A DNA stretch of 64,000 nt from Tsukamurella sp. TY48 (lineage in GTDB: Bacteria > Actinomycetota > Actinomycetes > Mycobacteriales > Mycobacteriaceae). Of this stretch, positions 1 to 64,000 are shown one piece after another (the first letter of the stretch is position 1; each line of letters begins with the position of its first letter). The stretch covers positions 2,480,001 to 2,544,000 of the forward strand of contig NZ_BPMV01000001.1 of the NCBI RefSeq assembly GCF_019656655.1, read 5' to 3'. Position numbers and translations under genes: made by a program. Under the pieces are notes generated by a model. It saw only the letters and a program-made list of their open reading frames with translations. It had not been told where the DNA came from and did no database searches.

Positions 1-209
1 TCACCGGCGCCTCGGTGTCCACCAAGCGGTACGGGGGCACGCCCGGTCGCGTCTGCGTGCCCGACGGTGACGGCATCGCCGTCGTGACAGGACCGGACGC
101 CTGGCGCGGTGGCAACCCCGCGCTGATCGTCGAGACCGTGCGCACGGCCGACGGTGCCGAGCACCCCGCCGCCAAGATCCTCGGCGACTCCGGCGCCTAC
201 CTCGGCTGA
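1..209 (+). CDS. C-terminal end of a probable formyltransferase (siderophore type), cut by window edge
   Basis: Only the last 68 or so codons are present, reading in frame 3 from the window edge to TGA at 207-209. The fragment (…YGGTPGRV…DGIAVVTGPDAWRGG…) looks like the C-terminal beta domain of methionyl-tRNA-formyltransferase-like enzymes, the class that formylates N5-hydroxyornithine in hydroxamate siderophores. That is a resemblance judged by eye. The stop lies 15 nt before dhbA, so it is probably an upstream member of the same siderophore operon. If so, the product would combine catechol and formyl-hydroxamate groups. Another tail domain with a similar fold is possible. Confidence 0.5.
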   Translation, partial: TGASVSTKRYGGTPGRVCVPDGDGIAVVTGPDAWRGGNPALIVETVRTADGAEHPAAKILGDSGAYLG

Positions 210-224
210 CCCGGGAAGCGAGAC

Positions 225-974
225 ATGCACGCATTCATCACCGGCGCCGCCTCCGGGATCGGCGCCGCGACGGCCATCCGGCTCGCCGCGCACGGCCCCG
301 TCGCCCTGGCGGACCGGGACGCCGCCGGGCTCGCCGCCACCGCCGCCGCGGTGGCCGCCACCGGCGCAGCCGTGACCACCCATCAGCTCGATGTGGCCGA
401 CGCCGGGGCCGTGACGGCCGCCGTGGACGCCGCCGAGCGCGCGAACGGACCGATCGACGCACTGGCCCACTGTGCCGGTGTGCTGGTGGCGGGTCCGGTT
501 CTCGATGCCACCGAGGACGATTGGCGCACCGCACTCGCGGTGAATCTCACCGGAACCGTGACCGTGCTCTCCGCGGTCACCGCACGCATGGCGCAGCGCG
601 GGGCGGGCGCGGCCGTGGTCGTCGGCTCCAATGCGGGCAACGGCCCGCGGGTGGGACTCGGCGTGTACGGCGCCAGCAAGGCTGCAGCGCATTCCGTGAC
701 GCTGACGCTCGCCCTGGAGCTGGCGGCCAGCGGTGTGCGGATCAACGTGGTGGCCCCCGGTTCGACGGCGACCCCGATGCAGACCGCCTTCGGTGGCGAG
801 GCGGCCGCAACAGCGGCGGTCGCCGGGGATCTCTCACGGCACCGCCTGGGAATCCCGTTGGGCCGCATCGCCGATGCCGAGGACATCGCCGGCGCCATCG
901 ACTACCTGCTCTCGGCCGGCGCCCGGCACATCACGGCGCAGGTCCTCACCGTGGACGGAGGCGCCACCGTATGA
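225..974 (+). CDS. dhbA: 2,3-dihydro-2,3-dihydroxybenzoate dehydrogenase
   Basis: This 249-aa short-chain dehydrogenase would oxidise 2,3-dihydro-2,3-dihydroxybenzoate to 2,3-dihydroxybenzoate (DHB) with NAD, the last step of DHB synthesis. The NAD-binding TGAASGIG motif is at residues 6-13 and the catalytic Ser135, Tyr148 and Lys152 (YGASK) are present. The family alone would not fix the substrate, but the next three genes are the rest of the DHB pathway, and the sequence follows EntA/DhbA. An SD-like GGGAAG precedes the ATG. The ATG of dhbE overlaps its stop by 4 nt. Confidence 0.9.
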   Translation: MHAFITGAASGIGAATAIRLAAHGPVALADRDAAGLAATAAAVAATGAAVTTHQLDVADAGAVTAAVDAAERANGPIDALAHCAGVLVAGPVLDATEDDWRTALAVNLTGTVTVLSAVTARMAQRGAGAAVVVGSNAGNGPRVGLGVYGASKAAAHSVTLTLALELAASGVRINVVAPGSTATPMQTAFGGEAAATAAVAGDLSRHRLGIPLGRIADAEDIAGAIDYLLSAGARHITAQVLTVDGGATV

Positions 975-2623
975 CCACAGACACCGCTCCGACGGACTAC
1001 TTCCCCGCCGATGTGGCCGCGCGGTACCGGGCCGCCGGCTACTGGACCGACGAGACCTTCGCCGATTTCCTACCCGCAGCCGCCCGCCGGTTCGGCGATG
1101 CCGAGGCGCTGGTCGGCGAGGACCACCGTGGTGCGGCGACGCGCCTGAGCTACCGCGAACTCGACCGTGCCGCCGCCGTCGTCGCCGCGGGACTGCGCGC
1201 CCGGGGCATCGGCTCCGGTGACCGCGTGATCCTGCAGCTCCCGAACACCGTCGAGTTCCCGGCCGTGCTGTTCGGCCTGTTCCGCATTGGCGCCGTTCCC
1301 GTCTTCGCGCTGCCCGCGCACCGCCGCAGCGAGCTCGTGCACTTCGCCCGGACCTCCGGTGCCCGCGCGCTGATCACGGCGGCGACCATCGCCCGGTTCG
1401 ATCACCGCGCGCTCGGCGCCGAGGTGGCGGCCGAACTCGGCGACGACAGCTTCGAGGTACTCGTCGTCGACGACGAACCCTTCGCCGAACCCGCCACCGG
1501 CGACGCGGACGGGACACCCGCCACCGTCGACCCCGCCGCGCTGGCCTTCCTCCAGCTCTCCGGCGGCACCACCGGCGTCCCGAAGCTGATCCCGCGCACC
1601 CACGCCGACTACCTCTACTCCGTGCGCGAGTCCGCGAAGATCTGCGGGCTGGGGCCCGGCACCCGTTTCCTCGTGGTGCTGCCCGTGGCGCACAACTTCC
1701 CGATGAGCTCGCCCGGCATCCTCGGCGTGCTGTGGGCCGGCGGCACCGTGGTGCTGGGCACCGACCCCGCCCCGCACCGCGCGCTGCCGCTGATCGAGGC
1801 CGAGCGGATCACCATGACCTCCCTCGTGCCGCCCGTCGCGATGCTGTGGCTGCAGGCCAGGCCCGGCACTGACGCCGATCTGAGCACGCTGGAGGTGCTG
1901 CAGGTGGGCGGCGCGAAGTTCCCCGTGGAGGCGGCGCGGCGCGTGCAACCCGAACTGGGCTGCCGCCTGCAACAGGTCTTCGGCATGGCGGAGGGCCTGG
2001 TCAACTACACCCGCGACGACGACCCGGAGGACCTGGTGCTCGGCACCCAGGGCCGCCCGATCTCGCCGGACGACGAGGTCCGCGTGGTCGACGACGAGGG
2101 CGCCCCGGTGCCCGACGGCGAGCCCGGCCACCTACTGACCCGCGGCCCGTACACGATCCGCGGCTACCTGGGCGGCGTGGACGCCGCCTCGTTCGACGAC
2201 GAGGGCTTCTACCGCACGGGAGACATCGTCCGCCGCCTGCCGAGCGGGCACCTGGTGGTCGAGGGCCGGGCGAAGGACCAGATCAACCGCGGCGGCGAGA
2301 AGATCGCCGCCGAGGAGGTGGAGAACCATCTCGTGGCCCACCCCGCCGTGATCGACGCCGCCGTGGTGGCCGTGGCCGACGACTTCCTGGGCGAGCGCAC
2401 CTGCGCGGTGATCCTCACCGCTCCCGGCGACGACCGCCCCACCGCGCCCCAGCTGAAGAAGTTCGTCCGCGAGCGCGGCGTCGCCGAGTACAAGGTGCCC
2501 GACCGGATCGAGTTCGTCGACGCGTTCCCCACCACCGGCGTCGGCAAGATCAGCCGCCGCGAACTGCGCCGCGCGCTCGCCGACCTCGTCGCCGCGCGCA
2601 CCGATACCGAGGAGAAGAGATGA
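971..2623 (+). CDS. dhbE: 2,3-dihydroxybenzoate-AMP ligase
   Basis: This 550-aa stand-alone adenylation enzyme activates 2,3-dihydroxybenzoate with ATP and passes it to an aryl carrier protein. The P-loop [10 protein letters not shown], the EntE-like [12 protein letters not shown] block, the YRTGD motif and the C-terminal lysine in TTGVGKISR are all visible, and length matches EntE/DhbE (about 540 aa). I start at ATG 971, which overlaps the dhbA stop (ATGA), although the frame is open further upstream. No carrier domain is fused to it, and none lies downstream. Confidence 0.93.
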
Positions 2624-3243
2624 GCCTGCCCAAGACGGTGACCTACGACCTGCCCGAGGTCGACTGCGCCGACACCGTGGACTGGACCGTCGACCCCGCC
2701 CGCGCGGTACTGCTGGTCCACGACATGCAGGAGCACTTCGTGCGGCCCTTCGAACGCGATCAGGAGCCGCTCGCCACCGTCGTCCCCAACATCGCAGCAC
2801 TGCTCAGTGCGGCCCGCGCCGCCGGTGCGCCCGTGGTGTACACGGCGCAGCCGGGCGATCAGGACCCCGAGGAGCGGGCCCTGCTCACCGATTTCTGGGG
2901 CCCGGGCCTGGCGCCGGAGAACGAGGCGATCATCGACGAACTGGCCCCCGCAGACGGCGATGTGCTGCTCACCAAGTGGCGCTACAGCGCCTTCGCCAAG
3001 TCCGATCTGGCCGAACGGATGCGCGCCTGGGGCCGCGATCAGCTGGTGATCGCGGGCATCTACGCCCACATCGGGATCATGACCACCGCGCTGGACGCCT
3101 TCATGCGCGACATCCAGCCCTACGTGGTCCGGGACGCCGTCGCCGACTTCTCCGCCGACGAACATGCGCGGGCACTGCAGTACGTGGCCGGTCGATGCGG
3201 CAGAGTGGAGACCACGGACAGCGTGCGAGAGGCACTTCGATGA
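2620..3243 (+). CDS. dhbB: Isochorismatase, single-domain (no aryl carrier domain)
   Basis: The 207-aa protein hydrolyses the vinyl ether of isochorismate to give 2,3-dihydro-2,3-dihydroxybenzoate and pyruvate. It aligns by eye with the EntB isochorismatase domain: HDMQEHF around the catalytic Asp, TKWRYSAF with the catalytic Lys, then GIYAHIG and the DAFMRDIQP block. EntB and DhbB usually continue for another 80 or so residues as an aryl carrier protein, but here the protein ends with the catalytic domain. The Cys usual after YAHIG is Ile, closer to PhzD. Start and stop overlap the neighbours by 4 nt. Confidence 0.88.
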
Positions 3244-4346
3244 CCGATAGGACCGCAGACGGTGCGCGGCCCCACTTCGTGTTCGCCACCGGCGGCACGG
3301 AGCGGGTGGGCACCGGCGTGGCCGCGGAGTACACCGATCCCCGGGTCGCCGCGGAGGCGCTGCGCAGTGGGATCGGCCGCGGATCGGGTGCCGTGGTCGG
3401 GGCCCTGCCCTTCGACCTGGCCGCACCGGCCGCGCTCACGGTCCCCGAGGCCTTCACCACCCGGCACGCCGCCGATCTCCCGTCGGCGCGGGACCTGCCG
3501 GAGCTGCCGGCGCTCACCCAGCTGACCGAGATCCCCGCACCCGACGAGCACATCGCACGCGTGCGTCGCGGAGTGGACCTGATCCGCCGGGGGGAGCTGC
3601 AGAAGGTGGTGTTGGCCCGCGCGGTCGATTTCGCCGCGGCCGAGCCCATCGACCCGCTGACCATGGCCGAGGTGCTCCGCTCGCGTGACGCCAACGGCAA
3701 CGGCTTCGCCGTCGACCTCACCCCGGCCGGGCCCCGCTTCACGGGCCGCTGGCTGGTGGGCTCCACGCCGGAGATCCTGGTGCGCCGCGACGGCGACCGC
3801 GTCTCCTGCCACCCGTTCGCGGGCACCGCCACCGAACCCGACGGCCTCCTGGAATCGCCGAAGGACCGCGAGGAGCACGCGTACGTGGTCGACGAGATCG
3901 CCGCCGCGCTCGGTCCGCTGTGCACGGCGCTCGATGTGCCCGCGGCACCGTCGGTGAGCCGCGCCGGGCCGGTGTGGCACCTCGGCACGATGATCGTGGG
4001 GCGGCTGAAGGACCCGTCGACCACCGCGCTCGACCTCGCGCTGGCACTGCATCCCACCCCCGCGGTGTGCGGTTTCCCCCGCCTCGCCGCCGCCCGCACC
4101 ATCGCCGATCTGGAGGGTGACCGGGGCTTCTACGCCGGCGCCGTGGGATACACCACCGCGGACGGCGACGGACACTGGCGCGTGACCATCCGCAGCGCGG
4201 AACTCGACCCCACCGGGACCCGCCTGCGGGCCACCGCCGGGGGAGGCATCGTGGCCGCCTCCGATCCCGATGCCGAGCTCGACGAGACCCGCAATAAGCT
4301 GCGCACCGTACTCGGGCCGTTCCGGCTCACCGCCGCCGCGCACTGA
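3240..4346 (+). CDS. dhbC: Isochorismate synthase
   Basis: A 368-aa chorismate-binding enzyme that converts chorismate to isochorismate, the first committed step to DHB. The C-terminal chorismate-binding domain shows the family blocks [17 protein letters not shown], the conserved PKDREEH region, [10 protein letters not shown] and GFYAGAVGY. The Lys and Glu residues typical of isochorismate synthases lie in these blocks. The chosen ATG overlaps the dhbB stop (ATGA), so all four dhb genes are translationally coupled. A 43-nt gap follows before the exporter genes. Confidence 0.9.
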
Positions 4347-4389
4347 CGGCGGCCTCGCCGCGATGCCGGCGACAGCAAGGAAGGATCAC

Positions 4390-6135
4390 ATGGCGGACTG
4401 GGCCGATTCGCGGCTACCCGTGTTCTTGGAGGCGCCGCCCGATCCACCCGCACCCGACCCGATCCAGGTCGACGAGCACACCACGCCGCGACAGCTGGTG
4501 CTGCGCACCATGTTCGGCAACCCCTCGCGCACGCTGCCGGGGTCCGCGCTGATCATCGGTCACCAGGTGGGCGAGGCACTCGTTCCGGTGGTGATGGGGC
4601 TGGCGATCGACCGCGGCATCGCCACCGGCGACTGGCCGGCCACGGTGCGCTGGGTGCTGGTGCTCGCCGCCGTCTTCGCCTTCCTGTCGTTCAGCTTCCG
4701 GTTCGGTTCCCGGATCGGCTTCCTCGGCATGCAGACGGTGCAGCACCGGCTGCGCACCCAGGTCACCGACCGCATCATCGATCCCCGCGGACTGTCCGGC
4801 GGGCACACCCCCGGTGTCCTGCTGTCCATCGCGACCGCCGATGTGCAACGGCTCGCCATGACCATCGCGCTGACCCTGTACCCGGTGGGGGAACTCGCCG
4901 CGATCGTCTTCTGCGGCGTCGTGCTGCTGTCGATCTCGTGGCCGCTCGGCCTGCTCGTGCTGCTCGGGGCGCCCGCGATGCTGTGGTGCCTCGATAAGGC
5001 CGGCAACACCCTGCGGGCCCGCAGCGAGGCGGAACAGCGCGAGGCGGGCGAGGCCGCCGGCGCCGCCGCCGATCTGGTCGCGGGATTCCGCGTGATCAAG
5101 GGCGTGCACGCCGAACCCGAGGCGGATCGGCGCTACCGCTCCGCGAGCGGCCGGGCCCTGGCCGCCGTGATCCGCGCCCGCCGCTCCCAGGGCGCCTACG
5201 TGGGCGCGATGGAAGCGGTGTCCGCGGTGTTCATCGTGCTGGTGGGCGTGCTCGCCGGAATCGAGGCCGTCAACGGTGCACTCACCGTGGGGCAACTGAT
5301 CACGGTGGTCGGCGTGACCCAGGTGGCGATGGGACCGCTCAGTCAGCTCGGCAGCAACTTCGGCAAGTTCTGGGTGGCCGGACACGCCTCCGCGAAGCGC
5401 GTGCTCATGGTGCTGCAGGCTCCCTACGTGCGTGAGGAGGGCGCCGGCACCGCGCCGCACGGCGACCCGACCCCGGTGCGGCTCACCGGGGTCCGCTCCG
5501 GAACCGGCACCGTCGACCTCGAGTTCCCCGGCCGTGGCACGACCGCGGTCGTCTGTGACGCCGACACCGTCGCCGACGCCACCGCGCTGCTCTCCCGGGC
5601 GCGTGCGGCCGGCGGCGCCGCGGCGCACGCCGGTGACACCGACCTGTACTCGCTCACCGAGAACGCGGCACTGGCTGCGGTGCGCGTGGCACCGCACACC
5701 TCCACGTTGTTCGAGGGCACCGTCGCCGAGAACGTGGCCGTGGCCGCGGACGGGGCGGACGACCGGGTGGCCGCCGCGCTCCTCGCCGCCGCATGCGACG
5801 ACGTCATCGAGGTATTGCCCCAGGGCTTGCAGACCTCCGTCGGCGAAGCCGGACGACTGCTGTCCGGGGGCCAGCGCCAGCGGGTCTCCCTGGCCCGCGC
5901 CCTCGCCGCCGACACCGCCACCCTGGTGCTCGTCGATCCCACCAGCGCAGTCGATTCGGTCACCGAGGCCACCATCGCCGAGCGGCTCGGCGGCCTGCGT
6001 GCCGACCGCGCCACGGTGATCTTCACCCACTCCCCGGCACTCATCGCCGCCGCCGATACGGTGCTCACCGTGTCCGGTGCGGAGGTGACCGTGGCCGCGC
6101 GCGACGCGGCGGACCCGATCGAGGTGATCCGATGA
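4390..6135 (+). CDS. ABC exporter half-transporter with degenerate nucleotide-binding site
   Basis: A 581-aa fused permease-ATPase with about six N-terminal membrane segments. In its ATPase domain the Walker A lysine motif is absent (the region reads PGRGTTAVVCDAD), the segment after it is shortened, the Q-loop Gln is missing and the Walker B Glu is replaced (LVDPTSAVD). The signature LSGGQRQR (about residue 491) and the H-loop His are intact. It therefore looks like the non-hydrolysing partner in a heterodimer with the next gene. Start 4390 has AAGGAAGG five nt upstream; an in-frame ATG at 4363 lacks such a site. The location after dhbC suggests siderophore transport, which is an inference. 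Confidence 0.88.
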   Translation: MADWADSRLPVFLEAPPDPPAPDPIQVDEHTTPRQLVLRTMFGNPSRTLPGSALIIGHQVGEALVPVVMGLAIDRGIATGDWPATVRWVLVLAAVFAFLSFSFRFGSRIGFLGMQTVQHRLRTQVTDRIIDPRGLSGGHTPGVLLSIATADVQRLAMTIALTLYPVGELAAIVFCGVVLLSISWPLGLLVLLGAPAMLWCLDKAGNTLRARSEAEQREAGEAAGAAADLVAGFRVIKGVHAEPEADRRYRSASGRALAAVIRARRSQGAYVGAMEAVSAVFIVLVGVLAGIEAVNGALTVGQLITVVGVTQVAMGPLSQLGSNFGKFWVAGHASAKRVLMVLQAPYVREEGAGTAPHGDPTPVRLTGVRSGTGTVDLEFPGRGTTAVVCDADTVADATALLSRARAAGGAAAHAGDTDLYSLTENAALAAVRVAPHTSTLFEGTVAENVAVAADGADDRVAAALLAAACDDVIEVLPQGLQTSVGEAGRLLSGGQRQRVSLARALAADTATLVLVDPTSAVDSVTEATIAERLGGLRADRATVIFTHSPALIAAADTVLTVSGAEVTVAARDAADPIEVIR

Positions 6136-7907
6136 CCACCACCGGCGAATCCACCGCCCCCGGACTGCTTCCCGTCGCCGACGGGCGCACCACCTTCTCC
6201 TTCGCGCGGGGACTGCTGCGTGGACGCGGGGGCGCCCTGGCCGGGGTGATCGTGATCCTGCTGCTCGGCGCGGCCCTCGGCCTCGTGGCGCCCTGGGGCT
6301 TCGGGGCGATGGTGGACAACGCGATCAACCGCGGCGAGGTGGCCGATGTGGTGCGGATCGGCGCCGTGATGGCGGTGGCCACGATCGCGGGTGCCGCGCT
6401 CACCGGCGTGGGGATCGCGGCCTCGGCGCAGCTGTTCGAGACGGCCCTCGCCAGGCTCCGTGAGCGGATGCTCGGCGCCGCACTCCGACTGCCGCAGGAA
6501 CGTGTGGAGGCGGCCGGTTCCGGCGATCTGGTCTCGCGCGCCACCGACGATGTCGTGGTGGTCAGCGAGGCCATCTCACGCGGGGTGCCCGCCCTGTCCC
6601 GGTCGGGATTCACCGTGGCCGTCACCATGTTCGGGCTGGCCGCCGTGGACTGGCGCTTCCTCGTGGTGGTCGTCGCCGTGCTCCCGGTGTACTGGGCCGG
6701 CGTGCGGATGTACCTGCGCACCGCGCCGCCCGTGTACCGGGCCGAGCGGGCCGCGATGGCCGAGCGGGCGCACCACGTGCTCGGATCGATCCGGGGCCTG
6801 CAGACCGTGCACGCCTACGCGCTGGAACAGCAGGCCTCCGACCGGATCGCTGGCGGATCGTGGGGCGTGGTGCGCTGGTCCATGCGTGCCCGGATCGTGC
6901 AGAACCGGCTGTTCGGCCGCGTGAACCTCGCCGAATTCGTGGGCATGGCCACCATCGTGCTCGTCGGCTTCTACCTGGTGCAGGCCGATGCCGTGACGGT
7001 GGGCGCGGTCACCACCGCGATGCTGCTGTTCCTGCGCCTGTTCGGCCCGATCGGCGCACTGCTGCTGGTGATGGACGACATCCAATCGGCCGCGGCCTCC
7101 CTGGCCCGGATCGTGGGCGTCATCGACCTCGCCGAGACGGGCGAGCAGCGTCCGGCGGCCGCCGCGGACACGGCGCCCGGCGCCCCCGAACTGAGCGTCG
7201 AGCGGGTCGGCTTCCGCTACGCGGGCCATGACCGGCGCGTGCTCGACGATGTGACCGTGGTGATCCGCCCGGGCGAGACGGTGGCCGTGGTCGGTACCTC
7301 CGGCGCCGGCAAGTCCACGCTCGCCGCGCTCCTCGCCGGGGTGCACACCCCGGAATCGGGGACGGTGCGAGTCGGTTCGACCCCGGTCGGCGATCTGCCC
7401 GAGGGCGCCGCACCGGTACTGCTCACACAGGACGTGCACGTCTTCGCCGGCACCCTGATCGACGACCTCCGCCTCGTGGCACCCGAGGCCGGCGAGGAGC
7501 AGGTCCGCGCCGCCCTCGAGCGGGTGGGTGCCTGGGATTGGGTGTCCCGCTTGGATTCCGGGCTCGATACGGTGGTCGGTGCCGCAGGGCACGCACTCAC
7601 GCCGATGCGTGAGCAGCAGCTCGCGCTCGCGCGGATCGTGCTGCTCGATCCGCCCGCGGTGATCCTCGACGAGGCCACCGCCGACGCGGACAGCTCCGAG
7701 GCCGATGTCCTGGAGGACGCGGCGCAGGCGGCGCTACGGGGCCGTACCGCATTGGTCGTGGCACACCGGCTCAGTCAGGCCGCGCGCGCCGACCGGATCC
7801 TCGTGATGGAATCCGGCAGGATCGTCGAGGCGGGCACCCACGATGCGCTCCGCTCGGCCGGTGGCCGGTACTCGCAGCTCTGGGCGGCGTGGACCCGGCA
7901 CCGATGA
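6132..7907 (+). CDS. ABC exporter half-transporter with intact Walker motifs
   Basis: This 591-aa partner overlaps the previous gene by 4 nt. Walker A (GTSGAGKST, about residues 388-396), the Q-loop (LLTQD), Walker B (AVILDEATAD) and the H-loop (VVAHRL) are intact. The signature is lost: the position of LSGGQ reads LTPMREQQ. It complements the first subunit: its Walker A/B with the partner's LSGGQ would form one canonical ATP site, and the opposite site would be fully degenerate. About six membrane segments precede the ATPase domain. The role is probably export of the DHB siderophore or an intermediate. Confidence 0.9.
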   Translation: MTTTGESTAPGLLPVADGRTTFSFARGLLRGRGGALAGVIVILLLGAALGLVAPWGFGAMVDNAINRGEVADVVRIGAVMAVATIAGAALTGVGIAASAQLFETALARLRERMLGAALRLPQERVEAAGSGDLVSRATDDVVVVSEAISRGVPALSRSGFTVAVTMFGLAAVDWRFLVVVVAVLPVYWAGVRMYLRTAPPVYRAERAAMAERAHHVLGSIRGLQTVHAYALEQQASDRIAGGSWGVVRWSMRARIVQNRLFGRVNLAEFVGMATIVLVGFYLVQADAVTVGAVTTAMLLFLRLFGPIGALLLVMDDIQSAAASLARIVGVIDLAETGEQRPAAAADTAPGAPELSVERVGFRYAGHDRRVLDDVTVVIRPGETVAVVGTSGAGKSTLAALLAGVHTPESGTVRVGSTPVGDLPEGAAPVLLTQDVHVFAGTLIDDLRLVAPEAGEEQVRAALERVGAWDWVSRLDSGLDTVVGAAGHALTPMREQQLALARIVLLDPPAVILDEATADADSSEADVLEDAAQAALRGRTALVVAHRLSQAARADRILVMESGRIVEAGTHDALRSAGGRYSQLWAAWTRHR

Positions 7908-7954
7908 CCGTGCGACGGTGCGCCGAGCGGGGCTGAGCGCCGCCGCGCGACGAG

Positions 7955-8602
7955 TCAGGCGCCGTGGAAGGCGCGGTGGATCGCGGAGCCGTAGAACTCG
8001 CCGATCCGGTCCGAATCGCCGCGCCATTCGGGTCCGGCGTCGTCCGGACGGTCCGCCAGCATGGTGCGCACCGCCGCCTCGCACGCGGAGACGAACAGCT
8101 CCATCAGCATCGGCAGCTTCCGGTCCAGGTCCTGCATGTCCCACCAGCGGATCAGCGCCGGACGGATCCAGTCCTCGGCCTGCTTCGCGAGCGTCGTACG
8201 GGCGCCCTGCACGCGGTGCACTACCTCGGGGTCGGTGATGCCGGAGAACAGCAGCTGCCAGGTGTCGGCGCGCTCGTTGACCGCGGCCAGCAGGCCCTGG
8301 ACGCCGATGATGAAGGCCCGCTCCGGGTCTTCGCCGTGCGCGTTGTGCAGCGAGGTGAGCACGTAGGTCATCATCTTCTCGGTCTCGCGGTCGAGCAGCT
8401 CGGTGATGAGCGCGACACGATCCGGGAAGCAGGAGTAGATCACCGGGCGGGTCACCTGCAGCCGATCGGCGACGGTGCCGATCGTCACGGCCGCCAGGCC
8501 GTCGCGCGCGGCGATCTCCAGCGCGGCGTCCAACACCTGGGGACGACGGCGCTCGGGGCCGAGGTGCTCGGCGCGGCGGCGGGATCCGGTGGTGGTAGAC
8601 AT
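7955..8602 (-). CDS. TetR-family transcriptional regulator
   Basis: A 215-aa regulator with an N-terminal TetR helix-turn-helix (AARDGLAAVTIGTVADRLQVTRPVIYSCF, in pieces about residues 30-60) and an all-helical ligand-binding C-terminus. The C-terminal ligand cannot be read from sequence. I start at ATG 8602 because a TAAAGT -10 box lies exactly 7 nt upstream (8610-8615), the leaderless spacing seen across this window. A GTG at 8611 is in frame but falls inside that box. It converges on the ABC genes and diverges from ppk2, so either neighbour could be its target. Confidence 0.85.
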   Translation of the reverse strand: MSTTTGSRRRAEHLGPERRRPQVLDAALEIAARDGLAAVTIGTVADRLQVTRPVIYSCFPDRVALITELLDRETEKMMTYVLTSLHNAHGEDPERAFIIGVQGLLAAVNERADTWQLLFSGITDPEVVHRVQGARTTLAKQAEDWIRPALIRWWDMQDLDRKLPMLMELFVSACEAAVRTMLADRPDDAGPEWRGDSDRIGEFYGSAIHRAFHGA

Positions 8603-8688
8603 CAGGGTCACTTTACTCGTCGCGCGGGTCGCCCCGCGTTCACGCGCCGTTCACCGATCCGACGGACACCGACCGTAGCGTTCCGCGC

Positions 8689-9627
8689 GTGATGGATCTG
8701 GATCTGCCGGTGGGCATCGACCTCAGTGCCGTGAGCGGCCGCGACGCGCTGCAGAAGATCGTCGACCTGCGCGCCACCGACGGCTTCACCGTCAACGACG
8801 ACGATGACGACGATCCGGTGCTCCTGACGCCGGAGCGGCACGTGGTGGACACCTGGCGCGAGGGCTACCCGTACTCCGAGCGGATGCGCCGCTCCGACTA
8901 CGAGCGGGAGAAGCGGCTGCTGCAGATCGAGCTGCTCAAGCTGCAGCGCTGGGTCAAGGACACCGGCCAGCGCCTCGTGATCGTCTTCGAGGGCCGCGAC
9001 GCCGCCGGTAAGGGCGGCACCATCAAGCGCTTCATGGAGCACATGAACCCCCGTGGCGCGCGTGTGGTGGCCCTGGTCAAGCCCACCGACCGCGAGGCCG
9101 GTGAGTGGTACTTCCAGCGCTACATCGACCATTTCCCCACCAACGGCGAGATCGTGCTGTTCGACCGGTCCTGGTACAACCGCGGCGGCGTCGAGCGGGT
9201 CATGGGCTTCTGCTCCGATGAGCAGCACGAGCGCTGGGAGCACCAGGTCCCGCTGTTTGAGCGGATGCTCATCGAGGACGGCATCGACCTCACCAAGTTC
9301 TGGTTCTCGGTGACTCAGCTGGAACAGCGCACCCGCTTCGCCATCCGGCAGATCGACCCGGTGCGGCAGTGGAAGCTCTCGCCGATGGACCTCGCGAGCC
9401 TGGACAAGTGGGACGACTACACCGCGGCCAAGGAGGAGGTCTTCAACGCGACCGACACCGATCAGGCGCCGTGGACCGTGGTCAAGAGCAACGACAAGAA
9501 GCGCGCCCGGCTCAACGCGATGCGCTTCATCCTCAACAAGTTCGAGTACGACAACAAGGACCACGAGGTTGTCGGCGCGACCGACCCGCTGATCGTGGGC
9601 CGCGGCAAGGATCTGATCAGCGACTGA
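8689..9627 (+). CDS. ppk2: Polyphosphate kinase 2
   Basis: The 312-aa PPK2-family enzyme moves phosphate between polyphosphate and nucleotides (typically GDP or ADP). The P-loop GRDAAGKGG is at residues 102-110, the Walker B/lid DRSWYNRGGVE follows, and the C-terminal core (QWKLSPMD, YTAAKEE, NDKKRARLN) is standard for class I PPK2. An acidic DDDDDD run lies near residue 39. The GTG at 8689 is preceded by TAGCGT with a 7-nt gap, which favours leaderless translation from GTG rather than from ATG 8692. A second PPK2 homologue is at 36831-37694. Confidence 0.93.
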   Translation: MMDLDLPVGIDLSAVSGRDALQKIVDLRATDGFTVNDDDDDDPVLLTPERHVVDTWREGYPYSERMRRSDYEREKRLLQIELLKLQRWVKDTGQRLVIVFEGRDAAGKGGTIKRFMEHMNPRGARVVALVKPTDREAGEWYFQRYIDHFPTNGEIVLFDRSWYNRGGVERVMGFCSDEQHERWEHQVPLFERMLIEDGIDLTKFWFSVTQLEQRTRFAIRQIDPVRQWKLSPMDLASLDKWDDYTAAKEEVFNATDTDQAPWTVVKSNDKKRARLNAMRFILNKFEYDNKDHEVVGATDPLIVGRGKDLISD

Positions 9628-9686
9628 TCGGGGGCACGGGCAGTAGTTGAGCGGGCCGGATGGGTTCGTCCAGTACGTTGGCTTCC

Positions 9687-10556
9687 GTGCGTTCCTTCAC
9701 GGCCTTCCTGCTGGTGCTGGTGGCGATCCTCGCCACCTTCGTGGCGGTGCCCGCGAACTGGGCCAAGCGCGAGGTGCTCGACCGCGACCGGTTCACCGCG
9801 CTCATGGAGCCCCTGGGCCGCGATCGTGGCGTGCAGGACGCGATGGCGCAGGAGATCTCCGAGCAGGTGCAGCGCCTGCTGACCGAGCAGGGTGACGCCC
9901 GGCCGCCGCTGGACTCGATCACCCCGTACGTCACGAACTACACCCGCAGCCCGCAGTTCCCCGGCGCCTTCACCCAGGCCGTGGGCCAGGTGCACACCTG
10001 GCTGCTGGTGGAGCCCACCGCCGATCAGCGGATGCGGGGCGCCACCACCGCGGAGATCGACCTCGCGCCGATGATCCGCGATGTGGCCGCGGCGAACGGC
10101 GTCAAGGTGGCCGTGCCCGAGAAGGTGACGATCGACCTGTCCGGCACGGGCGCCAACCGGGACCTGTTCCGGGCCGGACGGTACGCGTCCGTCGCCGACA
10201 CGATCCGGCAGGCGGCGTGGATCGCGCCGCTCACCGCCGTGGTCGCCGGACTGCTCGCGCTACTGGCCGCGCACCGTCGGGGATTCCTGATCTTCTACCT
10301 GGGGCTCGGTATCGCCGTCGCCGCCGGTGTCACGTGGTTGCTGGGCGTTGCGGCACCGTCGTACCTGTCCGGGCAGGGCGCCGCGGGCGGCCTGAGCCCC
10401 GCCGTCTTCGACGCGGCGATCGCCCAGGTGGACCGCAGCATGCGCCCCTGGATCCTCACCGAGGCCGTGGTCGGCGGCGCGCTCGCCGCCGTGGGACTGG
10501 TGCTCGGCGGACTGGGGGCCTTCGCCGCCCGGCGGGCGGATCGGCGGGACTGGTGA
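9687..10556 (+). CDS. Membrane protein of unknown function, about four TM segments
   Basis: A 289-aa protein with one N-terminal hydrophobic segment (residues about 3-22), a soluble middle of about 160 residues rich in Arg/Asp/Gln, two adjacent segments and a last one near the C-terminus (AVVGGALAAVGLVLGGLGAFAA). The middle part is probably outside the cell. I do not recognise a family. GTG 9687 has TACGTT 7 nt upstream, so I prefer it over ATG 9660, whose product would have nine extra polar residues. The stop overlaps the start of the hydrolase gene by 4 nt. Confidence 0.75.
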   Translation: MRSFTAFLLVLVAILATFVAVPANWAKREVLDRDRFTALMEPLGRDRGVQDAMAQEISEQVQRLLTEQGDARPPLDSITPYVTNYTRSPQFPGAFTQAVGQVHTWLLVEPTADQRMRGATTAEIDLAPMIRDVAAANGVKVAVPEKVTIDLSGTGANRDLFRAGRYASVADTIRQAAWIAPLTAVVAGLLALLAAHRRGFLIFYLGLGIAVAAGVTWLLGVAAPSYLSGQGAAGGLSPAVFDAAIAQVDRSMRPWILTEAVVGGALAAVGLVLGGLGAFAARRADRRDW

Positions 10557-11392
10557 CCTCACCGGCCCGTCGCCCGACGGTCGCGACCCTGACCTACAAG
10601 GACGGGACCACCAACCCTGTCCGCATTTTCCGCGGCCCGGACCCGAAGGCCCCGTGCCTGATGATCTGGCCGGGTGTGAACGTGCCCGCGGGCTACTTCG
10701 ACGATCTCGGCCGCGCTCTGGTCGACGCCGGGTACAACGCGGTGGTCGCCGAGCTGCGGGGACAGGGCGATTCGCGGCCGCGCGGGGCGAGTGGCGCGCA
10801 CGGCTTTCAGGACGTGGTGGTCGAGGACTATCCGGCCGTCTCGGCTCTGGTCAAACAGAAGTTCCCGGATGCGAAGCGGATCCTGGTGGGGCACAGCCTC
10901 GGTGGGCTGATGGGTGTGATGTACGCGGCGCGGGCCCGGCGGAACCTGGCCGGGGTGATCCTGATCGCCTGCGGCACGGGCTACTACAAGCTCGACGGAC
11001 TGTCGGGCACCGCGCGGCGGATCGGCACCTCGGTCGCCGCCAAGGCCGCAGCCCGACGGGGCCACTGGTCCGGTCCGGACGGGCTCGGCGAGGTACCGAA
11101 GGGCATCGTCCGCGACTTCGATCACCTGGTGCAGACCGGCGACTTCAACGTCGAGGGAGCGGATGTCGACTACGAGGCCCGGCTCGCCGGTACCCGCACG
11201 CCGGTATTGACTCTCGCCATCGCGGGGGACGATCTGGTGAGCGATCGGCAGTCCCGCTACGTGGGGGAGAAGTTCCCCGCGGAATCGGTGACGCACGAGC
11301 GCATACCGGAGCGGCTCGGCCACAATCAGTGGATCGTGGAGCCCGGCAAGGTGGTTCCCGTGCTGGACCACTGGGTCCTCGCGAACACCTAG
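10553..11392 (+). CDS. Alpha/beta hydrolase
   Basis: A 279-aa alpha/beta-hydrolase with the nucleophile elbow GHSLGG, an oxyanion strand (MIWPGVNVPAGYF), the acidic residue in LAIAGDDLVS and a C-terminal GHNQW providing the His. It has no signal peptide. It starts with GTG overlapping the upstream stop (GTGA), so it is co-translated with the membrane protein before it. The substrate is unknown; the type resembles lysophospholipase or serine aminopeptidase-like hydrolases. Confidence 0.85.
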   Translation: MTSPARRPTVATLTYKDGTTNPVRIFRGPDPKAPCLMIWPGVNVPAGYFDDLGRALVDAGYNAVVAELRGQGDSRPRGASGAHGFQDVVVEDYPAVSALVKQKFPDAKRILVGHSLGGLMGVMYAARARRNLAGVILIACGTGYYKLDGLSGTARRIGTSVAAKAAARRGHWSGPDGLGEVPKGIVRDFDHLVQTGDFNVEGADVDYEARLAGTRTPVLTLAIAGDDLVSDRQSRYVGEKFPAESVTHERIPERLGHNQWIVEPGKVVPVLDHWVLANT

Positions 11393-11401
11393 GCGTGCGG
11401 C

Positions 11402-12097
11402 CTAGCCGGCGAGACCGGTCACCAGCACCGGGTTGTAGGCGGGGGAGAGCCACTTCAGGAGTGCGATCATGCCCTCGCGGCTGATCGCCACGCAGCCCAG
11501 GGTGGGATTGCCGTCGGTCACGTGCAGGAACATCGCGCCGCCCTTGCCGGGGGTGTGGGTCGGGTTGTTGTCGAAGTGCACGGCGTAGTCGTACACCGGG
11601 CCCATGTCGTAGAGGTTCTCGCTCTCCGGTCCGGGGCTCGCGGCCTGGGTGACCATGCGGTCGTAGGTCGGCGAGTTCACATTGCCGTCCCACCAGTGCT
11701 GATTCGTCACCTTGGTGTACGGCAGGGTGGTGCCCGGGTTGTCCTGGCGGCCGAAGGCGAGGTCGAGGCGGAAGACGCCGAACGGGGTGCGCGGCACCCC
11801 GTCCTTGCCCTCGCCGATGCCCTGCTGCCCCACCTTGCCCGGCACCGGTCCGTACACCCGTGTCCAGCCCTGCTCGAGCTTCGCCCAGGCCGAAACCTGC
11901 ACCTCCGTCGAGCTGAACGACGGTGCCGCCACGGTGATGACCTCTTGCGTCCCGGGCACTCCCGCCACCGCCGCATCGAGCAGGGCCGCGTCCGGCTCCG
12001 CGGCGGCGGCCTGCGGAACGACCAGCGATGAGGCCACGACGGACGCGGGCAGGCCCACAGCTAGTCCCATGAGAAACTTCCGCCTCCTGAGCAACAT
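11402..12097 (-). CDS. Exported L,D-transpeptidase-like (YkuD-type) protein
   Basis: A 231-aa protein with a Tat-like signal (RRRKFLMG followed by a hydrophobic stretch and AAAAEP), so it is probably exported folded. The C-terminal half has FLHVTDGNPTLGCVAIS, which fits the His/Cys active-site block of L,D-transpeptidases (H…G-C), although the usual SHGC is TLGC. The family cross-links or anchors peptidoglycan. The ATG has CATACT 7 nt upstream (12105-12110). It is much shorter than the LprQ-type enzyme at 50426-51610 and lacks its Ig-like domains. Confidence 0.7.
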   Translation of the reverse strand: MLLRRRKFLMGLAVGLPASVVASSLVVPQAAAAEPDAALLDAAVAGVPGTQEVITVAAPSFSSTEVQVSAWAKLEQGWTRVYGPVPGKVGQQGIGEGKDGVPRTPFGVFRLDLAFGRQDNPGTTLPYTKVTNQHWWDGNVNSPTYDRMVTQAASPGPESENLYDMGPVYDYAVHFDNNPTHTPGKGGAMFLHVTDGNPTLGCVAISREGMIALLKWLSPAYNPVLVTGLAG

Positions 12098-12154
12098 GTG
12101 TCACAGTATGGCATGGAGTGCGTCCCCGCGGGAGGCACACGTACCGTCGATGCC

Positions 12155-12592
12155 GTGACTACTGCCAGGGACCTGTGGCTGCTCGTGGCGCGCGTCAGCG
12201 TCGGCGTGATGTTCTTCATCAGTGGATGGGGCAAGGCCGCGAACCCCGACAAGTTCGCCGCGGACTTCGCCGGGTGGGGCATCCCCGAGCCGGGGCCGGC
12301 CTCCACCGCGACCGCGTGGGCCGAACTGATCCTCGGCGCCCTGCTGGTGCTGGGGCTGCTGACCCGCGTCGCCGCAGCCGGCCTCGCCGTCACGATGCTG
12401 GGCGCGATCTTCTACTCGGTGTGGCCCGCCGCGATGTCGGCGGCGACCACGCCGACCGGCTTCCTGAGCACCTTCTTCTACAGCTCCGAGTGGCTGCTCC
12501 TGCTCGTGCTGCTCGCCCTCGCCGGTGCCGGACCCGGCCGGTTCGCCCTCGACGAGCCGCTCGGTATCGAGGCCCGGTTTCAGCGCAGGTGA
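12155..12592 (+). CDS. DoxX-family membrane protein
   Basis: The 145-aa protein has four membrane segments and the DoxX signature pattern: RVSVGVMFFISGWGKAANPDKF at its N-terminus (split here into segment one and the GWGKA loop), then AELILGALLVLGLLTR. Family members are linked to redox and thiol homeostasis, but no reaction can be assigned. GTG 12155 has TACCGT 7 nt upstream. The 3' end overlaps the convergent thiamine-binding-like gene by 13 nt. Confidence 0.85.
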   Translation: MTTARDLWLLVARVSVGVMFFISGWGKAANPDKFAADFAGWGIPEPGPASTATAWAELILGALLVLGLLTRVAAAGLAVTMLGAIFYSVWPAAMSAATTPTGFLSTFFYSSEWLLLLVLLALAGAGPGRFALDEPLGIEARFQRR

Positions 12593-12882
12593 CGCTCCAC
12601 CCGCTCGACCTTCTCCGCCAGCTGGCCGGTGAAACCGGGGCGCACATCGGCCTTGATCACCAACGACACCCGCGGCGCGGTCTCGGCGAGCCGATCGACG
12701 CAGGCCTTGATCACCGCCATCACCTCGTCCCACTCGCCCTCGATGTTGGTGAACATCGCATTGGTCTCGTTCGGCAGGCCCGAGGCGCGCACGATGGCCA
12801 CCGCCTCCGCGACGGCCGCGGCCACGCCACCGTCGTCCCCGGCGGGACCGCCCATCGGACTGATCGAGAAGGCGGCGATCAT
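12580..12882 (-). CDS. MTH1187/YkoF-type thiamine-binding-like protein
   Basis: A 100-aa protein of the MTH1187 (DUF77) family, small ferredoxin-like folds that bind thiamine or related ligands. The N-terminal AAFSISPMGG, the central MFTNIEGEWDEVMAVIKACVD and a C-terminal VSLVIKADVR are the family landmarks. Its ATG overlaps the stop of the upstream peptidase gene by 4 nt, so the two are one transcriptional unit. The ligand is inferred from the family only. Confidence 0.75.
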   Translation of the reverse strand: MIAAFSISPMGGPAGDDGGVAAAVAEAVAIVRASGLPNETNAMFTNIEGEWDEVMAVIKACVDRLAETAPRVSLVIKADVRPGFTGQLAEKVERVERHLR

Positions 12883-14900
12883 GAGAGCTCCTTCAGCAGG
12901 AATTCGTAGGCCAGGGCCGCCATGAACGCGGCCTGCTTGTTATCGGCCGCGCCGCCGTGGCCGCCCTCGATGTTCTCGTAGTAGTTCACATCGATGCCGC
13001 GCTCGCGCAGCGCCGCGATGAACTTGCGGGCGTGCCCGGGGTGCACGCGGTCGTCCCGGGTCGACGTGGTGACCAGCAGGGCCGGCCGGTACCCGGCGGC
13101 ATCGTCGGGAAGGTTCTGGTACGGCGAGTACTCGGCGATGAACTTCCACTGCTCCGGATCGTCGGGATCGCCGTACTCGGCCATCCACGATGCGCCCGCC
13201 AGCAGCAGGTGGAACCGCTTCATATCGAGCAGCGGCACCTGACAGACGATGGCGCCGAACAATTCCGGGTACATCGTGTACATCACGCCCATCAGCAGGC
13301 CGCCGTTGCTGCCGCCCATCGCGCCGAGCTGGTCGCGGGTGGTGATGCCGCGCTCGACCAGATCGCGGGCCACCGCCGAGAAGTCCTCGTAGCAGCGCAT
13401 CCGGTTCTCCTTGAGCGCCGAGGTGTGCCACGTGGGCCCGTACTCGCCGCCGCCGCGGATGTTCGCCCGCACGTACACTCCACCGCGCTCGATCCACGAC
13501 CGGCCCGCGCCCGCGAAATAGCCCGGGGTGAGCGAGATCTCGAAGCCGCCGTAGCCGTAGAGCAGGGTCGGCTGCGGGCCCGTGGCGGGCTTGCGCACCA
13601 CGAAGTACGGGATCTGCGTACCGTCCGCGCTGGTCGCGAAGAACTGTTCGGCGACCACCCCGTCGGCGTCGTACATCGCAGGCGTGGACTTGAGCGGTTC
13701 GACGGTGCCGCCCGCCTCGCCGTACAGCAGGCTCGGCGGCAGCGTGAACGAGCTGGCGGACAGGAAGATCTCGTCGGATTCGCGGGCATCGGTGCCGGCC
13801 ACGCCGATCTCGGCCAGCGGCGGCAGCCCGGCGGTGGTCACCTCGGACCAGTCCTTCGGGTCGAGTGTGCGCAGTTCCGAGCGCACATCGTGCAGCGTGG
13901 CCAGCAGCAGGTACGACTTGGTCCAGGCGTAGCCCTGCAGGCTGGTGTGCGCGTCCGGGGCGAAGATCGTGGTGAACTCCCGCCCGCCCGCGCGGTAGGC
14001 GGCGAAGTCGAAGGCCACCAGCGCACCCGGGGCCACTGTTCCCGAGGGCAATTCCCACGGCGACTTGGGGGAGACCAGCAGCAGGTCGTGGTGGACGTCC
14101 GCCTCGGCGTCGGTGGGGACGTCGATCAGCTCCAGCGCCCCGGACTCGGGATCGAGCAGGTACTCCTCGTGGTTGTAGAAGTCGGTGCTGCGGCCCACGA
14201 AGTGCCGCTCGTACCCGGGGGTGTCGTCGTACACCGCGCCCACCGAGACATCGGTCTTCTCGCCCTCGTAGACCGTGACGGCCTCGGCCAGCGGGGTGCC
14301 GCGCCGCCAGCGCTTCACGATCCGCGGGTATCCCGAATCGGTGAGCGCGCCCGGTCCGAAGTCGGTGCCCACGTACACCGCGTCGGCGTCGATCCAGGAG
14401 ATGCGGCTCTTCGCCTCCTCCAGTGCGAAGCCGTCGTCGACGAAGGCGCGGCGGGAGATCGAGAACTCGCGGACCACGGTGGCGTCGGCGCCGCCGCGCG
14501 ACAGCGAGATCAGGGCGCGGTCCCAGGGCTCACCGTCGGGGGAGGCGCCCCGCAGCACGGCCGCGCCGCCCCACACCCAGTTCTCGCCGTCCCGCTCTCG
14601 CAGCTCATCGAGGTCGATCACCACATCCCACTCGGGGGAGTCGGTGCGGTACGAGGCGAGCGTGGTGCGCCGCCACAGGCCGTACGGGTGCTCGCCGTCG
14701 ATCCAGTAGTTCCACAGCCACTCGCCGCGGCGCCGCACCGACGGGATCCGCTCGTCCGAGTCCAGGATCTGCAGTACTTCGGACTCGATCGTTTCGAAGC
14801 GCTCCCCGGCCAGCCGCGCCGCCGATTCGGCGTTGCGTTCGCGCGCCCAATCGAGCGACGTGTCGGATTCCACTTCTTCGAGCCACAGGTACGGGTCCAT
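12879..14900 (-). CDS. Prolyl oligopeptidase family serine peptidase (S9A)
   Basis: The 673-aa protein begins with [10 protein letters not shown], typical of S9A peptidases, has a large beta-propeller region and a C-terminal alpha/beta hydrolase domain. The nucleophile serine is in GGSNGG, the Asp in STRDDRVHP and the His in IEGGHGG. It would cleave short peptides after proline in the cytoplasm, as no signal peptide is present. ATG 14900 has TAGTGT 7 nt upstream (14908-14913). It diverges from lpd with only 30 nt between start codons. Confidence 0.92.
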
Positions 14901-14907
14901 GATCTCC

Positions 14908-14923
14908 ACACTAGGACTAGGCT
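14908..14923. promoter_or_regulatory. Compact divergent leaderless promoters of the S9 peptidase gene and lpd
   Basis: TAGTGT on the minus strand (14908-14913) lies 7 nt before ATG 14900, and TAGGCT on the plus strand (14918-14923) lies 7 nt before GTG 14931. The two -10 boxes are only 4 nt apart, so two RNA polymerases could not easily bind at once. Confidence 0.6.
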
Positions 14924-14930
14924 GAATTCC

Positions 14931-16313
14931 GTGGCTGATCACTTTGACACTGTTGTACTCGGCGCCGGCCCAGGAGGCTACGTCGCCGCAATTCGCGCCG
15001 CCCAACTCGGGCAGAAGGTCGCGGTCATCGAGGAGAAGTACTGGGGCGGTGTGTGCCTGAACGTGGGCTGCATCCCGTCGAAGGCTCTCTTGAAGAACGC
15101 CGAGCTCGCGCACACCTTCACGCACAAGGCGCAGCTGTTCGGCATCTCGGGCGATGTCTCGTTCGACTTCGGTGCGGCGTTCGACCGCAGCCGCAAGGTG
15201 AGCGAGGGCATCGTCAAGGGTGTCCACTTCCTGATGAAGAAGAACAAGATCACCGAGATCAACGGCTACGGCACGTTCGTCGACGCCAAGACCATCCAGG
15301 TGGGCGATCAGACGATCACCGGTGACAACATCATCATCGACACCGGTTCGACGGTGCGCCTGCTGCCGGGCGTCACGCTGTCGGACAACGTGGTCACCTA
15401 CGAGGAGCAGATCCTCACCCGCGACCTGCCGCAGTCGATCGCCATCGTCGGCGCCGGCGCCATCGGCATGGAGTTCGCGTACGTCCTCAAGAACTACGGC
15501 GTGGACGTCACCATCATCGAGTTCCTGGACCGCGCGCTGCCCAACGAGGACGCGGACGTCTCCAAGGAGATCGCCAAGCAGTACAAGAAGCTGGGCGTGA
15601 ACATCCTGACCTCCACCAAGGTCGAGTCGGTCGACGATCAGGGCTCGCAGGTCGTCGTGAAGTACACCGGCCCCAAGGGCCCGGGCGAGATCACCGTCTC
15701 CAAGGTGCTCATGAGCATCGGCTTCGCCCCGCGCGTCGAGGGCTTCGGCCTGGAGAAGACGGGCGTGGCCCTCACCGAGCGCGGCGCCATCGCCATCGAC
15801 GACTACATGCGCACCAACGTGCCCGGCGTGTACGCCATCGGCGACGTCACCGCGAAGCTGCAGCTCGCCCACGTCGCCGAGGCGCAGGGCGTGGTGGCCG
15901 CGGAGACCATCGCGGGCGCCGAGACCCAGGCGCTGGGCGACTACCGCATGATGCCGCGCGCCACCTTCTGCCAGCCGCAGGTCGCCTCGTTCGGCCTCAC
16001 CGAGCAGCAGGCGAAGGACGAGGGCTACGACGTCAAGACCGCCACGTTCCCGTACTCGGCGAACGGCAAGGCCCAGGGCCTGGGCGAGCCCGTCGGCTTC
16101 GTCAAGCTGGTCTCCGACGCCAAGTACGGCGAGCTGCTCGGCGGTCACCTCATCGGCCCCGACGTCTCCGAGCTGCTGCCCGAGCTCACCCTCGCGCAGA
16201 AGTGGGACCTCACGGTCAACGAGCTCGCCCGCAACGTGCACACCCACCCGACGCTGTCGGAGGCGCTGCAGGAGTCGATCCACGGCCTCGCCGGCCACAT
16301 GATCAACCTCTAG
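14931..16313 (+). CDS. lpd: Dihydrolipoamide dehydrogenase
   Basis: This 460-aa flavoprotein is the E3 subunit that reoxidises dihydrolipoamide in 2-oxoacid dehydrogenase complexes. In mycobacteria it also serves peroxynitrite reductase. The FAD GAGPGG motif (residues 11-16), the redox pair C42-LNVG-C47, the NAD site GAGAIGMEF and the C-terminal HTHPTLSE with the active-site His and Glu are intact. GTG 14931 follows TAGGCT by 7 nt. Codon use is strongly biased, fitting a highly expressed housekeeping gene. It is the first gene of the block syntenic with Rv0462. Confidence 0.96.
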
Positions 16314-16329
16314 GACCATCCGTTCCAGG

Positions 16330-16362
16330 CGGCCCGGTACCGAGCTCGACGGTGCCGGGCCG
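16330..16362 (+). terminator. Hairpin terminator of lpd
   Basis: A 12-bp stem (CGGCCCGGTACC paired with GGTGCCGGGCCG, one G-U pair) with a 9-nt loop lies 17 nt after the lpd stop and is followed by TTCCCGTT. It has only a weak T-run, as usual for this group. Confidence 0.75.
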
Positions 16363-16400
16363 TTCCCGTTCAGCCGCTCGTCTCACCCAGGAGGAGACCG

Positions 16401-17177
16401 ATGTTCCACGCCACCCCCGGAAAGCTTCCCGCCGCCGATGCCCGCGAGCTCGCCGGGATCGCACTCCCGCCCGGCCGGCTCGTGACCGCCGAGGAGGGCG
16501 ACGGCGGCCCCGTCGCCTGGATCAGCAACGCCCTCCTGCCGACCGATGAGATCGACGAGCTGATCCGCGACCTGGCCGCGGTCTTCGACAAGACGGGGCT
16601 GTGGCCCTTGCGCGCCAACGGACTCGACGACGGCGACCTCGCGCGCCCCTGGTTCGACGGTGAGCTCGACGGCAAATCGGCCGGCTCCGCGATCCCGCAG
16701 GACGCCCTCACGGTGCTCACCCGCGGCGATGCCGAGTTCGCCGCCGAGTACCCCGACACCCAGCTGTCGGTGCCCCGGGTCACGGCGCTCGCGACCGCGC
16801 AGTCCGGCCCGGATCCCGTTGCGGGAGAGCTGGCGACCGGTGGCGACGGCGGCCTGCTGCTGGTGCCCGTGGTGCGGCCCGCCGACGCGCCGGAGGTGCT
16901 CGGCTGGTGGGGCGCCACCAACATCGACTATTCGGGCGCCGATCTGGCGGCGGTGCTGCGCTCGTGGGAGGAGCGGTTCGGCGCGGTCCTGGTGGGCATC
17001 GGCTTCGACACCCTGCTCGTGCAGGTGGGCCGGCGGCCCGAGGCCGCGGCGCAGCTGCAGGCGCTGCTGTCCGAGCACTACGCCTTCTGCCCCGACAACA
17101 TCGAGCAGGGCCTCGAACCCGACGAGTACCGCGAGGGCCTCACGGAGTGGACGCACTGGCACTTCTGGTGGGACTGA
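16401..17177 (+). CDS. DUF4253 domain protein
   Basis: A 258-aa cytoplasmic protein whose second half fits the DUF4253 family: LLLVPVVRPADAPEVLGWWG, then VLRSWEERFGAVLVG-GFDTL and AFCPDNIEQG near the end. No catalytic activity is known for the family. A strong SD (AGGAGGAG) precedes the ATG and a hairpin terminator follows, so it is monocistronic. It stands where Rv0463 would be in the mycobacterial order. Confidence 0.75.
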   Translation: MFHATPGKLPAADARELAGIALPPGRLVTAEEGDGGPVAWISNALLPTDEIDELIRDLAAVFDKTGLWPLRANGLDDGDLARPWFDGELDGKSAGSAIPQDALTVLTRGDAEFAAEYPDTQLSVPRVTALATAQSGPDPVAGELATGGDGGLLLVPVVRPADAPEVLGWWGATNIDYSGADLAAVLRSWEERFGAVLVGIGFDTLLVQVGRRPEAAAQLQALLSEHYAFCPDNIEQGLEPDEYREGLTEWTHWHFWWD

Positions 17178-17190
17178 CCGGCGCGGTTGG

Positions 17191-17223
17191 ACAGCCGACG
17201 GTGCCCCTGGCATCGTCGGCTGT
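17191..17223 (+). terminator. Hairpin terminator of the DUF4253 gene
   Basis: A 15-bp stem (ACAGCCGACGGTGCC paired with GGCATCGTCGGCTGT, one G-U pair) closes a 3-nt CCT loop, 13 nt after the stop codon. Confidence 0.8.
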
Positions 17224-17332
17224 GCGGCGTGGCAGGGCCACGGCGCCGAGTCGAGAAGGGGCTTCGGTCCGTCGATAGCCGTCCGCGCCGTGAGGCACGC
17301 AGTGCACGGCACTGCCGGACGGAAGGTATCGA

Positions 17333-17516
17333 TGAACAGTTCTGCGACATTGACCGACCGCTACCCCACGCGGCTGCCCGAGGCCGGCATCGTCATGGAC
17401 CGGCCCGATCCGGTGATCTGGCCCGGACGCGACGGGCCCTGGGCCGAGGACGCGGTGGAGTTCTTCGGAGACAACGGGTATCGCAGCGTGGAGGGCGTGC
17501 TCGACGCCGCCGATCT
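17333..17516 (+). pseudogene. ectD: 5' fragment of ectoine hydroxylase gene, cut by the island
   Basis: The first 61 codons match the N-terminus of EctD, the Fe(II)/2-oxoglutarate dioxygenase that converts ectoine to 5-hydroxyectoine. Visible landmarks are DRYPTR at residues 8-13, the RPDPVIW block and FFGDNGYRSVEGVL. Homology stops at about 17516, where composition changes abruptly. The frame then runs through unrelated sequence to a stop at 17680-17682. The SD GGAAGG precedes the ATG. All iron ligands are beyond the break, so no active enzyme can come from this fragment. Confidence 0.8.
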
Positions 17517-17517
17517 A

Positions 17518-18111
17518 CTAATCCGGATATGCATCGCTGCGGTTCAAAACCGCATCTTCCTCAATGGTAAGACCCTCATGAAATTCCTCGAGAGTCGGGG
17601 GAACATAAACATCCCAATCCCCGAACCCGAGGAGTGGTTTCCAGTTCGCCTCGCTCCGCTCTGGCGTCTGAGCAACCTTTAAACTGATGAACTCGTATAC
17701 AGCCTCGCTCATTTGACGCCTAACGTCAGCGGTGCCATCGGTCGAGAATCGGTATGATTCAATGACGTCCGCATCCATCTCTGTCAGAATTCGATTATCG
17801 GGATCCTGTGAGATTGAGTAATGATTCTCGTTGGCGCCGAAAGCGAACATTCGATCGCCAGTCTTCTCATAAGCGATCCCGAGGATCGGAGTTCCGCTGG
17901 CACTGTAGCGGGTTACTGTAATTCCGTTTCCGTGCGGCATCGTATCGATCGTCGCGAAAGGTACTCCGTCGACGGACTCGTCCGAGATCAATGCGATGGT
18001 GAACTTCATTTCGCCGTCGGTGTTAAACCGTCGCTGTGCTTGCTCTTCCGTCATAGGCTCTGTGGGCCTATTCTTAAGCCAGTACCAGTTCTGGCAATAT
18101 ACGATCTTCAT
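17518..18111 (-). CDS. Unrecognised 197-aa soluble protein, low GC
   Basis: The protein is acidic, has no signal peptide or membrane segment and starts MKIVYCQNWYWLKNRP. It contains many aromatic residues and a mixed alpha/beta pattern. I do not recognise the family; the size and style would fit an immunity protein or an Imm-like orphan, but nothing proves it. Its GC is visibly lower than the host's. The TAG stop (17518-17520) sits right at the ectD junction, so the original C-terminus may have been cut. A 7-bp inverted repeat (TGCGGTT-CAA-AACCGCA) lies inside its last codons. Confidence 0.65.
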   Translation of the reverse strand: MKIVYCQNWYWLKNRPTEPMTEEQAQRRFNTDGEMKFTIALISDESVDGVPFATIDTMPHGNGITVTRYSASGTPILGIAYEKTGDRMFAFGANENHYSISQDPDNRILTEMDADVIESYRFSTDGTADVRRQMSEAVYEFISLKVAQTPERSEANWKPLLGFGDWDVYVPPTLEEFHEGLTIEEDAVLNRSDAYPD

Positions 18112-18174
18112 GGTATTCAGAGCACCGCCTTACCTGATTCTGGGAGCATGGGGAGGAAGTTCTGGTTGAGTGCA

Positions 18175-18742
18175 TTACCGGCAATGTCGACGATGCGTAG
18201 GTCGGGTCACGCCGAATTCGGCGGCGGTCTCGGCAACGGTATGCCGGCGTTTGCCGTCGGGGCCGGTTTCGTTGTACATGGCCTGCGCGAGCTGCACCTG
18301 ACGGGCACCGAGCTTGGGCTTGGGACCGCCGCGCCGGCCGCGGGCACGCGCGGCCGCGAGGCCGTCGAGGGTGCGCTCGGAGATGAGGGCATGCTCGAAC
18401 TCGGCGACGGCGCCGAGGACGTGGAAAAACATCCGCCCGACCGGGGTGGAGGTGTCGATACCCTGATCAAGCACTACCAGGTCGACGCCGCGATCGTCGA
18501 GCTGTCTTGGACAGCTCGATCAGGTTCTCGAGCGATCGGCCGAGGCGGTCGAGCTTAGTGACGATGAGCTGGTCGCCGGCGCGGTTCGCCGACAGCAGAG
18601 CCTTGTCGAGCTGGGGCCGTGAGGCGAGCTTGCCAGAGGCCTTGTCGATGAAGATCTCATCGCAGCCCGCCGCGGTGAGCGCGTCGTGCTGAGCTTCGGG
18701 GTGTTGATCGCGGGTCGAGCCCCGTCCGTATCCGACACGCAT
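18175..18742 (-). pseudogene. Frameshifted serine recombinase (resolvase/invertase family)
   Basis: The first part, from ATG 18742, reads as a Tn3-type resolvase N-terminus (VGYGRGSTRDQ…, KLDRLGRSLENL). After ELSK the frame is lost by one extra base near 18505. The rest continues in another frame (LDQGIDTSTPVGRMFFHVLGAVAEFEHAL… up to the C-terminal HTH, FGVTRPT). The YARVST active-site motif has become YGRGST, keeping the Ser, and the end after TRPT is scrambled. The element is therefore probably decayed, although a single sequencing error could explain the frameshift. The 164 nt upstream of it hold no recognisable gene. Confidence 0.85.
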
Positions 18743-18906
18743 GGACACGAGGGTATCGAGAACGGGGGAGTGCGTGACGTTGTTGCGGACACGGGGCACG
18801 GTACATCTTCGACCTGGGCGAACAGGTCAGCCGCCGGGATGTCTCATGAACGATCGAACGCGCGACGGCAGCATCACGACACAGATCGACACCCTCTATG
18901 CAGAGA

Positions 18907-19287
18907 CTAAATCGGCCCCATATAGCGAGAAGGTTCCCAATTCCTCCCGAGACTCTTGCCGACCCGCTTAGCCGTTTCTTCAGATACGCGCCATTCTGGG
19001 AACATCTCATTCCACGTACGCCACGAAATCCCAGTATGAAGAGCTGCAAACTGATACTTATTTGCACTACTCCACCTGTGAAAATCCGGCTCCATAACAA
19101 ACAGGTCGGCCAGCGATTCACGGAGTTCCACACTCTCGCCGGGGCCATCTTCAGATGACTGCACAGCACGTACAACCAGTATTACAACAGCAGCAAGAGC
19201 CACTAGACCGAAGATTGCTGAAAAATCCAAATCCAACAAGCGAAACAATGCCTTCCTGACGTAGGACCCTACGCAGCCATGGAGCAT
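18907..19287 (-). CDS. Small membrane protein, unrecognised, low GC
   Basis: A 126-aa product has one strong membrane segment (FSAIFGLVALAAVVILVVRAV, about residues 23-43) followed by an 80-residue soluble tail. No family is recognised. The start overlaps the upstream lipoprotein gene by 19 nt, which suggests translational coupling; an internal start is possible. Composition is AT-richer than the host, like its partner upstream. Confidence 0.5.
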   Translation of the reverse strand: MLHGCVGSYVRKALFRLLDLDFSAIFGLVALAAVVILVVRAVQSSEDGPGESVELRESLADLFVMEPDFHRWSSANKYQFAALHTGISWRTWNEMFPEWRVSEETAKRVGKSLGRNWEPSRYMGPI

Positions 19288-20012
19288 GCTATTTCAGTAA
19301 ACTTCAGAGCATTCCTGTCGAACATTGCGCGATCGGGCGTACCAACAGGGCTTCCATACTGCATCTCGTAAACATACCCGTGCCTGGCGAATAGAATCCC
19401 ATATGACGTTCGAATGTCAGGAATAGATGATACAGGAGAATCCTTACTACCATTTCCAGCACCCGGCTTGACCGTTTCCGATCGTGCAACCATGTAGGGC
19501 ACTACACTAATTTGACAGGCGGTCGCCGGAACTGCTATCGATGTGGTCTTCTGCCCGATCTCTACGTTGGGCAACGAAATTATCACGGACGAGCACCTAT
19601 CGGTCATCTGTCGCGTCCGCTCAACAGCTTTGTCAGATTCACCACTTTTGTAGACCGAGATCGACACCTGAGCCTGGGCAGCTTCAGAGCTTACGCTTGC
19701 CTCTGCTCCGTCCGATGTAGACGCGATCGCTTTCGCAGAGTCGAGAAGTGCCTGGCGACACTCTTGCGGAGTGACCGATGACTCCTCGATCTTTGTCAGC
19801 GAGCCCCGTGCATCTGAGACCATCTGGTCTTTACTACTGAAATTGCCTGTTATTGCAGGGGTAAGTTTGGGGCCCGCTTCGCGCACGAACTGTAACGCGT
19901 AACTCGGCGGAACGCCGGCAGAAGACCCAACGCCATTTTCTCCGCACGCAACAAGCGCTAGCGCGGCAACAGAAACGAGCCTCAAGAGTCGCAACTTTCC
20001 CTGCAAGAGCAT
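19269..20012 (-). CDS. Probable lipoprotein of unknown function, low GC
   Basis: The 247-aa product has a signal sequence ending in a lipobox (LALVAC-GE), so Cys23 would be lipidated and the protein would sit outside the membrane. The body is Ser/Thr-rich with four further cysteines that could pair. No domain is recognised. It lies 41 nt after the stalk protein gene and overlaps the next small membrane gene, so it belongs to the same unit. Low GC marks it as acquired. Confidence 0.7.
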   Translation of the reverse strand: MLLQGKLRLLRLVSVAALALVACGENGVGSSAGVPPSYALQFVREAGPKLTPAITGNFSSKDQMVSDARGSLTKIEESSVTPQECRQALLDSAKAIASTSDGAEASVSSEAAQAQVSISVYKSGESDKAVERTRQMTDRCSSVIISLPNVEIGQKTTSIAVPATACQISVVPYMVARSETVKPGAGNGSKDSPVSSIPDIRTSYGILFARHGYVYEMQYGSPVGTPDRAMFDRNALKFTEIACSMAA

Positions 20013-20053
20013 CTACCACCTTTTATCTAGAAGAGGACATCAACTCAGTCTAG

Positions 20054-21709
20054 TTAGAGACCGAGTTGCGGAACCGGTACCCCCTGGGCGCGCAGATCAC
20101 TTACATTAGCAGCAGAAATAGGCGCCCAACCCGAGGGTTGCGGTAGTATCTGTGTGCCGTTAAGCCCACCGCTAAACTGGCTGCGGGCCTCATAGTTGTA
20201 GACGTAGCTTACACTCAGAACGTTCTTTCCATTGTAGTTATATGCGCTTGCAGATACAGGCGTGATGCTCGCGATACGAATTTGAACCTGCTTGGCGATC
20301 TGTACATCAGCGGACCCTGCCTTGCCTGAGGAGTCAGGTCGAACTGGGATAGAAACTTGAGACTTTCCACTATCCCCGGCACCAAATGGATTTGGCCCCT
20401 TGACGAGGATATTCTTAGACCACGCGCCCTTGGCGTCCGGAACAAGATCAGGGTCGATGGTAACAGTTCTGTTGAAGGGTTTTGCGATACTGCTCGACAT
20501 GTCGGGGTCGTAGAACCCTGGCGGAACTTCTGTTTGTTCAAACATTCGATTAGTCGAGCCTGATCCGGAAAGGGTCGGGGTCTTGCTGTTCAGGGGAGAT
20601 CCGATGTACTGGCCTGGCAACCCCTGCTGTGACTGCCCCGGCTCTGTTGCGAAGTAGGTGAGGTTGTTTGCGACTTCCCTCGTCACCGTATCGGTCGCCC
20701 TATCCGCAACGGCAGCCGTCGTCATGGACGCGTCTTTGCGGCGGCGGGTGCCTGCGAGTGCTGCGGTTTCGGCGATGGCGTAGGGGATGCCGGAGTTTTC
20801 GTCGTCTTCGTTGTCGCTTTGGCTGCGATCGCTGTCGTCGTTGGTGCGGCTGGTGCTGGTTTCTGTGCTCCGGACCTCGGGGGTGCGTTGCGGGGCACTC
20901 CGTGTGGGCGTGGTGGTGACGGTGGGCTCTTGCTGTTGCCGCTGTTGTTCGGTGCCCGAGTTCTGCTGACCCCGCTGCTGTCCTTGCTGGCCGCCGGGTT
21001 GCTGGTTGGGGGCTTGCTGTGCGGCGGGCGGGTCGGTGGGGTTGCCGGGGATGTTCGGAGGCTGCTGGCCGGGGGTGCCGAACTCCGGGGTCTGGGCATG
21101 AATGTTGTCGCCGTTATTGCCGCCGCCGCTGTTAGCCGGCGGGGTCGCGATGCTGTTGGCCCCACCGCCAGCATCCTGGCCGCCGCCCTGTCCGGCGGGT
21201 GCGGTCGGAGCCGCCTGGGTGGGCGGGGTGAACGTCAACGTCGGCCCCGGCCCCGGCCCCGGCCCCGGCGGGCAGGTCGGGTCACCCGGGCACACGGCAC
21301 TCGCCGCCGGCAGCACATGCAACAGCGTGGGAGCGAACGTCACACCGGCGATCAGAGCGGTGACAGCGGCGGCGGTGGACACCTTGTCCGCCACCGTCGG
21401 CCCCGCCCCTGCACCCGCGGGCTTGGTGCTGCGGAGTTCGCTCACGCCCTTCCAGAACACCAGCCCGATCAGACCGGAAATCAGGAAGTAGCCGAGGAAT
21501 ACCGCCGGCACCGGTGTCCACGTCCTCGCCGGGCCAAACGCGATCACATACCCAGCCACCAACGCCAGAGCGGCGGCGATGGTGATCGCCCACCACCCCC
21601 CACGCGACACCCCTACCCCACCGTCGGGGGTTACGGGCTCGGTGCGGTGTTCCGGGTCGATCACGACGGTGCGCGGCGGCTGTTTCGCTGCGCGGTGCTC
21701 TGACGCCAT
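20054..21709 (-). CDS. Three-TM protein with Pro/Gln-rich stalk and C-terminal beta-rich domain
   Basis: The 551-aa product has a short cytoplasmic N-terminus, three membrane segments (about residues 36-56, 67-87, 112-132), then PGPGPGPG and a long Pro/Gln/Thr-rich low-complexity stretch (about 140-300). A distinct 250-residue C-terminal region, probably beta-rich and outside the cell, follows. The DNA is host-like GC-rich up to about 20,730 and clearly AT-richer for the C-terminal part, so the gene looks like a join of two sources. SD TAGGAGG sits 8 nt before the ATG. No family is recognised. Confidence 0.8.
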   Translation of the reverse strand: MASEHRAAKQPPRTVVIDPEHRTEPVTPDGGVGVSRGGWWAITIAAALALVAGYVIAFGPARTWTPVPAVFLGYFLISGLIGLVFWKGVSELRSTKPAGAGAGPTVADKVSTAAAVTALIAGVTFAPTLLHVLPAASAVCPGDPTCPPGPGPGPGPTLTFTPPTQAAPTAPAGQGGGQDAGGGANSIATPPANSGGGNNGDNIHAQTPEFGTPGQQPPNIPGNPTDPPAAQQAPNQQPGGQQGQQRGQQNSGTEQQRQQQEPTVTTTPTRSAPQRTPEVRSTETSTSRTNDDSDRSQSDNEDDENSGIPYAIAETAALAGTRRRKDASMTTAAVADRATDTVTREVANNLTYFATEPGQSQQGLPGQYIGSPLNSKTPTLSGSGSTNRMFEQTEVPPGFYDPDMSSSIAKPFNRTVTIDPDLVPDAKGAWSKNILVKGPNPFGAGDSGKSQVSIPVRPDSSGKAGSADVQIAKQVQIRIASITPVSASAYNYNGKNVLSVSYVYNYEARSQFSGGLNGTQILPQPSGWAPISAANVSDLRAQGVPVPQLGL

Positions 21710-21866
21710 AAGGGCTGCCTCCTACCAATAGTTGTAGTCGCACTACCGCCACCCCGCACACAACAACCACGGCGGGTCGGCATCCGACAGTGACAAGAAG
21801 TGAAAATTCGAAGAGTTTGCGGTGCTACACACGCACCCGATGCGATTCACCAGAGCACCCGCAGGC

Positions 21867-21909
21867 TGTCCGGATCAACCGGACACCACCTGTCCGGACC
21901 CTCCGGACA
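21867..21909. promoter_or_regulatory. Tandem palindromes TGTCCGG-N5-CCGGACA, twice
   Basis: Two perfect 19-bp palindromes (21867-21885 and 21891-21909) are separated by 5 nt, giving four 7-nt half-sites at an exact 12-nt spacing in alternating orientation. They lie in the 298-nt gap between the HTH-like gene and the stalk gene, 158 nt before the stalk gene start. They could be operators or two RNA hairpins. The rest of this gap holds no gene; a 9-nt repeat AGTTGTAGT occurs at 21730-21738 and 21962-21970. Confidence 0.6.
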
Positions 21910-22007
21910 CCCACCGCCCCAGCTCACACACGGTGACCGTTACCCAACCGCAACCACGCAAAGTTGTAGTAAAATCGGGCGTTTCGGCTATCTGCGGGGC
22001 GGTTTCG

Positions 22008-22610
22008 TCAGCGGGTCAGGGCACTGATGACACCGACTGCGACAGCCAGCGCCAGCACCAACCCACACAAGACAGCCAGGATCATCCGGGCCACCGGCTT
22101 CGGCAACGCCTGATACCGCACCACCACCGACGGCGGCACCAACGGCAACGAAGACGGACCCCGCTGCGGTGAGGTGGTGCCCGAGATCGTGTCCGCAGGA
22201 CTGTCCGTCAGAGCGGCCAGCCACAGCACCCGCCATCGGTCCAGATCACCAAGCCAACGCACCCGCTCAGTCCCACCGGCGTCAGCAACCTCCCCCACAG
22301 CCGTGGAGTCGGCAGCGGTACCGCCACTAAACGGCGACACAGTCTCCTGCTCCCGACCGTGGGCGGACGTGATCAGATACGCCAGCGTGGGCTCGATGTC
22401 CTCGAACCGAGACGGCACATGCCGACCCGAGCGCCAATCCGAAAGCCGCTGACGACTCACCGCGCAGATCGGCTTCACCGCCTCGGACACCGCCGCCAAA
22501 CTCGGACTCCCCGCCGCGGCAAATAACCCCCGCAACTGCTCCGCGAACACCACCACCGAATCAACCCCGGCATCCCCGCTGGTGTTGGGGCCTGATCCGG
22601 GACCGGTCAC
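22008..22610 (-). CDS. HTH-like protein with C-terminal membrane anchor
   Basis: A 200-aa protein whose first 80 residues (FAEQLRGLFAAAGSPSLAAV…SRQRLSDWRSGRHVP…LAYLI) resemble the compact helix-turn-helix modules at the N-terminus of actinobacterial signalling ATPases. A Ser/Thr-rich linker follows, and the protein ends in a single membrane segment (ARMILAVLCGLVLALAVAVGV). It would be tail-anchored with the N-terminal domain in the cytoplasm. GTG 22610 overlaps the upstream stop (GTGA), which sets the start. DNA binding is not proven; the domain may be for protein contacts. Confidence 0.72.
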   Translation of the reverse strand: MTGPGSGPNTSGDAGVDSVVVFAEQLRGLFAAAGSPSLAAVSEAVKPICAVSRQRLSDWRSGRHVPSRFEDIEPTLAYLITSAHGREQETVSPFSGGTAADSTAVGEVADAGGTERVRWLGDLDRWRVLWLAALTDSPADTISGTTSPQRGPSSLPLVPPSVVVRYQALPKPVARMILAVLCGLVLALAVAVGVISALTR

Positions 22611-23095
22611 GAGCCGGTGCCGGTGGTGAGCAGTCGGTACAGCTTCTGCACATTCGACCAGAACGACCAGCCCGCAACCATCACCACCACCGCAAAGATC
22701 ACCATCACCGCAGCCTTCCCGACCTGCGCCGACCAATCATCGAGCCGCGGCAACGCAAACGCACACCCCACAATCACCACCGCCGACACCACGAACCAAG
22801 CGAACGACACCGCTACCGCCCGCGCCACCGCCGCTTCCGCCCCTGCCCCTGACACAGCCGCGGCCGTGGTGGGCGCTGACATAGTCGAAGCCGGGGATGG
22901 AGGCGCAGACGGCGACAGGGAACTCTCCCCGTACGAGCTGCTACCTGCCGCCGCTGCCCCGTGCTGCTGCGTCGCCGCGACCTCACCCTCGCTGCCGCGC
23001 TGCACAGGCATCTGCTCGGTCACCGCATCCCCACCAACGGGGTCGGGATCGTGTGCGCTCATAGAATCCTCGCCCTCACCACGTGAATCAGCCAT
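22607..23095 (-). CDS. Two-TM protein with Ser/Ala/Pro-rich N-terminus
   Basis: The 162-aa product has an unstructured acidic and Ser/Pro-rich N-terminal half, then two membrane segments (about residues 95-115 and 126-146) joined by a short loop, and a short basic tail. No family is recognised. It is 22 nt after the porin-like gene and overlaps the next gene by 4 nt, so it is in the same operon. It could anchor or scaffold the neighbouring envelope proteins, but that is guesswork. Confidence 0.7.
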   Translation of the reverse strand: MADSRGEGEDSMSAHDPDPVGGDAVTEQMPVQRGSEGEVAATQQHGAAAAGSSSYGESSLSPSAPPSPASTMSAPTTAAAVSGAGAEAAVARAVAVSFAWFVVSAVVIVGCAFALPRLDDWSAQVGKAAVMVIFAVVVMVAGWSFWSNVQKLYRLLTTGTGS

Positions 23096-23117
23096 AGTCT
23101 TCAGTCTTCGCTACCGC

Positions 23118-23918
23118 TTAGGGGCGGGTGATGAAGATCGGCTTGCCGTACGTGGTGATCGAGTCATCCGTCCGATCCGTCTGCAACGCCAACGTCGCAT
23201 ACGAGCGGACCTGCACACCACCGATGCAGTTATCGACCGCCACCCGCACCTCCCGGGTATACGTCGCCGCGTCCGGGCCTTCCAGGTTCTTCTTCGCGTA
23301 CGGGATGTCCTTACTCGTTCCCGGCTTAATCACCCCCGAAATGCTGCCGGTCTCGGTGAGGGTGTCCCCGACGGTTGCAGAAATCCCCGGCGTCACCCCA
23401 GCCGAGACACTGCCGCCACCACTGCCACCATTGGTGCCGCCCTGGCCTTGCGCGGTTCCGGTAAGATTCGCCGTAACCGACGGAGTGACACCGACATTCG
23501 TTGCATTGGAAAGACTTCCACCCATCGTGAGGCTATCTGCGGTAACAGCGCAGCCGACCTGCAAACCCGTCGTCAACACCGCCGCTTTGATTTTCGACGA
23601 CGGCTTACGCTTCGCATCAGCAACCATCACCTGCGCCTCCCCGCCCACGGTCGAGAAAGCCTCGAAAGACTGTGGCGAACGATTAAGCGGCGGAACAGAT
23701 TTCAAATCTTCAGTGGACTTCTTCACCACCATCTTCCACCCATCCCGCGTGATCACCGCCCGCTGCGTAGTAGCGAACTGATCATCAGCCTTCTTGGCAT
23801 CAGCGGCGGGCTTGGGTGCGGGCGTGGGTGCGGCGGAAGCGGCGTAGCCGGGGATCGTGGCGGCGGCGAACGCCACTGCGGCGGCGCCGGAGAGGATGCG
23901 GGAGCGATGCGATGACAT
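23118..23918 (-). CDS. MspA-family porin-like exported protein
   Basis: A 266-aa product with a clear Sec signal peptide (ending about ASAAP, residue 31). The mature part has the MspA layout: DGWKMVVKK near the N-terminus, a glycine/serine-rich loop in the middle, VRVAVDNCIGGVQVRSYA and a terminal DSITTYGKP that matches the DSVTTYGEP end of MspA. MspA proteins form octameric outer-membrane channels in mycolic-acid bacteria. The Gly/Ser-rich insertion at about residues 160-172 is unusual. It is the first gene of the island's envelope run. Confidence 0.75.
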   Translation of the reverse strand: MSSHRSRILSGAAAVAFAAATIPGYAASAAPTPAPKPAADAKKADDQFATTQRAVITRDGWKMVVKKSTEDLKSVPPLNRSPQSFEAFSTVGGEAQVMVADAKRKPSSKIKAAVLTTGLQVGCAVTADSLTMGGSLSNATNVGVTPSVTANLTGTAQGQGGTNGGSGGGSVSAGVTPGISATVGDTLTETGSISGVIKPGTSKDIPYAKKNLEGPDAATYTREVRVAVDNCIGGVQVRSYATLALQTDRTDDSITTYGKPIFITRP

Positions 23919-24341
23919 CAGGGGTTACTTCTTCCTTCGAAAAACTGCAATGGGGGTGGTGGGGGAGCCAAAAGGGGAGGGCGCGTGCTCGACGGCACAG
24001 GCAGGGACAGCGCCCGCTGTTGCATGGTGGTGTGTCATCTGTTCCTTGGGGTCGCGCGCACCGCCGACGGGAGACCCGTGTCAGCCGATCAAGGCAGACG
24101 AGATGATCCCTCTTTGGGGGTGCAGTATGTTGCGACCCGCGCTAGCTGACATCCGTCGGCGGCGGGGAGGATTCCGCCACCCGAAGAAGTCCGTGGACTT
24201 CGAGGGGCGGCGCGCTCTGTGGCTGAGACTTTACTGAGCACACCTAGCATGCGCAAACGATGTAATCAACACAACAAACTCCGGCGAAAATTATCCCGCC
24301 TTGGCCCGCGCGCCTACACGGGATCCGAAGACAAGGGGCGG
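23919..24341. other. Intergenic 423 nt, probable promoter region of the porin-like gene
   Basis: No convincing gene is seen on either strand. A purine-rich AAGGAAGAAG lies about 10 nt before the porin start on the minus strand and may act as a ribosome site. The part near 24240-24300 is AT-richer than its surroundings and would suit a promoter, but I cannot name -35/-10 boxes with confidence. Confidence 0.4.
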
Positions 24342-25196
24342 TCAGCTGATGATGCGGCTGAATTTGTCCATCACACCGGGGATGGTGATGTCGGCCAGGG
24401 GCGCGGCCTTCATCAGGTTCGGGACGATCCGTAGTGGACGGGCGTCGATGGCGTGCTCGATCCACTCGCCGGCTTCGGTGTCGGTCAGGGTGACCCTGCT
24501 GTCGTACTTGGCGGTCGGGGCGATCATCTCGGTCTTCACCAGAGGGAAGTACACGACGGTGACCGCGACCCCGGAGCCCTCGAGTTCCGCGCCCAGGCTG
24601 CGGGAGAACATCTCCAACGCCGCCTTCGACGCGCCATAGGCACCGAACAGCGGCATCGTGCCGGGACGCAGGGCCCAGGTGCAGACGTTGACGATCTGGC
24701 CGCTACCGCGCTCACGCATCCCGTCGAGAACACCCAGGGTCAAGCGGACCGCAGCGAAATAGTTGATCGCCATGGTTCGCTCGAAGTCGTGCATTCGGTC
24801 GGTGGAGTCGATGATCTTGCGGCGGATCGACCGCCCCGCGTTGTTGACCAGCACATCAACCTTCCGGCGATTGAGATCGGTGATCACAGCGCCGGCCGAA
24901 TCCTCGTCTGTCAGGTCGGCCTCGATAGCGATCGCGGTGCCCCCACGCTGCTGCACGCCCTTCACTGTCGCAGCGAGCTCGCCACCACTACGCGCGATCA
25001 ACACCAACGTCGCACCCCGGCCGGCCAGCCGATAGGCGGCCGCCCGCCCGATCCCCGCGGAAGCGCCCGTAATCGCGACAGTCTTGCCCGCCAACGACGC
25101 ACCGCCGTGCTCCCGGCCCCCAAGCAGGCCCGGCAGAGACGGCAAGACCGAACGTTGCAGCAGTCGATGATTTACCGCACGCACAATGTTCGCCAT
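24342..25196 (-). CDS. Short-chain dehydrogenase/reductase
   Basis: A 284-aa SDR with cofactor motif TGASAGIG (about residues 43-50), NNAG (about 117-120) and YGASK (catalytic Tyr/Lys, about 186-190). The N-terminal 35 residues are an extension before the Rossmann fold. The C-terminal substrate region (YFPLVKTEMIAPT, a hydrophobic tail) resembles membrane-associated SDRs acting on long acyl or sterol-like substrates. It lies 47 nt after the 343-aa gene and may be co-transcribed. The substrate is unknown. Confidence 0.85.
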   Translation of the reverse strand: MANIVRAVNHRLLQRSVLPSLPGLLGGREHGGASLAGKTVAITGASAGIGRAAAYRLAGRGATLVLIARSGGELAATVKGVQQRGGTAIAIEADLTDEDSAGAVITDLNRRKVDVLVNNAGRSIRRKIIDSTDRMHDFERTMAINYFAAVRLTLGVLDGMRERGSGQIVNVCTWALRPGTMPLFGAYGASKAALEMFSRSLGAELEGSGVAVTVVYFPLVKTEMIAPTAKYDSRVTLTDTEAGEWIEHAIDARPLRIVPNLMKAAPLADITIPGVMDKFSRIIS

Positions 25197-25243
25197 AACG
25201 ACAGACGCTACCGGCCACCGCCCGACGCGGGGCAGTCGGCTTT

Positions 25244-26275
25244 TTAGCTGCGCTGAGGTAGACGGAACTCGATGACCACCAGCATCGGATCAGGCTGCGC
25301 GCCCCGCATGTACGGCAGCACCACCGCCTGCGCCGGTCCCCACTTACCGTCGGCCATCAAAATCTGCACCTCAACGCTCTCACCCGGACGTGCTTGCGCA
25401 AGCGCACGCCGCGATGCCGGCGGCACCAAATACTGCCCGCGTCCGGCGACCCTATCGACACTCACTCCCGGCGGCGGGTCTGTTAGCCACGTGCCAATAA
25501 TCAGATCCTCACCGTCACTGTCAACGCCCGCGTCAATCGGCACCGCGCCCTGATCCTGACGAACCCCCAACGCCAAACCCCGCCCCTCAGCCGCGGCAAG
25601 CTGACGCTGCGCGAACTCCGACGGCGACGGCAAATCCGGCTCCACCCCGTGCGGAGTGGTGTCGTAGAAGAAGCCACGACCGCCGGTATCGCTGTCGGCT
25701 TCCAGGATCATCTGCCACGCCATGATCTGACCCGTCTGCACGTGCACCACCGTCACCGGCCGCAGAAACCGCTTCCCCACAGTCGGGGTGTGCAAGATGT
25801 CCACCAGCTCCGCGACATGATCAAAACGCAACGCCCTACGCGTGAAATCCACCGTCGGCCGATCGGCGATGAACTCCTCAAAACTCGTCCCCGACATGTT
25901 CGCGCACGCGAAACTCTGATGAAAGACCCGCACGCCTGCTTGCCAAGCAAAACCACCCGCCGCAGGCGGCGGACCATCCGGAAACTGCTTGCCCTGCCAC
26001 ACCCGGACCCCGAACACCGCACCCTCCGGGCCGTCGATCGGCACCGCCCGCACACACACCCCGCCCTCAACCACCAACTCCCGCACTTCGCCCGACGTGA
26101 TCGCCCCCGCGACAACAGGCCACGCACCAGGAACATATCGCCGAGCCGACCACGGCAACCACTCCCGCACACCACCGTCATCGATCACCTGCGCCACATC
26201 ACCCTCGCCCACCTCCGACGCCTCCCACGGCGTCAAACACGCCAACACCGACCACCCAAACCGCGACCGCGCCAC
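25244..26275 (-). CDS. Unrecognised 343-aa protein, possibly GAF/PAS-like
   Basis: I choose GTG 26275 because AAGGAG lies 8 nt upstream; the frame is open to 26401 but the earlier part is Cys/Arg-rich and looks non-coding. The first 110 residues (GWSVLACLTPWEASEVG…) and the central 140 could be sensor-like alpha/beta domains; a GAF-then-PAS layout is known in mycobacterial orphans. The C-terminal 90 residues are beta-rich and contain GRGQYLVPP. No catalytic motif is seen. This is a hypothetical protein with host-like composition. Confidence 0.68.
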   Translation of the reverse strand: MARSRFGWSVLACLTPWEASEVGEGDVAQVIDDGGVREWLPWSARRYVPGAWPVVAGAITSGEVRELVVEGGVCVRAVPIDGPEGAVFGVRVWQGKQFPDGPPPAAGGFAWQAGVRVFHQSFACANMSGTSFEEFIADRPTVDFTRRALRFDHVAELVDILHTPTVGKRFLRPVTVVHVQTGQIMAWQMILEADSDTGGRGFFYDTTPHGVEPDLPSPSEFAQRQLAAAEGRGLALGVRQDQGAVPIDAGVDSDGEDLIIGTWLTDPPPGVSVDRVAGRGQYLVPPASRRALAQARPGESVEVQILMADGKWGPAQAVVLPYMRGAQPDPMLVVIEFRLPQRS

Positions 26276-26448
26276 CCTCCGCGCTCCTTTGCAACTCGCC
26301 CAACAGCAACAGAACGCAAACCTATAACCCGCACGACCGGCCCGCGACACCAACAAATCCGATAGCACCGTGAACGGGTCTGCTGAAGATCTGGTTGGCA
26401 CCGCAACGTCTCAGAAAGGGTCGGTTCTGGGACATCGTCATCGCCACG

Positions 26449-26477
26449 AGAGCGCGCACCCGCCGGGTGCGCGCTCT
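26449..26477. terminator. Perfect 13-bp hairpin near the right island end
   Basis: AGAGCGCGCACCC and its exact complement flank a 3-nt GCC loop. There is no T-run. It lies between the 343-aa gene (transcribed away) and the ectD 3' fragment, 59 nt before the ectD homology. It may be an orphan terminator brought in with the island or a relic of the gene that once preceded it. Confidence 0.6.
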
Positions 26478-26536
26478 TCGCGCTGACCAGGCTCTCGGCG
26501 ACCTGTCCGGCTTGCGTTCAGGGATAGGGACACAAC

Positions 26537-26893
26537 ATGCCGTTCAACGGCCCGTTGATGATCCTGCCCGGGTCGCACCGCCGGTTCGTGCCCTGCGTGG
26601 GCGAGACGCCCGGCGACTACCACCGCGAATCGCTCACATCTTACCGGCCGCCCTTCGGTACCCCGGAGGAGAACGACATCGCTACGCTGGCAGAGGAATA
26701 CGGCATCACGCAGGTGACGGGTGGGGCCGGCAGCGCGCTGTACTTCGACTGCAACTGCCTGCACGCCTCGGCCGGGAACATCTCACCGTTCCCACGATCG
26801 AACCTGTTCGTGGTGTTCAACGCGGTCTCGAACGCGCTGGAGGAGCCCTTCGCCGCGCAGTCGCGACGGCCCGAGTATCTGGCCGCGCGCTGA
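26537..26893 (+). pseudogene. ectD: 3' fragment of ectoine hydroxylase gene
   Basis: 118 codons match the C-terminal 40% of EctD: FNGPLMILPGSH, VPCVGETP, the C-terminal LHASAGNISPFPRSN that carries one iron-ligand His and the 2-oxoglutarate Arg region, and EEPF…RRPEYLA at the end. Homology begins abruptly at 26537, and a TAG is in frame 9 nt before. The HxD iron ligands are in the missing middle. A product from ATG 26537, if made, could not be an active dioxygenase. Confidence 0.82.
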
Positions 26894-26894
26894 C

Positions 26895-27248
26895 TCAGTG
26901 CGGGTGCCCGACCACGTTCACCACGGTGCCGTCGGGCGCCCGCACGAAGAATCGCCGCGGTCCCCACTCCTCGCTGGTGAGCGGGTGCACGATCTCGTAG
27001 CCCGCCGCCTGCGCCTCCGCGTACGCGGCGTCCACATCGTCGGTCATCACGGAGATCGCCGAGTCGGTCTCGGCGGTCTGATCCCCCGTGACCAGCTGGA
27101 CGCTCGCCGCGTGGTCGGGGGAGGAGAAGCGGGCCACCCAGCCGAGGTTGAACTCCTCATCGGACAGGCCGAGGAAATCGGCGTAGAACCCACGGGCGGA
27201 TGCGATATCGCTCACGGGGATGTTCGTGATCACCTTGTGCACGCGCAT
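26895..27248 (-). CDS. VOC (glyoxalase/bleomycin-resistance) family protein
   Basis: A 117-aa vicinal oxygen chelate fold protein with two beta-alpha-beta-beta-beta halves: VHKVITNIPVSDIASARGFYADFLG in the first and the EEWGPRRFFVRAPDGTVVNVVGH ending in the second, each about 55 residues. Metal ligands and substrate cannot be fixed from sequence. Its start lies 1 nt after the stop of the upstream carboxymuconolactone-decarboxylase-like gene, so they form one unit. It converges on the ectD 3' remnant. Confidence 0.85.
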   Translation of the reverse strand: MRVHKVITNIPVSDIASARGFYADFLGLSDEEFNLGWVARFSSPDHAASVQLVTGDQTAETDSAISVMTDDVDAAYAEAQAAGYEIVHPLTSEEWGPRRFFVRAPDGTVVNVVGHPH

Positions 27249-27249
27249 G

Positions 27250-27768
27250 TCATCGCTCCGGGGTGATGCCGAGGACGTCGATGGTGGTGGCCAGCCCGTC
27301 GTAATTGGTGGCCAGCATGACGATCTCGACCAGCTTGCGGTCGGTGTAGAACTCGGACAGCCGGGCCCAGGTGTCGTCCGTGATGGCCTTGGTCTGCACC
27401 AGCTCGGTGACGGCGGCGAGGAGCGCCGCGCTCTTGTCGTCCCACCCGGTGCCGTCGTAGATCCGCTCGAACTGGGTCTCGGTGAGGCCGGCCCGCGCGC
27501 CGATCCAGCGGTGGTGCATCGACTCGTACTTGTTGCCGCGCAGGTAGCCGACCCGCATGATCACGGTCTCCGACTCCGACCGCTTGAGGGCGCCGAAGGG
27601 CATCAGCATCCCCGAATATCCGAGCCAGCCGAGGAACACCCGGCGACTGCGGCCGAGCGTGGAGAACAGGTGCATGTCGTCGGCGCGAATCACTTTCGCG
27701 CCGACCCTGCTGATGGCGTAGTTGATCGGACCGAGCTGGCGGAGGCCGCCGGGAGTCACGCGCGTCAT
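27250..27768 (-). CDS. Carboxymuconolactone decarboxylase/AhpD-like protein (Rv0464c type)
   Basis: A 172-aa helical protein of the CMD/AhpD superfamily (ESETVIMRVGYLRGNKYESMHHRWIGA, in two helices). The AhpD CxxC pair is absent, so a peroxidase-coupling role is unlikely. The gene corresponds in place to Rv0464c next to ramB in mycobacteria. Its -10 TAGCGT (27775-27780) lies 6 nt before the ATG and overlaps the ramB stop codon, so it can be transcribed separately from ramB. Confidence 0.85.
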   Translation of the reverse strand: MTRVTPGGLRQLGPINYAISRVGAKVIRADDMHLFSTLGRSRRVFLGWLGYSGMLMPFGALKRSESETVIMRVGYLRGNKYESMHHRWIGARAGLTETQFERIYDGTGWDDKSAALLAAVTELVQTKAITDDTWARLSEFYTDRKLVEIVMLATNYDGLATTIDVLGITPER

Positions 27769-27777
27769 GTCTCGACG

Positions 27778-29178
27778 CTACTTGACGAGATACGGCGACA
27801 CCGTGGACCGATGCTCGTCGATGTCGAGCTCCTTGCCGATCGCGGGGAACGCGCGTTGCGAACAGCCCGCCCGCTCGCACACCCGGCAGCCGGCGCCGAT
27901 CGGGGTGGCGTTGGCGTCGGACAGGTCCAGGCCCCGCGCGTACACCAGCCGGTGTGCGTGCCGCAGCTCGCAGCCGATGCCGATGGCGAAGGTCTTGCCG
28001 GGCTGGCCGTACCGCGAGGCCCGCCGCTCCACGGTGCGCGCCACCCACAGGTAGTTCCGTCCGTCGGGCATTTCGACGATTTGCGTGATGATCTTGCCCG
28101 GCCACGCGAAGGTCTCGTACACGTTCCACAGCGGGCAGGTGCCGCCGGAGGCGGAGAAGTGGAAGCCGGTGGAGCTCTGCCGCTTACTCATGTTCCCGGC
28201 CCGGTCGACGCGGACGAAGGACAGGGGGACGCCGCGCAGGTTCGGCCGCTGCAGCGTGGAAAGACGATGCGCGATGGTCTCGTAGCTCACCGAGAAGAAC
28301 GCCGAGAGCCGCTCGATGTCGTACTGGAACTCCTCGGCGGCGCCGTGGAACTGCGTGTACGGCAGCACGACGGCGGCGGCGTAGTAGTTGGCCAGGCCGA
28401 GCCGGGCCAGGCTGCGAGCCTCGTCGGAGCCGAATCCGGCACCGTCGATCAGGGCCTCGATGTCGCGCCCGCACTCCAGGAAAGCGAGTTCAGCCGCCAT
28501 TTTGAAGACCTGCTGGCCGGGGGACAGGTGCAGGTTGATCTCCAGCACCCGGGTGCGCGGGTCGTACCGGTGCAGCACCGTCTCCCCGAGGTCCACGCGG
28601 CGCCGGATGGAGACGTTGTGCACGGCCTCGAGGCGGGTCACGATCTCGGTGCGCACGTCGGAGCTGTGCATCCGCATCCGCGCGGTGAGCTCCTCGGCGG
28701 CGGTGTCGAGCTCGTGGAAGTAGTTCTGCTGCTGGTAGAAGAACTCCCGCACCTCCTCGTGCGGATTGGGGATGCTGCCGCGGGCGCCGGGGTCGTTGCG
28801 GCCGTCGGTGACCTGGGCCAGCTGATCGGACACGCCGAGGTAGCGGCGGTGCAGCGCGACCATCGCCCGAGCGAAACCGGGGTGATCGCGCGCGAGATCG
28901 GACAGTTCCTCGGTGCTGGTGGGCGCGTCCACGTCCATGGTGACCTCGCGCAGCTCGGCGATGAGCCGGGTTTGGTCCTGCGAGTTGAAGAAGGAGGTGT
29001 CCACGCCGAAGACGTCGGTGATCTTGAGCAGCACGGGCACGCTGAGCGGCCGGACGTCGTGCTCGATCTGGTTCAGGTACGACGGGGAGATGTCCAGGGC
29101 CTCGGCCAGCGACGCCTGCGAGAGGCCGCGTTCCTTGCGGAGGCCGCGCAGCCGGGCGCCGACGAAGGTCTTGGACAT
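27778..29178 (-). CDS. ramB: RamB, regulator of acetate metabolism
   Basis: This 466-aa XRE-family regulator represses glyoxylate and acetate genes, including aceA, in corynebacteria and mycobacteria. It has an N-terminal helix-turn-helix (LRKERGLSQASLAEALDISPSYLNQIE, about residues 12-40), an IrrE-like middle and a C-terminal cysteine-bearing domain (GCELRH…GAGCRVCERAGCSQR) that could bind metal. It diverges from aceA. TAATAT (29186-29191) lies exactly 7 nt before the ATG, which implies a leaderless mRNA and sets the start. Confidence 0.93.
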   Translation of the reverse strand: MSKTFVGARLRGLRKERGLSQASLAEALDISPSYLNQIEHDVRPLSVPVLLKITDVFGVDTSFFNSQDQTRLIAELREVTMDVDAPTSTEELSDLARDHPGFARAMVALHRRYLGVSDQLAQVTDGRNDPGARGSIPNPHEEVREFFYQQQNYFHELDTAAEELTARMRMHSSDVRTEIVTRLEAVHNVSIRRRVDLGETVLHRYDPRTRVLEINLHLSPGQQVFKMAAELAFLECGRDIEALIDGAGFGSDEARSLARLGLANYYAAAVVLPYTQFHGAAEEFQYDIERLSAFFSVSYETIAHRLSTLQRPNLRGVPLSFVRVDRAGNMSKRQSSTGFHFSASGGTCPLWNVYETFAWPGKIITQIVEMPDGRNYLWVARTVERRASRYGQPGKTFAIGIGCELRHAHRLVYARGLDLSDANATPIGAGCRVCERAGCSQRAFPAIGKELDIDEHRSTVSPYLVK

Positions 29179-29185
29179 GCGGCGA

Positions 29186-29191
29186 ATATTA
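29186..29191 (-). promoter_or_regulatory. -10 box of ramB
   Basis: TAATAT on the minus strand, 7 nt before ATG 29178. It is the best -10 match among the leaderless promoters in this window. Confidence 0.65.
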
Positions 29192-29232
29192 GCCGTGGAC
29201 GCGCAGCTACCGGCGGGTTCGTCCGGTTCTTC

Positions 29233-29246
29233 ACCACCTTTGCAGT
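29233..29246. promoter_or_regulatory. RamB-like binding site
   Basis: ACCTTTGCA within this stretch differs at one position from AACTTTGCA, the core of the corynebacterial RamB motif. It is next to the GlxR-like site and 55-68 nt upstream of ramB, fitting autoregulation. This is an inference from the known consensus. Confidence 0.45.
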
Positions 29247-29259
29247 GATGTGCATCACA
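29244..29259. promoter_or_regulatory. GlxR/CRP-type binding site
   Basis: AGTGA-TGTGCA-TCACA fits the TGTGA-N6-TCACA consensus at all but one base and contains a perfect 14-nt palindrome. In Corynebacterium glutamicum GlxR controls ramB and aceA, so cAMP-linked control here is plausible. Confidence 0.62.
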
Positions 29260-29593
29260 AGGTCGCAGCGGCGGGCGGCATCGTCGGGCTACTGATCGGT
29301 AGCCGGGCGCCGGGAGCGGCCCGCCGACACCGGGCGACAAACTCCCAGTACGCGCGTACTTTTTGAACGAGTCGCGGACTCCCGCCTTCGCAAGATTCGC
29401 AAGATCGCCGTGATTTCATGGCTTGATTTGGCATCGCCGACCGTCTTGGCCTGCGGCTTTAGGTGTGGCACAGTGTGTGAAGGCGTTACGCCGGACGAGC
29501 GGATCGGGTTAGCGACACCCCCGGATCGCCACGCCCCGTCGAGGGGCGCCGGTTGCCTTTTGATCACTGACGCAACTTAAGAACGGGGAGCCA
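29260..29593. other. Intergenic region upstream of aceA
   Basis: No gene is seen. It contains a tandem direct repeat TTCGCAAGA-TTCGCAAGA (29387-29404) and a small palindrome GGCGTTACGCC about 110 nt before aceA, either of which could be a regulator site. No convincing -35/-10 pair for aceA was found, so its promoter is unassigned. Confidence 0.4.
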
Positions 29594-30886
29594 ATGAGCA
29601 CCGTCGGACAGCCGAGGACCGCCGCCGAGATCCAGCAGGATTGGGACACCAACCCGCGCTGGAAGGGCATCACGCGTGACTACACCGCCGCTCAGGTCGA
29701 GGAGCTTCAGGGCACCGTCGTCGAGGACCACACCCTCGCGCGCCGTGGCGCCGAGATCCTCTGGGAGGGCGTGACCAAGGGCGACGACAGCTACATCAAC
29801 GCCCTGGGTGCCCTCACCGGCAACATGGCCGTGCAGCAGGTGCGCGCCGGCCTCAAGGCCATCTACCTCTCCGGCTGGCAGGTCGCCGGCGACGCGAACC
29901 TCTCGGGCCACACCTACCCCGACCAGTCGCTGTACCCGGCCAACTCGGTTCCGGCCGTCGTGCGTCGCATCAACAACGCGCTGCTGCGCGCCGACGAGAT
30001 CTCCCGCGTCGAGGGTGACACCTCGATCGACAACTGGCTCGTCCCGATCGTCGCGGACGGCGAGGCCGGCTTCGGTGGCGCCCTCAACGTGTACGAGCTG
30101 CAGAAGGCCATGATCGCCGCGGGTGCCGCCGGTACCCACTGGGAGGATCAGCTCGCCTCGGAGAAGAAGTGCGGCCACCTCGGCGGCAAGGTGCTCATCC
30201 CCACCCAGCAGCACATCCGCACGCTGACCTCGGCCCGTCTGGCCGCTGACGTGGCGAACACCCCCACCGTTGTCATCGCGCGTACCGACGCCGAGGCCGC
30301 CACCCTGATCACCTCGGACGTGGACGACCGCGACAAGCCCTTCGTCACCGGTGAGCGCACCGCCGAGGGCTTCTACAACGTCAAGAACGGCATCGAGCCC
30401 TGCATCGCTCGCGCCAAGGCCTACGCGCCCTACGCCGACCTGATCTGGATGGAGACCGGTACCCCCGATCTCGAGCTCGCCAAGAAGTTCGCCGAGTCGG
30501 TCAAGGCCGAGTTCCCGGACCAGCTGCTGGCCTACAACTGCTCGCCGTCCTTCAACTGGAAGCAGCACCTGGACGACGCGACCATCGCGAAGTTCCAGAA
30601 CGAGCTGGGCGCCATGGGCTTCAAGTTCCAGTTCATCACCCTGGCCGGCTTCCACGCCCTCAACTACTCGATGTTCGACCTGGCTTACGGCTACGCCCGC
30701 AACCAGATGTCGGCCTACGTCGAGCTGCAGGAGCGCGAGTTCGCTTCGGAGGAGCGCGGTTACACCGCCACCAAGCACCAGCGTGAGGTCGGCGCCGGTT
30801 ACTTCGACCGCATCGCCACCACCGTCGACCCGGAGAGCTCGACCACCGCGCTCAAGGGCTCGACCGAGGAGGGCCAGTTCCACTAA
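29594..30886 (+). CDS. aceA: Isocitrate lyase
   Basis: The 430-aa enzyme splits isocitrate into glyoxylate and succinate, the first step of the glyoxylate shunt used on acetate and fatty acids. The catalytic KKCGH is at residues 191-195 and the family blocks [26 protein letters not shown] and CSPSFNWK are present. Length matches the short prokaryotic ICL1 form. An SD (GGGGAG) precedes the ATG. Highly biased codons suggest strong expression. A hairpin terminator follows, so it is transcribed separately from fadB2, although their functions are linked. Confidence 0.97.
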
Positions 30887-30938
30887 GGAATTGGCTGCGG
30901 GAGTTCACTGAGCTGCCGTGACATGAACCACCGACTGT

Positions 30939-30969
30939 CGGGGGTGGGTCCACACCGGACCCGCCCCCG
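30939..30969 (+). terminator. Hairpin terminator of aceA
   Basis: A 13-bp stem (CGGGGGTGGGTCC with GGACCCGCCCCCG, one G-U pair) and 5-nt loop lies 53 nt after the aceA stop. Confidence 0.72.
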
Positions 30970-31013
30970 TCGTCGTATCCATCGCAGATTCTTGATCGAG
31001 ACTGGGAAACACT

Positions 31014-31883
31014 ATGACTGAGAAGATCTCGCGCGTCGGCGTCGTCGGCGCCGGCCAGATGGGCGGCGGCATCGCCGAGGTGTCCGCCCGCGCAGGCGCC
31101 GATGTACTGGTCTGGGAGGCCACCGAGGAGCTCGCGACCGGCGGTCGCGCCCGCATCCTCAAGTCGCTGGACCGCGCCGTGTCCAGCGGCAAGATCACCG
31201 AGCGGGAGCGGGACCAGGCCGCCGAGCGGCTGACCTTCACCACCGATCTCGCCGACTTCGCCGACCGCCAGCTGGTGGTCGAGGCGATCGTGGAGAACGA
31301 GGCCGTCAAGGCCGAGATCTTCGGCAAGCTCGACGAGGTCATCACCGACCCCGATGCCGTGCTCGCGTCCAACACCTCGTCGCTGCCGATCCAGCGCATC
31401 GCCACCGCCACGAAGAACCCCGGCCGCGTGCTGGGCCTGCACTTCTTCAACCCGGTGCCGGTGCTGCCGCTGGTCGAGGTGATCAGCTCGCTGTCGACCT
31501 CGGAGACCGCCTCGGCCCGCGCCGAGCAGTTCGCCTCCGAGGTACTGGGCAAGCAGGTCGTGCGTGCCACCGACCGGTCCGGCTTCATCGTCAACGCGCT
31601 GCTGGTGCCCTACCTGCTCTCCGCGATCCGCATGTACGAGTCGGGCTTCGCCACCGCCGAGGACATCGACAAGGGCATGACGCTCGGCTGCGCGCACCCG
31701 ATGGGTCCGCTCAAGCTGGCCGATCTCGTGGGCCTGGACACGGTGAAGTTCATCGCCGACGCCATGTACGCCGAGTACAAGGAGCCCACCTACGCCGCGC
31801 CGCCGCTGCTGCTGCGTCTCGTGGAGGCCGGCTACGTCGGCAAGAAGTCCGGCCGCGGTATCTACGAGTACCCCGCCAAGTAG
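31014..31883 (+). CDS. fadB2: 3-hydroxybutyryl-CoA dehydrogenase
   Basis: The 289-aa enzyme oxidises 3-hydroxyacyl-CoA to 3-oxoacyl-CoA with NAD in fatty-acid degradation (or runs in reverse). The N-terminal NAD fold has GAGQMGGG (about residues 12-19), the catalytic region SNTSSLPI…LHFFNPVP contains the His, and the C-terminal helical domain (HPMGPLKLADLVGLD) is standard. It follows aceA as fadB2 (Rv0468) follows icl1 in M. tuberculosis. Together they fit growth on fatty acids. Confidence 0.93.
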   Translation: MTEKISRVGVVGAGQMGGGIAEVSARAGADVLVWEATEELATGGRARILKSLDRAVSSGKITERERDQAAERLTFTTDLADFADRQLVVEAIVENEAVKAEIFGKLDEVITDPDAVLASNTSSLPIQRIATATKNPGRVLGLHFFNPVPVLPLVEVISSLSTSETASARAEQFASEVLGKQVVRATDRSGFIVNALLVPYLLSAIRMYESGFATAEDIDKGMTLGCAHPMGPLKLADLVGLDTVKFIADAMYAEYKEPTYAAPPLLLRLVEAGYVGKKSGRGIYEYPAK

Positions 31884-31929
31884 CCCGGCACCGTCCGGCC
31901 CCGTCGGCCACCGTCGGCCGGCCCCGCCG

Positions 31930-31992
31930 GACTTAACAGCGTTAGCCCACACTGTTTCCCCAGGATGCGGTGTGGGCTAATGCTGTTAAGTC
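31930..31992. repeat. Large near-perfect inverted repeat (23-bp arms, 17-nt loop)
   Basis: The arms 31930-31952 and 31970-31992 are complementary at 22 of 23 positions, with one G-T pair. The sequence is AT-richer than its surroundings and has no T-run. It lies 47 nt after fadB2 and 77 nt before the flavoprotein start. It may be a terminator, a mobile palindrome or an operator. Confidence 0.75.
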
Positions 31993-32020
31993 GGGAAGTG
32001 GCGGTTGCTGTTTGCTGGAT

Positions 32021-32038
32021 TGGCAAGGAATATTGCCA
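32021..32038. promoter_or_regulatory. Operator-like palindrome TGGCAA-N6-TTGCCA
   Basis: This perfect 6+6 inverted repeat ends 31 nt before the flavoprotein ATG and overlaps a possible -10 (GAATAT) with TTGCTG 17 nt upstream as a weak -35. It would suit a repressor site for the downstream pair. Confidence 0.45.
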
Positions 32039-32068
32039 GACGGTGCGCGGGTGGGCACGGTGGGATGC

Positions 32069-33016
32069 ATGAGCGAGAACATCATCGACACCGTCATCGT
32101 GGGCGGCGGGGCCGCGGGCCTCACCGCGGCCCAGGTCCTCGGCCGGGCGCGGCGCAGCGTCGTCGTGCTGGACGCCGGATCGCCCCGCAACGCCCCCGCC
32201 GCGCACATGCACGGCTACCTCGGCCACGACGGCCTCAATCCTGCGGAGCTGCTGCGCATCGGGCGCGACGAGGCGCAGGCCTACGGCGTGCGCATCCTCT
32301 CCGGCGCCGCGACCGGCGTGCGCCGCGACGGCGACCTCATCGAGGTGACCGCCGGCGACGAGGTGCTGCGCGCCCGCACCCTGCTGGTGGCCACCGGCCT
32401 GCGCGACGAGCTGCCGTCGATCGACGGTGTCGCCGAGCGGTTCGGCCGCGACGCGATCCACTGCCCCTTCTGCCACGGCTACGAGGTGCGCGACCGCCCG
32501 CTGGCCGTGCTCGGCGGCGACAACGCGGCGATGTCGGTGCACCAGGCGCTGCTGATCCCGCAGTGGTCGCGCGACCTGATCTTCTTCACCAACGGCCTCG
32601 ACATCGACGCCGCCGACCGGGAGAAGATCGAGGCCCGCGGTGTGCGGATCGTCGACGGGAAGGTCGACGGGCTCGATGTGGCCGACGACCGGCTGCGCGC
32701 CGTCCGCCTGGCCGACGGCACCGAGATCGCGCGGGAGGCCGTCTTCGTCGGCCCGCGGTTCGTGCCGCAGGACGAGCTGCTGCTCGAACTCGGCGCCGAG
32801 CGGGGCGAGAACGGCTTCGTGCCCGTCGATCCGATGGGCCGCGCGCTACCCGGCGTGTGGGCCGCGGGCAACGTGGTGAACCCGATGGCGCAGGTGATCG
32901 TCGCCGCCGGTGCCGGCTCGGTGGCCGCCGCCGCGATCAGCGCGCATCTCCTGGAGCGGGACATCGACGCCGAGCTGGCCCGGGCGCGCGGGGAGCGGGC
33001 TAGCCTGGCGCCATGA
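32069..33016 (+). CDS. Thioredoxin-reductase-like FAD oxidoreductase
   Basis: A 315-aa flavoprotein of the thioredoxin reductase superfamily. The FAD-binding GGGAAGL motif is near residue 12, the second nucleotide motif is LGGDNAAM near 151, and the redox-type pair CPFCHGYE is present (about residue 133). The group includes single-enzyme disulphide oxidoreductases (GliT/HlmI-like) and orphan TrxR homologues. Its stop overlaps the start of a methyltransferase gene by 4 nt, a pairing that suggests thiol chemistry plus methylation. Natural substrate unknown. Confidence 0.88.
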   Translation: MSENIIDTVIVGGGAAGLTAAQVLGRARRSVVVLDAGSPRNAPAAHMHGYLGHDGLNPAELLRIGRDEAQAYGVRILSGAATGVRRDGDLIEVTAGDEVLRARTLLVATGLRDELPSIDGVAERFGRDAIHCPFCHGYEVRDRPLAVLGGDNAAMSVHQALLIPQWSRDLIFFTNGLDIDAADREKIEARGVRIVDGKVDGLDVADDRLRAVRLADGTEIAREAVFVGPRFVPQDELLLELGAERGENGFVPVDPMGRALPGVWAAGNVVNPMAQVIVAAGAGSVAAAAISAHLLERDIDAELARARGERASLAP

Positions 33017-33783
33017 ACGCGGGCGCCCTCGACCGGGTGGAATCGATGCTGGACCGCAGCCGGCTGCACCACGAGCCACAGCGGGTGCACGGATACCTCG
33101 ACGTGCTCGGACCCGGCGTCGAGCGGCCCGCGGGCCTGAGCCACATGCTGATGAACGCGCCCGCAGTGGCCGCGGTCTACGAGAAGGCCTGGCGCCCGGC
33201 CTTCACCCGCCTGTTCAGCCTGGGCGGCACCGGCACCCTGAGCCGCCAGGACGTGCTGCTCGACGATCTCGCCTCGGGCGGCGACCGACGCATCCTCGAC
33301 GTGGCCTGCGGCCCCGGCCTCTATACCCGGCCGCTGGGGCGCAGGCTGTCCGGCGACGGGATCGCCGTGGGGCTGGACGTCTCCGAACCGATGCTGAGAC
33401 GGGCGGTGCGGGACAACTCCGCCGACCGCGTGGCCTATGTCCGCGGAAGCGCGCTGGACCTGCCTTTCGCCGACGGCACCTTCGACACCGTGGTCTGTCT
33501 GGCCGCGCTCTACCTGATTCCGGCTCCGCGCTTGGCTGTTCGCGAGATCGCGCGGGTCACCGCGCCCGGCGGGCGGGTGGCCCTGTTCACCTCGCTGCAG
33601 ACTCCACTGACCTCGGTGTTCGGCGCCTCCGCCGAACGGGCCACCGGCTTCCGCTGGTTCGGCCGCGACGAGATCACCGGTTGGCTCCGTGAGGACGGTC
33701 TCACCGATGTGCAGCAGACGCTCAGCGGCCAGGGGCAGTTCGTGACTGGTATCGCGCCCGCGGAGCCGGCTCAGTCGGGGTAG
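33013..33783 (+). CDS. Class I SAM-dependent methyltransferase
   Basis: A 256-aa methyltransferase with motif I LDVACGPGLYTR (about residues 95-106), an acidic motif II (VGLDVSEPM), DLPFADGTFDTVVCLAAL and a post-motif PGGRVALF, which is the UbiE/COQ5-like layout. The N-terminal 80 residues are an extra helical part. It is translationally coupled to the TrxR-like gene. Its 3' end overlaps the convergent LysR gene by 13 nt. Confidence 0.88.
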   Translation: MNAGALDRVESMLDRSRLHHEPQRVHGYLDVLGPGVERPAGLSHMLMNAPAVAAVYEKAWRPAFTRLFSLGGTGTLSRQDVLLDDLASGGDRRILDVACGPGLYTRPLGRRLSGDGIAVGLDVSEPMLRRAVRDNSADRVAYVRGSALDLPFADGTFDTVVCLAALYLIPAPRLAVREIARVTAPGGRVALFTSLQTPLTSVFGASAERATGFRWFGRDEITGWLREDGLTDVQQTLSGQGQFVTGIAPAEPAQSG

Positions 33784-34700
33784 GCCTCCAGGAGTACTGT
33801 GCGAAGCCGGTTCCTGGTGTGCGGCAACCACAGTGCCTGCAGGGGGACCTTCGGCGCATCGTCGAGATCGCGCACCACCACCTGGCCGTCGAACTGCGGC
33901 CCGGCGGGATCGGTCACGAAGGCGGCGGCCCGGGGCTGCGTGAGGACCGCGGTGACCGGGGGAGTGCCCTGGACCCGGTTGACCACCAGATCTGGATCGA
34001 AACCCGCGCGGCGGCACTGCGCCGCAAGGAAATCGGTGTACGACGAGGCGTGCTGTGGCGCCCACACGGTGATCGGCGACCCGGCCAGATCGGTCAACGT
34101 GAGTGATTCCCGCTGCGCCAGAGGGTGATCACGGTGCAGTGCGATCCGGAGCGGGTGGTAGGTGAGGGTGGCCCCCGCGAGCCGCTCCGGGGTGGCCGTG
34201 CCACGCCGCAGAACCAGATCGACGGTGCCCCGCTGCAATTCCTCGACCATCGCCGAGGGGAACAGCTCGCGCACCGTGATCGACGGTGAATCCGGGTGCG
34301 CGATGAGCGGTTCCAGGAGGATGTACGTCTCTCGCGCCGTCACCGCGGGACTCCGCCCGACCACGAAAGGCGGGGGCGTCGTGGAACTGGCCTTGCGGGC
34401 CCGCAGGGCGAGCTGGCGGGCACCGGCGAGGAGCGTGGGAGCACCGTCGTACAGGCTCACCGCCGCGGGCGTGGGCGCCAGGCGGCGCCCCGACCGGACG
34501 AACAGCGCCACGCCCAGCTCGCGTTCGAGCTGCTTGAGTGCGGCCGAGAGCGCCTGCTGGCTCAGATGCAGGCGTGCCGCCGCAGCGGAGAGCGAGGGTT
34601 CCTCCATCGCGGCGACGAACTGCTCCAGCCTGCGCAGGTCGGGGACGGTGTCGTGGGTGGGCACCACCCCATATTCGCACAAGAGTTGATTGTGAATCAT
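33771..34700 (-). CDS. LysR-family transcriptional regulator
   Basis: The 309-aa protein has a winged helix-turn-helix at the N-terminus (FVAAMEEPSLSAAAARLHLSQQALSAALKQLE, about residues 28-59) and a periplasmic-binding-type effector domain. It is divergent from the SDR gene at 34789 with an 88-nt gap, the standard arrangement for a LysR regulator and its target. The effector is unknown. A GTG at 34664 is an alternative start and would give a conventional shorter N-terminus. Confidence 0.88.
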   Translation of the reverse strand: MIHNQLLCEYGVVPTHDTVPDLRRLEQFVAAMEEPSLSAAAARLHLSQQALSAALKQLERELGVALFVRSGRRLAPTPAAVSLYDGAPTLLAGARQLALRARKASSTTPPPFVVGRSPAVTARETYILLEPLIAHPDSPSITVRELFPSAMVEELQRGTVDLVLRRGTATPERLAGATLTYHPLRIALHRDHPLAQRESLTLTDLAGSPITVWAPQHASSYTDFLAAQCRRAGFDPDLVVNRVQGTPPVTAVLTQPRAAAFVTDPAGPQFDGQVVVRDLDDAPKVPLQALWLPHTRNRLRTVLLEAYPD

Positions 34701-34788
34701 CCATGAAGTCTCGATTGTTGTTTGTCGATGCCGCGCCTACCGTTGGAATCGCAACACATTCGCATTCGACGAACAGGGAGAACGCAGT

Positions 34789-35541
34789 ATGAGCATCCTC
34801 ACGGGCAAGTCCGCAGTCGTCGCCGGTGGCGGCAAGAACCTCGGTGGTCTGGTGAGCCGCCACCTCGCCGGACTCGGTGCCAACGTGGCCGTGCACTACA
34901 ACAGCGCCTCGTCGGAGGCGGAGGCCCGCGAGACCGCCGCGGCCGTCGAGGCCGAGGGCGGCAAGGCACTGCTGTTCCAGGGCGATCTCACCAAGCCGGC
35001 GAAGGTGGCCGAGCTCTTCGACGCGGCCAAGGACGCCTTCGGCGGCATCGACATCGCGGTCAACACCTCGGGCAAGGTGCTGCGCAAGCCGATCCTGGAA
35101 ACGTCGGAGGTCGAGTACGACTCGATGTTCGACGTCAACGCCAAGGCCGCCTACTTCTTCATCAAGGAGGCCGGCCGCACGCTCAACGACAACGGTTCGC
35201 TGGTCACCGTGGTCACCGCGCTGCTCGGCGCTTTCACCGACGGCTACTCCACCTATGCGGGCGGCAAGAGCCCGGTGGAGCACTTCAACCGCGCGGCGGC
35301 CAAGGAGTACGGCGTGCGCGGCATCAACGTCAACGCCATCGCCCCCGGCCCCATGGACACCCCGTTCTTCTACGGCCAGGAGACCCCGGAGCGCGTCGAG
35401 TTCCACAAGTCGCAGGGCATGGGCAACCGCCTCACCCTGATCGACGACATCGCGCCGATCATCGACCTGCTGGTCACCCCGGGCGGCCACTGGATCACCG
35501 GGCAGACGCTGTTCGCCAACGGCGGCTACACCACGCGCTGA
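34789..35541 (+). CDS. Short-chain dehydrogenase/reductase under LysR control
   Basis: A 250-aa SDR. The cofactor motif is GGGKNLGG (about residues 13-20), the active site is YAGGK and the usual Ser is replaced by Thr (VTVVTALLGAF). The NNAG motif reads NTSG. The C-terminus (GHWITGQTLFANGGYTTR) is standard. An SD (AGGGAGAA) precedes the ATG. It is probably regulated by the divergent LysR gene. The altered motifs make this an atypical SDR and the substrate is unknown. Confidence 0.88.
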   Translation: MSILTGKSAVVAGGGKNLGGLVSRHLAGLGANVAVHYNSASSEAEARETAAAVEAEGGKALLFQGDLTKPAKVAELFDAAKDAFGGIDIAVNTSGKVLRKPILETSEVEYDSMFDVNAKAAYFFIKEAGRTLNDNGSLVTVVTALLGAFTDGYSTYAGGKSPVEHFNRAAAKEYGVRGINVNAIAPGPMDTPFFYGQETPERVEFHKSQGMGNRLTLIDDIAPIIDLLVTPGGHWITGQTLFANGGYTTR

Positions 35542-35593
35542 CTTCGGTCGCCTTAGGATTGGGCGTCCCGTCGCTGCCCCGGAGGAGAACGAA

Positions 35594-36829
35594 GTGACTG
35601 AGGCCCATGCACCGTCGGTGCGCCACCGCCTGACTCGGATGACGGGGCGCGACCCCGAAGAAGAGGGGCGCACCGCCACCACGCTGGAACTGTTCTTCGA
35701 CCTCACCTTCGTGGTGGTCTTCTCCCTGGCGGGCGTGCAACTGGCCGATGCCGTCGCGGAGGCGCATTACTTCACGGCCTTCCTGGGCTTCGGGTTCTGC
35801 GCCTTCGCGGCGATCTGGGCATGGATCAACTTCACCTGGATGGCCTCGGCGTTCGACACCGACGACTGGCTCTTCCGCGTGGTCACCATGCTGCAGATGC
35901 TGGGCGTCTGCATCATCGGCCTCGGCGTGGCGCCCTTCTTCGAGTCGATCACCGCCGGCCACACGCCCGATAACGGCGTGATCGTGCTGGGCTACGTGAT
36001 CATGCGCGTGGCGATGCTGGCGCAGTGGACGCGGGTGGCGATCCAGTCGCCGCAGTACCGTCAGGCCGCGATCACCTACATCGTGGCCATCGTGATCGCC
36101 CAGATCGGCTGGATCTTCACCGCTCTCGCGCCGCTCACCCTGGGGCAGCTCAGCGTGGCCGGCCTACTGCTCTACGTGGTCGAACTCGGCGGCCCGTGGA
36201 TCGCCGAGCGCAAACAGCGCACCCCGTGGAACCCGCACCACATCGCCGAGCGCTACGGCCTGCTCACCATCATCACCCTCGGCGAGGGCGTGGTGGGCAC
36301 CGTGGTCGCCATGCAGGCGCTGGTCAAGGCGCAGGGCTGGAGCTTCGACGTCGGCGTCTTCGGCGTCGCCGCGCTGGCGGTGAACCTCTGCCTGTGGTGG
36401 ATCTACTTCTCCATCCCCGTGGCGCACGCACTCGCGGCGAACAAGGACAAGTGCTTCCCGTGGGGCTACGGCCACATCGTGATCTTCATGGCCGTCGCCG
36501 CCGTGGGCGCGGGCCTGCACGTCGAGGCCCTCGGTGTCTCCCGCGAGGCGCACGTCAGCAACCTCGTGGTCGCCTCGGCGGTAGTGATCCCGGTGGGGAT
36601 CGCCGTGCTCGGAATCGCCGTCATGGACGGCTATCTCACCGGATACGACGGTAAGCGGGCCGTCACCGTCGCGATCACCCTGCTGCTGCTCGGCGCCGGC
36701 CTGGTAGCGGTGCACTACGGCGCCACCCCGCTCGCCGTGGTGGTGTGGAGCGCCGTCGCCCTCGTGGTGCAGGTGCTCGCCGAAGAGTTCTGGTCCAGCT
36801 CACGCCGGGCGGAGCGACTGGCGGCCTGA
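35594..36829 (+). CDS. Low temperature requirement protein A (LtrA) family membrane protein
   Basis: The 411-aa protein has about ten to twelve membrane segments and the LtrA hallmark near its N-terminus, TLELFFDLTFVVVF (about residues 30-43), plus ERYGLLTIITLGEGVVG in the middle. The biochemical role of LtrA proteins is unknown. GTG 35594 has a strong SD (GGAGGAGAA). It ends 1 nt from the convergent PPK2 gene. Confidence 0.9.
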   Translation: MTEAHAPSVRHRLTRMTGRDPEEEGRTATTLELFFDLTFVVVFSLAGVQLADAVAEAHYFTAFLGFGFCAFAAIWAWINFTWMASAFDTDDWLFRVVTMLQMLGVCIIGLGVAPFFESITAGHTPDNGVIVLGYVIMRVAMLAQWTRVAIQSPQYRQAAITYIVAIVIAQIGWIFTALAPLTLGQLSVAGLLLYVVELGGPWIAERKQRTPWNPHHIAERYGLLTIITLGEGVVGTVVAMQALVKAQGWSFDVGVFGVAALAVNLCLWWIYFSIPVAHALAANKDKCFPWGYGHIVIFMAVAAVGAGLHVEALGVSREAHVSNLVVASAVVIPVGIAVLGIAVMDGYLTGYDGKRAVTVAITLLLLGAGLVAVHYGATPLAVVVWSAVALVVQVLAEEFWSSSRRAERLAA

Positions 36830-36830
36830 A

Positions 36831-37694
36831 TCAGGCCTTCGCCAGCCGCGCCTTCTCGGTCTCCACGTCGAAATCGGCGGGCGGCCAGTCGAGGTTCAGC
36901 TTCTCCAGCGCCTCGATGAGCAGCTCGGTGATCGCCAAGCGCGAGAACCACTTCCGGTCGGCCGGGATGATGTTCCAGGGCGCACCGTCGGTGTTCGTGC
37001 GGTCCAGCATGGCCTGATAGGCCTCCTGGTACTTCGGCCAGTAGCCGCGCTCGTCGATATCGGCGGGGTTGTATTTCCAGTACTTGTCGGGCCGGTCGAG
37101 CCGCTCCTGCAGGCGCTTCTTCTGCTCGTCGAGGGAGACGAACATCGCGCACTTGACGATGGTGGTGCCCGCGGCGATCAGATCGGCCTCGAAGTCGTTG
37201 ATGATGTCGTACCGCGGCTCCCACACCGATGCCGGAACCAGATCGTGCACGCGCACCACCAGCACGTCCTCGTAGTGCGAGCGGTCGAAGACGCCGATCT
37301 GCCCGCCCTGGGGGGTCTGCTTGTGGATGCGCCACAGGAAGTCGTGCGCCAGCTCCTCCTCGGTCGGCTTGCCGAACGAGGCTGCCTTGACGCCCTGCGG
37401 ATCGACCATCCCGATCACGTGCCGCACGATGCCGCCCTTGCCCGCGGTGTCCATCCCCTGGAGCACCAGCAGGATCGAGCGGTGATCGCCCGACCGGCCG
37501 TTCGCGTACAGCAACTCCTGCAATTCGGAGAGCCGCTCACCGCGTTCTGCTAACAGCTGCTCGCCGAGCGCCTTGTCACCGTCGAAACCGGGCTTGCCGC
37601 TCGTGTCGATGTCCGTGACCTGCGAGCCCGCCCGCCACCGCAGTGCCTCCGAGGCCGAGGTGGTCCAGCCGTCCGATCCGCTGTTCTTCGCCAT
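36831..37694 (-). CDS. Second PPK2-family polyphosphate nucleotide phosphotransferase
   Basis: This 287-aa PPK2 has the P-loop GMDTAGKGG (about residues 79-87), the FDRSHYEDVLVVRVH lid and Walker B segment, and YNPADIDERGYWPKYQEAYQ. It belongs to a different branch from the PPK2 at 8689, closer to the polyphosphate:ADP/AMP phosphotransferase group. It starts 6 nt after TAGGGT (37701-37706). The two enzymes may differ in nucleotide preference, as PPK2 branches do in other bacteria. Confidence 0.92.
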   Translation of the reverse strand: MAKNSGSDGWTTSASEALRWRAGSQVTDIDTSGKPGFDGDKALGEQLLAERGERLSELQELLYANGRSGDHRSILLVLQGMDTAGKGGIVRHVIGMVDPQGVKAASFGKPTEEELAHDFLWRIHKQTPQGGQIGVFDRSHYEDVLVVRVHDLVPASVWEPRYDIINDFEADLIAAGTTIVKCAMFVSLDEQKKRLQERLDRPDKYWKYNPADIDERGYWPKYQEAYQAMLDRTNTDGAPWNIIPADRKWFSRLAITELLIEALEKLNLDWPPADFDVETEKARLAKA

Positions 37695-37754
37695 TCCACA
37701 ACCCTAGCCGCACCCTTCCGCCCCTCATGTCGGAGTTTCGGGCAAGATCGACTC

Positions 37755-39080
37755 GTGACGGTGGCAACTGGGGCGACGAAGCCCGAGCGTTCAGGGCCGG
37801 GATCGTCGAGCCCGTTCGGTACTCCGGACGAGGCGAAGCGACGGGACCTGCGCAAGATGAAGGCGGTCGCACTCGGCTTCCTGCTGGGCGCGGCCGTGAT
37901 CTACCTGTTCTGCGAGTACCTCGACACCTACGGCTCCGATCTGCCGATCGCGGGCCCGTGGGTCGGATACGTGAAGGCGGCCGCCGAGGCCGGCATGGTC
38001 GGCGGTTTCGCGGACTGGTTCGCGGTGACGGCGCTGTTCCGGCATCCGCTCGGTATCCCGATCCCGCACACGGCGATCATCAAGAAGAAGAAGGACCAGC
38101 TCGGTGATGCGCTGGGCGGGTTCGTCGAGCAGAACTTCCTGACGCCCGATGTGATCGCGGAGAAGGTGGGCTCGCTCGAACTCACCGACCGCGTGGCCAA
38201 TTGGATGGCCGACCCAGACAACTCGCAGAAGCTGGGCGCCGAGGCGGCGAAGCTGGTCAAGGTGATGAGCGAGGTGCTGCGCGACGAGGACGTCGAGGCG
38301 GTGCTCAACAGCACCATCATCAAGCGGCTCGCCGAGCCCGAGTGGGGGCCGCCGATCGGGCGGCTGGTCGAGACGCTGCTGCAGGAGCAGCGCCACCTGC
38401 CGCTGATCAACCTGCTCGCCGAGCGCGCGCACCACTGGGCCCTCGGGAGCCAGGGCGTGATCGACAAGATCGTCGACACCGACGGTCCGCAGTGGTCGCC
38501 CAAGTTCGTCAACTCGCTGCTGGGGGAGCGGATCTACCGCGAGCTCGTCGAGTTCACGTGGAAGGTGCGCAGCGATCCCGACCACGAGGTGCGGCACGCG
38601 ATGAGCACCTTCCTGTGGGACTTCGCCTCGGATCTGCAGCACGATCCGCGCACCATCGCCAAGGTGGAGGACGTCAAGGCCGAGCTGATGGGGCGCGAGG
38701 AGGTGCGCACCGCGGCGCAGGCCGCCTGGCGCGCAGCCAAGCGGATGATCGAGGCCTCGGTCGAGGACCCCGATTCCACGCTGCGGTCCAAGTTCAGCGA
38801 GTCGGCCGCCCGGTTCGGCGTGCGACTGCGCGACGATCCGTCGCTGCGCGGCAAGGCCGACTACTGGGTGGACCGCTCCGTGCGGCACCTGGTGGCCAAC
38901 TACGCCGGACAGATCACCTCGATCATCACCGACACCGTCGCTCGGTGGGACGTCGACGAGGCCTCCGAGAAGATCGAGCTCCAGGTGGGCCGCGATCTGC
39001 AGTTCATCCGGATCAACGGCACGGTCGTGGGCTCCATTGCGGGACTGCTGATCTACACCGTCACCCAGTTGTTGTTCTGA
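37755..39080 (+). CDS. DUF445 membrane-associated protein
   Basis: A 441-aa protein with a membrane segment at about residues 36-54, the DUF445 signature GGFADWFAVTALFRHPLGIPIPHTAIIKKKKDQLG (spread over about residues 82-116), a long helical soluble region and a C-terminal membrane segment (GTVVGSIAGLLIYTVTQLLF). Family function is unknown. GTG 37755 is preceded by CAAGAT with a 6-nt gap. It diverges from the second PPK2. Confidence 0.88.
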   Translation: MTVATGATKPERSGPGSSSPFGTPDEAKRRDLRKMKAVALGFLLGAAVIYLFCEYLDTYGSDLPIAGPWVGYVKAAAEAGMVGGFADWFAVTALFRHPLGIPIPHTAIIKKKKDQLGDALGGFVEQNFLTPDVIAEKVGSLELTDRVANWMADPDNSQKLGAEAAKLVKVMSEVLRDEDVEAVLNSTIIKRLAEPEWGPPIGRLVETLLQEQRHLPLINLLAERAHHWALGSQGVIDKIVDTDGPQWSPKFVNSLLGERIYRELVEFTWKVRSDPDHEVRHAMSTFLWDFASDLQHDPRTIAKVEDVKAELMGREEVRTAAQAAWRAAKRMIEASVEDPDSTLRSKFSESAARFGVRLRDDPSLRGKADYWVDRSVRHLVANYAGQITSIITDTVARWDVDEASEKIELQVGRDLQFIRINGTVVGSIAGLLIYTVTQLLF

Positions 39081-39092
39081 TTTGCGATCATC

Positions 39093-39136
39093 GTGCTAAC
39101 AAACTGCTTGCAAGAGTTAGCACTCAGTGTTAGCGT
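39093..39136 (+). promoter_or_regulatory. Promoter of the XRE-hbhA operon with GTTAGCAC repeats
   Basis: TTGCAA (39108-39113) and TAGCGT (39131-39136) are 17 nt apart and fit a SigA-type promoter. GTGCTAAC (39093-39100) and GTTAGCAC (39116-39123) form a perfect inverted repeat around the -35, and GTTAGC recurs at 39129-39134. The repeats look like operators, perhaps for the XRE protein itself. Confidence 0.6.
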
Positions 39137-39166
39137 GGTGTCAGCCGCGCAGACGGGAGACCGGAA

Positions 39167-39550
39167 ATGACGGACGAGGCCCAGCCGCAGGAGAAGCCGA
39201 GCGGTTCGGACATCGGCGAGTTCATCCGGGCGCAGCGTCTCGCGGCAGAGGTGTCCATCCGGCAGCTGGCCGAGAAGGCGGGGGTGTCCAACCCGTATCT
39301 CAGCCAGATCGAACGGGGGCTCCGTCGACCGTCCGCTGACGTGCTCGGGCAGATCGCCAAGGCGCTGAGGCTGTCGGCCGAGGTGCTCTACGTGCAGGCC
39401 GGGATCCTCGAGGAACGTGCGGAATCTCCCGTGCGTGACGCGCTGATAGCGGACACGGCCATCAACGAGCGGCAGAAGCAGGCGCTTCTCGATGTCTACG
39501 AGAGCTTCCGCCGCGAGAACGAGACTGCACTGAAGGAGATCCAACCATGA
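39167..39550 (+). CDS. XRE-family regulator (Rv0474 type)
   Basis: The 127-aa protein has a helix-turn-helix (VSIRQLAEKAGVSNPYLSQIERGLRRPS, about residues 30-57) followed by a short helical tail. It holds the position of Rv0474 directly before hbhA and overlaps hbhA by 4 nt, so the two are co-expressed. An SD (GGGAGA) precedes the ATG. Repeats over its promoter suggest autoregulation. Confidence 0.9.
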   Translation: MTDEAQPQEKPSGSDIGEFIRAQRLAAEVSIRQLAEKAGVSNPYLSQIERGLRRPSADVLGQIAKALRLSAEVLYVQAGILEERAESPVRDALIADTAINERQKQALLDVYESFRRENETALKEIQP

Positions 39551-40089
39551 CCGAGCAGAACCTGAAGACCCCGCTCTTCGCGACCATCGGTGCCGGCGAC
39601 TACGCCTACGAGGCCGTCGCCGAGGTCATCGAGAAGCTGCGCGCCGCCGCGACCGACGCGTCGAAGGACTTCGACACCCGCGTCGCCGAGGCCAAGGCCA
39701 AGGTCGAGGAGGCCGCCGGCACCGCGACCGCGAAGCTGACCGACGCCAAGGACGGCCTGCCCAAGGACGTCGACGAGCTGCGCGCCCGCTTCACCTCGGA
39801 CGAGCTGCGCAAGGTCGCCGCCGCCTACATCCAGGTCGCCACCGACATCTACGAGTCCCTCGCCGAGCGCGGCGAGTCGGCCTTCGAGCGGATCAAGTCC
39901 GGCTCGATCGTCGAGGACGCCACCGGCCAGGCCACCAAGGCGTACAACCAGGCCGTCGAGCTGACCGAGTCCTCGCTGGGCCAGGTCGCCGACGCCGCCA
40001 AGCAGGTCGGCGAGCGCGCCGCCAAGCTGGTCGGCCGCGCCGACGAGGAGGCCGCCGAGGCCGCCGACGAGGTCGCGAACAGCAAGTAA
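39547..40089 (+). CDS. hbhA: HBHA-like protein without the lysine-rich tail
   Basis: The 180-aa helical protein matches heparin-binding haemagglutinin over its N-terminal coiled-coil region (ATIGAGDYAYEAVAEVIEKLR). The C-terminus ends in an acidic stretch (RADEEAAEAADEVANSK). The Lys/Ala/Pro repeats that bind heparan sulphate in M. tuberculosis are missing. A cell-surface or lipid-body-like structural role is more likely than adhesion. It is followed by a strong terminator. Confidence 0.85.
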   Translation: MTEQNLKTPLFATIGAGDYAYEAVAEVIEKLRAAATDASKDFDTRVAEAKAKVEEAAGTATAKLTDAKDGLPKDVDELRARFTSDELRKVAAAYIQVATDIYESLAERGESAFERIKSGSIVEDATGQATKAYNQAVELTESSLGQVADAAKQVGERAAKLVGRADEEAAEAADEVANSK

Positions 40090-40112
40090 TCCGCATCACT
40101 GATGTGCGAGCC

Positions 40113-40145
40113 CGGGCGCCCGGCGGCATTGCCGCCGGGCGCCCG
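40113..40145 (+). terminator. Strong hairpin terminator after hbhA
   Basis: A perfect 15-bp GC stem with an ATT loop lies 23 nt after the stop, followed by ACCTTTA. Confidence 0.85.
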
Positions 40146-40162
40146 ACCTTTACCCTGGTGGC

Positions 40163-40462
40163 ATGAACACATTCTGGACGGGCTACTTCACCATGACCAC
40201 GGTCGCGCTGACCGTGGTGCAGCTGCTCGTCGTCGGTGGCGGCCTCTTCGCGCTGTTCCATGCGGCGCGCACCCCGGCGCAGGCGTTCACCGCCGCGAAC
40301 AAGTGGCAGAAGAACTACTGGATCATCACGCTCGTCGTGTGCACCCTCTTCGCGATGGCCTACCTGAACGGCACCGGTGTCATCATCGGGGCGATCGGTT
40401 CGATGGTGTACCTGCTCGACGCCCGGCCCAAGCTCGACGAGGTCCGGCGTCCCCGCTATTGA
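40163..40462 (+). CDS. DUF2516 small membrane protein (Rv0476 type)
   Basis: The 99-aa protein has two to three membrane segments (about residues 12-34, 50-66, 70-84) and a charged C-terminus. It corresponds in place and type to Rv0476 next to hbhA. TACCCT lies 6 nt before the ATG. Function unknown. Confidence 0.85.
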   Translation: MNTFWTGYFTMTTVALTVVQLLVVGGGLFALFHAARTPAQAFTAANKWQKNYWIITLVVCTLFAMAYLNGTGVIIGAIGSMVYLLDARPKLDEVRRPRY

Positions 40463-40486
40463 GTAGAAGTTAGTAGGGTTGGTTCC

Positions 40487-41530
40487 ATGAAGAATTCCAG
40501 CAAGCTCGCTCTCGGCGCCCTGGGCGCCCTGGGAGTCGGTGCGGCCGGCGCCGCTGCGGGTGCAGCGACCTATGTGCTCCGGGCCCCCGCGGTGCCGCAG
40601 GGCGCCAAGCTGATCGAGGACTACGCCGGTCCCCGGGAGGACGGCTTCGTCGTCTCGGGTGACGGCACCCGTCTGCACGTGCGCAGCTGGGGCCCCGTCG
40701 ACGGTCCGGTCGCCGTGCTCGTGCACGGCTGGACCTGCAACGTCGCCAACTTCCCCGGCCAGGTCGAGCACCTGGTCGGCCGCGGCTACCGCGTGGTCAC
40801 CTACGACCAGCGCGGCCACGGCGAATCGGAGCCCGGCGCCTTCGCGTACACCACCGGCGTGCTCGCCGACGATCTGCACGCGGTGCTCGGCGCCGCCGTC
40901 CCCGCCGACCGCAAGGCGCTGCTCGTGGGGCACAGCATGGGCGCCATCACCATCATGGCCTGGGCCGGCAAGTACACCGACGAGGTCGCCGAGCGGGCGC
41001 ACCACGCCGTCCTCGTGTCCACCTACGCGCGCGACGCCGTGCCCGGATTCGTCGGGGCCACCCTGCTCGCGCCCGTGAACCGGCTCGCCCCGCGCTTCGT
41101 GGGCCGCGTCGGCTCGTCGGTGCTCGGATCGCCGATCAAGGTGCGCCACAACCGGCTCCACACCGCCGTCCTGCGCTACACCGCACTGTGCGGCTACTCC
41201 TCGTACGGCGCCGTCCGGTACACCGAGGACATGGTCGCGACCTGTCCCTCCGATGTCCGCGCCGAGTGGGGCCGCGTGCTCGCCGGTCTCGACGTGACCG
41301 ACGGCCTGCAGAAGCTGACCATCCCCACCTCCGTGGTCGTGGGCCAGTTCGACCACCTCACCCCGCCCGCCGACGCCGAGGTCATCGCCGCCGAGCTGCG
41401 TCTCACCGGGCACCTCGACCGGTTCGCCGTGATCCGCGACGCCGGCCACATGCTGCCCATCGAGCAGCCGGAGAAGCTCAACGCCCTCCTCGACTCCATC
41501 GTCGACGAGGAGATCCCCGCGCCCGCGTAG
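40487..41530 (+). CDS. Alpha/beta hydrolase, probably membrane-anchored or exported
   Basis: A 347-aa protein with a hydrophobic N-terminus (LALGALGALGVGAAGAAAGAATYVL), then an alpha/beta-hydrolase fold: VHGWTCN oxyanion strand, YDQRGHGES, nucleophile GHSMGA, Asp in GQFDHLTPP and the GHMLPIEQP His. It may act in the envelope. TAGGGT lies 7 nt before the ATG. It corresponds to no gene at this place in M. tuberculosis. Substrate unknown. Confidence 0.87.
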   Translation: MKNSSKLALGALGALGVGAAGAAAGAATYVLRAPAVPQGAKLIEDYAGPREDGFVVSGDGTRLHVRSWGPVDGPVAVLVHGWTCNVANFPGQVEHLVGRGYRVVTYDQRGHGESEPGAFAYTTGVLADDLHAVLGAAVPADRKALLVGHSMGAITIMAWAGKYTDEVAERAHHAVLVSTYARDAVPGFVGATLLAPVNRLAPRFVGRVGSSVLGSPIKVRHNRLHTAVLRYTALCGYSSYGAVRYTEDMVATCPSDVRAEWGRVLAGLDVTDGLQKLTIPTSVVVGQFDHLTPPADAEVIAAELRLTGHLDRFAVIRDAGHMLPIEQPEKLNALLDSIVDEEIPAPA

Positions 41531-41540
41531 GGATTCAACC

Positions 41541-41600
41541 GTCGAATCTGCGGAATTGTTCAGTTCGAAGCCTCTGGCCGGACAAAACCGCAGTTTCGAC
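41541..41600. repeat. Inverted repeat upstream of the DUF559 gene
   Basis: GTCGAATCTGCGG (41541-41553) and CCGCAGTTTCGAC (41588-41600) pair at 12 of 13 positions. A longer imperfect direct copy of 41570-41606 lies after the gene at 42546-42581, so the gene is bracketed by related sequences. Confidence 0.55.
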
Positions 41601-41634
41601 GACTCGCACCGGCCGCCGCGCTACCGTCGGCGTC

Positions 41635-42543
41635 GTGGGGGAGCTGTTACGCCCCTTCCGCGGCGGGGAGGCACTGGCGGAAGGGCTGTTGACGCGGCGT
41701 GAGCTGCGGTGCCACTACGTCGCCATGTACCCGGGCGTCTACCTGCATCGCGGCATCGCGATCACCGCGAAGAACCGCGCGGAATGCGCATGGCTGTGGT
41801 CGAGGCGCAGGGGAGTGCTGGCGGGACTGTCGGCAGCCGCTGCGCACGGCAGCAAGTGGATCGATGCCGGGCTTCCCGCCGAGCTGCTCCACCGCAATCA
41901 CCGGTCGCCGCCCCTGCTCGGAGTCCACTCCGACGACCTGCATCGCGGAGAAGTGATGCTCTTCGGCGGGATTCGCGCCACCAGCGTCGCCCGGACGGCC
42001 TTCGACCTGGCCCGGTGGCACCCCGTCGACCAGGCGATAGCGCGGATCGACGCGCTCCTCGACGCCAACCCGCAGATCCAGAAGGCCGACATCCTCGCCG
42101 TGGCCGCCGCTCACCCGGGACGACGGGGCACCCGCGGCGTAGCGGGCGTCATCGATCTAGCGGACGCGGGTGCCCAGTCGCCGCGCGAGACGGCGACGCG
42201 GCTGCTCATCGTCCGAGCCGGCTTCCCTCGCCCGACCACGCAGCACCAGGTGTTCGAGGCCGGATACGGACTGGTCGCGCGCCTGGACATGGCGTATCCC
42301 GACTACCGCGTCGCCATCGAGTACGACGGAGACCAGCATTGGCTGGACCGGCGGCAACGCGCGCACGACATCGACCGCTACGAGCGACTCGAGCGGCTCG
42401 GGTGGACCGTCGTCCGCGTGGGCGCCGAACTGCTGGCCGAGCGCCCGCACGAGGTGGTGCGGCGATTGGAACGTAAGCTCCTCGCACGCGGTTGCCCCAA
42501 GACGTGGCCCGCCGCCGTCGATACTGCGAAAATGTACGCCTGA
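41635..42543 (+). CDS. DUF559 domain protein (restriction-endonuclease-like C-terminus)
   Basis: The 302-aa protein has an N-terminal region resembling AbiEi-type antitoxin folds (a helical start, RRELRCHYVAMYPGVYLHR). Its C-terminal DUF559 region (DMAYPDYRVAIEYDGDQHW…RYERLERLGWTVVRV) shows the Glu-Asp-Gln/His pattern of Vsr-like nucleases. GTG 41635 follows TACCGT by 7 nt. Such proteins are common and multi-copy in this group, and their function is unknown. Related repeats flank the gene. Confidence 0.8.
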   Translation: MGELLRPFRGGEALAEGLLTRRELRCHYVAMYPGVYLHRGIAITAKNRAECAWLWSRRRGVLAGLSAAAAHGSKWIDAGLPAELLHRNHRSPPLLGVHSDDLHRGEVMLFGGIRATSVARTAFDLARWHPVDQAIARIDALLDANPQIQKADILAVAAAHPGRRGTRGVAGVIDLADAGAQSPRETATRLLIVRAGFPRPTTQHQVFEAGYGLVARLDMAYPDYRVAIEYDGDQHWLDRRQRAHDIDRYERLERLGWTVVRVGAELLAERPHEVVRRLERKLLARGCPKTWPAAVDTAKMYA

Positions 42544-42579
42544 GGGCCTATCCGCGGACCGAACCGCAGTCTCGGCGAC

Positions 42580-43452
42580 TCAGGAGAAGACGACGGTCTT
42601 GCGGCCGTGGACCAGGACGCGGTTCTCCAGGTGCCAGCGCAGACCGCGGGCGAGGACCACCTTCTCGATATCGCGGCCGCGCAGGACCATGTCGGTGGCC
42701 TCGTCGGAGTGGTCCACGCGGGTCACGTCCTGCTCGATGATCGGGCCGGCGTCGAGGTCGGCGGTCACGTAGTGGCAGGTGGCGCCGATCAGCTTCACGC
42801 CGCGGGCGAAGGCCTGATGGTACGGGCGGGCCCCGATGAACGACGGCAGGAAGCTGTGGTGGATGTTGATCGCCCGGCCGGCCCACTCCTCGCACAGCTC
42901 CGGCGGCAGCACCTGCATGAAGCGGGCCAGCACCACGGCGTCGGGATCCAGCGCGTTGGTCAACCGAGCGACCTCGGCGAAGGCCTGCGACTTGTCCTCG
43001 CCCGCGCCGGGGAAGGGCACGTAGTGGAACGGGATGCCCAGCCGGGACACGAAATCGCCCAGCTCGGGATGGTTGCCGATGACCGCGGCGATGCGCGCGT
43101 CCAGCTCGCCCGTCGCGACCCGCCCGACGAGATCGTGCAGGCAGTGGCCCTCCTTGCTGACCAGCACGACGATGTCCTTGGGGTCCGCGCTGGAGGTCAG
43201 TCGCCACTCCGTCTCGGGGCCGATATCGGCGGCCACCTCCGCGAACCGGGCGCGCAACTCGTCGAGCGGGATCGAGACGCTGTCGGCGCGCACCGCCTGG
43301 CGGGTGAAGAACCAGCCGGTGTCGGGGTCCGAGTGGTAGGCGGCCTCCACGATCCAGCCGCCCACGTCGGCGAGGAAGGTGGAGATCCTCGCGACGATGC
43401 CGGTGGTGTCGGGGCAGCCGAGAGTCAGGACGTAGCGGGTGTCGCGGGTCAC
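42580..43452 (-). CDS. purU: Formyltetrahydrofolate deformylase
   Basis: The 290-aa enzyme hydrolyses 10-formyl-THF to formate and THF, balancing one-carbon pools. It has an N-terminal ACT domain ([17 protein letters not shown]) and a C-terminal formyltransferase-like domain with the catalytic Asn-His-Asp set ([11 protein letters not shown]…[17 protein letters not shown]). Length equals E. coli PurU plus ten. I start at GTG 43452, with GACGAT 7 nt upstream, interlocked with the deoC promoter. Confidence 0.93.
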
Positions 43453-43458
43453 GACCGG

Positions 43459-43465
43459 TATCGTC
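43459..43465. promoter_or_regulatory. Overlapping divergent -10 boxes of purU and deoC
   Basis: TATCGT on the plus strand (43459-43464) is 7 nt before GTG 43472, and GACGAT on the minus strand (43460-43465) is 7 nt before GTG 43452. Five base pairs are shared. Confidence 0.6.
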
Positions 43466-43471
43466 TCAGAC

Positions 43472-44164
43472 GTGCTCACCCGATCCGAAGTCGCCGCCCT
43501 CGTCGACCACACGCTGCTCAAGCCCGAGGCCACCGAAAGCGCTGCGGCCGCGGCGTACCAGGAGGGGCTGGACCTGGGCGTCTACGCCGTCTGCCTCTCC
43601 CCGTCGATGCTGCCGCTGCGCGTCGCGCTCGACGCGCAGGAGGCGGACCGTCGGGCACCGAAGACCTGCGTGGTGGCCGGATTCCCCTCCGGCAAGCATC
43701 ATTCGCTGATCAAGGCCGCCGAGGCCCGGATGGCGATCGAGGAGGGCGCGCACGAGGTCGACATGGTGATCGACGTGGGCCTCGCGCTCGCCGGGGAACT
43801 GGACCGCGTCTTCGCCGACGTGCTCACCGTGCGCGAGGCGATCGGCGCCGATCCGGTGCTCAAGGTGATCGTCGAATCGGCGGCCCTGCTGGAGTTCGGC
43901 AATGCCGATCTGCTCACCGAGGTGTGCAAGGTGTCGGTCAAGGGCGGTGCCACGTTCGTCAAGACCTCCACCGGGTTCCACCCGTCGGGCGGTGCCAGCG
44001 CGGAGGCCGTGGGCATCATGCGCGCCGCCGTCGGCCCGACGGTGGGCGTGAAGGCCTCGGGCGGCATCCGCACCGCCGATGCGGCCCGCGCGATGATCGA
44101 TGCCGGCGCCAACCGGCTCGGCCTCTCGGGCACCCGCGCGGTGCTCGACGGTTTCCCGGAGTGA
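43472..44164 (+). CDS. deoC: Deoxyribose-phosphate aldolase
   Basis: The 230-aa TIM-barrel enzyme splits 2-deoxyribose 5-phosphate to glyceraldehyde 3-phosphate and acetaldehyde. The Schiff-base lysine is in TFVKTSTGF, the second lysine in VGVKASGGI, and the N-terminal [10 protein letters not shown] block is typical. GTG 43472 is set by the TATCGT box 7 nt upstream; the frame is open further upstream. It keeps the position of Rv0478. Confidence 0.94.
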
Positions 44165-44165
44165 C

Positions 44166-45461
44166 TCAGAGCCGCGCCGGCAGCGATGCGTAGCCGTACA
44201 GCGTCGACAGCCCGCGCGGCGTCCCCGGACCGTCCAGCGTGAGGTCGGGGAACCGGTCGAACAGCATCCGCAGTGCCACCACGCCCTCCATCCGGGCGAG
44301 GGCGGCGCCGATGCAGGCGTGGATGCCGAACCCGAAGGAGACGTTCTTCTTCGCCTCGGGCCGGGCCACGTCGAAGACGGCGGGATCGGGGAAGACCTTC
44401 GGATCACGGTTCGCGCCCGCCAGTTGCAGCGAGACCATGGTGCCCGCCGGCACCGCGGTGCCCAGGATCTCGGCGTCCTCGCGGGCGATCCGGGCGGTGC
44501 GCTGCACCGGGCTGGAGAACCGCAGGATCTCCTCGACGGCATTGGGCCACAGCTCCGGTTCGGCGCGCAACCGGTCGAGCTGCGCGGGGTGCTCCACCAG
44601 CGCGACGATGCCGTTCCCGATCAGGTTCACCGTGGTCTCGAAGCCGGCACCGATCAGCAGCGCCGCGTTCGTCACGAGCTCGCGGTCGGTGAGTTCGCCG
44701 CTGGACGCGAGCAGCGCGAACGGATGATCGCCGTCGCCGGCGGCCTTCACCCGGGCGAAATGCGCTGTGAGGTAGTCGTCGAGGCCGCGCAGCGCGCGGA
44801 CCGCGCGCCGGTACACCGGCCAGGACAGACCGGGGTCGAGCAGCGGGGCGGCGGCCTCGCCCCATTCGAGCATGTAATCGTCGTCGTCCTCGGGGAGTCC
44901 GAGGAGCCTGCCGATCATCGTCACGGGCAGCCGGGCGGCGTAGTCCGTCACCAGATCCGGCGACGGCGCGGCGGCCATGGCGTCGAGCAGTTCCGCGCTC
45001 ACCTGCACGGCCCGGTCGGTGAGCTGGTCGATGGCCTTCGGCGTGAAGGTGCGGGCGATCGGGTGCCGGTAGGCGGTGTGCGAGGGCGGCTCGCTCACCA
45101 GCATCGACGGTGGCTCAACGGGATTCGGCAGGTCCAGGTCGGTGGCCCGCAGCACGCGCTGCAGCGGGTCCGGGAATCCCATATCGGTGGGTTGGACGGT
45201 GCTGAACCGCTTGTCGCGCAGGATCTCCCGGCACGCCTGATGGTCGGCGGTGGTGATCCCCACGTCGCTGCGGGTGAGCGGGCCGGCCTCGCGGAGACGG
45301 TCGAACTGCGGGTACTGCGATCCGGGCTCGGTGTAGCCCAGCAGCATCTGCGCCATGACATCGCCGCGCGCGGCGCGCCGGGGCAGCGCGTACCGGGGTA
45401 GACCGTGCTGGATCGCCCACCGCACGCGCGTGGCGAGTGCCGCGGTCACCCCGGTGCGCAT
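44166..45461 (-). CDS. Cytochrome P450
   Basis: A 431-aa soluble bacterial P450. The I-helix oxygen-binding AGFETT, the ExxR motif (EEILR) and the haem-ligand loop FGFGIHACIG are all present. It would need ferredoxin and a reductase, none of which is nearby. Its ATG overlaps the stop of the upstream proline-rich membrane gene by 1 nt (TGATG), so they form an operon. No substrate can be assigned. Confidence 0.93.
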   Translation of the reverse strand: MRTGVTAALATRVRWAIQHGLPRYALPRRAARGDVMAQMLLGYTEPGSQYPQFDRLREAGPLTRSDVGITTADHQACREILRDKRFSTVQPTDMGFPDPLQRVLRATDLDLPNPVEPPSMLVSEPPSHTAYRHPIARTFTPKAIDQLTDRAVQVSAELLDAMAAAPSPDLVTDYAARLPVTMIGRLLGLPEDDDDYMLEWGEAAAPLLDPGLSWPVYRRAVRALRGLDDYLTAHFARVKAAGDGDHPFALLASSGELTDRELVTNAALLIGAGFETTVNLIGNGIVALVEHPAQLDRLRAEPELWPNAVEEILRFSSPVQRTARIAREDAEILGTAVPAGTMVSLQLAGANRDPKVFPDPAVFDVARPEAKKNVSFGFGIHACIGAALARMEGVVALRMLFDRFPDLTLDGPGTPRGLSTLYGYASLPARL

Positions 45462-46609
45462 CAGATCACCGAGCAGCTCACGGCTCCCGTGTCGCCGCTG
45501 CTCTCGATGTCCTTCGGCAGCACGTTCTTACCGGTGTAGGTCACCGAGACGCCCTGGTCGGTCATCTTGAGATCGGAGGCGGTGAGGCCCTGCGGGGTGG
45601 GGATGTCGGCGATCGCGGTGATCAGCTGCTGGGCCAGATCGTCGGGCACACCCACACCCATGACCGAGGCCTTGCTCGCGGTGAGCACCACCTTGTTGTC
45701 CTGCAGGGTGGGCTTGAGGTTGATCGTGATCGGCACGATGATCGCGGTGCCGGTGATCTCGATCTGGTTGGCCGAGGTGTTGAGGTTCACCGTCGGGTTG
45801 CTCAGCACGCCGGTCTGCGAGACCTTGTTCTTGATGCCGTCGGCGGTGAAGGTGCCCTGGATGGTGGCATCGTCCACGCGGTTGTCACCGCTCGGCTCGA
45901 CGCCCTTGAGCAGGATGTGCGCGTTGAGCCCCTCGGTGGCGTTGAGGCCGGTGGCCTGGATGTCGATCGAGGGCAGCTTGCCGGTGGCCTGCAGGATCAT
46001 CGGCTTCTTGGACAGCGAGACGCTGACGTCGTTGGCCTTGGTGCCGTTCTTGATGTTCTCGCCCAGGCAGTTCTGCACGCTGTTGCGGAAGTAGAGCTCC
46101 GAGCCCACCAGCAGGATCACCAGCACGGCCACGAGGCCGGCCGCCGAGAGCCCGATGATCTTGGACTTCGACTTCTGCGAGCGCTGCGCGGGCGGCTGCG
46201 ACGGTCCCACGTTCACCGGTCCCGCGGGTCCACCGGGGCCGGTGGGTCCACCCGGGCCGCCGGGGCCGGGACCGACGGGGCCGGGACCCGGACCGACGGG
46301 GCCGCGCTGCGCCGGGGGCGGGGTTGCGGCGTTCATCGGCGTGGTCTGCTGCGGCGAGGTCGGCAGCGGCACCGTCGCGTCCGTGCCCGGCTCGGGCTGC
46401 GAGTGCCGGCCGGCCTGCTGTGCCGGGTCCTGGGGCGTGCCGAGCCGCTGCGGGGCCGGCTGCTGCGGATTCGACTGCTGCGGTGCCTGCGGGGGCTGCT
46501 GCGGGCGCTCCCAGCCGGTCGGCGCGGGCTGCTGCCCCGGCTGGATCGGGCCGGAGTTCTCCGGGTTCTGCGGCTGCGGGCCCTGCGGGTTGTTCGGGTT
46601 CGTATCCAT
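45461..46609 (-). CDS. Proline-rich single-TM protein with DUF2993-like exported domain
   Basis: A 382-aa protein with a cytoplasmic Pro/Gln/Gly-rich N-terminus (about 170 residues with PGPGPVGPGP-like runs), one membrane segment (IIGLSAAGLVAVLVILLVGSEL) and a 200-residue outer domain. The domain is beta-rich (SVSLSKKPMILQATGKLPSIDIQATG in pieces) and resembles DUF2993 lipid-binding proteins such as LmeA. It occupies the place of Rv0479c. ATG 46633 is an equally possible start, adding eight residues. Confidence 0.75.
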   Translation of the reverse strand: MDTNPNNPQGPQPQNPENSGPIQPGQQPAPTGWERPQQPPQAPQQSNPQQPAPQRLGTPQDPAQQAGRHSQPEPGTDATVPLPTSPQQTTPMNAATPPPAQRGPVGPGPGPVGPGPGGPGGPTGPGGPAGPVNVGPSQPPAQRSQKSKSKIIGLSAAGLVAVLVILLVGSELYFRNSVQNCLGENIKNGTKANDVSVSLSKKPMILQATGKLPSIDIQATGLNATEGLNAHILLKGVEPSGDNRVDDATIQGTFTADGIKNKVSQTGVLSNPTVNLNTSANQIEITGTAIIVPITINLKPTLQDNKVVLTASKASVMGVGVPDDLAQQLITAIADIPTPQGLTASDLKMTDQGVSVTYTGKNVLPKDIESSGDTGAVSCSVI

Positions 46610-46665
46610 CGGCTGCGATTGTTCCCTATTCATCGGAGGTAGGTGGGTAGGAGCGGAAGGACGCG

Positions 46666-47472
46666 TCAGGAAACGGTGAAGTCCCGACGGTTGGCGAGCA
46701 CGGGGAGCGCCGCGCGGACCTCGTCGATCCGGCCGAGTGGCAGGTCCACGATCAGCAGTTCGGGGGCGTCGCCCGCCGAGGCGAGCACGGCACCGTCGGG
46801 CCCGACGGCGAGCGAACCGCCCACCCCGAGCGGTGCGCCCTTCGGGTCCGGCGCGGCCGGGCGCGCCTGGTCGACGGCGAGCACGAAGCTGGTGCTGTCG
46901 AGCGCGCGGGCCCGGGCGAGGGTGGTGAAGGCGTCGAGCTTGCCGGGCCCGTCGCCCCACGAGGCCGGGGCCGCGATCACCCGCGCGCCCGCGTCCGCGA
47001 GAGCGGTGAACAGGGTGGGGAAGCGCAGGTCGTAGCAGGTGGTGAGCCCGACGGTGACCCCGTCCACCTCGACCGTCACGGCGCGCCCACCGGGCTCGAC
47101 GGTGCGCGACTCCTGGAAGCCGAAGGCGTCGAAGAGGTGGATCTTGTCGTAGCCGGTGCGGGTGCCGTCCGGCGCGGCGGCGAGGAGGGTGTTGCGCACC
47201 CGGCCGTCGGAGCCGGGCGTGAACATGCCGGCCACCACGTGCACACCGGTGCGCGCGGCCGCGGCGGCGATCCGGTCGGCCCACGGCCCGTCCAGCGGTT
47301 CCGCGACCGGACCGAGCGGCACCCCGAACCGGCACTGGGTGGCCTCGGGGAAGACCGCGAGCCGCGCTCCCTGCGCCGCGGCGCGCTCCAGCGACTCCTC
47401 GACCAGCGCGGCATTGGCGCCGGGGTCGGTACCCGCGCCGATCTGCGCCAGTGCCACGCGGAGCGTTGTCAT
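46666..47472 (-). CDS. Nitrilase-superfamily amidohydrolase (Rv0480c type)
   Basis: The 268-aa enzyme has the Glu-Lys-Cys triad of the family: FPEATQ near residue 44, YDKIHLFD with the Lys, and LTTCYDLRFP with the nucleophilic Cys. It resembles Nit2/omega-amidase and deaminated-glutathione amidase-like members. ATG 47472 is set by TAGTGT (47480-47485) 7 nt upstream. It keeps the Rv0480c position. Confidence 0.9.
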   Translation of the reverse strand: MTTLRVALAQIGAGTDPGANAALVEESLERAAAQGARLAVFPEATQCRFGVPLGPVAEPLDGPWADRIAAAAARTGVHVVAGMFTPGSDGRVRNTLLAAAPDGTRTGYDKIHLFDAFGFQESRTVEPGGRAVTVEVDGVTVGLTTCYDLRFPTLFTALADAGARVIAAPASWGDGPGKLDAFTTLARARALDSTSFVLAVDQARPAAPDPKGAPLGVGGSLAVGPDGAVLASAGDAPELLIVDLPLGRIDEVRAALPVLANRRDFTVS

Positions 47473-47526
47473 GCGCACCACACTACTGACTGCGGTTCGA
47501 TACCGATCGAGCGCTGCGTACGGCCG

Positions 47527-48294
47527 CTACGGCGCCACCAGCGACCAGGCGACGGTGAGCAGGTTGTCGCGCGTGGGACGCCGCGGCGGGCGGGCGGCGC
47601 CGGCGGTCCGTTCCGCCAGGGCGGCACCGGCGGCCCGCCAGCGGATCCGGTTGCCGTAGGGCGCGTAGCCGGCGGCGTGATCCCAGCACTCGTCGGCCAG
47701 GGCGAGCAGCGCGTGGATCTTCTCGCCCGGCACGTTGTGGTGGATCAGGGCCTTCGGTAGCCGTTCGGCCAGGTCCGACGGGTGCTCGGTGAACCCCGGA
47801 TGCCAGGCCAGCGTCAGCGTTCGCGGACCGTCGGCGTCGAGGGTGAGCCAGCAGCACCGTCGGCCCAGCTCGTCGCAGGTGCCCTCGATGAACACCCCGC
47901 CGGGCGCGAGCCGCGATGTCACCGAGTGCCAGGCGTCGTGCACCTCGGCCTCGTCGTACTGGCGCAGCACGTTGAAGGCCCGCACCAGGTTCGGCCGCAG
48001 GCCGGCGAGTTCGAAGCCGCCGCGCGCGAACTCGACACCGTCGCGGCCGGGAACCACCCGCTCGGGGTCGATCTCCAGGCCGGTCACGCGGACCGTCGGA
48101 TTCACGCGGCGCAGCCAGGACGCCCATTCCAGAGTGGTGTTCGGCCGCGCCCCGTACCCGAGGTCGACGGCGAGCGGCGCCGGCCCGGCGAGCGCCTGCG
48201 CCACGGCGGGCGCGTGCGCCGACCAGCGGTCACTGCGCCGCAACCGGTTCAGGCCCGTGGTGCCCCGGGTGATCCGTCCCTCGGGGGCGGGCAC
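47527..48294 (-). CDS. SAM-dependent methyltransferase-like protein
   Basis: A 255-aa protein with a motif-I-like VDLGYGARPNTTLEW (about residues 43-57), an acidic motif II (VTGLEIDPERV) and a PGGVFIEG strand. The G-x-G loop is GYGARP, unlike the usual GxGxG, so activity is uncertain. GTG 48294 lies 3 nt after the stop of the upstream SRPBCC gene, suggesting an operon. Substrate unknown. Confidence 0.78.
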   Translation of the reverse strand: MPAPEGRITRGTTGLNRLRRSDRWSAHAPAVAQALAGPAPLAVDLGYGARPNTTLEWASWLRRVNPTVRVTGLEIDPERVVPGRDGVEFARGGFELAGLRPNLVRAFNVLRQYDEAEVHDAWHSVTSRLAPGGVFIEGTCDELGRRCCWLTLDADGPRTLTLAWHPGFTEHPSDLAERLPKALIHHNVPGEKIHALLALADECWDHAAGYAPYGNRIRWRAAGAALAERTAGAARPPRRPTRDNLLTVAWSLVAP

Positions 48295-48297
48295 CGG

Positions 48298-48807
48298 TCA
48301 GTCGTTCTTGTCGACCCAGTACTTGAGGTACTCGGCCTCGGCGCGGAACAGGTCCACCAGGTTGATCAGGATCAGCTGCTCGAGCTTGGTGCCCACGAAG
48401 GGCACGAAGACCTTGACCACGGTGGTGTACCGCATGGTGGAGCCGGTCTCGGTGTTGAACAGGTCGCACTCGCCCTTGAGCGAGCCGGGGCCGGCGGGGA
48501 TCGAGGCCTTGTAATCGCCCAGCGAGTGCTCGCCGTCCCATGCGCCGTAGAACTCCTGGCGCGTGATGATCATGTCCTTCTTCACCACACCCTGCGCGAT
48601 GGGCGGCAGGTACTCGTGCGGGAGGTTCTGCTTCTGGACGACGGTGATGCCCTCGTCGTCGACGTCGAACTCGGCGAGCTCCGACAGCGGGGTCAGATTC
48701 CGGAAGTCCGTCATCTTGTCGTCCCAGTACTGCTTCGTGGAGTACGCGTTGTAGAAGACCTCGGCCGGGAAGGGGAAGCGCGCCGAATAGCTGAGACGTC
48801 GTGCCAT
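48298..48807 (-). CDS. DUF2505 (SRPBCC-fold) protein, copy 1
   Basis: The 169-aa protein has the START-like SRPBCC layout of DUF2505: an N-terminal strand (RLSYSARFPFPAEVFYNAYS), central strands and a long C-terminal helix. It is a paralogue of the next upstream gene. Family members bind hydrophobic ligands, but no ligand is known. A TAGAGT box lies 8 nt before the ATG. Confidence 0.82.
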   Translation of the reverse strand: MARRLSYSARFPFPAEVFYNAYSTKQYWDDKMTDFRNLTPLSELAEFDVDDEGITVVQKQNLPHEYLPPIAQGVVKKDMIITRQEFYGAWDGEHSLGDYKASIPAGPGSLKGECDLFNTETGSTMRYTTVVKVFVPFVGTKLEQLILINLVDLFRAEAEYLKYWVDKND

Positions 48808-48829
48808 GTGGGGGAACTCTACAAGGTGA

Positions 48830-49351
48830 TCAGTGCTGCGCGATCCAAGCCAGCGTGAACTCGCGCTCGTTCTCCATCAGTTCCTGCAGGTTCTCGATCA
48901 CCAGCGACTCGACCTTCGAGGCCACGAAGGGGATCGACACGGCGGCCTCGCCGCGGGCGGTGATCCGGGCGCCCTCGGGTCCGGCCTCCAGGACGGCGCT
49001 GCCGGACAGGTGCGCGGGGACCCCGTCGATGGTGGCGGAGAAGGTGCCCTCGCAGCGGGTGCCGTCGAACGGGCCCCACTCCTCGGTCCGCTCGATCTGC
49101 AGGCCACCCGGCTTGATCGCGGTCACCACGGAGGGCAGTTTGTCGGCGCCGATCGTGTACGTGACCACCACGCGGACCGAGCGGGTATCGGGTGCCGCGG
49201 CGTCACCGGACACGGTGAGCTCGGTGATCTTCGCGTCGTCGCCGCCCACCTCGGCCACCCGGGCGGGCCAGTACTGCGCGTCGGTGAACGCGGCGTGCAG
49301 GGCGGCCGGACTGGTGGCGTAGTCGAGCGAGCGCTCGAGGCGGGTGGTCAT
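48830..49351 (-). CDS. DUF2505 (SRPBCC-fold) protein, copy 2 (Rv0481c type)
   Basis: The 173-aa protein shares the fold pattern with the gene downstream: RSLDYATSPAALHAAFTDAQYW at the start, RIERTEEWGPFDG-type strands and a final helix (ESLVIENLQELMENEREFTLAWI). The two copies lie head to tail 22 nt apart. It diverges from murB with 24 nt between start codons. Confidence 0.83.
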   Translation of the reverse strand: MTTRLERSLDYATSPAALHAAFTDAQYWPARVAEVGGDDAKITELTVSGDAAAPDTRSVRVVVTYTIGADKLPSVVTAIKPGGLQIERTEEWGPFDGTRCEGTFSATIDGVPAHLSGSAVLEAGPEGARITARGEAAVSIPFVASKVESLVIENLQELMENEREFTLAWIAQH

Positions 49352-49359
49352 GGCAGTAC

Positions 49360-49369
49360 ACGTTACCGT
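49360..49369. promoter_or_regulatory. Overlapping divergent -10 boxes of DUF2505 and murB
   Basis: TACCGT on the plus strand (49364-49369) lies 6 nt before GTG 49376, and TAACGT on the minus strand (49360-49365) lies 8 nt before ATG 49351. They share two base pairs. Confidence 0.55.
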
Positions 49370-49375
49370 TGCGGG

Positions 49376-50425
49376 GTGTCGATACTGCTCTCGGACTTGA
49401 CCACGCTGCGCCTCGGTGGTCCGGCGCGCGGGTACGTGCGCTGCGAATCGGGCGCCGAGGTGGCTGCCGCCGTGACGCGCTGCGATGCCGCCGGGGAGCC
49501 CGTGCTGGTGGTGGGCGGCGGATCGAACCTGGTGATCTCGGACGAGGGGTTCGCCGGCACCGTGGTGCACCTGGCCGGGCACGGCGTGGCGATCGACGGC
49601 ACCACCGTGACCGCATTCGCCGGTGTCACCTGGGACGAGGTGGTCGCGGCCACCGTCGACGCGGGACTCGGCGGGCTGGAGTGCCTGTCCGGCATCCCCG
49701 GCTCCGCGGGCGCCACGCCCGTGCAGAACGTGGGCGCGTACGGCGTCGAGGTCGCGGCCTGGCTCGAGGCGGTGGAGCTGTACCACCGGGCCACGGGCGA
49801 GACGGCCTGGGTCGCCCCCGACGATCTGCAGCTGGCCTACCGGACCTCGCGCCTGAAGGCCTCCGATTCCGACATCGTGCTGTCGGTGCGGTTCGCCCTC
49901 ACCGACGGTGCCAGCGCCCCGATCCGGTACGGCGAGCTGGCCCGCGCCCTCGGCGTCGAGCCCGGCGGCACCGTCGACCCGCGTGCCGCCCGCGAGCAGG
50001 TCCTGGCGCTGCGGCGCGGCAAGGGCATGGTGCTCGACCCGGCCGATCACGACACCTGGAGCGTGGGCTCCTTCTTCACCAACCCGGTGGTGCCCGACGA
50101 CGGTGCCGCCGTCGCCCGGATCGAGGCCGCCACGGGGGAGACGCCGCCGCAGTACCCCGCCCCCGACGGGGTGAAGCTGTCCGCCGGCTGGCTGATCGAG
50201 CGGGCCGGATTCGGCAAGGGTTTCTCCGGCGGCCGCACCGGCGTCTCGCTGTCCACCAAGCACACGCTGGCGCTCACCAACCGCGGCTCCGGCACCACGG
50301 CCGAGTTGCTCTCGCTCGCAGCCGAAGTCCGAGATGGGGTGTTCGCCCGATTCGGTGTGGAGCTGCACCCGGAGCCGGTCCTGGTGGGCAGCGACCTCCC
50401 AGGAACGACCGGTAGAATCCATTAG
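49376..50425 (+). CDS. murB: UDP-N-acetylenolpyruvoylglucosamine reductase
   Basis: The 349-aa FAD enzyme reduces UDP-GlcNAc-enolpyruvate to UDP-MurNAc in peptidoglycan synthesis. FAD-binding GGGSNLVISD (about residues 38-47), the SGIPGSAGATPVQNVGAYG block, the catalytic Ser in VGSFFTNPV and the C-terminal substrate Glu (HPEP) are visible. This is the type I/II length used by actinobacteria. GTG 49376 is set by the TACCGT box. Confidence 0.96.
   Translation: MSILLSDLTTLRLGGPARGYVRCESGAEVAAAVTRCDAAGEPVLVVGGGSNLVISDEGFAGTVVHLAGHGVAIDGTTVTAFAGVTWDEVVAATVDAGLGGLECLSGIPGSAGATPVQNVGAYGVEVAAWLEAVELYHRATGETAWVAPDDLQLAYRTSRLKASDSDIVLSVRFALTDGASAPIRYGELARALGVEPGGTVDPRAAREQVLALRRGKGMVLDPADHDTWSVGSFFTNPVVPDDGAAVARIEAATGETPPQYPAPDGVKLSAGWLIERAGFGKGFSGGRTGVSLSTKHTLALTNRGSGTTAELLSLAAEVRDGVFARFGVELHPEPVLVGSDLPGTTGRIH
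50413..50418 (+). promoter_or_regulatory. -10 box before lprQ within the murB 3' end
   Basis: TAGAAT lies 7 nt before ATG 50426 and overlaps the last murB codons, so lprQ may have its own leaderless transcript. Confidence 0.5.
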
Positions 50426-51610
50426 ATGTTCGACATGTTTCGCGCGCCCTTCGGGCGGCGCGCATTCCTCGGTGCGTCCGTGGCCTCGATCGCCGCGGTC
50501 GCCGCGGCGTGCACCCGCGACGGCGACCCCCTCGCATCCACGGCGCAGGCGCCCACCATCAGCTACAGCCCGGCGGGCGAGACCAAGCCCGGGCCGCTCA
50601 CGACCGTCTCGGTGAAGGCGGAGGGTGGCACCTTCCGGCCGGGTGTCACGCTCACCAACACGGCGTCGGGCAAGGCGGTCAAGCTCACCGCCGCGCCCGA
50701 CGGTGCCACCTACACCGCGGCCGAACCGCTCGGCTACGGCGCCACGTACCGCTGGTCGGGCATCGCCGACGGCCCGGGCGGCACGTGGACCAAGATCGAT
50801 CACAGCGTGACCGTGGTGGATCCGGACTCCACCATGTCGGTGGTGGTCAACGTGGCCGACGGTGCCGAGGTGGGCATCGCGGCACCGCTCATCCTCAAGT
50901 TCTCCGGCACCGTCAATGACAAGGCGACGGTGGAGAAGGCGCTCAAGGTCACCACCACTCCGGCCACGGAGGGCTCGTGGGCGTGGCTGCCCGAGGACAA
51001 CGGCTCGCGCGCGCACTGGCGTCCCAAGCAGTACTGGGCACCGGGCACCAAGGTGGCCATGAACGGTGCGCTGTACGGGCTCGACCACGGCGGTGGCGTG
51101 TACGGCGCCGCCGATGTGACGAGCGAATTCACCATCGGCCGAGCGCAGATCGTCAAGGCCTCCGCGCCCTCGCACCGGATCCGGGTGATGCGCGGCGATC
51201 AGGTGCATTTGGATCTGCCGTGTTCTTACGGCGAGGCCGACTTGCCGCGCAACGTGACTCGCTCCGGCATCCACGTGGTGAGCGAGAAGCACGAGGACTT
51301 CGCCATGTCCAATCCCGCCGCCGGCTACTTCAACGTGCGTGAGCGGTGGGCGGTGCGGATCTCCAACAACGGCGAATTCATCCACGCCAACCCGCAAACC
51401 GTGGGCAACCAGGGTGCGTCCAACGTGACCAACGGGTGCATCAATTTGTCGTTGGCAGATGCCGAGTCGTATTTCCGCAGTGCCATCTACGGCGATCCGG
51501 TCGAGGTGAGCGGTACGTCGATCGAGCTGTCGGCCGCCGACGGAGACATCTACGACTGGGCCATAGACTGGCCCACATGGCAATCGATGTCGGCTCTGCA
51601 CCGCACCTAG
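50426..51610 (+). CDS. lprQ: Lipoprotein L,D-transpeptidase (LprQ type)
   Basis: The 394-aa protein has a twin-arginine RRAFLG and a lipobox (VAAACT, Cys29), so it is probably an exported lipoprotein. Two Ig-like domains (about residues 40-240) precede a C-terminal YkuD domain with the active-site FIHANP…NVTNGCINLS. It forms 3-3 cross-links in peptidoglycan. It directly follows murB, as Rv0483 follows Rv0482. The last 34 nt overlap the transglutaminase gene. Confidence 0.92.
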   Translation: MFDMFRAPFGRRAFLGASVASIAAVAAACTRDGDPLASTAQAPTISYSPAGETKPGPLTTVSVKAEGGTFRPGVTLTNTASGKAVKLTAAPDGATYTAAEPLGYGATYRWSGIADGPGGTWTKIDHSVTVVDPDSTMSVVVNVADGAEVGIAAPLILKFSGTVNDKATVEKALKVTTTPATEGSWAWLPEDNGSRAHWRPKQYWAPGTKVAMNGALYGLDHGGGVYGAADVTSEFTIGRAQIVKASAPSHRIRVMRGDQVHLDLPCSYGEADLPRNVTRSGIHVVSEKHEDFAMSNPAAGYFNVRERWAVRISNNGEFIHANPQTVGNQGASNVTNGCINLSLADAESYFRSAIYGDPVEVSGTSIELSAADGDIYDWAIDWPTWQSMSALHRT

Positions 51611-52416
51611 GTCCCGGGCGGACCGTCTCCGCCGATGTCGCGTGCACGGTGCTCGCGCCCACGCTGCTCGAGTACCAGGTGACCGTCGCCCGGGTGCCCG
51701 GACTCGACGTCCGGGAATCCTTGCGGCTCACCGTCGACGGTGTGCCGCACCAGCTGCACGAGGTGATCGGCCCGCACGGCACCCGGATCCACCGGGCCTC
51801 GGTCGGCGGGGGCGTCGCGCACCTGGAGTACCGCGCGGAAGTCCTCGGCACGGCGATGCCCGAGCCGAGCGACGACTACCTGTCGACGCTGTATCTGCGC
51901 CCCTCGCGGTACGCACCGGTCGATCGCTTCTTCGGCTTCGCCGGCACGCAGTTCCCCGGCTCGATGAGCGATGCGGAAAAGGCGATCGCCGTGCGCGAGT
52001 TCGTCGCTGGACGCCTGGACTACCTGCCGGGTGCGAGCACCCCGTTCGACGGTGCCTCGGAGACCCTGCTGGCCTCGGCCGGCGTCTGCCGCGACTACGC
52101 GCACCTGACCGTCGCGCTGCTGCGGGCGCTGAAGGTGCCCGCGCGGATGACCGCGGTGTTCGCGCCGGGGTGCGATCCGATGGACTTCCACGCGGTGACG
52201 GAGGCGCTCGTGGAGGGCCGCTGGTACGTGCTCGACGCCACCGGGCTCGCGCCGCGCGCCACCATGATGCGCATCGCCACCGGACGCGATGCCTCCGATA
52301 TCGCTTTCCTGGACAACCACGGCGGATCCATCCGCCTGGATCGGCTCACCGTCGGAGCGACGGCGAATCGCGATCTGCCCAAGGATGATCCGCGAGCATT
52401 GGTCGCGCTCACCTGA
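51577..52416 (+). CDS. Transglutaminase-like cysteine peptidase family protein
   Basis: The 279-aa protein has the transglutaminase-core triad: Cys in GVCRDYAHL (about residue 172), His in DFHAVTEAL and Asp in VLDATG. An N-terminal beta domain precedes it, as in many bacterial proteins of unknown substrate. ATG 51577 is inside lprQ, and TAGACT (51564-51569) lies 7 nt upstream, so it has its own promoter in the lprQ coding region. It ends 8 nt inside the convergent otsB. Confidence 0.87.
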   Translation: MAIDVGSAPHLGPGRTVSADVACTVLAPTLLEYQVTVARVPGLDVRESLRLTVDGVPHQLHEVIGPHGTRIHRASVGGGVAHLEYRAEVLGTAMPEPSDDYLSTLYLRPSRYAPVDRFFGFAGTQFPGSMSDAEKAIAVREFVAGRLDYLPGASTPFDGASETLLASAGVCRDYAHLTVALLRALKVPARMTAVFAPGCDPMDFHAVTEALVEGRWYVLDATGLAPRATMMRIATGRDASDIAFLDNHGGSIRLDRLTVGATANRDLPKDDPRALVALT

Positions 52417-53155
52417 GCGTGAGCAGCTCCTCGAAGACCGCGCGCACGTCCTGCGGGTCGTCGATGCGGAACCGGGCGGCGGTGGCACCGTCGCCCACCT
52501 TGATCGAGATGTCGCCGGGCTCGGTGAGTACGGCGAAGGCCTTCTCGTCGGTCACGTCGTCGCCGAGGTAGAGCACGGCGGCGGCGCCGGTGCGCTCGCG
52601 CAGCGCCGTGAGGGCGCGTCCCTTGGAGGCCTCGAGCACCGTGAGCTCGAGCACCGCCTTACCGTCGGTCGCGTGCACGCCGGGCAGGGCGGCGGGGCCC
52701 CGCCGGGCCCGTTCGATGGCCTCGGAGCCGTTCCCGGCCACCACGTTCCGCACGTGCAATGCGCCGCCGAGCGGTTTGGGCTCCACGGCCGCGCCGGGGA
52801 AGTCCGCGGCGATGGCGTGCAGCTGCGCGAGCACCGTGTCCCGGCGATCCCGCGCGGCGGCGTCGAGTGCGCCCTCGAGCCCGTCCTCCCATTCGGCCCC
52901 GTGGCTGCCCACCGTCACGAGGGGCGGTCGGGCGCCGGAAAGCCGTCCGAGCGTGGCCCGGTCGCGGCCGGAGATCAGGGCGACCGTGACCCCGGGCCGG
53001 CCGGACAGTGCGGTGAGCGCCTCCACCGTCCCGGGCAGCGGGAACGCCGCCGCCGGATCGGAGACGATGGGCGCCACCACACCGTCGTAGTCGGTGGCCA
53101 CCAGAACCGTGGGCAGCGCGGCGAATCCGCCGAGCGCCGCGCGCAGCTCGGTCAC
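52409..53155 (-). CDS. otsB: Trehalose-6-phosphate phosphatase
   Basis: The 248-aa HAD-family phosphatase releases trehalose from trehalose 6-phosphate. The first HAD motif is [10 protein letters not shown] (DxDG), the second is SGRD and the third is [11 protein letters not shown] with the metal-binding aspartates. GTG 53155 overlaps the otsA stop (GTGA). It is translationally coupled to otsA. Confidence 0.93.
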
Positions 53156-54606
53156 TGCTTCGGTGCCTCGTCGACCCGACCGGACAGGGTCTGCAGGAAG
53201 GAGCGGGCCCAGCGGTCCACGTCGTACTGGAGCACCTGGCGGCGCATGCTGCGGATGCGGCGTTTGCCGTCCTCCGGGTCCTGGTGCACGGCCTCGTCGA
53301 TGGCGTTCTTCACGCCCTCCAGATCGTGCGGGTTGCACTGGTACGCCTGGCGGAGTTCCGCTGCGGCGCCGGTGAACTCGCTGAGCACCAGCGCTCCGGT
53401 CGAATCGGTGCGGCAGGCCAGGTACTCCTTCGCGACCAGGTTCATCCCGTCGCGCAGCGGGGTCACCAGCATCACGTCGGCGGCGCCGAAGAAGGCCACC
53501 AGCTCGGTGCGGGGCACCGGCTTGTGGATGTAGTGGATCACGGGATGGCCCACGCGGCCGAAGTCGCCGTTGATCCGCCCCACCTGGCGTTCGATGTCGT
53601 TGCGCATCGCCTTGTAGGACTCGACCCGTTCGCGCGAGGGCGTGGCCAGCTGCACGAAGACGTGCCGCTCCGGATCGAGCCGTCCCTCCTGGTACAGCTC
53701 GCCGATGGCGCGCAGCCGCACATCGATGCCCTTGGTGTAGTCGAGGCGGTCCACGCCGAGCATGATCTTCTCGGGATTGCCGAGTTCCTTGCGCAGGCCG
53801 CGGGTGCGCTTGCGGGTCTCCGGCAGCTTCGATGTGGCGGCCAGATCGGCGGAGTCGATCGAGATCGGGAAGGCACCCACCCGCACCGAGCGGAAGCCCA
53901 CGGTGACCACGCCGAACTTCGAGCGCACGCCGATCGAGCCCTTGCTGGTGGGGTAGCCGGCCAGCCGTTTGGCCAGGTAGAGGAAGTTCTGGGCGCCACC
54001 GGGCAGGTGGAAGCCCACCAGATCGGCGCCGAGGATGCCCTCGATGATCTCGCGCCGCCACGGCATCTGCATGAACAGCTCGACCGGCGGGAACGGGATG
54101 TGCAGGAAGAAGCCGATCTTCACGTCCGGCCGCAGCATCCGCAGCATCTTGGGGACCAGTTGCAGCTGGTAGTCCTGCACCCAGACGGTGGCGCCCTTCG
54201 CGGCCACCTTCGCGGTCTCCTCCGCGAACCGCCGGTTCACCTCGACGTAGGTGTTCCACCACTCCCGGTGGTACTCGGGCTTGACGATCACATCGTGGTA
54301 CAGCGGCCAGAGGCTGCCGTTGGAGAAGCCCTCGTAGTGCTCCTCGACCTCCTGGGCGCTGAGCTCGACCGGGACGAGGAGCATGTCCTCGCCCTCGATC
54401 GGTTCGCCGCCGACGTCGGGAGCGCCGGGCCAGCCGACCCACGCGCCGTTGCGGGCGCTGAGGATCGGCTTGAGCGCCGTCACCAGGCCGCCGGGGGCTT
54501 CCTTCCACGTGAGCGTGCCGTCGGGGGCGCGCTCCACGTCGACGGGGAGCCGGTTGGCCACCACGATGAACTCGGCACCTTCTGTGGAGATCTCAGTGGC
54601 GGCCAC
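53152..54606 (-). CDS. otsA: Trehalose-6-phosphate synthase
   Basis: The 484-aa GT20 glycosyltransferase joins UDP-glucose (or ADP-glucose) to glucose 6-phosphate. The family blocks [32 protein letters not shown] and [10 protein letters not shown] are clear. With otsB it makes trehalose, the osmolyte and precursor of trehalose mycolates. The ATG follows a small ORF by 6 nt, so the three genes form one operon. Confidence 0.96.
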
Positions 54607-54612
54607 GGTGGC

Positions 54613-54771
54613 TTAGGCCTCCTTGGGGCCGATGCCCAGCATCGACAGCAGCATCCGGCACTCGTCGGCGTCGGTCGCGTACGCGGCGACGACCCGCTGG
54701 GCCTGACGTGCGGTCTCGTCCGCTACGGGCTCGAGATCCTCGTCGCTGATCTCCGTGGTCTTCGGGGGCAT
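54613..54771 (-). CDS. Small acidic protein preceding otsA
   Basis: A 52-aa product (MPPKTTEISDEDLEPVAD…LLSMLGIGPKEA) with no membrane segment. GAAGG lies 7 nt before ATG 54771, which favours it over the in-frame starts at 54792 and 54798. It ends 6 nt before otsA. Function unknown; a co-expressed regulator or partner of OtsA is possible. Confidence 0.65.
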   Translation of the reverse strand: MPPKTTEISDEDLEPVADETARQAQRVVAAYATDADECRMLLSMLGIGPKEA

Positions 54772-54809
54772 CTGCACACCTTCGTTTCTCATTGACAACC
54801 GGAACTAGT

Positions 54810-56213
54810 TTACCCGCGGACCCGCCGGAACGTGATTCTGGCGATCCGCGGCCGGCGGATGGTGCGTGCCAGCCACTCGCCGAAGGTCACGCCGGCCGCG
54901 AGTGCGCAGCCCACGGCCAGCGCCGTGGCCATGTTGGTCAGGGCGGCGGTGGTCTGTCCGGCCATCAGCTCGGACAGGCCGCGGTACACCGCGAGGCCGG
55001 GGACCAGGGGCGTGATGCCGGCGACGGCCACGATGAGCGGGGGCACCACGGCGCGGCGGGCCAGGAGGCCGCCGGCCAGGCCGACGGTGGAGGCCGCCGC
55101 GGTGGACGCGACGATCGGGCCGAGCCCCAGGTTGAGGATCGACCCGGCCACCAGGGCGCCCGCGCAGCCCGCGAGGAAGGACGTGGTGAGTGCCCGCATC
55201 TGGGCGTAGCTCGCGAGGGCGAAGGCCGCGGCGGCGATACCGCCGGTGACCACCAGGATCGGCAGCGGTGCGTAGTCGAACGGTGCCTGCTGCAGCGGTG
55301 GGAGGGTGGCGCCCAGCTCGGAGGTGACGCGCAGCGCCATGCCGACGCCGGCCACCACGCCGCCGGTGAACACCACCACCTCGAAGAACCGGGCGGCGCC
55401 CGTGACGGGTGCGCCGGTGATGGCGTCCTGCACCGAGCCGACCAGGGAGAGTCCGGCCATCAGCACGATGATTCCCGAGACGATCACCCGGTAGGGCTCG
55501 ACCTCCCAGCCGTAGACCAGGGACAGCCGGTAGATCAGCGCCGCGGGCAGGGTGGCGAGGAAACCGCCCACCACCTGCTGGAAGAAGTAGGGCAGGCCGA
55601 TCTGGCCGAGGCGCACGTTCACCGCGTAGATGAGGGCGGTCGAGACGAACGAGACCGCGGCCAGCGGCAGCGCGCCACCGAGTAGCAGGGTGAGCGCGCC
55701 GGCCATGATCGCCCAGCCGGCGATGGCGACGGCGCGCGGATACGGGTGGCCGGCGCTCATGATCTCGTCCAGCTCGCGCTGCGCCACATCGGGCCGGATC
55801 ACGCCGCGGCCGATGCGCCGCACCAGGGAGTCCACCTGTGCGAGCCGGGTGTAGTCCAGCGAGCGGTGGTTCACGGTGCGCAGGTAGGTCGACGGTGGCA
55901 GGCCCCGTCCGCGCTGCACGGACACGGTGATCGCGTTGTAGGTCACCGTCACGGTGCAGTCGTCGATGCCGTAGGTGGCGGCCACGTACCGGACCTGGGC
56001 CTCGGTGTCGACGGCGCCGGTGCCGGAGTCGAGCAGCACCGCGCCCACCTTCATGGCCACCTCGAGGACCTCGCCGACGGTCTCGGTGTCGCGCAGGTCG
56101 ATGGGTTGCAGCGGAGTGACGACGGGCAGCCCAGCGGTGTCCGCGGTGGCCGCGCGGCGGCCGGTCAGTGCCTGGACGCCGTGGGCGATCCGGTTGCGGA
56201 GCGCGAGCTTCAC
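54810..56213 (-). CDS. ThrE-family threonine/serine exporter
   Basis: The 467-aa protein has a soluble N-terminal half (ThrE domain with VGAVLLDSGTGAVDTEAQVRYVA) and about ten membrane segments in its second part, matching corynebacterial ThrE and Rv3737. It would export threonine and serine. GTG 56213 has a strong SD (GAGGAGGT) 9 nt upstream. The next 190 nt hold no gene before the tRNA. Confidence 0.9.
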   Translation of the reverse strand: MKLALRNRIAHGVQALTGRRAATADTAGLPVVTPLQPIDLRDTETVGEVLEVAMKVGAVLLDSGTGAVDTEAQVRYVAATYGIDDCTVTVTYNAITVSVQRGRGLPPSTYLRTVNHRSLDYTRLAQVDSLVRRIGRGVIRPDVAQRELDEIMSAGHPYPRAVAIAGWAIMAGALTLLLGGALPLAAVSFVSTALIYAVNVRLGQIGLPYFFQQVVGGFLATLPAALIYRLSLVYGWEVEPYRVIVSGIIVLMAGLSLVGSVQDAITGAPVTGAARFFEVVVFTGGVVAGVGMALRVTSELGATLPPLQQAPFDYAPLPILVVTGGIAAAAFALASYAQMRALTTSFLAGCAGALVAGSILNLGLGPIVASTAAASTVGLAGGLLARRAVVPPLIVAVAGITPLVPGLAVYRGLSELMAGQTTAALTNMATALAVGCALAAGVTFGEWLARTIRRPRIARITFRRVRG

Positions 56214-56403
56214 CTTCGGGGGACCTCCTCGATCACTGCGGTGCAGACCGTGAGCGTCTCACCCCGTGCACACCGTTGTCACCCCGGCCCGGGTCCGTGC
56301 GTGTCGGCGGCCAGCACTGCGTCGGCGGACCGAGTTCGCCGTGGCGCCGTCGTGGCTGCGCCTGCCCGGCATCGTCGCCTCGGCGCTGCGGGGCTGAGGC
56401 GTG

Positions 56404-56478
56404 TGGAGCCCCCGGTCGGGATTGAACCGACGACCTTCGCTTTACAAGAGCGGTGCTCTACCACTGAGCTACGGAGGC
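56404..56478 (-). tRNA. tRNA-Thr (anticodon TGT)
   Basis: The 75-nt cloverleaf begins GCCTCCG and ends in an encoded CCA with a paired acceptor stem (one G-U pair). The D-arm GCTCAGTGGTAGAGC, the anticodon loop CTTGTAA with TGT, and the T-arm GTCGGTTCAATCCCGAC are all present. It decodes ACA. Confidence 0.95.
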
Positions 56479-56520
56479 GGGCGGCCGTGGGGCCGTCGGA
56501 GCACAGCATATCGTTGCGTC

Positions 56521-57402
56521 ATGACTGACTCCTTCGAGACCATCAGCTGGACCGTGGACGGCGACGGTGTCGCGACCCTGCTGCTGGACCGGCCCGATCA
56601 GCTCAACGCGTTCAGCGTGACGATGGCGCGCGAGCTCACCGAGTTCTTCGAGGTGCACGCGCACAGTGACGAGATCCGCGCCGTGGTGGTCACCGGCTCG
56701 GGCCGCGCCTTCTGCGCGGGTATGGACCTCACCGGTGAGGGCAACGTCTTCGGGCTCGACGAGACGATCGACCCGCCCACGCCGGAGGAGTTCGTCGCGA
56801 ACTACGACCAGCCGCCCTTCCAGGACGGCGTGCGCGACACCGGCGGCAAGCTCACGCTGGCGATCTACTCGCTGCCCAAGCCCGTGATCGCCGCGATCAA
56901 CGGCCCCGCGGTGGGCATCGGCGCCACGATGACCCTCGCGATGGACACCCGGCTGGCGTCCACGAAGGCGCGGATCGGCTTCGTCTTCGGGCGCCTCGGC
57001 ATCGTCATGGAGGCGTGTTCGAGCTGGTTCCTGCCCCGCATCGTCGGGCCGTCGCAGGCGCTGGAGTGGGTGTACTCCGCCGACATCCTCACCGCCGAGG
57101 AGGCGCACGCAGGCCGGCTGGTGCGCAGCATCCACGAGCCCGACGAGCTGGTGGGCGCTGCCCAGGAGCTGGCCCGGTCCTGGGTGAAGGGGCGATCCGC
57201 CGTGGGCGTGGCGATCAACAAGCAGCTGATCTACCGCGGTCTCGGCGCGGCCACCCCGTTGGAGCAGCATCTGGCGGATTCGCTGGGCATGTATTACACG
57301 TCGATCGGCGACGGCAAGGAGGGCGTCGCGGCGTTCCTGGAGAAGCGCTCGCCCGAGTTCACCTCGCGAGCGTCCGCGGTGCCGCGCATCGTCGCCGACT
57401 GA
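56521..57402 (+). CDS. Enoyl-CoA hydratase/isomerase family protein
   Basis: The 293-aa crotonase-fold enzyme carries the first oxyanion block SGRAFCAGMDL and the second INGPAVGIGATMTLAMD. The Glu usual at the end of the second block is replaced (…LGIVMEACSSW keeps one Glu). A 30-residue insertion (about residues 75-105) is common in ECH19-like homologues. TATCGT is 6 nt before the ATG. Precise substrate unknown. Confidence 0.88.
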   Translation: MTDSFETISWTVDGDGVATLLLDRPDQLNAFSVTMARELTEFFEVHAHSDEIRAVVVTGSGRAFCAGMDLTGEGNVFGLDETIDPPTPEEFVANYDQPPFQDGVRDTGGKLTLAIYSLPKPVIAAINGPAVGIGATMTLAMDTRLASTKARIGFVFGRLGIVMEACSSWFLPRIVGPSQALEWVYSADILTAEEAHAGRLVRSIHEPDELVGAAQELARSWVKGRSAVGVAINKQLIYRGLGAATPLEQHLADSLGMYYTSIGDGKEGVAAFLEKRSPEFTSRASAVPRIVAD

Positions 57403-57475
57403 CGACGGTGACGGTTCGGTGAAGGTCCGGCCGGGATCGGCTCGGGAGCCCGCTTCCCGATCTATCGTTGACGGT

Positions 57476-57491
57476 ATCCCCATGGGGGGAT
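57476..57491. promoter_or_regulatory. CsoR/CstR-like palindrome between promoter boxes
   Basis: ATCCCCATGGGGGGAT is a C-tract/G-tract palindrome of the kind bound by CsoR-family repressors. TTGACG (57468-57473) lies just upstream as a possible -35. It ends 28 nt before the aminotransferase ATG. Confidence 0.5.
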
Positions 57492-57519
57492 GCTGACACC
57501 CGATCGGAGGCCGCGCATC

Positions 57520-59232
57520 ATGTCGAACCCCGGAGGTCTGCCCGAGCCGCCGATCCTGAGCCGCATCCGCGAATCGCTCATCGGCGACGATCAGGTGTTC
57601 CCGGGTCCCTTCGGTCCGCGCCGAGTGACCTACGCCGATTACACCGCCTCGGGACGTTCGCTGAGCTTCATCGAGGACTTCATCCGCGACGAGGTGCTCC
57701 CGCGGTACGCGAACACCCACACCGAGTCGAGCGGGACCGGCCTGCAGACCACTCGACTGCGGGAGGACGCGCGCCGGATCATCCGCGAGACCGTCGGCGG
57801 CGACGACGAGACGGTGGTCATCTTCACCGGCTCGGGCTGCACCGGCGCGATCGACAAGCTGGTCGGCGTGCTGGGCCTGCGGATCCCCGACGATCTGGAC
57901 CGGCGCTATCACCTGAGCGATGCGATCCCGCCGGAGGAGCGGCCGGTGGTCTTCATCGGCCCGTACGAGCACCACTCCAACGAGCTGCCGTGGCGCGAAT
58001 CGATCGCCGACGTGGTGGTGATCGACCAGGACGCCGACGGGCACATCGACGTGACCGCGCTGGACGCCGCGCTCGACCGGTACCGGGACCGGCCGCTCAA
58101 GATCGGCTCCTTCTCGGCCGCCAGCAACGTGACCGGCATCCTCAGCGACACCGGGCGGATCAGCGCTCTCCTGCACGCCCACGGCGCGCTGTCGTTCTGG
58201 GACTTCGCCGCCGCCGGACCGTACGTGGACATCGAGATGTACCAGGGCGATCCGGCGCGCGCGCTGGGCACCGGCGCCTACAAGGACGCGATCTTCCTCA
58301 GTCCGCACAAGTTCGTCGGCGGACCGGGCACCCCGGGGGTGCTGGTGATCCGCCGGGAGCTGCTGCGCAACCGGGTGCCCGTCGTCCCCGGCGGCGGCAC
58401 CGTGACCTACGTGAACCCCGACGATCACCAGTACGTCGACGATCCCGCGCAGCGTGAGGAGGCCGGGACCCCGGCGATCGTCGAATCCATCCGCGCGGGG
58501 CTGGTTTTCGACCTCAAGCGCGAGGTGGGGGTCGAGGTGATCAAGGCGCACGAGGAGGATCTGCTGCGCCGCGCTGTGGCCCGCTGGCAGGCGGAGCCGG
58601 CGATCGAGATCCTCGGCAACCTGGACGCGGACCGGCTCTCGATCCTGTCCTTCGTGGTGCGCTCGCCCACCGGGAAGTTCCTGCACCACAACTTCGTCGT
58701 GGCCCTGCTCAACGACGTCTTCGGCATCCAGTCCCGCGGCGGCTGCTCGTGCGCCGGCCCGTACGGGCATCGGCTGCTGGGCATCGATCTCGATCACTCC
58801 CGCGAGTTCGAGCGCGAGATCACCCGGGGCTGTGAGGGGATCAAGCCCGGCTGGGTGCGGGTGAACCTCAACTACTTCATCTCGGAGGCCGTCTTCGACT
58901 ACCTCGTGGAGGCGGTGCTGATGGTGGCCCGCGAGGGGTGGAAGCTGCTGCCCGACTATCGGTTCGAACCGGAGACGGGGCTGTGGCGGCATCGCCGGGG
59001 CGCGGTGGAGCCGCTCGTCCGGCTCACCGATGTCAGTTACGACGAGCAGGGCCGTATGTCGTACCCGCAGCACGACGACCGCGCGCCCGAGAGCGCCCTG
59101 GCGGGCTACCTCGCCGAGGCTCAGGCGGTGTTCGCCGTGGCCTCCCCGGTCGAGGCCGCACCGGCGGAGCTCTCCGCCGATTTCGATCATCTGCGCTGGT
59201 TCGATCTTCCGGTGGACTGCCTGGAGGCCTGA
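57520..59232 (+). CDS. Class V aminotransferase/cysteine-desulfurase-like protein
   Basis: A 570-aa PLP enzyme with the Schiff-base region LSPHKFVGGPGTPG (Lys about 263) and the SFSAASNVTG block, as in cysteine desulfurase-like class V proteins. A CSCAG loop near residue 414 (GGCSCAGPYGH) is in the place of the mobile-Cys region, although desulfurase activity is not proven. It is longer than NifS-type enzymes, with a C-terminal extension of about 90 residues. SD CGGAGG fits ATG 57520. Confidence 0.85.
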   Translation: MSNPGGLPEPPILSRIRESLIGDDQVFPGPFGPRRVTYADYTASGRSLSFIEDFIRDEVLPRYANTHTESSGTGLQTTRLREDARRIIRETVGGDDETVVIFTGSGCTGAIDKLVGVLGLRIPDDLDRRYHLSDAIPPEERPVVFIGPYEHHSNELPWRESIADVVVIDQDADGHIDVTALDAALDRYRDRPLKIGSFSAASNVTGILSDTGRISALLHAHGALSFWDFAAAGPYVDIEMYQGDPARALGTGAYKDAIFLSPHKFVGGPGTPGVLVIRRELLRNRVPVVPGGGTVTYVNPDDHQYVDDPAQREEAGTPAIVESIRAGLVFDLKREVGVEVIKAHEEDLLRRAVARWQAEPAIEILGNLDADRLSILSFVVRSPTGKFLHHNFVVALLNDVFGIQSRGGCSCAGPYGHRLLGIDLDHSREFEREITRGCEGIKPGWVRVNLNYFISEAVFDYLVEAVLMVAREGWKLLPDYRFEPETGLWRHRRGAVEPLVRLTDVSYDEQGRMSYPQHDDRAPESALAGYLAEAQAVFAVASPVEAAPAELSADFDHLRWFDLPVDCLEA

Positions 59233-59269
59233 CCTCCGCGCACCGTCGGGAGGGCATACGATGCACGGC

Positions 59270-59758
59270 ATGGAGATCCGTGACGCCCAGCCCTCCGACC
59301 TGCCGGCGATCCTCGTCATCCACAACGACGCGGTGGAGAACTCCACGGCCATCTGGTCGGAGGAGACCTCCGACCTCGCCGAGCGCACGGCATGGCTGGA
59401 GGAGCGGCGCGCCGGGGGCTTCCCGGTGCTGGTGGCGATCGTCGACGGCGAGCTCGGCGGTTACGCCAGCTACGGCCCGTTCCGCGCGAAGACCGGCTAC
59501 CGATACACGGTGGAGAACTCGGTGTACGTGGCCGACGGGTTCTACCGGCGCGGTATCGCCGAGGCGCTGATGAATGCGCTGATCGATCGGGCGAAGCAGT
59601 CGGATGTGCACGTGGTGGTGGCGGCGATCGAGGAGTCGAACCACGCCTCCGTCGCGCTGCACCGCAAGCTCGGCTTCCGGGTGACCGGCCAGATGCCTCA
59701 GGTGGGTATGAAGTTCGGCCGCTGGCTCGATCTCGTGCTCATGCAGCGCATCCTCTGA
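59270..59758 (+). CDS. GNAT acetyltransferase, phosphinothricin-acetyltransferase type
   Basis: The 162-aa protein has the GNAT fold and the bar/pat-like YRRGIAEALMNALI acetyl-CoA loop, the ENSVYVADGFY strand and the HRKLGFRVTGQMPQVGMKF end. Substrates are likely methionine sulfoximine or related amines. TACGAT is 7 nt before ATG 59270; ATG 59261 with a GGGAGGG upstream is an alternative. Confidence 0.87.
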   Translation: MEIRDAQPSDLPAILVIHNDAVENSTAIWSEETSDLAERTAWLEERRAGGFPVLVAIVDGELGGYASYGPFRAKTGYRYTVENSVYVADGFYRRGIAEALMNALIDRAKQSDVHVVVAAIEESNHASVALHRKLGFRVTGQMPQVGMKFGRWLDLVLMQRIL

Positions 59759-60607
59759 TCAACCGTCGGCCGGATGCGCCGTCGCGTTCTCGACGATGAT
59801 CTCGGCCAGCTCGTCGGGACGCTCGTCCGGGATCCAGTGGCTCACCCCGTCCAGCACGATCAGCCGGAACGGCGCCTGCACGTAGTCCTCGGTCAGTTCC
59901 GCGCCGCGGCGGGCGAGCGCGACATCGCCCGAACTCCAGATGTGCGTCGTGGGGCTGGTGACCTTCGCGCTCGGCGGGCGGGTCCCCACGAAGGGCATGC
60001 CGCGGTACCAGTTCAGCCCGCCGCCCAGCAGGCCGGGCGTGACGATCTCGTCGAGGACTACCGCCTGCGCCTCCTCGGGCATACCTGCGCGGGCCAGGAA
60101 CTTCGAGAACAGGTCGGGACGGCGGGCGGCGAGCAGCTCGGGCAGCACGGGGATCTGGAAGAGCAGCATGTAGTACGAGAGCAGGGCCTGATTCGAGCTG
60201 GCCATCGACCGCAGGAAGGCGAGCGGGTGCGGCACCGACACCGTGGTCAGGGTGCGCACCGACGCGGGATGCTCTGCCGCAGTCTGCCAGGCCACCGCGG
60301 CGCCCCAGTCGTGCCCGACGAGGTGCGCGGGGCCCGTGATGCGGAGCAGCTCGGCGATATCGGCGACCAGCTCCGCGCTGCGGTAGTCGTAGCGGCGCTG
60401 CGGCTTCGCCGTCGCGGAGTAGCCGCGCTGCCAGGGGATCACGGTGCGGTAGCCGCGCTCGTGCAACGCCGCGGCGGTCGCCTCCCACGAGGTGGGGGTC
60501 TGCGGGAATCCGTGCAGCAGCACCACGATCTCGCCGTCGATCGGTCCGGTGTCCACCACCGGGAAGGTCAGCCCCGCGCGCTGGAAGCCGCTGATCCGCT
60601 CAGTCAT
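59759..60607 (-). CDS. Alpha/beta hydrolase, epoxide-hydrolase/haloalkane-dehalogenase type
   Basis: The 282-aa hydrolase has LLHGFPQTPTSW, then GHDWGAAVAW with an Asp nucleophile (G-H-D-W-G), as in epoxide hydrolases and haloalkane dehalogenases. The C-terminal GVSHWIPDERPDE gives the His. It abuts the convergent GNAT gene without a gap. Substrate unknown. Confidence 0.9.
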   Translation of the reverse strand: MTERISGFQRAGLTFPVVDTGPIDGEIVVLLHGFPQTPTSWEATAAALHERGYRTVIPWQRGYSATAKPQRRYDYRSAELVADIAELLRITGPAHLVGHDWGAAVAWQTAAEHPASVRTLTTVSVPHPLAFLRSMASSNQALLSYYMLLFQIPVLPELLAARRPDLFSKFLARAGMPEEAQAVVLDEIVTPGLLGGGLNWYRGMPFVGTRPPSAKVTSPTTHIWSSGDVALARRGAELTEDYVQAPFRLIVLDGVSHWIPDERPDELAEIIVENATAHPADG

Positions 60608-60671
60608 GCTCACCACTCAACCATCCCGTCTTCGGTTCGGCATCCGACCTGGGGCGGATCGTCGTCGTGAC

Positions 60672-61136
60672 TCAGGCCTTCTTGCGCACCTCGTAGCCGC
60701 TCACGATGGACAGCCGGTTGAAGGCGTTGATCGCGATGGCGGCCCAGATCAGCGCGGCGGTCTGATCGGTGTCGAGCACATCGGTGGCGCGGTCGTAGGC
60801 GATGTCGGCGGCGTGGTGCGGCGGCAGGTTCGTCACCAGCTCGGCGATCTCCAGCGCGGCGCGCTGCTGATCGTCGAACAGGGCGGGCGCATCGCGCCAG
60901 GCGGGGAGCACGGCGATCTGCTGTTCGGTGAGGCCGGCCGCGATGCCGAGGTCGTGATGCAGCGACAGGCAGTACGCGCAGCCGTTGATCTGCGAGCACC
61001 GCAGGTTCACCAGCTCCACCACGGCCCGGCTCAGTCCCGCCGCGGCGGCCACGGTGCCGACCTCGGTCGAGACCCCCACCAGTTTCTTGTACGTCTCGGG
61101 TGACGCCTTGTCGATGCGAACGCGTTCGGCTGCCAT
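60672..61136 (-). CDS. AhpD-like carboxymuconolactone decarboxylase family protein
   Basis: The 154-aa protein carries the AhpD motif E-x-x-N-x-x-C-S-Q-I-N-G-C-A-Y-C…H, with a CAYC redox pair and downstream His, so it may be a peroxidase-type enzyme. ATG 61136 has TAGCCT 7 nt upstream. It is divergent from pirin with 18 nt between start codons. Confidence 0.9.
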   Translation of the reverse strand: MAAERVRIDKASPETYKKLVGVSTEVGTVAAAAGLSRAVVELVNLRCSQINGCAYCLSLHHDLGIAAGLTEQQIAVLPAWRDAPALFDDQQRAALEIAELVTNLPPHHAADIAYDRATDVLDTDQTAALIWAAIAINAFNRLSIVSGYEVRKKA

Positions 61137-61142
61137 GGCACC

Positions 61143-61149
61143 TAGGCTA
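61143..61149. promoter_or_regulatory. Overlapping divergent -10 boxes of AhpD-like and pirin genes
   Basis: TAGGCT on the plus strand (61143-61148) lies 6 nt before ATG 61155, and TAGCCT on the minus strand (61144-61149) lies 7 nt before ATG 61136. Five base pairs are shared. Confidence 0.6.
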
Positions 61150-61154
61150 GTTCC

Positions 61155-62147
61155 ATGAGCAATGTCGATCCGGATCCGCAGGAGATCGAATGCACGGCCG
61201 GGGGCGGCTCCGGCACCGTCGAGGTCATCGCCGCGCGGGAGGTGCCGCTCGGCGGGCCCCGGGCGATGACGGTGCGCCGCACGCTGCCCACGCACGACCG
61301 GTCGATGATCGGCGCCTGGTGTTTCGCCGACCACTACGGCCCCGACGACGTGACGAGCACGGGCGGGATGAACGTGCCGCCGCACCCGCATACCGGATTG
61401 CAAACGGTGAGCTGGCTGTTCGAGGGCGAGATCGAGCACACCGACAGCGCCGGCGTGCACGCTCCGGTGCTGCCGGGCGAGCTGAACCTCATGTCCGCCG
61501 GCTTCGGTATCAGCCACTCGGAGGTGTCGACCCCGCAGACGGAGCGGCTGCACGGCGTGCAACTGTGGCTCGCGCTGCCCGATCGGGTGCGCAATGCCGA
61601 CAACGGCTTCCAGCACTACGCCCCGCCCACCGTCGACCTGCCCGACGTCCGTGCCGACGGGCCCGGCGGCACCGTGAAGGTGTTCATCGGTGAGCTGGCG
61701 GGCAGTGCCGCCGAGGTGTCCACCGCGACGCCGCTGCTCGGCGCCGAGCTCGTGCTCGCCCCGGGTGCCCGCGTCGCGCTCGCGGTGAATCCCGATTTCG
61801 AGCACGGGGTCCTGCTGGACACCGAGCGCCTGCTGTTCGACGGTGTCGCGCTCGCCCGCGGCGACCTCGGCTACGTGGGCACGGGGCTCGGCGGGATCCG
61901 CCTGCACAATCCCACCGACGTCCCGGCGCGCGCCGTTCTGCTCGGCGGAGTCCCGTTCGACGAGGACATCGTGATGTGGTGGAACTTCGTCGGCCGCAGC
62001 CACGAGGACATCGCCCGCTACCGCGAGGAATGGCAGGCGCGGGACGTGCGTTTCGGCAGTGTGGACGGTTGGCGTGACGATCAGTACCTGCCCGCCCCGC
62101 CGCTGCCCACCACCCGACTCAAGCCACGCAAGAGGAGCTCCCAGTGA
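61155..62147 (+). CDS. Pirin family protein
   Basis: The 330-aa bicupin has the pirin metal site HPHTGLQTVSWLFEGEIEHTDS and the GELNLMSAGFGISHSE block that carries the conserved His and Glu. Pirins act as Fe-dependent quercetinases or regulators. The start is set by the TAGGCT box, and its end overlaps the next gene by 4 nt. Confidence 0.93.
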   Translation: MSNVDPDPQEIECTAGGGSGTVEVIAAREVPLGGPRAMTVRRTLPTHDRSMIGAWCFADHYGPDDVTSTGGMNVPPHPHTGLQTVSWLFEGEIEHTDSAGVHAPVLPGELNLMSAGFGISHSEVSTPQTERLHGVQLWLALPDRVRNADNGFQHYAPPTVDLPDVRADGPGGTVKVFIGELAGSAAEVSTATPLLGAELVLAPGARVALAVNPDFEHGVLLDTERLLFDGVALARGDLGYVGTGLGGIRLHNPTDVPARAVLLGGVPFDEDIVMWWNFVGRSHEDIARYREEWQARDVRFGSVDGWRDDQYLPAPPLPTTRLKPRKRSSQ

Positions 62148-62479
62148 CCGAACAGCAGGATCAGAACGTCGTCACCCGCAACGACGAGGCGGGGCGCTAC
62201 GAGATCGCCGTGAACGGTGAGCTCGCCGGCTTCACCGTGTTCATCGACCGCGGCGAGCAGCGGATCTTCCCGCACACCGAGCTCGATGAGAAGTTCTCCG
62301 GCCGTGGGCTCAGCTCGGTCCTGGTGCACGACGCCCTGGTCGACACCCGCGCGGCGGGCAAGCGGGTCGTGCCGGTGTGCCCGTTGGTTGCCAAGTACGT
62401 GAGCAAGCACGACGAGGTGGCCGACCTCGTCGATCCCGTGACCCCGGAGATCCTGCAGTTCCTCAGCAGCCGCGGGTGA
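62144..62479 (+). CDS. GNAT-like small acetyltransferase (YjdJ type)
   Basis: The 111-aa protein resembles the short GNAT domain of COG2388: FPHTELDEKFSGRGLSSVLVHDALVDTRAAGKRVVPVCPLVAKYV in blocks. GTG 62144 overlaps the pirin stop (GTGA). Such proteins bind acetyl-CoA, but their substrate is unknown. Confidence 0.85.
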   Translation: MTEQQDQNVVTRNDEAGRYEIAVNGELAGFTVFIDRGEQRIFPHTELDEKFSGRGLSSVLVHDALVDTRAAGKRVVPVCPLVAKYVSKHDEVADLVDPVTPEILQFLSSRG

Positions 62480-62521
62480 CGCTCGCGGGCGGTCTCGGAC
62501 AGGTCGCGGGGCGCTCCGGTT

Positions 62522-62550
62522 CACAGGAAACTGCCAGCGATCTGTCAGAC
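62522..62550 (+). promoter_or_regulatory. PhoP-box-like repeats upstream of phoP
   Basis: Three heptamers TCACAGG, TGCCAGC and TGTCAGA start at 62522, 62533 and 62544, an exact 11-nt period. They resemble the TCACAGC-N4-TCACAGC direct repeat of mycobacterial PhoP at 6, 5 and 4 of 7 positions. This fits autoregulation. Confidence 0.55.
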
Positions 62551-62581
62551 CGCTCGCCGGGCGGCGGGGCACGATGGCGTT

Positions 62582-63289
62582 GTGTCCAGTGCGCAAGAGA
62601 CGATCCAGCCCAAGGTGCTCGTCGTCGACGATGAGCAGAGCATCCGGGAACTCCTGCAGGTGAGCCTGAAGTTCCAGGGCTTCGACGTGACGGTGGCCCA
62701 GGACGGGCCCGCGGCACTCGACCGCGTGCGCACCTTCCGCCCCGATGTGATGGTGCTCGACATCATGATGCCCGGGATGGACGGCCTGGGGCTGCTCAAG
62801 CGACTGCGGCAGGACGGTGTCGAGGCGCCCGCGCTGTTCCTCACCGCGCGGGATTCGGTGGAGGACAAGGTGGCCGGGCTCACCCTCGGCGGCGACGATT
62901 ACGTGACCAAACCCTTCAGTCTCGAAGAGGTGGTGGCGCGGATCAACGTGCTGTTGCGGCGCAGCGGATTCGGCGAACACGAGGAGATCACCCGCCTGAA
63001 GTTCGCCGATCTCGAGCTGGACGACGAGACGCACGAGGTGTGGAAGGCCGGTGAGCTGGTGGCACTCTCGCCCACCGAGTTCACCCTGCTGCGGTACTTC
63101 ATGGTCAACGCGGGTGTGGTGCTGTCCAAGCCGCGGATCCTCGATCACGTGTGGCACTACGATTTCGGCGGCGATGTGAACGTGGTCGAGTCCTACGTCT
63201 CGTACCTGCGGCGCAAGGTGGATACGGGGGAGACCCGCCTGATCCACACGCTGCGCGGCGTGGGCTACGTCCTGCGCGAGCCGCGGTAG
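62582..63289 (+). CDS. phoP: Two-component response regulator PhoP
   Basis: The 235-aa OmpR-family regulator follows M. tuberculosis PhoP closely. It has an acidic pocket VVDDEQSI, phospho-Asp in VLDIMMPGMDG, TARDS, and the Lys in YVTKPFS. The C-terminal winged helix ends RLIHTLRGVGYVLREPR. In mycobacteria PhoP controls surface lipids, acid response and secretion. CACGAT is 6 nt before the GTG. Confidence 0.92.
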   Translation: MSSAQETIQPKVLVVDDEQSIRELLQVSLKFQGFDVTVAQDGPAALDRVRTFRPDVMVLDIMMPGMDGLGLLKRLRQDGVEAPALFLTARDSVEDKVAGLTLGGDDYVTKPFSLEEVVARINVLLRRSGFGEHEEITRLKFADLELDDETHEVWKAGELVALSPTEFTLLRYFMVNAGVVLSKPRILDHVWHYDFGGDVNVVESYVSYLRRKVDTGETRLIHTLRGVGYVLREPR

Positions 63290-63294
63290 CGGCG

Positions 63295-64000
63295 ATGACG
63301 AACCGGACCGGGCTCGCGGCGCGGGTGCCCCTGCGGTTCTCGCTCGTCGCCGTGGTGGTGGGCGTGGTCTTCCTCGGCCTGCTCGTCTCGGGGACCGCGC
63401 TCACCGCGGCGATGAAGGACCAGCTGATCGCCCGGGAGGACCAGACGCTGCGGCAGGCCGCCGATACGTGGGCCCGGCCGAAGCCGCCGAACTTCCCGGC
63501 ACCGCCGCGCGGCGGACCACCCACCCGCTTCTACCAGGCCACCTTCCTGCCCGACGGCAGCCAGCTGCAGATCAGCAACCCGGACTTCACCGACCGTCCC
63601 GATCTCAGCGGCCTCGACCCGCTCGGCAGCGACGCGGCCACGGTGGACTCCGTCGGCGGCGACGGTCCGCAGTGGCGGGTGGTGCAGTCGCACTCGCAGT
63701 ACGGCGTGACCTTCGTGGCGGTCACGCTCACGGAGGTGGACTCCACCATCCGCACGCTGGTCGAACTGGAGCTGCTGATCGGCGGCGCGGTGCTGGTGAT
63801 CGCGGGCGGCGTGGGCTACCTCGTGGTGCGCCGCTCGCTGCGGCCCCTGGAACAGGTCGAGGCCACGGCGGAGGCCATCGCGGCCGGGGATCTCACCCGC
63901 CGCGTTCCCGATGCCCCGCCGAACACCGAGGTGGGCCGGCTGTCCTCGTCGCTCAACACGATGCTGCACCAGGTGCAGGACTCGTTCGGCCAGGTCGCCG
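63295..64000 (+). CDS. phoR: Sensor histidine kinase PhoR, 5' part
   Basis: 235 codons are present before the window ends. The N-terminal membrane segment (about residues 16-38), a Pro-rich outer domain of about 110 residues, the second membrane segment and the start of a HAMP domain (RRSLRPLEQVEATAEAIAAGDLTRR) are visible. The kinase domain lies outside. It is 5 nt after the phoP stop. Confidence 0.88.
   Translation, partial: MTNRTGLAARVPLRFSLVAVVVGVVFLGLLVSGTALTAAMKDQLIAREDQTLRQAADTWARPKPPNFPAPPRGGPPTRFYQATFLPDGSQLQISNPDFTDRPDLSGLDPLGSDAATVDSVGGDGPQWRVVQSHSQYGVTFVAVTLTEVDSTIRTLVELELLIGGAVLVIAGGVGYLVVRRSLRPLEQVEATAEAIAAGDLTRRVPDAPPNTEVGRLSSSLNTMLHQVQDSFGQVA

Follow-up and report, generated by a model that had tools for sequence, protein, structure and literature searches.

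A putative polymorphic toxin-immunity cassette of Tsukamurella with exchangeable stalk ends and a linked MspA-family porin

Polymorphic toxins combine a fixed N-terminal part with an exchangeable C-terminal toxin and lie beside an immunity gene; Ntox44 and SUKH are among their families (Zhang et al. 2012, PMC3482391). The same survey describes PrsW, a membrane N-terminal module, and MafB, which has a lineage-specific N-terminal domain, as carriers of varied toxins (PMC3482391). The WXG and LXG toxins of T7SS/ESX, including those of M. abscessus phages, likewise have polymorphic C-termini (PMC5555719, PMC7953293, PMC7849713). TelC is a lipid II phosphatase toxin that acts outside the membrane and is paired with a membrane-anchored immunity protein, TipC (PMC6193138). 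CpnT of M. tuberculosis is a secreted toxin of a mycolate bacterium and, by the title of its report, an ESX-5 substrate (PMC8092274).

Here we describe a cassette in a 64,000-nt stretch of the Tsukamurella sp. TY48 genome (the window) that is known cargo logic on an apparently new carrier and partner set. MspA, a porin of the mycolata from the family to which the cassette porin belongs, is known as a nutrient channel and a nanopore. The cassette has the fixed N-terminus, swapped toxin end and adjacent putative immunity gene of polymorphic toxin systems, but its N-terminal part is a three-TM Pro/Gln stalk with an MspA clade, a two-TM protein and an HTH-TM protein as partners. Like PrsW-linked and MafB-type toxins it uses a membrane or lineage-specific N-terminal carrier for varied toxins; unlike them, it belongs to a mycolate envelope and has a porin partner. 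It shares polymorphic C-termini with the T7SS toxins, from which it differs in the TM segments of its stalk, and it differs from CpnT, also a secreted toxin of a mycolate bacterium, in that CpnT is an ESX-5 substrate. Pfam scans of 24 proteins, namely 23 ORFs of stalks and a single detached cargo ORF, gave no hit to PrsW, MafB-N, the TpsA secretion domain, WXG or LXG. The initial annotation could name no known system with this combination, and we likewise found no description of the carrier and partner set in the literature searched. No MspA-toxin cassette appeared in the portions of that literature covered, and "MspA" and "Tsukamurella" have no mention in the 300,000 of 357,715 characters of PMC3482391 that were searched.

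All six ORFs of the initial annotation are present, all on the minus strand, in the order porin, two-TM protein, HTH-TM protein, stalk, lipoprotein and small TM protein (Table 1). The identity of the porin is certain, as its description as MspA-like had anticipated, and it is the only one of the six proteins to which Pfam and NCBIfam give a name above cut-off. The other structural descriptions also held. By the Kyte-Doolittle scale, the two-TM protein has two hydrophobic segments (residues 93-111 and 128-146), the HTH protein one, placed C-terminally as a tail anchor, the stalk three (residues 41-59, 67-85 and 115-133) ahead of a Pro/Gln-rich stretch, and the small membrane protein one; the lipoprotein has a lipobox recognizable by eye. 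The HTH-TM gene, read from a GTG start of our choosing, overlaps the preceding two-TM gene by 4 nt. The lipoprotein gene starts 41 nt downstream of the stalk gene and overlaps that of the small TM protein, which lies mostly beyond the interval first annotated and is a candidate second immunity or accessory protein.

Table 1. Features of the cassette and the surrounding island, in window positions
Feature	Position	Strand	Details
Genomic island with cassette	17517..26532	.	~9.0 kb
Serine recombinase, broken into two frames	18175..18799	-	PF00239 in each piece, searched apart
Small one-TM protein	18907..19287	-	126 aa; 1 hydrophobic segment (Kyte-Doolittle)
Lipoprotein (P0005)	19269..20012	-	247 aa; lipobox LVAC by eye
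Whole stalk gene	20054..21709	-	551 aa
Stalk C-terminal cargo domain, swapped	20054..20737	-	putative toxin, beta-rich fold
Stalk platform part, aa 1-324	20738..21709	-	3 TM, AxA-type site, Pro/Gln-rich stalk, junction motif GIPYAIAETAALAGTRRR
HTH protein with C-terminal TM anchor	22008..22610	-	200 aa; 1 hydrophobic segment (Kyte-Doolittle)
Two-TM protein	22607..23095	-	162 aa; N-terminal region Ser/Ala-rich
MspA-family porin	23118..23918	-	266 aa, signal peptide; PF09203 E 2.6e-44

Base composition divides the cassette within the stalk gene. Against a window mean GC of.689, the platform side has values of.62 (MspA),.67 (two-TM),.67 (HTH) and.705 (N part of the stalk), and the 3' side.549 (C part of the stalk),.536 (lipoprotein) and.509 (small TM protein). 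Within the stalk gene, a single change point fits best at nt 20691 (70.3% to 53.9%), 47 nt past the last Arg of the junction motif GIPYAIAETAALAGTRRR; the drop noted in the initial annotation is thus located, and low GC continues through the two genes that follow.

To place this boundary in context, we compared 32 stalk genes with their flanks, drawn from 14 of 16 Tsukamurella genomes. A junction motif of about 20 residues with Arg at its end occurs in frame in 29 of the 32, as GAPSWAYLVGEA...AGRRR in most stalks and as GIPYQAAEIAALAGTYRRK in a compact class; the three stalks that lack it (L053, L051 and L073) appear frameshifted or truncated. Among the 29, 334 of 406 protein pairs are alike before the motif and 26 of 406 after it, where a match means a BLASTP hit at E 1e-5 over no less than 40% of the shorter of the two parts. 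Comparison of the last 130 residues gives 20 groups among these 29 stalks, three of which (L067, L068 and L045) look broken; the C-terminus is far from being the same everywhere. GC is lower past the motif in every one of the 29 (mean.715 before,.614 after), a regularity that is therefore not due to chance. In three loci (L046, L047 and L066) the platform and far flanks are common at 74-96% identity per aligned piece, and the ends differ, being Ntox44, colicin-M-like and GH19-like, respectively. The DNA match ends at the motif, at sites with conserved flanks. Comparisons of L005 with L065 and with L067 behave in the same way, and between L065 and L067, whose cargo regions are both of the L007 type, the match extends further. 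These results bear out the proposal of a fixed platform with a swapped 3' cargo, and they suggest that new cargo-immunity pairs would come in by recombination just past the junction motif. At L067:6550-7240, a frameshifted stalk is followed by a toxin-like ORF that stands detached and by a fragment resembling a repeat, an arrangement as expected of a standalone cargo cassette.

The partner genes recur as well. At 23 of the 32 loci, genes for MspA, the two-TM protein and the HTH-TM protein are all found no more than 5.3 kb away from where the stalk begins. Of the two findings that the initial annotation named as refuting its proposal, uniform stalk C-termini and lack of co-occurrence, neither is seen. 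Six loci (L006, L049, L053, L068, L071 and L073) have one partner, two or fragments, and L055, L061 and L070 have none of the three in the DNA stretch examined; the porin is therefore not always in cis. The stalk is often divergent from some partners, and orientation varies between loci. One could still suppose that these are ordinary envelope genes that happen to be neighbors across a local GC dip, and GC is indeed uneven over the island. Co-occurrence at 23 of 32 loci and a GC fall that comes after one shared motif in all 29 stalks carrying it refute that reading, and the allelic swaps also count against it; we give it a negligible probability.

What the platform carries is of the kind seen in polymorphic toxins. 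The 4.37-Mb genome (two contigs) contains four stalk genes, and the three paralogues match the window stalk over about aa 29-328 only. Swapped ends among the relatives include WHH and NS_2 nucleases, Ntox44, and GH19-like and colicin-M-like domains, of which NS_2, WHH and Ntox44 exceed the Pfam cut-off in stalk C-termini. The end of L006 is Endonuclea_NS_2 (E 1.5e-9), and the next gene downstream encodes SUKH-1 (E 5.1e-8). Matches below cut-off mark the ends of L007 (an HNH-like domain, E.02) and L005 (a glycine-zipper region, E.0028, followed by a multi-TM gene); each of these two loci includes a porin, a two-TM and an HTH-TM gene. Lipoprotein or multi-TM genes lie downstream of other stalks, and the gene behind the cargo is specific to that cargo. 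Possible colicin-M-like cargo occurs in L047, L048, L049 and L072, and lipoproteins follow it in L047, L048 and L072; in those three it recalls TelC/TipC and the colicin M family, a likeness of the relatives' cargo and not of the window's, on a different delivery platform. Beyond Ntox44 and SUKH, polymorphic toxins also share other families with the cassettes.

The stalks thus have a conserved N-terminus and variable C-termini, and an immunity gene is adjacent by family in L006 (SUKH-1) and by position, with a tentative sequence link, in the window. Swapped ends of known toxin families, with a SUKH-1 gene after one of them, argue strongly for a polymorphic toxin-immunity system. The initial annotation, which had spoken of a polymorphic surface or conflict system, was right and can be made more exact in this respect. 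In our judgment the window cassette is likely one allele of such a system, in which the cargo would act in the periplasm, the lipoprotein would be its antidote and the porin would aid crossing of the outer membrane. Two further observations concern possible orphan genes. Between the HTH-TM gene and the stalk at L005:7748-10611 there are four small ORFs, one of them resembling DUF4333 by eye, which are possible orphan immunity genes. A 197-aa gene at the island edge (17518-18111, minus strand, GC about 53%, no Pfam hit) might be another.

How would the cargo leave the cell? Charged residues favor, in our reading, an N-in orientation of the stalk, and N-in insertion with three TM segments would place the stalk and cargo outside the cytoplasm. 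In 30 of 32 stalks, by the pattern used, TM3 closes with A-x-A and then a CP motif, which resembles a signal peptidase I site; cleavage there may release the stalk-toxin into the periplasm. The toxin would then cross the mycolate outer membrane, most likely aided by the dedicated MspA-family porin, while the two-TM and HTH-TM proteins would assemble or regulate the stalk system.

The porin itself is consistent with a dedicated partner. It has 83% and 63% identity with the L005 and L007 cassette porins. In a tree of 30 rows, porins of the cassettes group in a single clade (support 100/100) that is separate from the other sampled porins; the four rows labelled "other" inside it are duplicates of the same genes. 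An invariant Gly-rich stretch is shared by 12 of 12 cassette porins, and a similar stretch occurs in one non-cassette porin of the same genome, which has 11 MspA genes. The window porin matched no PDB sequence at E 0.001 or 0.01. Export of the toxin through the porin is suggested by this association. The more specific proposal, that the MspA clade was recruited as a dedicated outer-membrane exit for compact, ESX-independent export of a substrate freed at the internal signal-peptidase site, is rather doubtful as it stands. A somewhat better chance, although we still lean against it, belongs to contact-dependent display, in which a TM-anchored stalk presents the toxin through the envelope and the porin serves as receptor, anchor or uptake route and not as exporter. 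The three TM segments in each of the genome's four stalks (Kyte-Doolittle), conservation of the platform with its long Pro/Gln region, and MspA being the sole linked outer-membrane-type protein seen all suit display, but the AxA-(x)CP at the end of TM3 in 30 of 32 stalks is what one would expect of a stalk released by cleavage.

Porins of the compact class (L045, L072 and L074) have a long C-terminal tail rich in Pro and Ala. Elsewhere in the TY48 genome (L118:7166-11244), an MspA-family gene is followed after 9 nt by a gene for a signal-peptide Pro-rich protein, HNH-like by eye with no Pfam hit, and then by genes for a DUF5642 protein (E 2.6e-12) and SUKH-1 (E 1.3e-8). This is perhaps a second MspA-toxin neighborhood with an unrelated carrier.

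The window's own cargo matched no Pfam toxin family, shows no recognized catalytic motif and has no other relative in its genome. An AF2 model (pLDDT 82) has two long strands and no clear match to a solved fold in the PDB. The domain is matched in 19 of 401 family genomes, its own included, in 8 genera. At the 14 places read with flanks, out of 19 other places, it forms the C-terminal end of other proteins: four with ESX-like N-termini by eye, a fragment of 90 aa (L097) and nine proteins with signal peptides, of which two are from Tsukamurella. One ESX-like carrier, L084, has a WXG100 match below cut-off (E 3.8e-4), a point in common with the T7SS toxins. Directly downstream of all five of the ESX-like carriers and L097 lies an anchored protein of 227-261 aa, with a lipobox in four and an N-terminal TM segment in L091; the same scan found no anchored protein downstream of the nine signal-peptide carriers. 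At L086 and L089, both from Tsukamurella, a signal-peptide protein with the window cargo domain precedes a short HTH protein akin to that of the cassette.

The lipoprotein P0005 occupies a position resembling that of the anchored proteins behind ESX-like carriers of the same cargo. In sequence, P0005 resembles the L150 protein (phmmer E 6.4e-6), which has no cargo domain beside it and which matches the ESX-linked lipoprotein family profile (E 2.6e-13 among 11,305 ORFs). P0005 is absent from the matches of that profile among the 11,305 ORFs, with or without L150, and its direct hhalign comparison with the ESX-linked lipoproteins is not significant; the absence from the profile matches takes a little off our confidence in the overall reading. 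Its kinship with them, through L150, is tentative and distant. The initial annotation counted the genes after the stalk as cargo; the cargo is indeed swapped, but the lipoprotein is more likely an immunity protein than part of it.

On this evidence, the window domain may instead serve a structural or binding function in secreted proteins of the mycolata and have been captured by the platform, and not be a toxin. Nine of its 14 relatives are signal-peptide proteins with no immunity-like neighbor, where its role might be a different one; the missing catalytic motif and the weak link between P0005 and other putative immunity lipoproteins point the same way. We nevertheless find this unlikely, since the domain sits at the exchangeable position with a lipoprotein next to it, and anchored proteins also lie directly behind the ESX-like carriers. 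Our best reading is of a toxin that probably acts in the periplasm and that the downstream lipoprotein would neutralize as antidote.

The description of the HTH-TM protein as HTH-like stands through the paralogue P0013, which Pfam matches to HTH_31 (E 1.5e-5; 25.6 bits, cut-off 27) and nSTAND1 (E 7.6e-7; 29.5 bits, cut-off 27.1), but not through the window copy, for which, as for P0014, Pfam gives no match. The nSTAND1 match covers profile positions 260-377 of 379 only, and Pfam did not find the P-loop NTPase core of nSTAND1 in P0013, P0014 or the window protein. The family resembles the first, and in many cases also the later, part of certain proteins from other genera of the family; these are mostly 1250-1500 aa long, and we read them as HTH-nSTAND1 proteins; longer members retain the post-NTPase part of such proteins, and the window copy is a short form. 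The protein is likely a membrane-tethered regulator. This kinship could also suggest intracellular defense or signaling against phage or stress, in which an HTH sensor derived from nSTAND proteins would work with membrane effectors. Such a role is very improbable: seven of eight scanned proteins have no PADLOC match at E 0.01 and P0013 has only weak HTH-region matches (E.0015 and.0031), the cargo domains and the genes behind them are ones that belong to polymorphic toxins, and the predicted topology places the cargo outside the cytoplasm.

We ran a profile of the stalk N-terminus (A3) on genomes of the genus and on 301 family and 200 order genomes. It matches 15 of 16 Tsukamurella genomes (G012 by a weak fragment only), and outside the genus its matches are short and weak, the best at E 4.4e-5. 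All 17 named stalk loci in a species-wide collection belong to Tsukamurella. By these profile searches, the platform was found only in Tsukamurella. PLSDB contains one matching record, a 402-kb plasmid of Tsukamurella tyrosinosolvens (E 1e-12), whose stalk relative (NZ_LR134456.1:386849-387124) is 50% identical over query residues 58-140; the platform may therefore move by plasmid.

The window cassette lies in an island, along with the recombinase of Table 1, an SDR gene and an Rv3651-like gene. The island is missing from this site in 14 of 15 other Tsukamurella genomes, and in the fifteenth, G011, the two flanks are on different contigs. In 11 of the 15, the left-hand match to the window runs up to 17505-17516, the right-hand one begins at 26533-26539, and just 330-342 bases separate the two; in G003, G012 and G013 the insert is also absent and the edges differ. 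The right edge falls inside a gene for ectoine hydroxylase, matched by TIGR02408 over positions 157-271 of 277 (E 1.3e-47), and the 61-aa piece at the left edge has no hit. The island appears to interrupt this gene, leaving pieces at 17335-17517 and 26537-26890.

To our knowledge, it is not settled how mycolic-acid bacteria move proteins across their outer membrane. The cassette adds a carrier type to the polymorphic toxins, together with a clear natural junction motif, and cargo common to the stalk carrier and other secreted proteins is a further gain. An MspA clade that travels with a toxin carrier in one genus makes a small, genetically separable system for outer-membrane crossing, and the cassette may offer a means of studying protein passage through a mycobacterial-type outer membrane.
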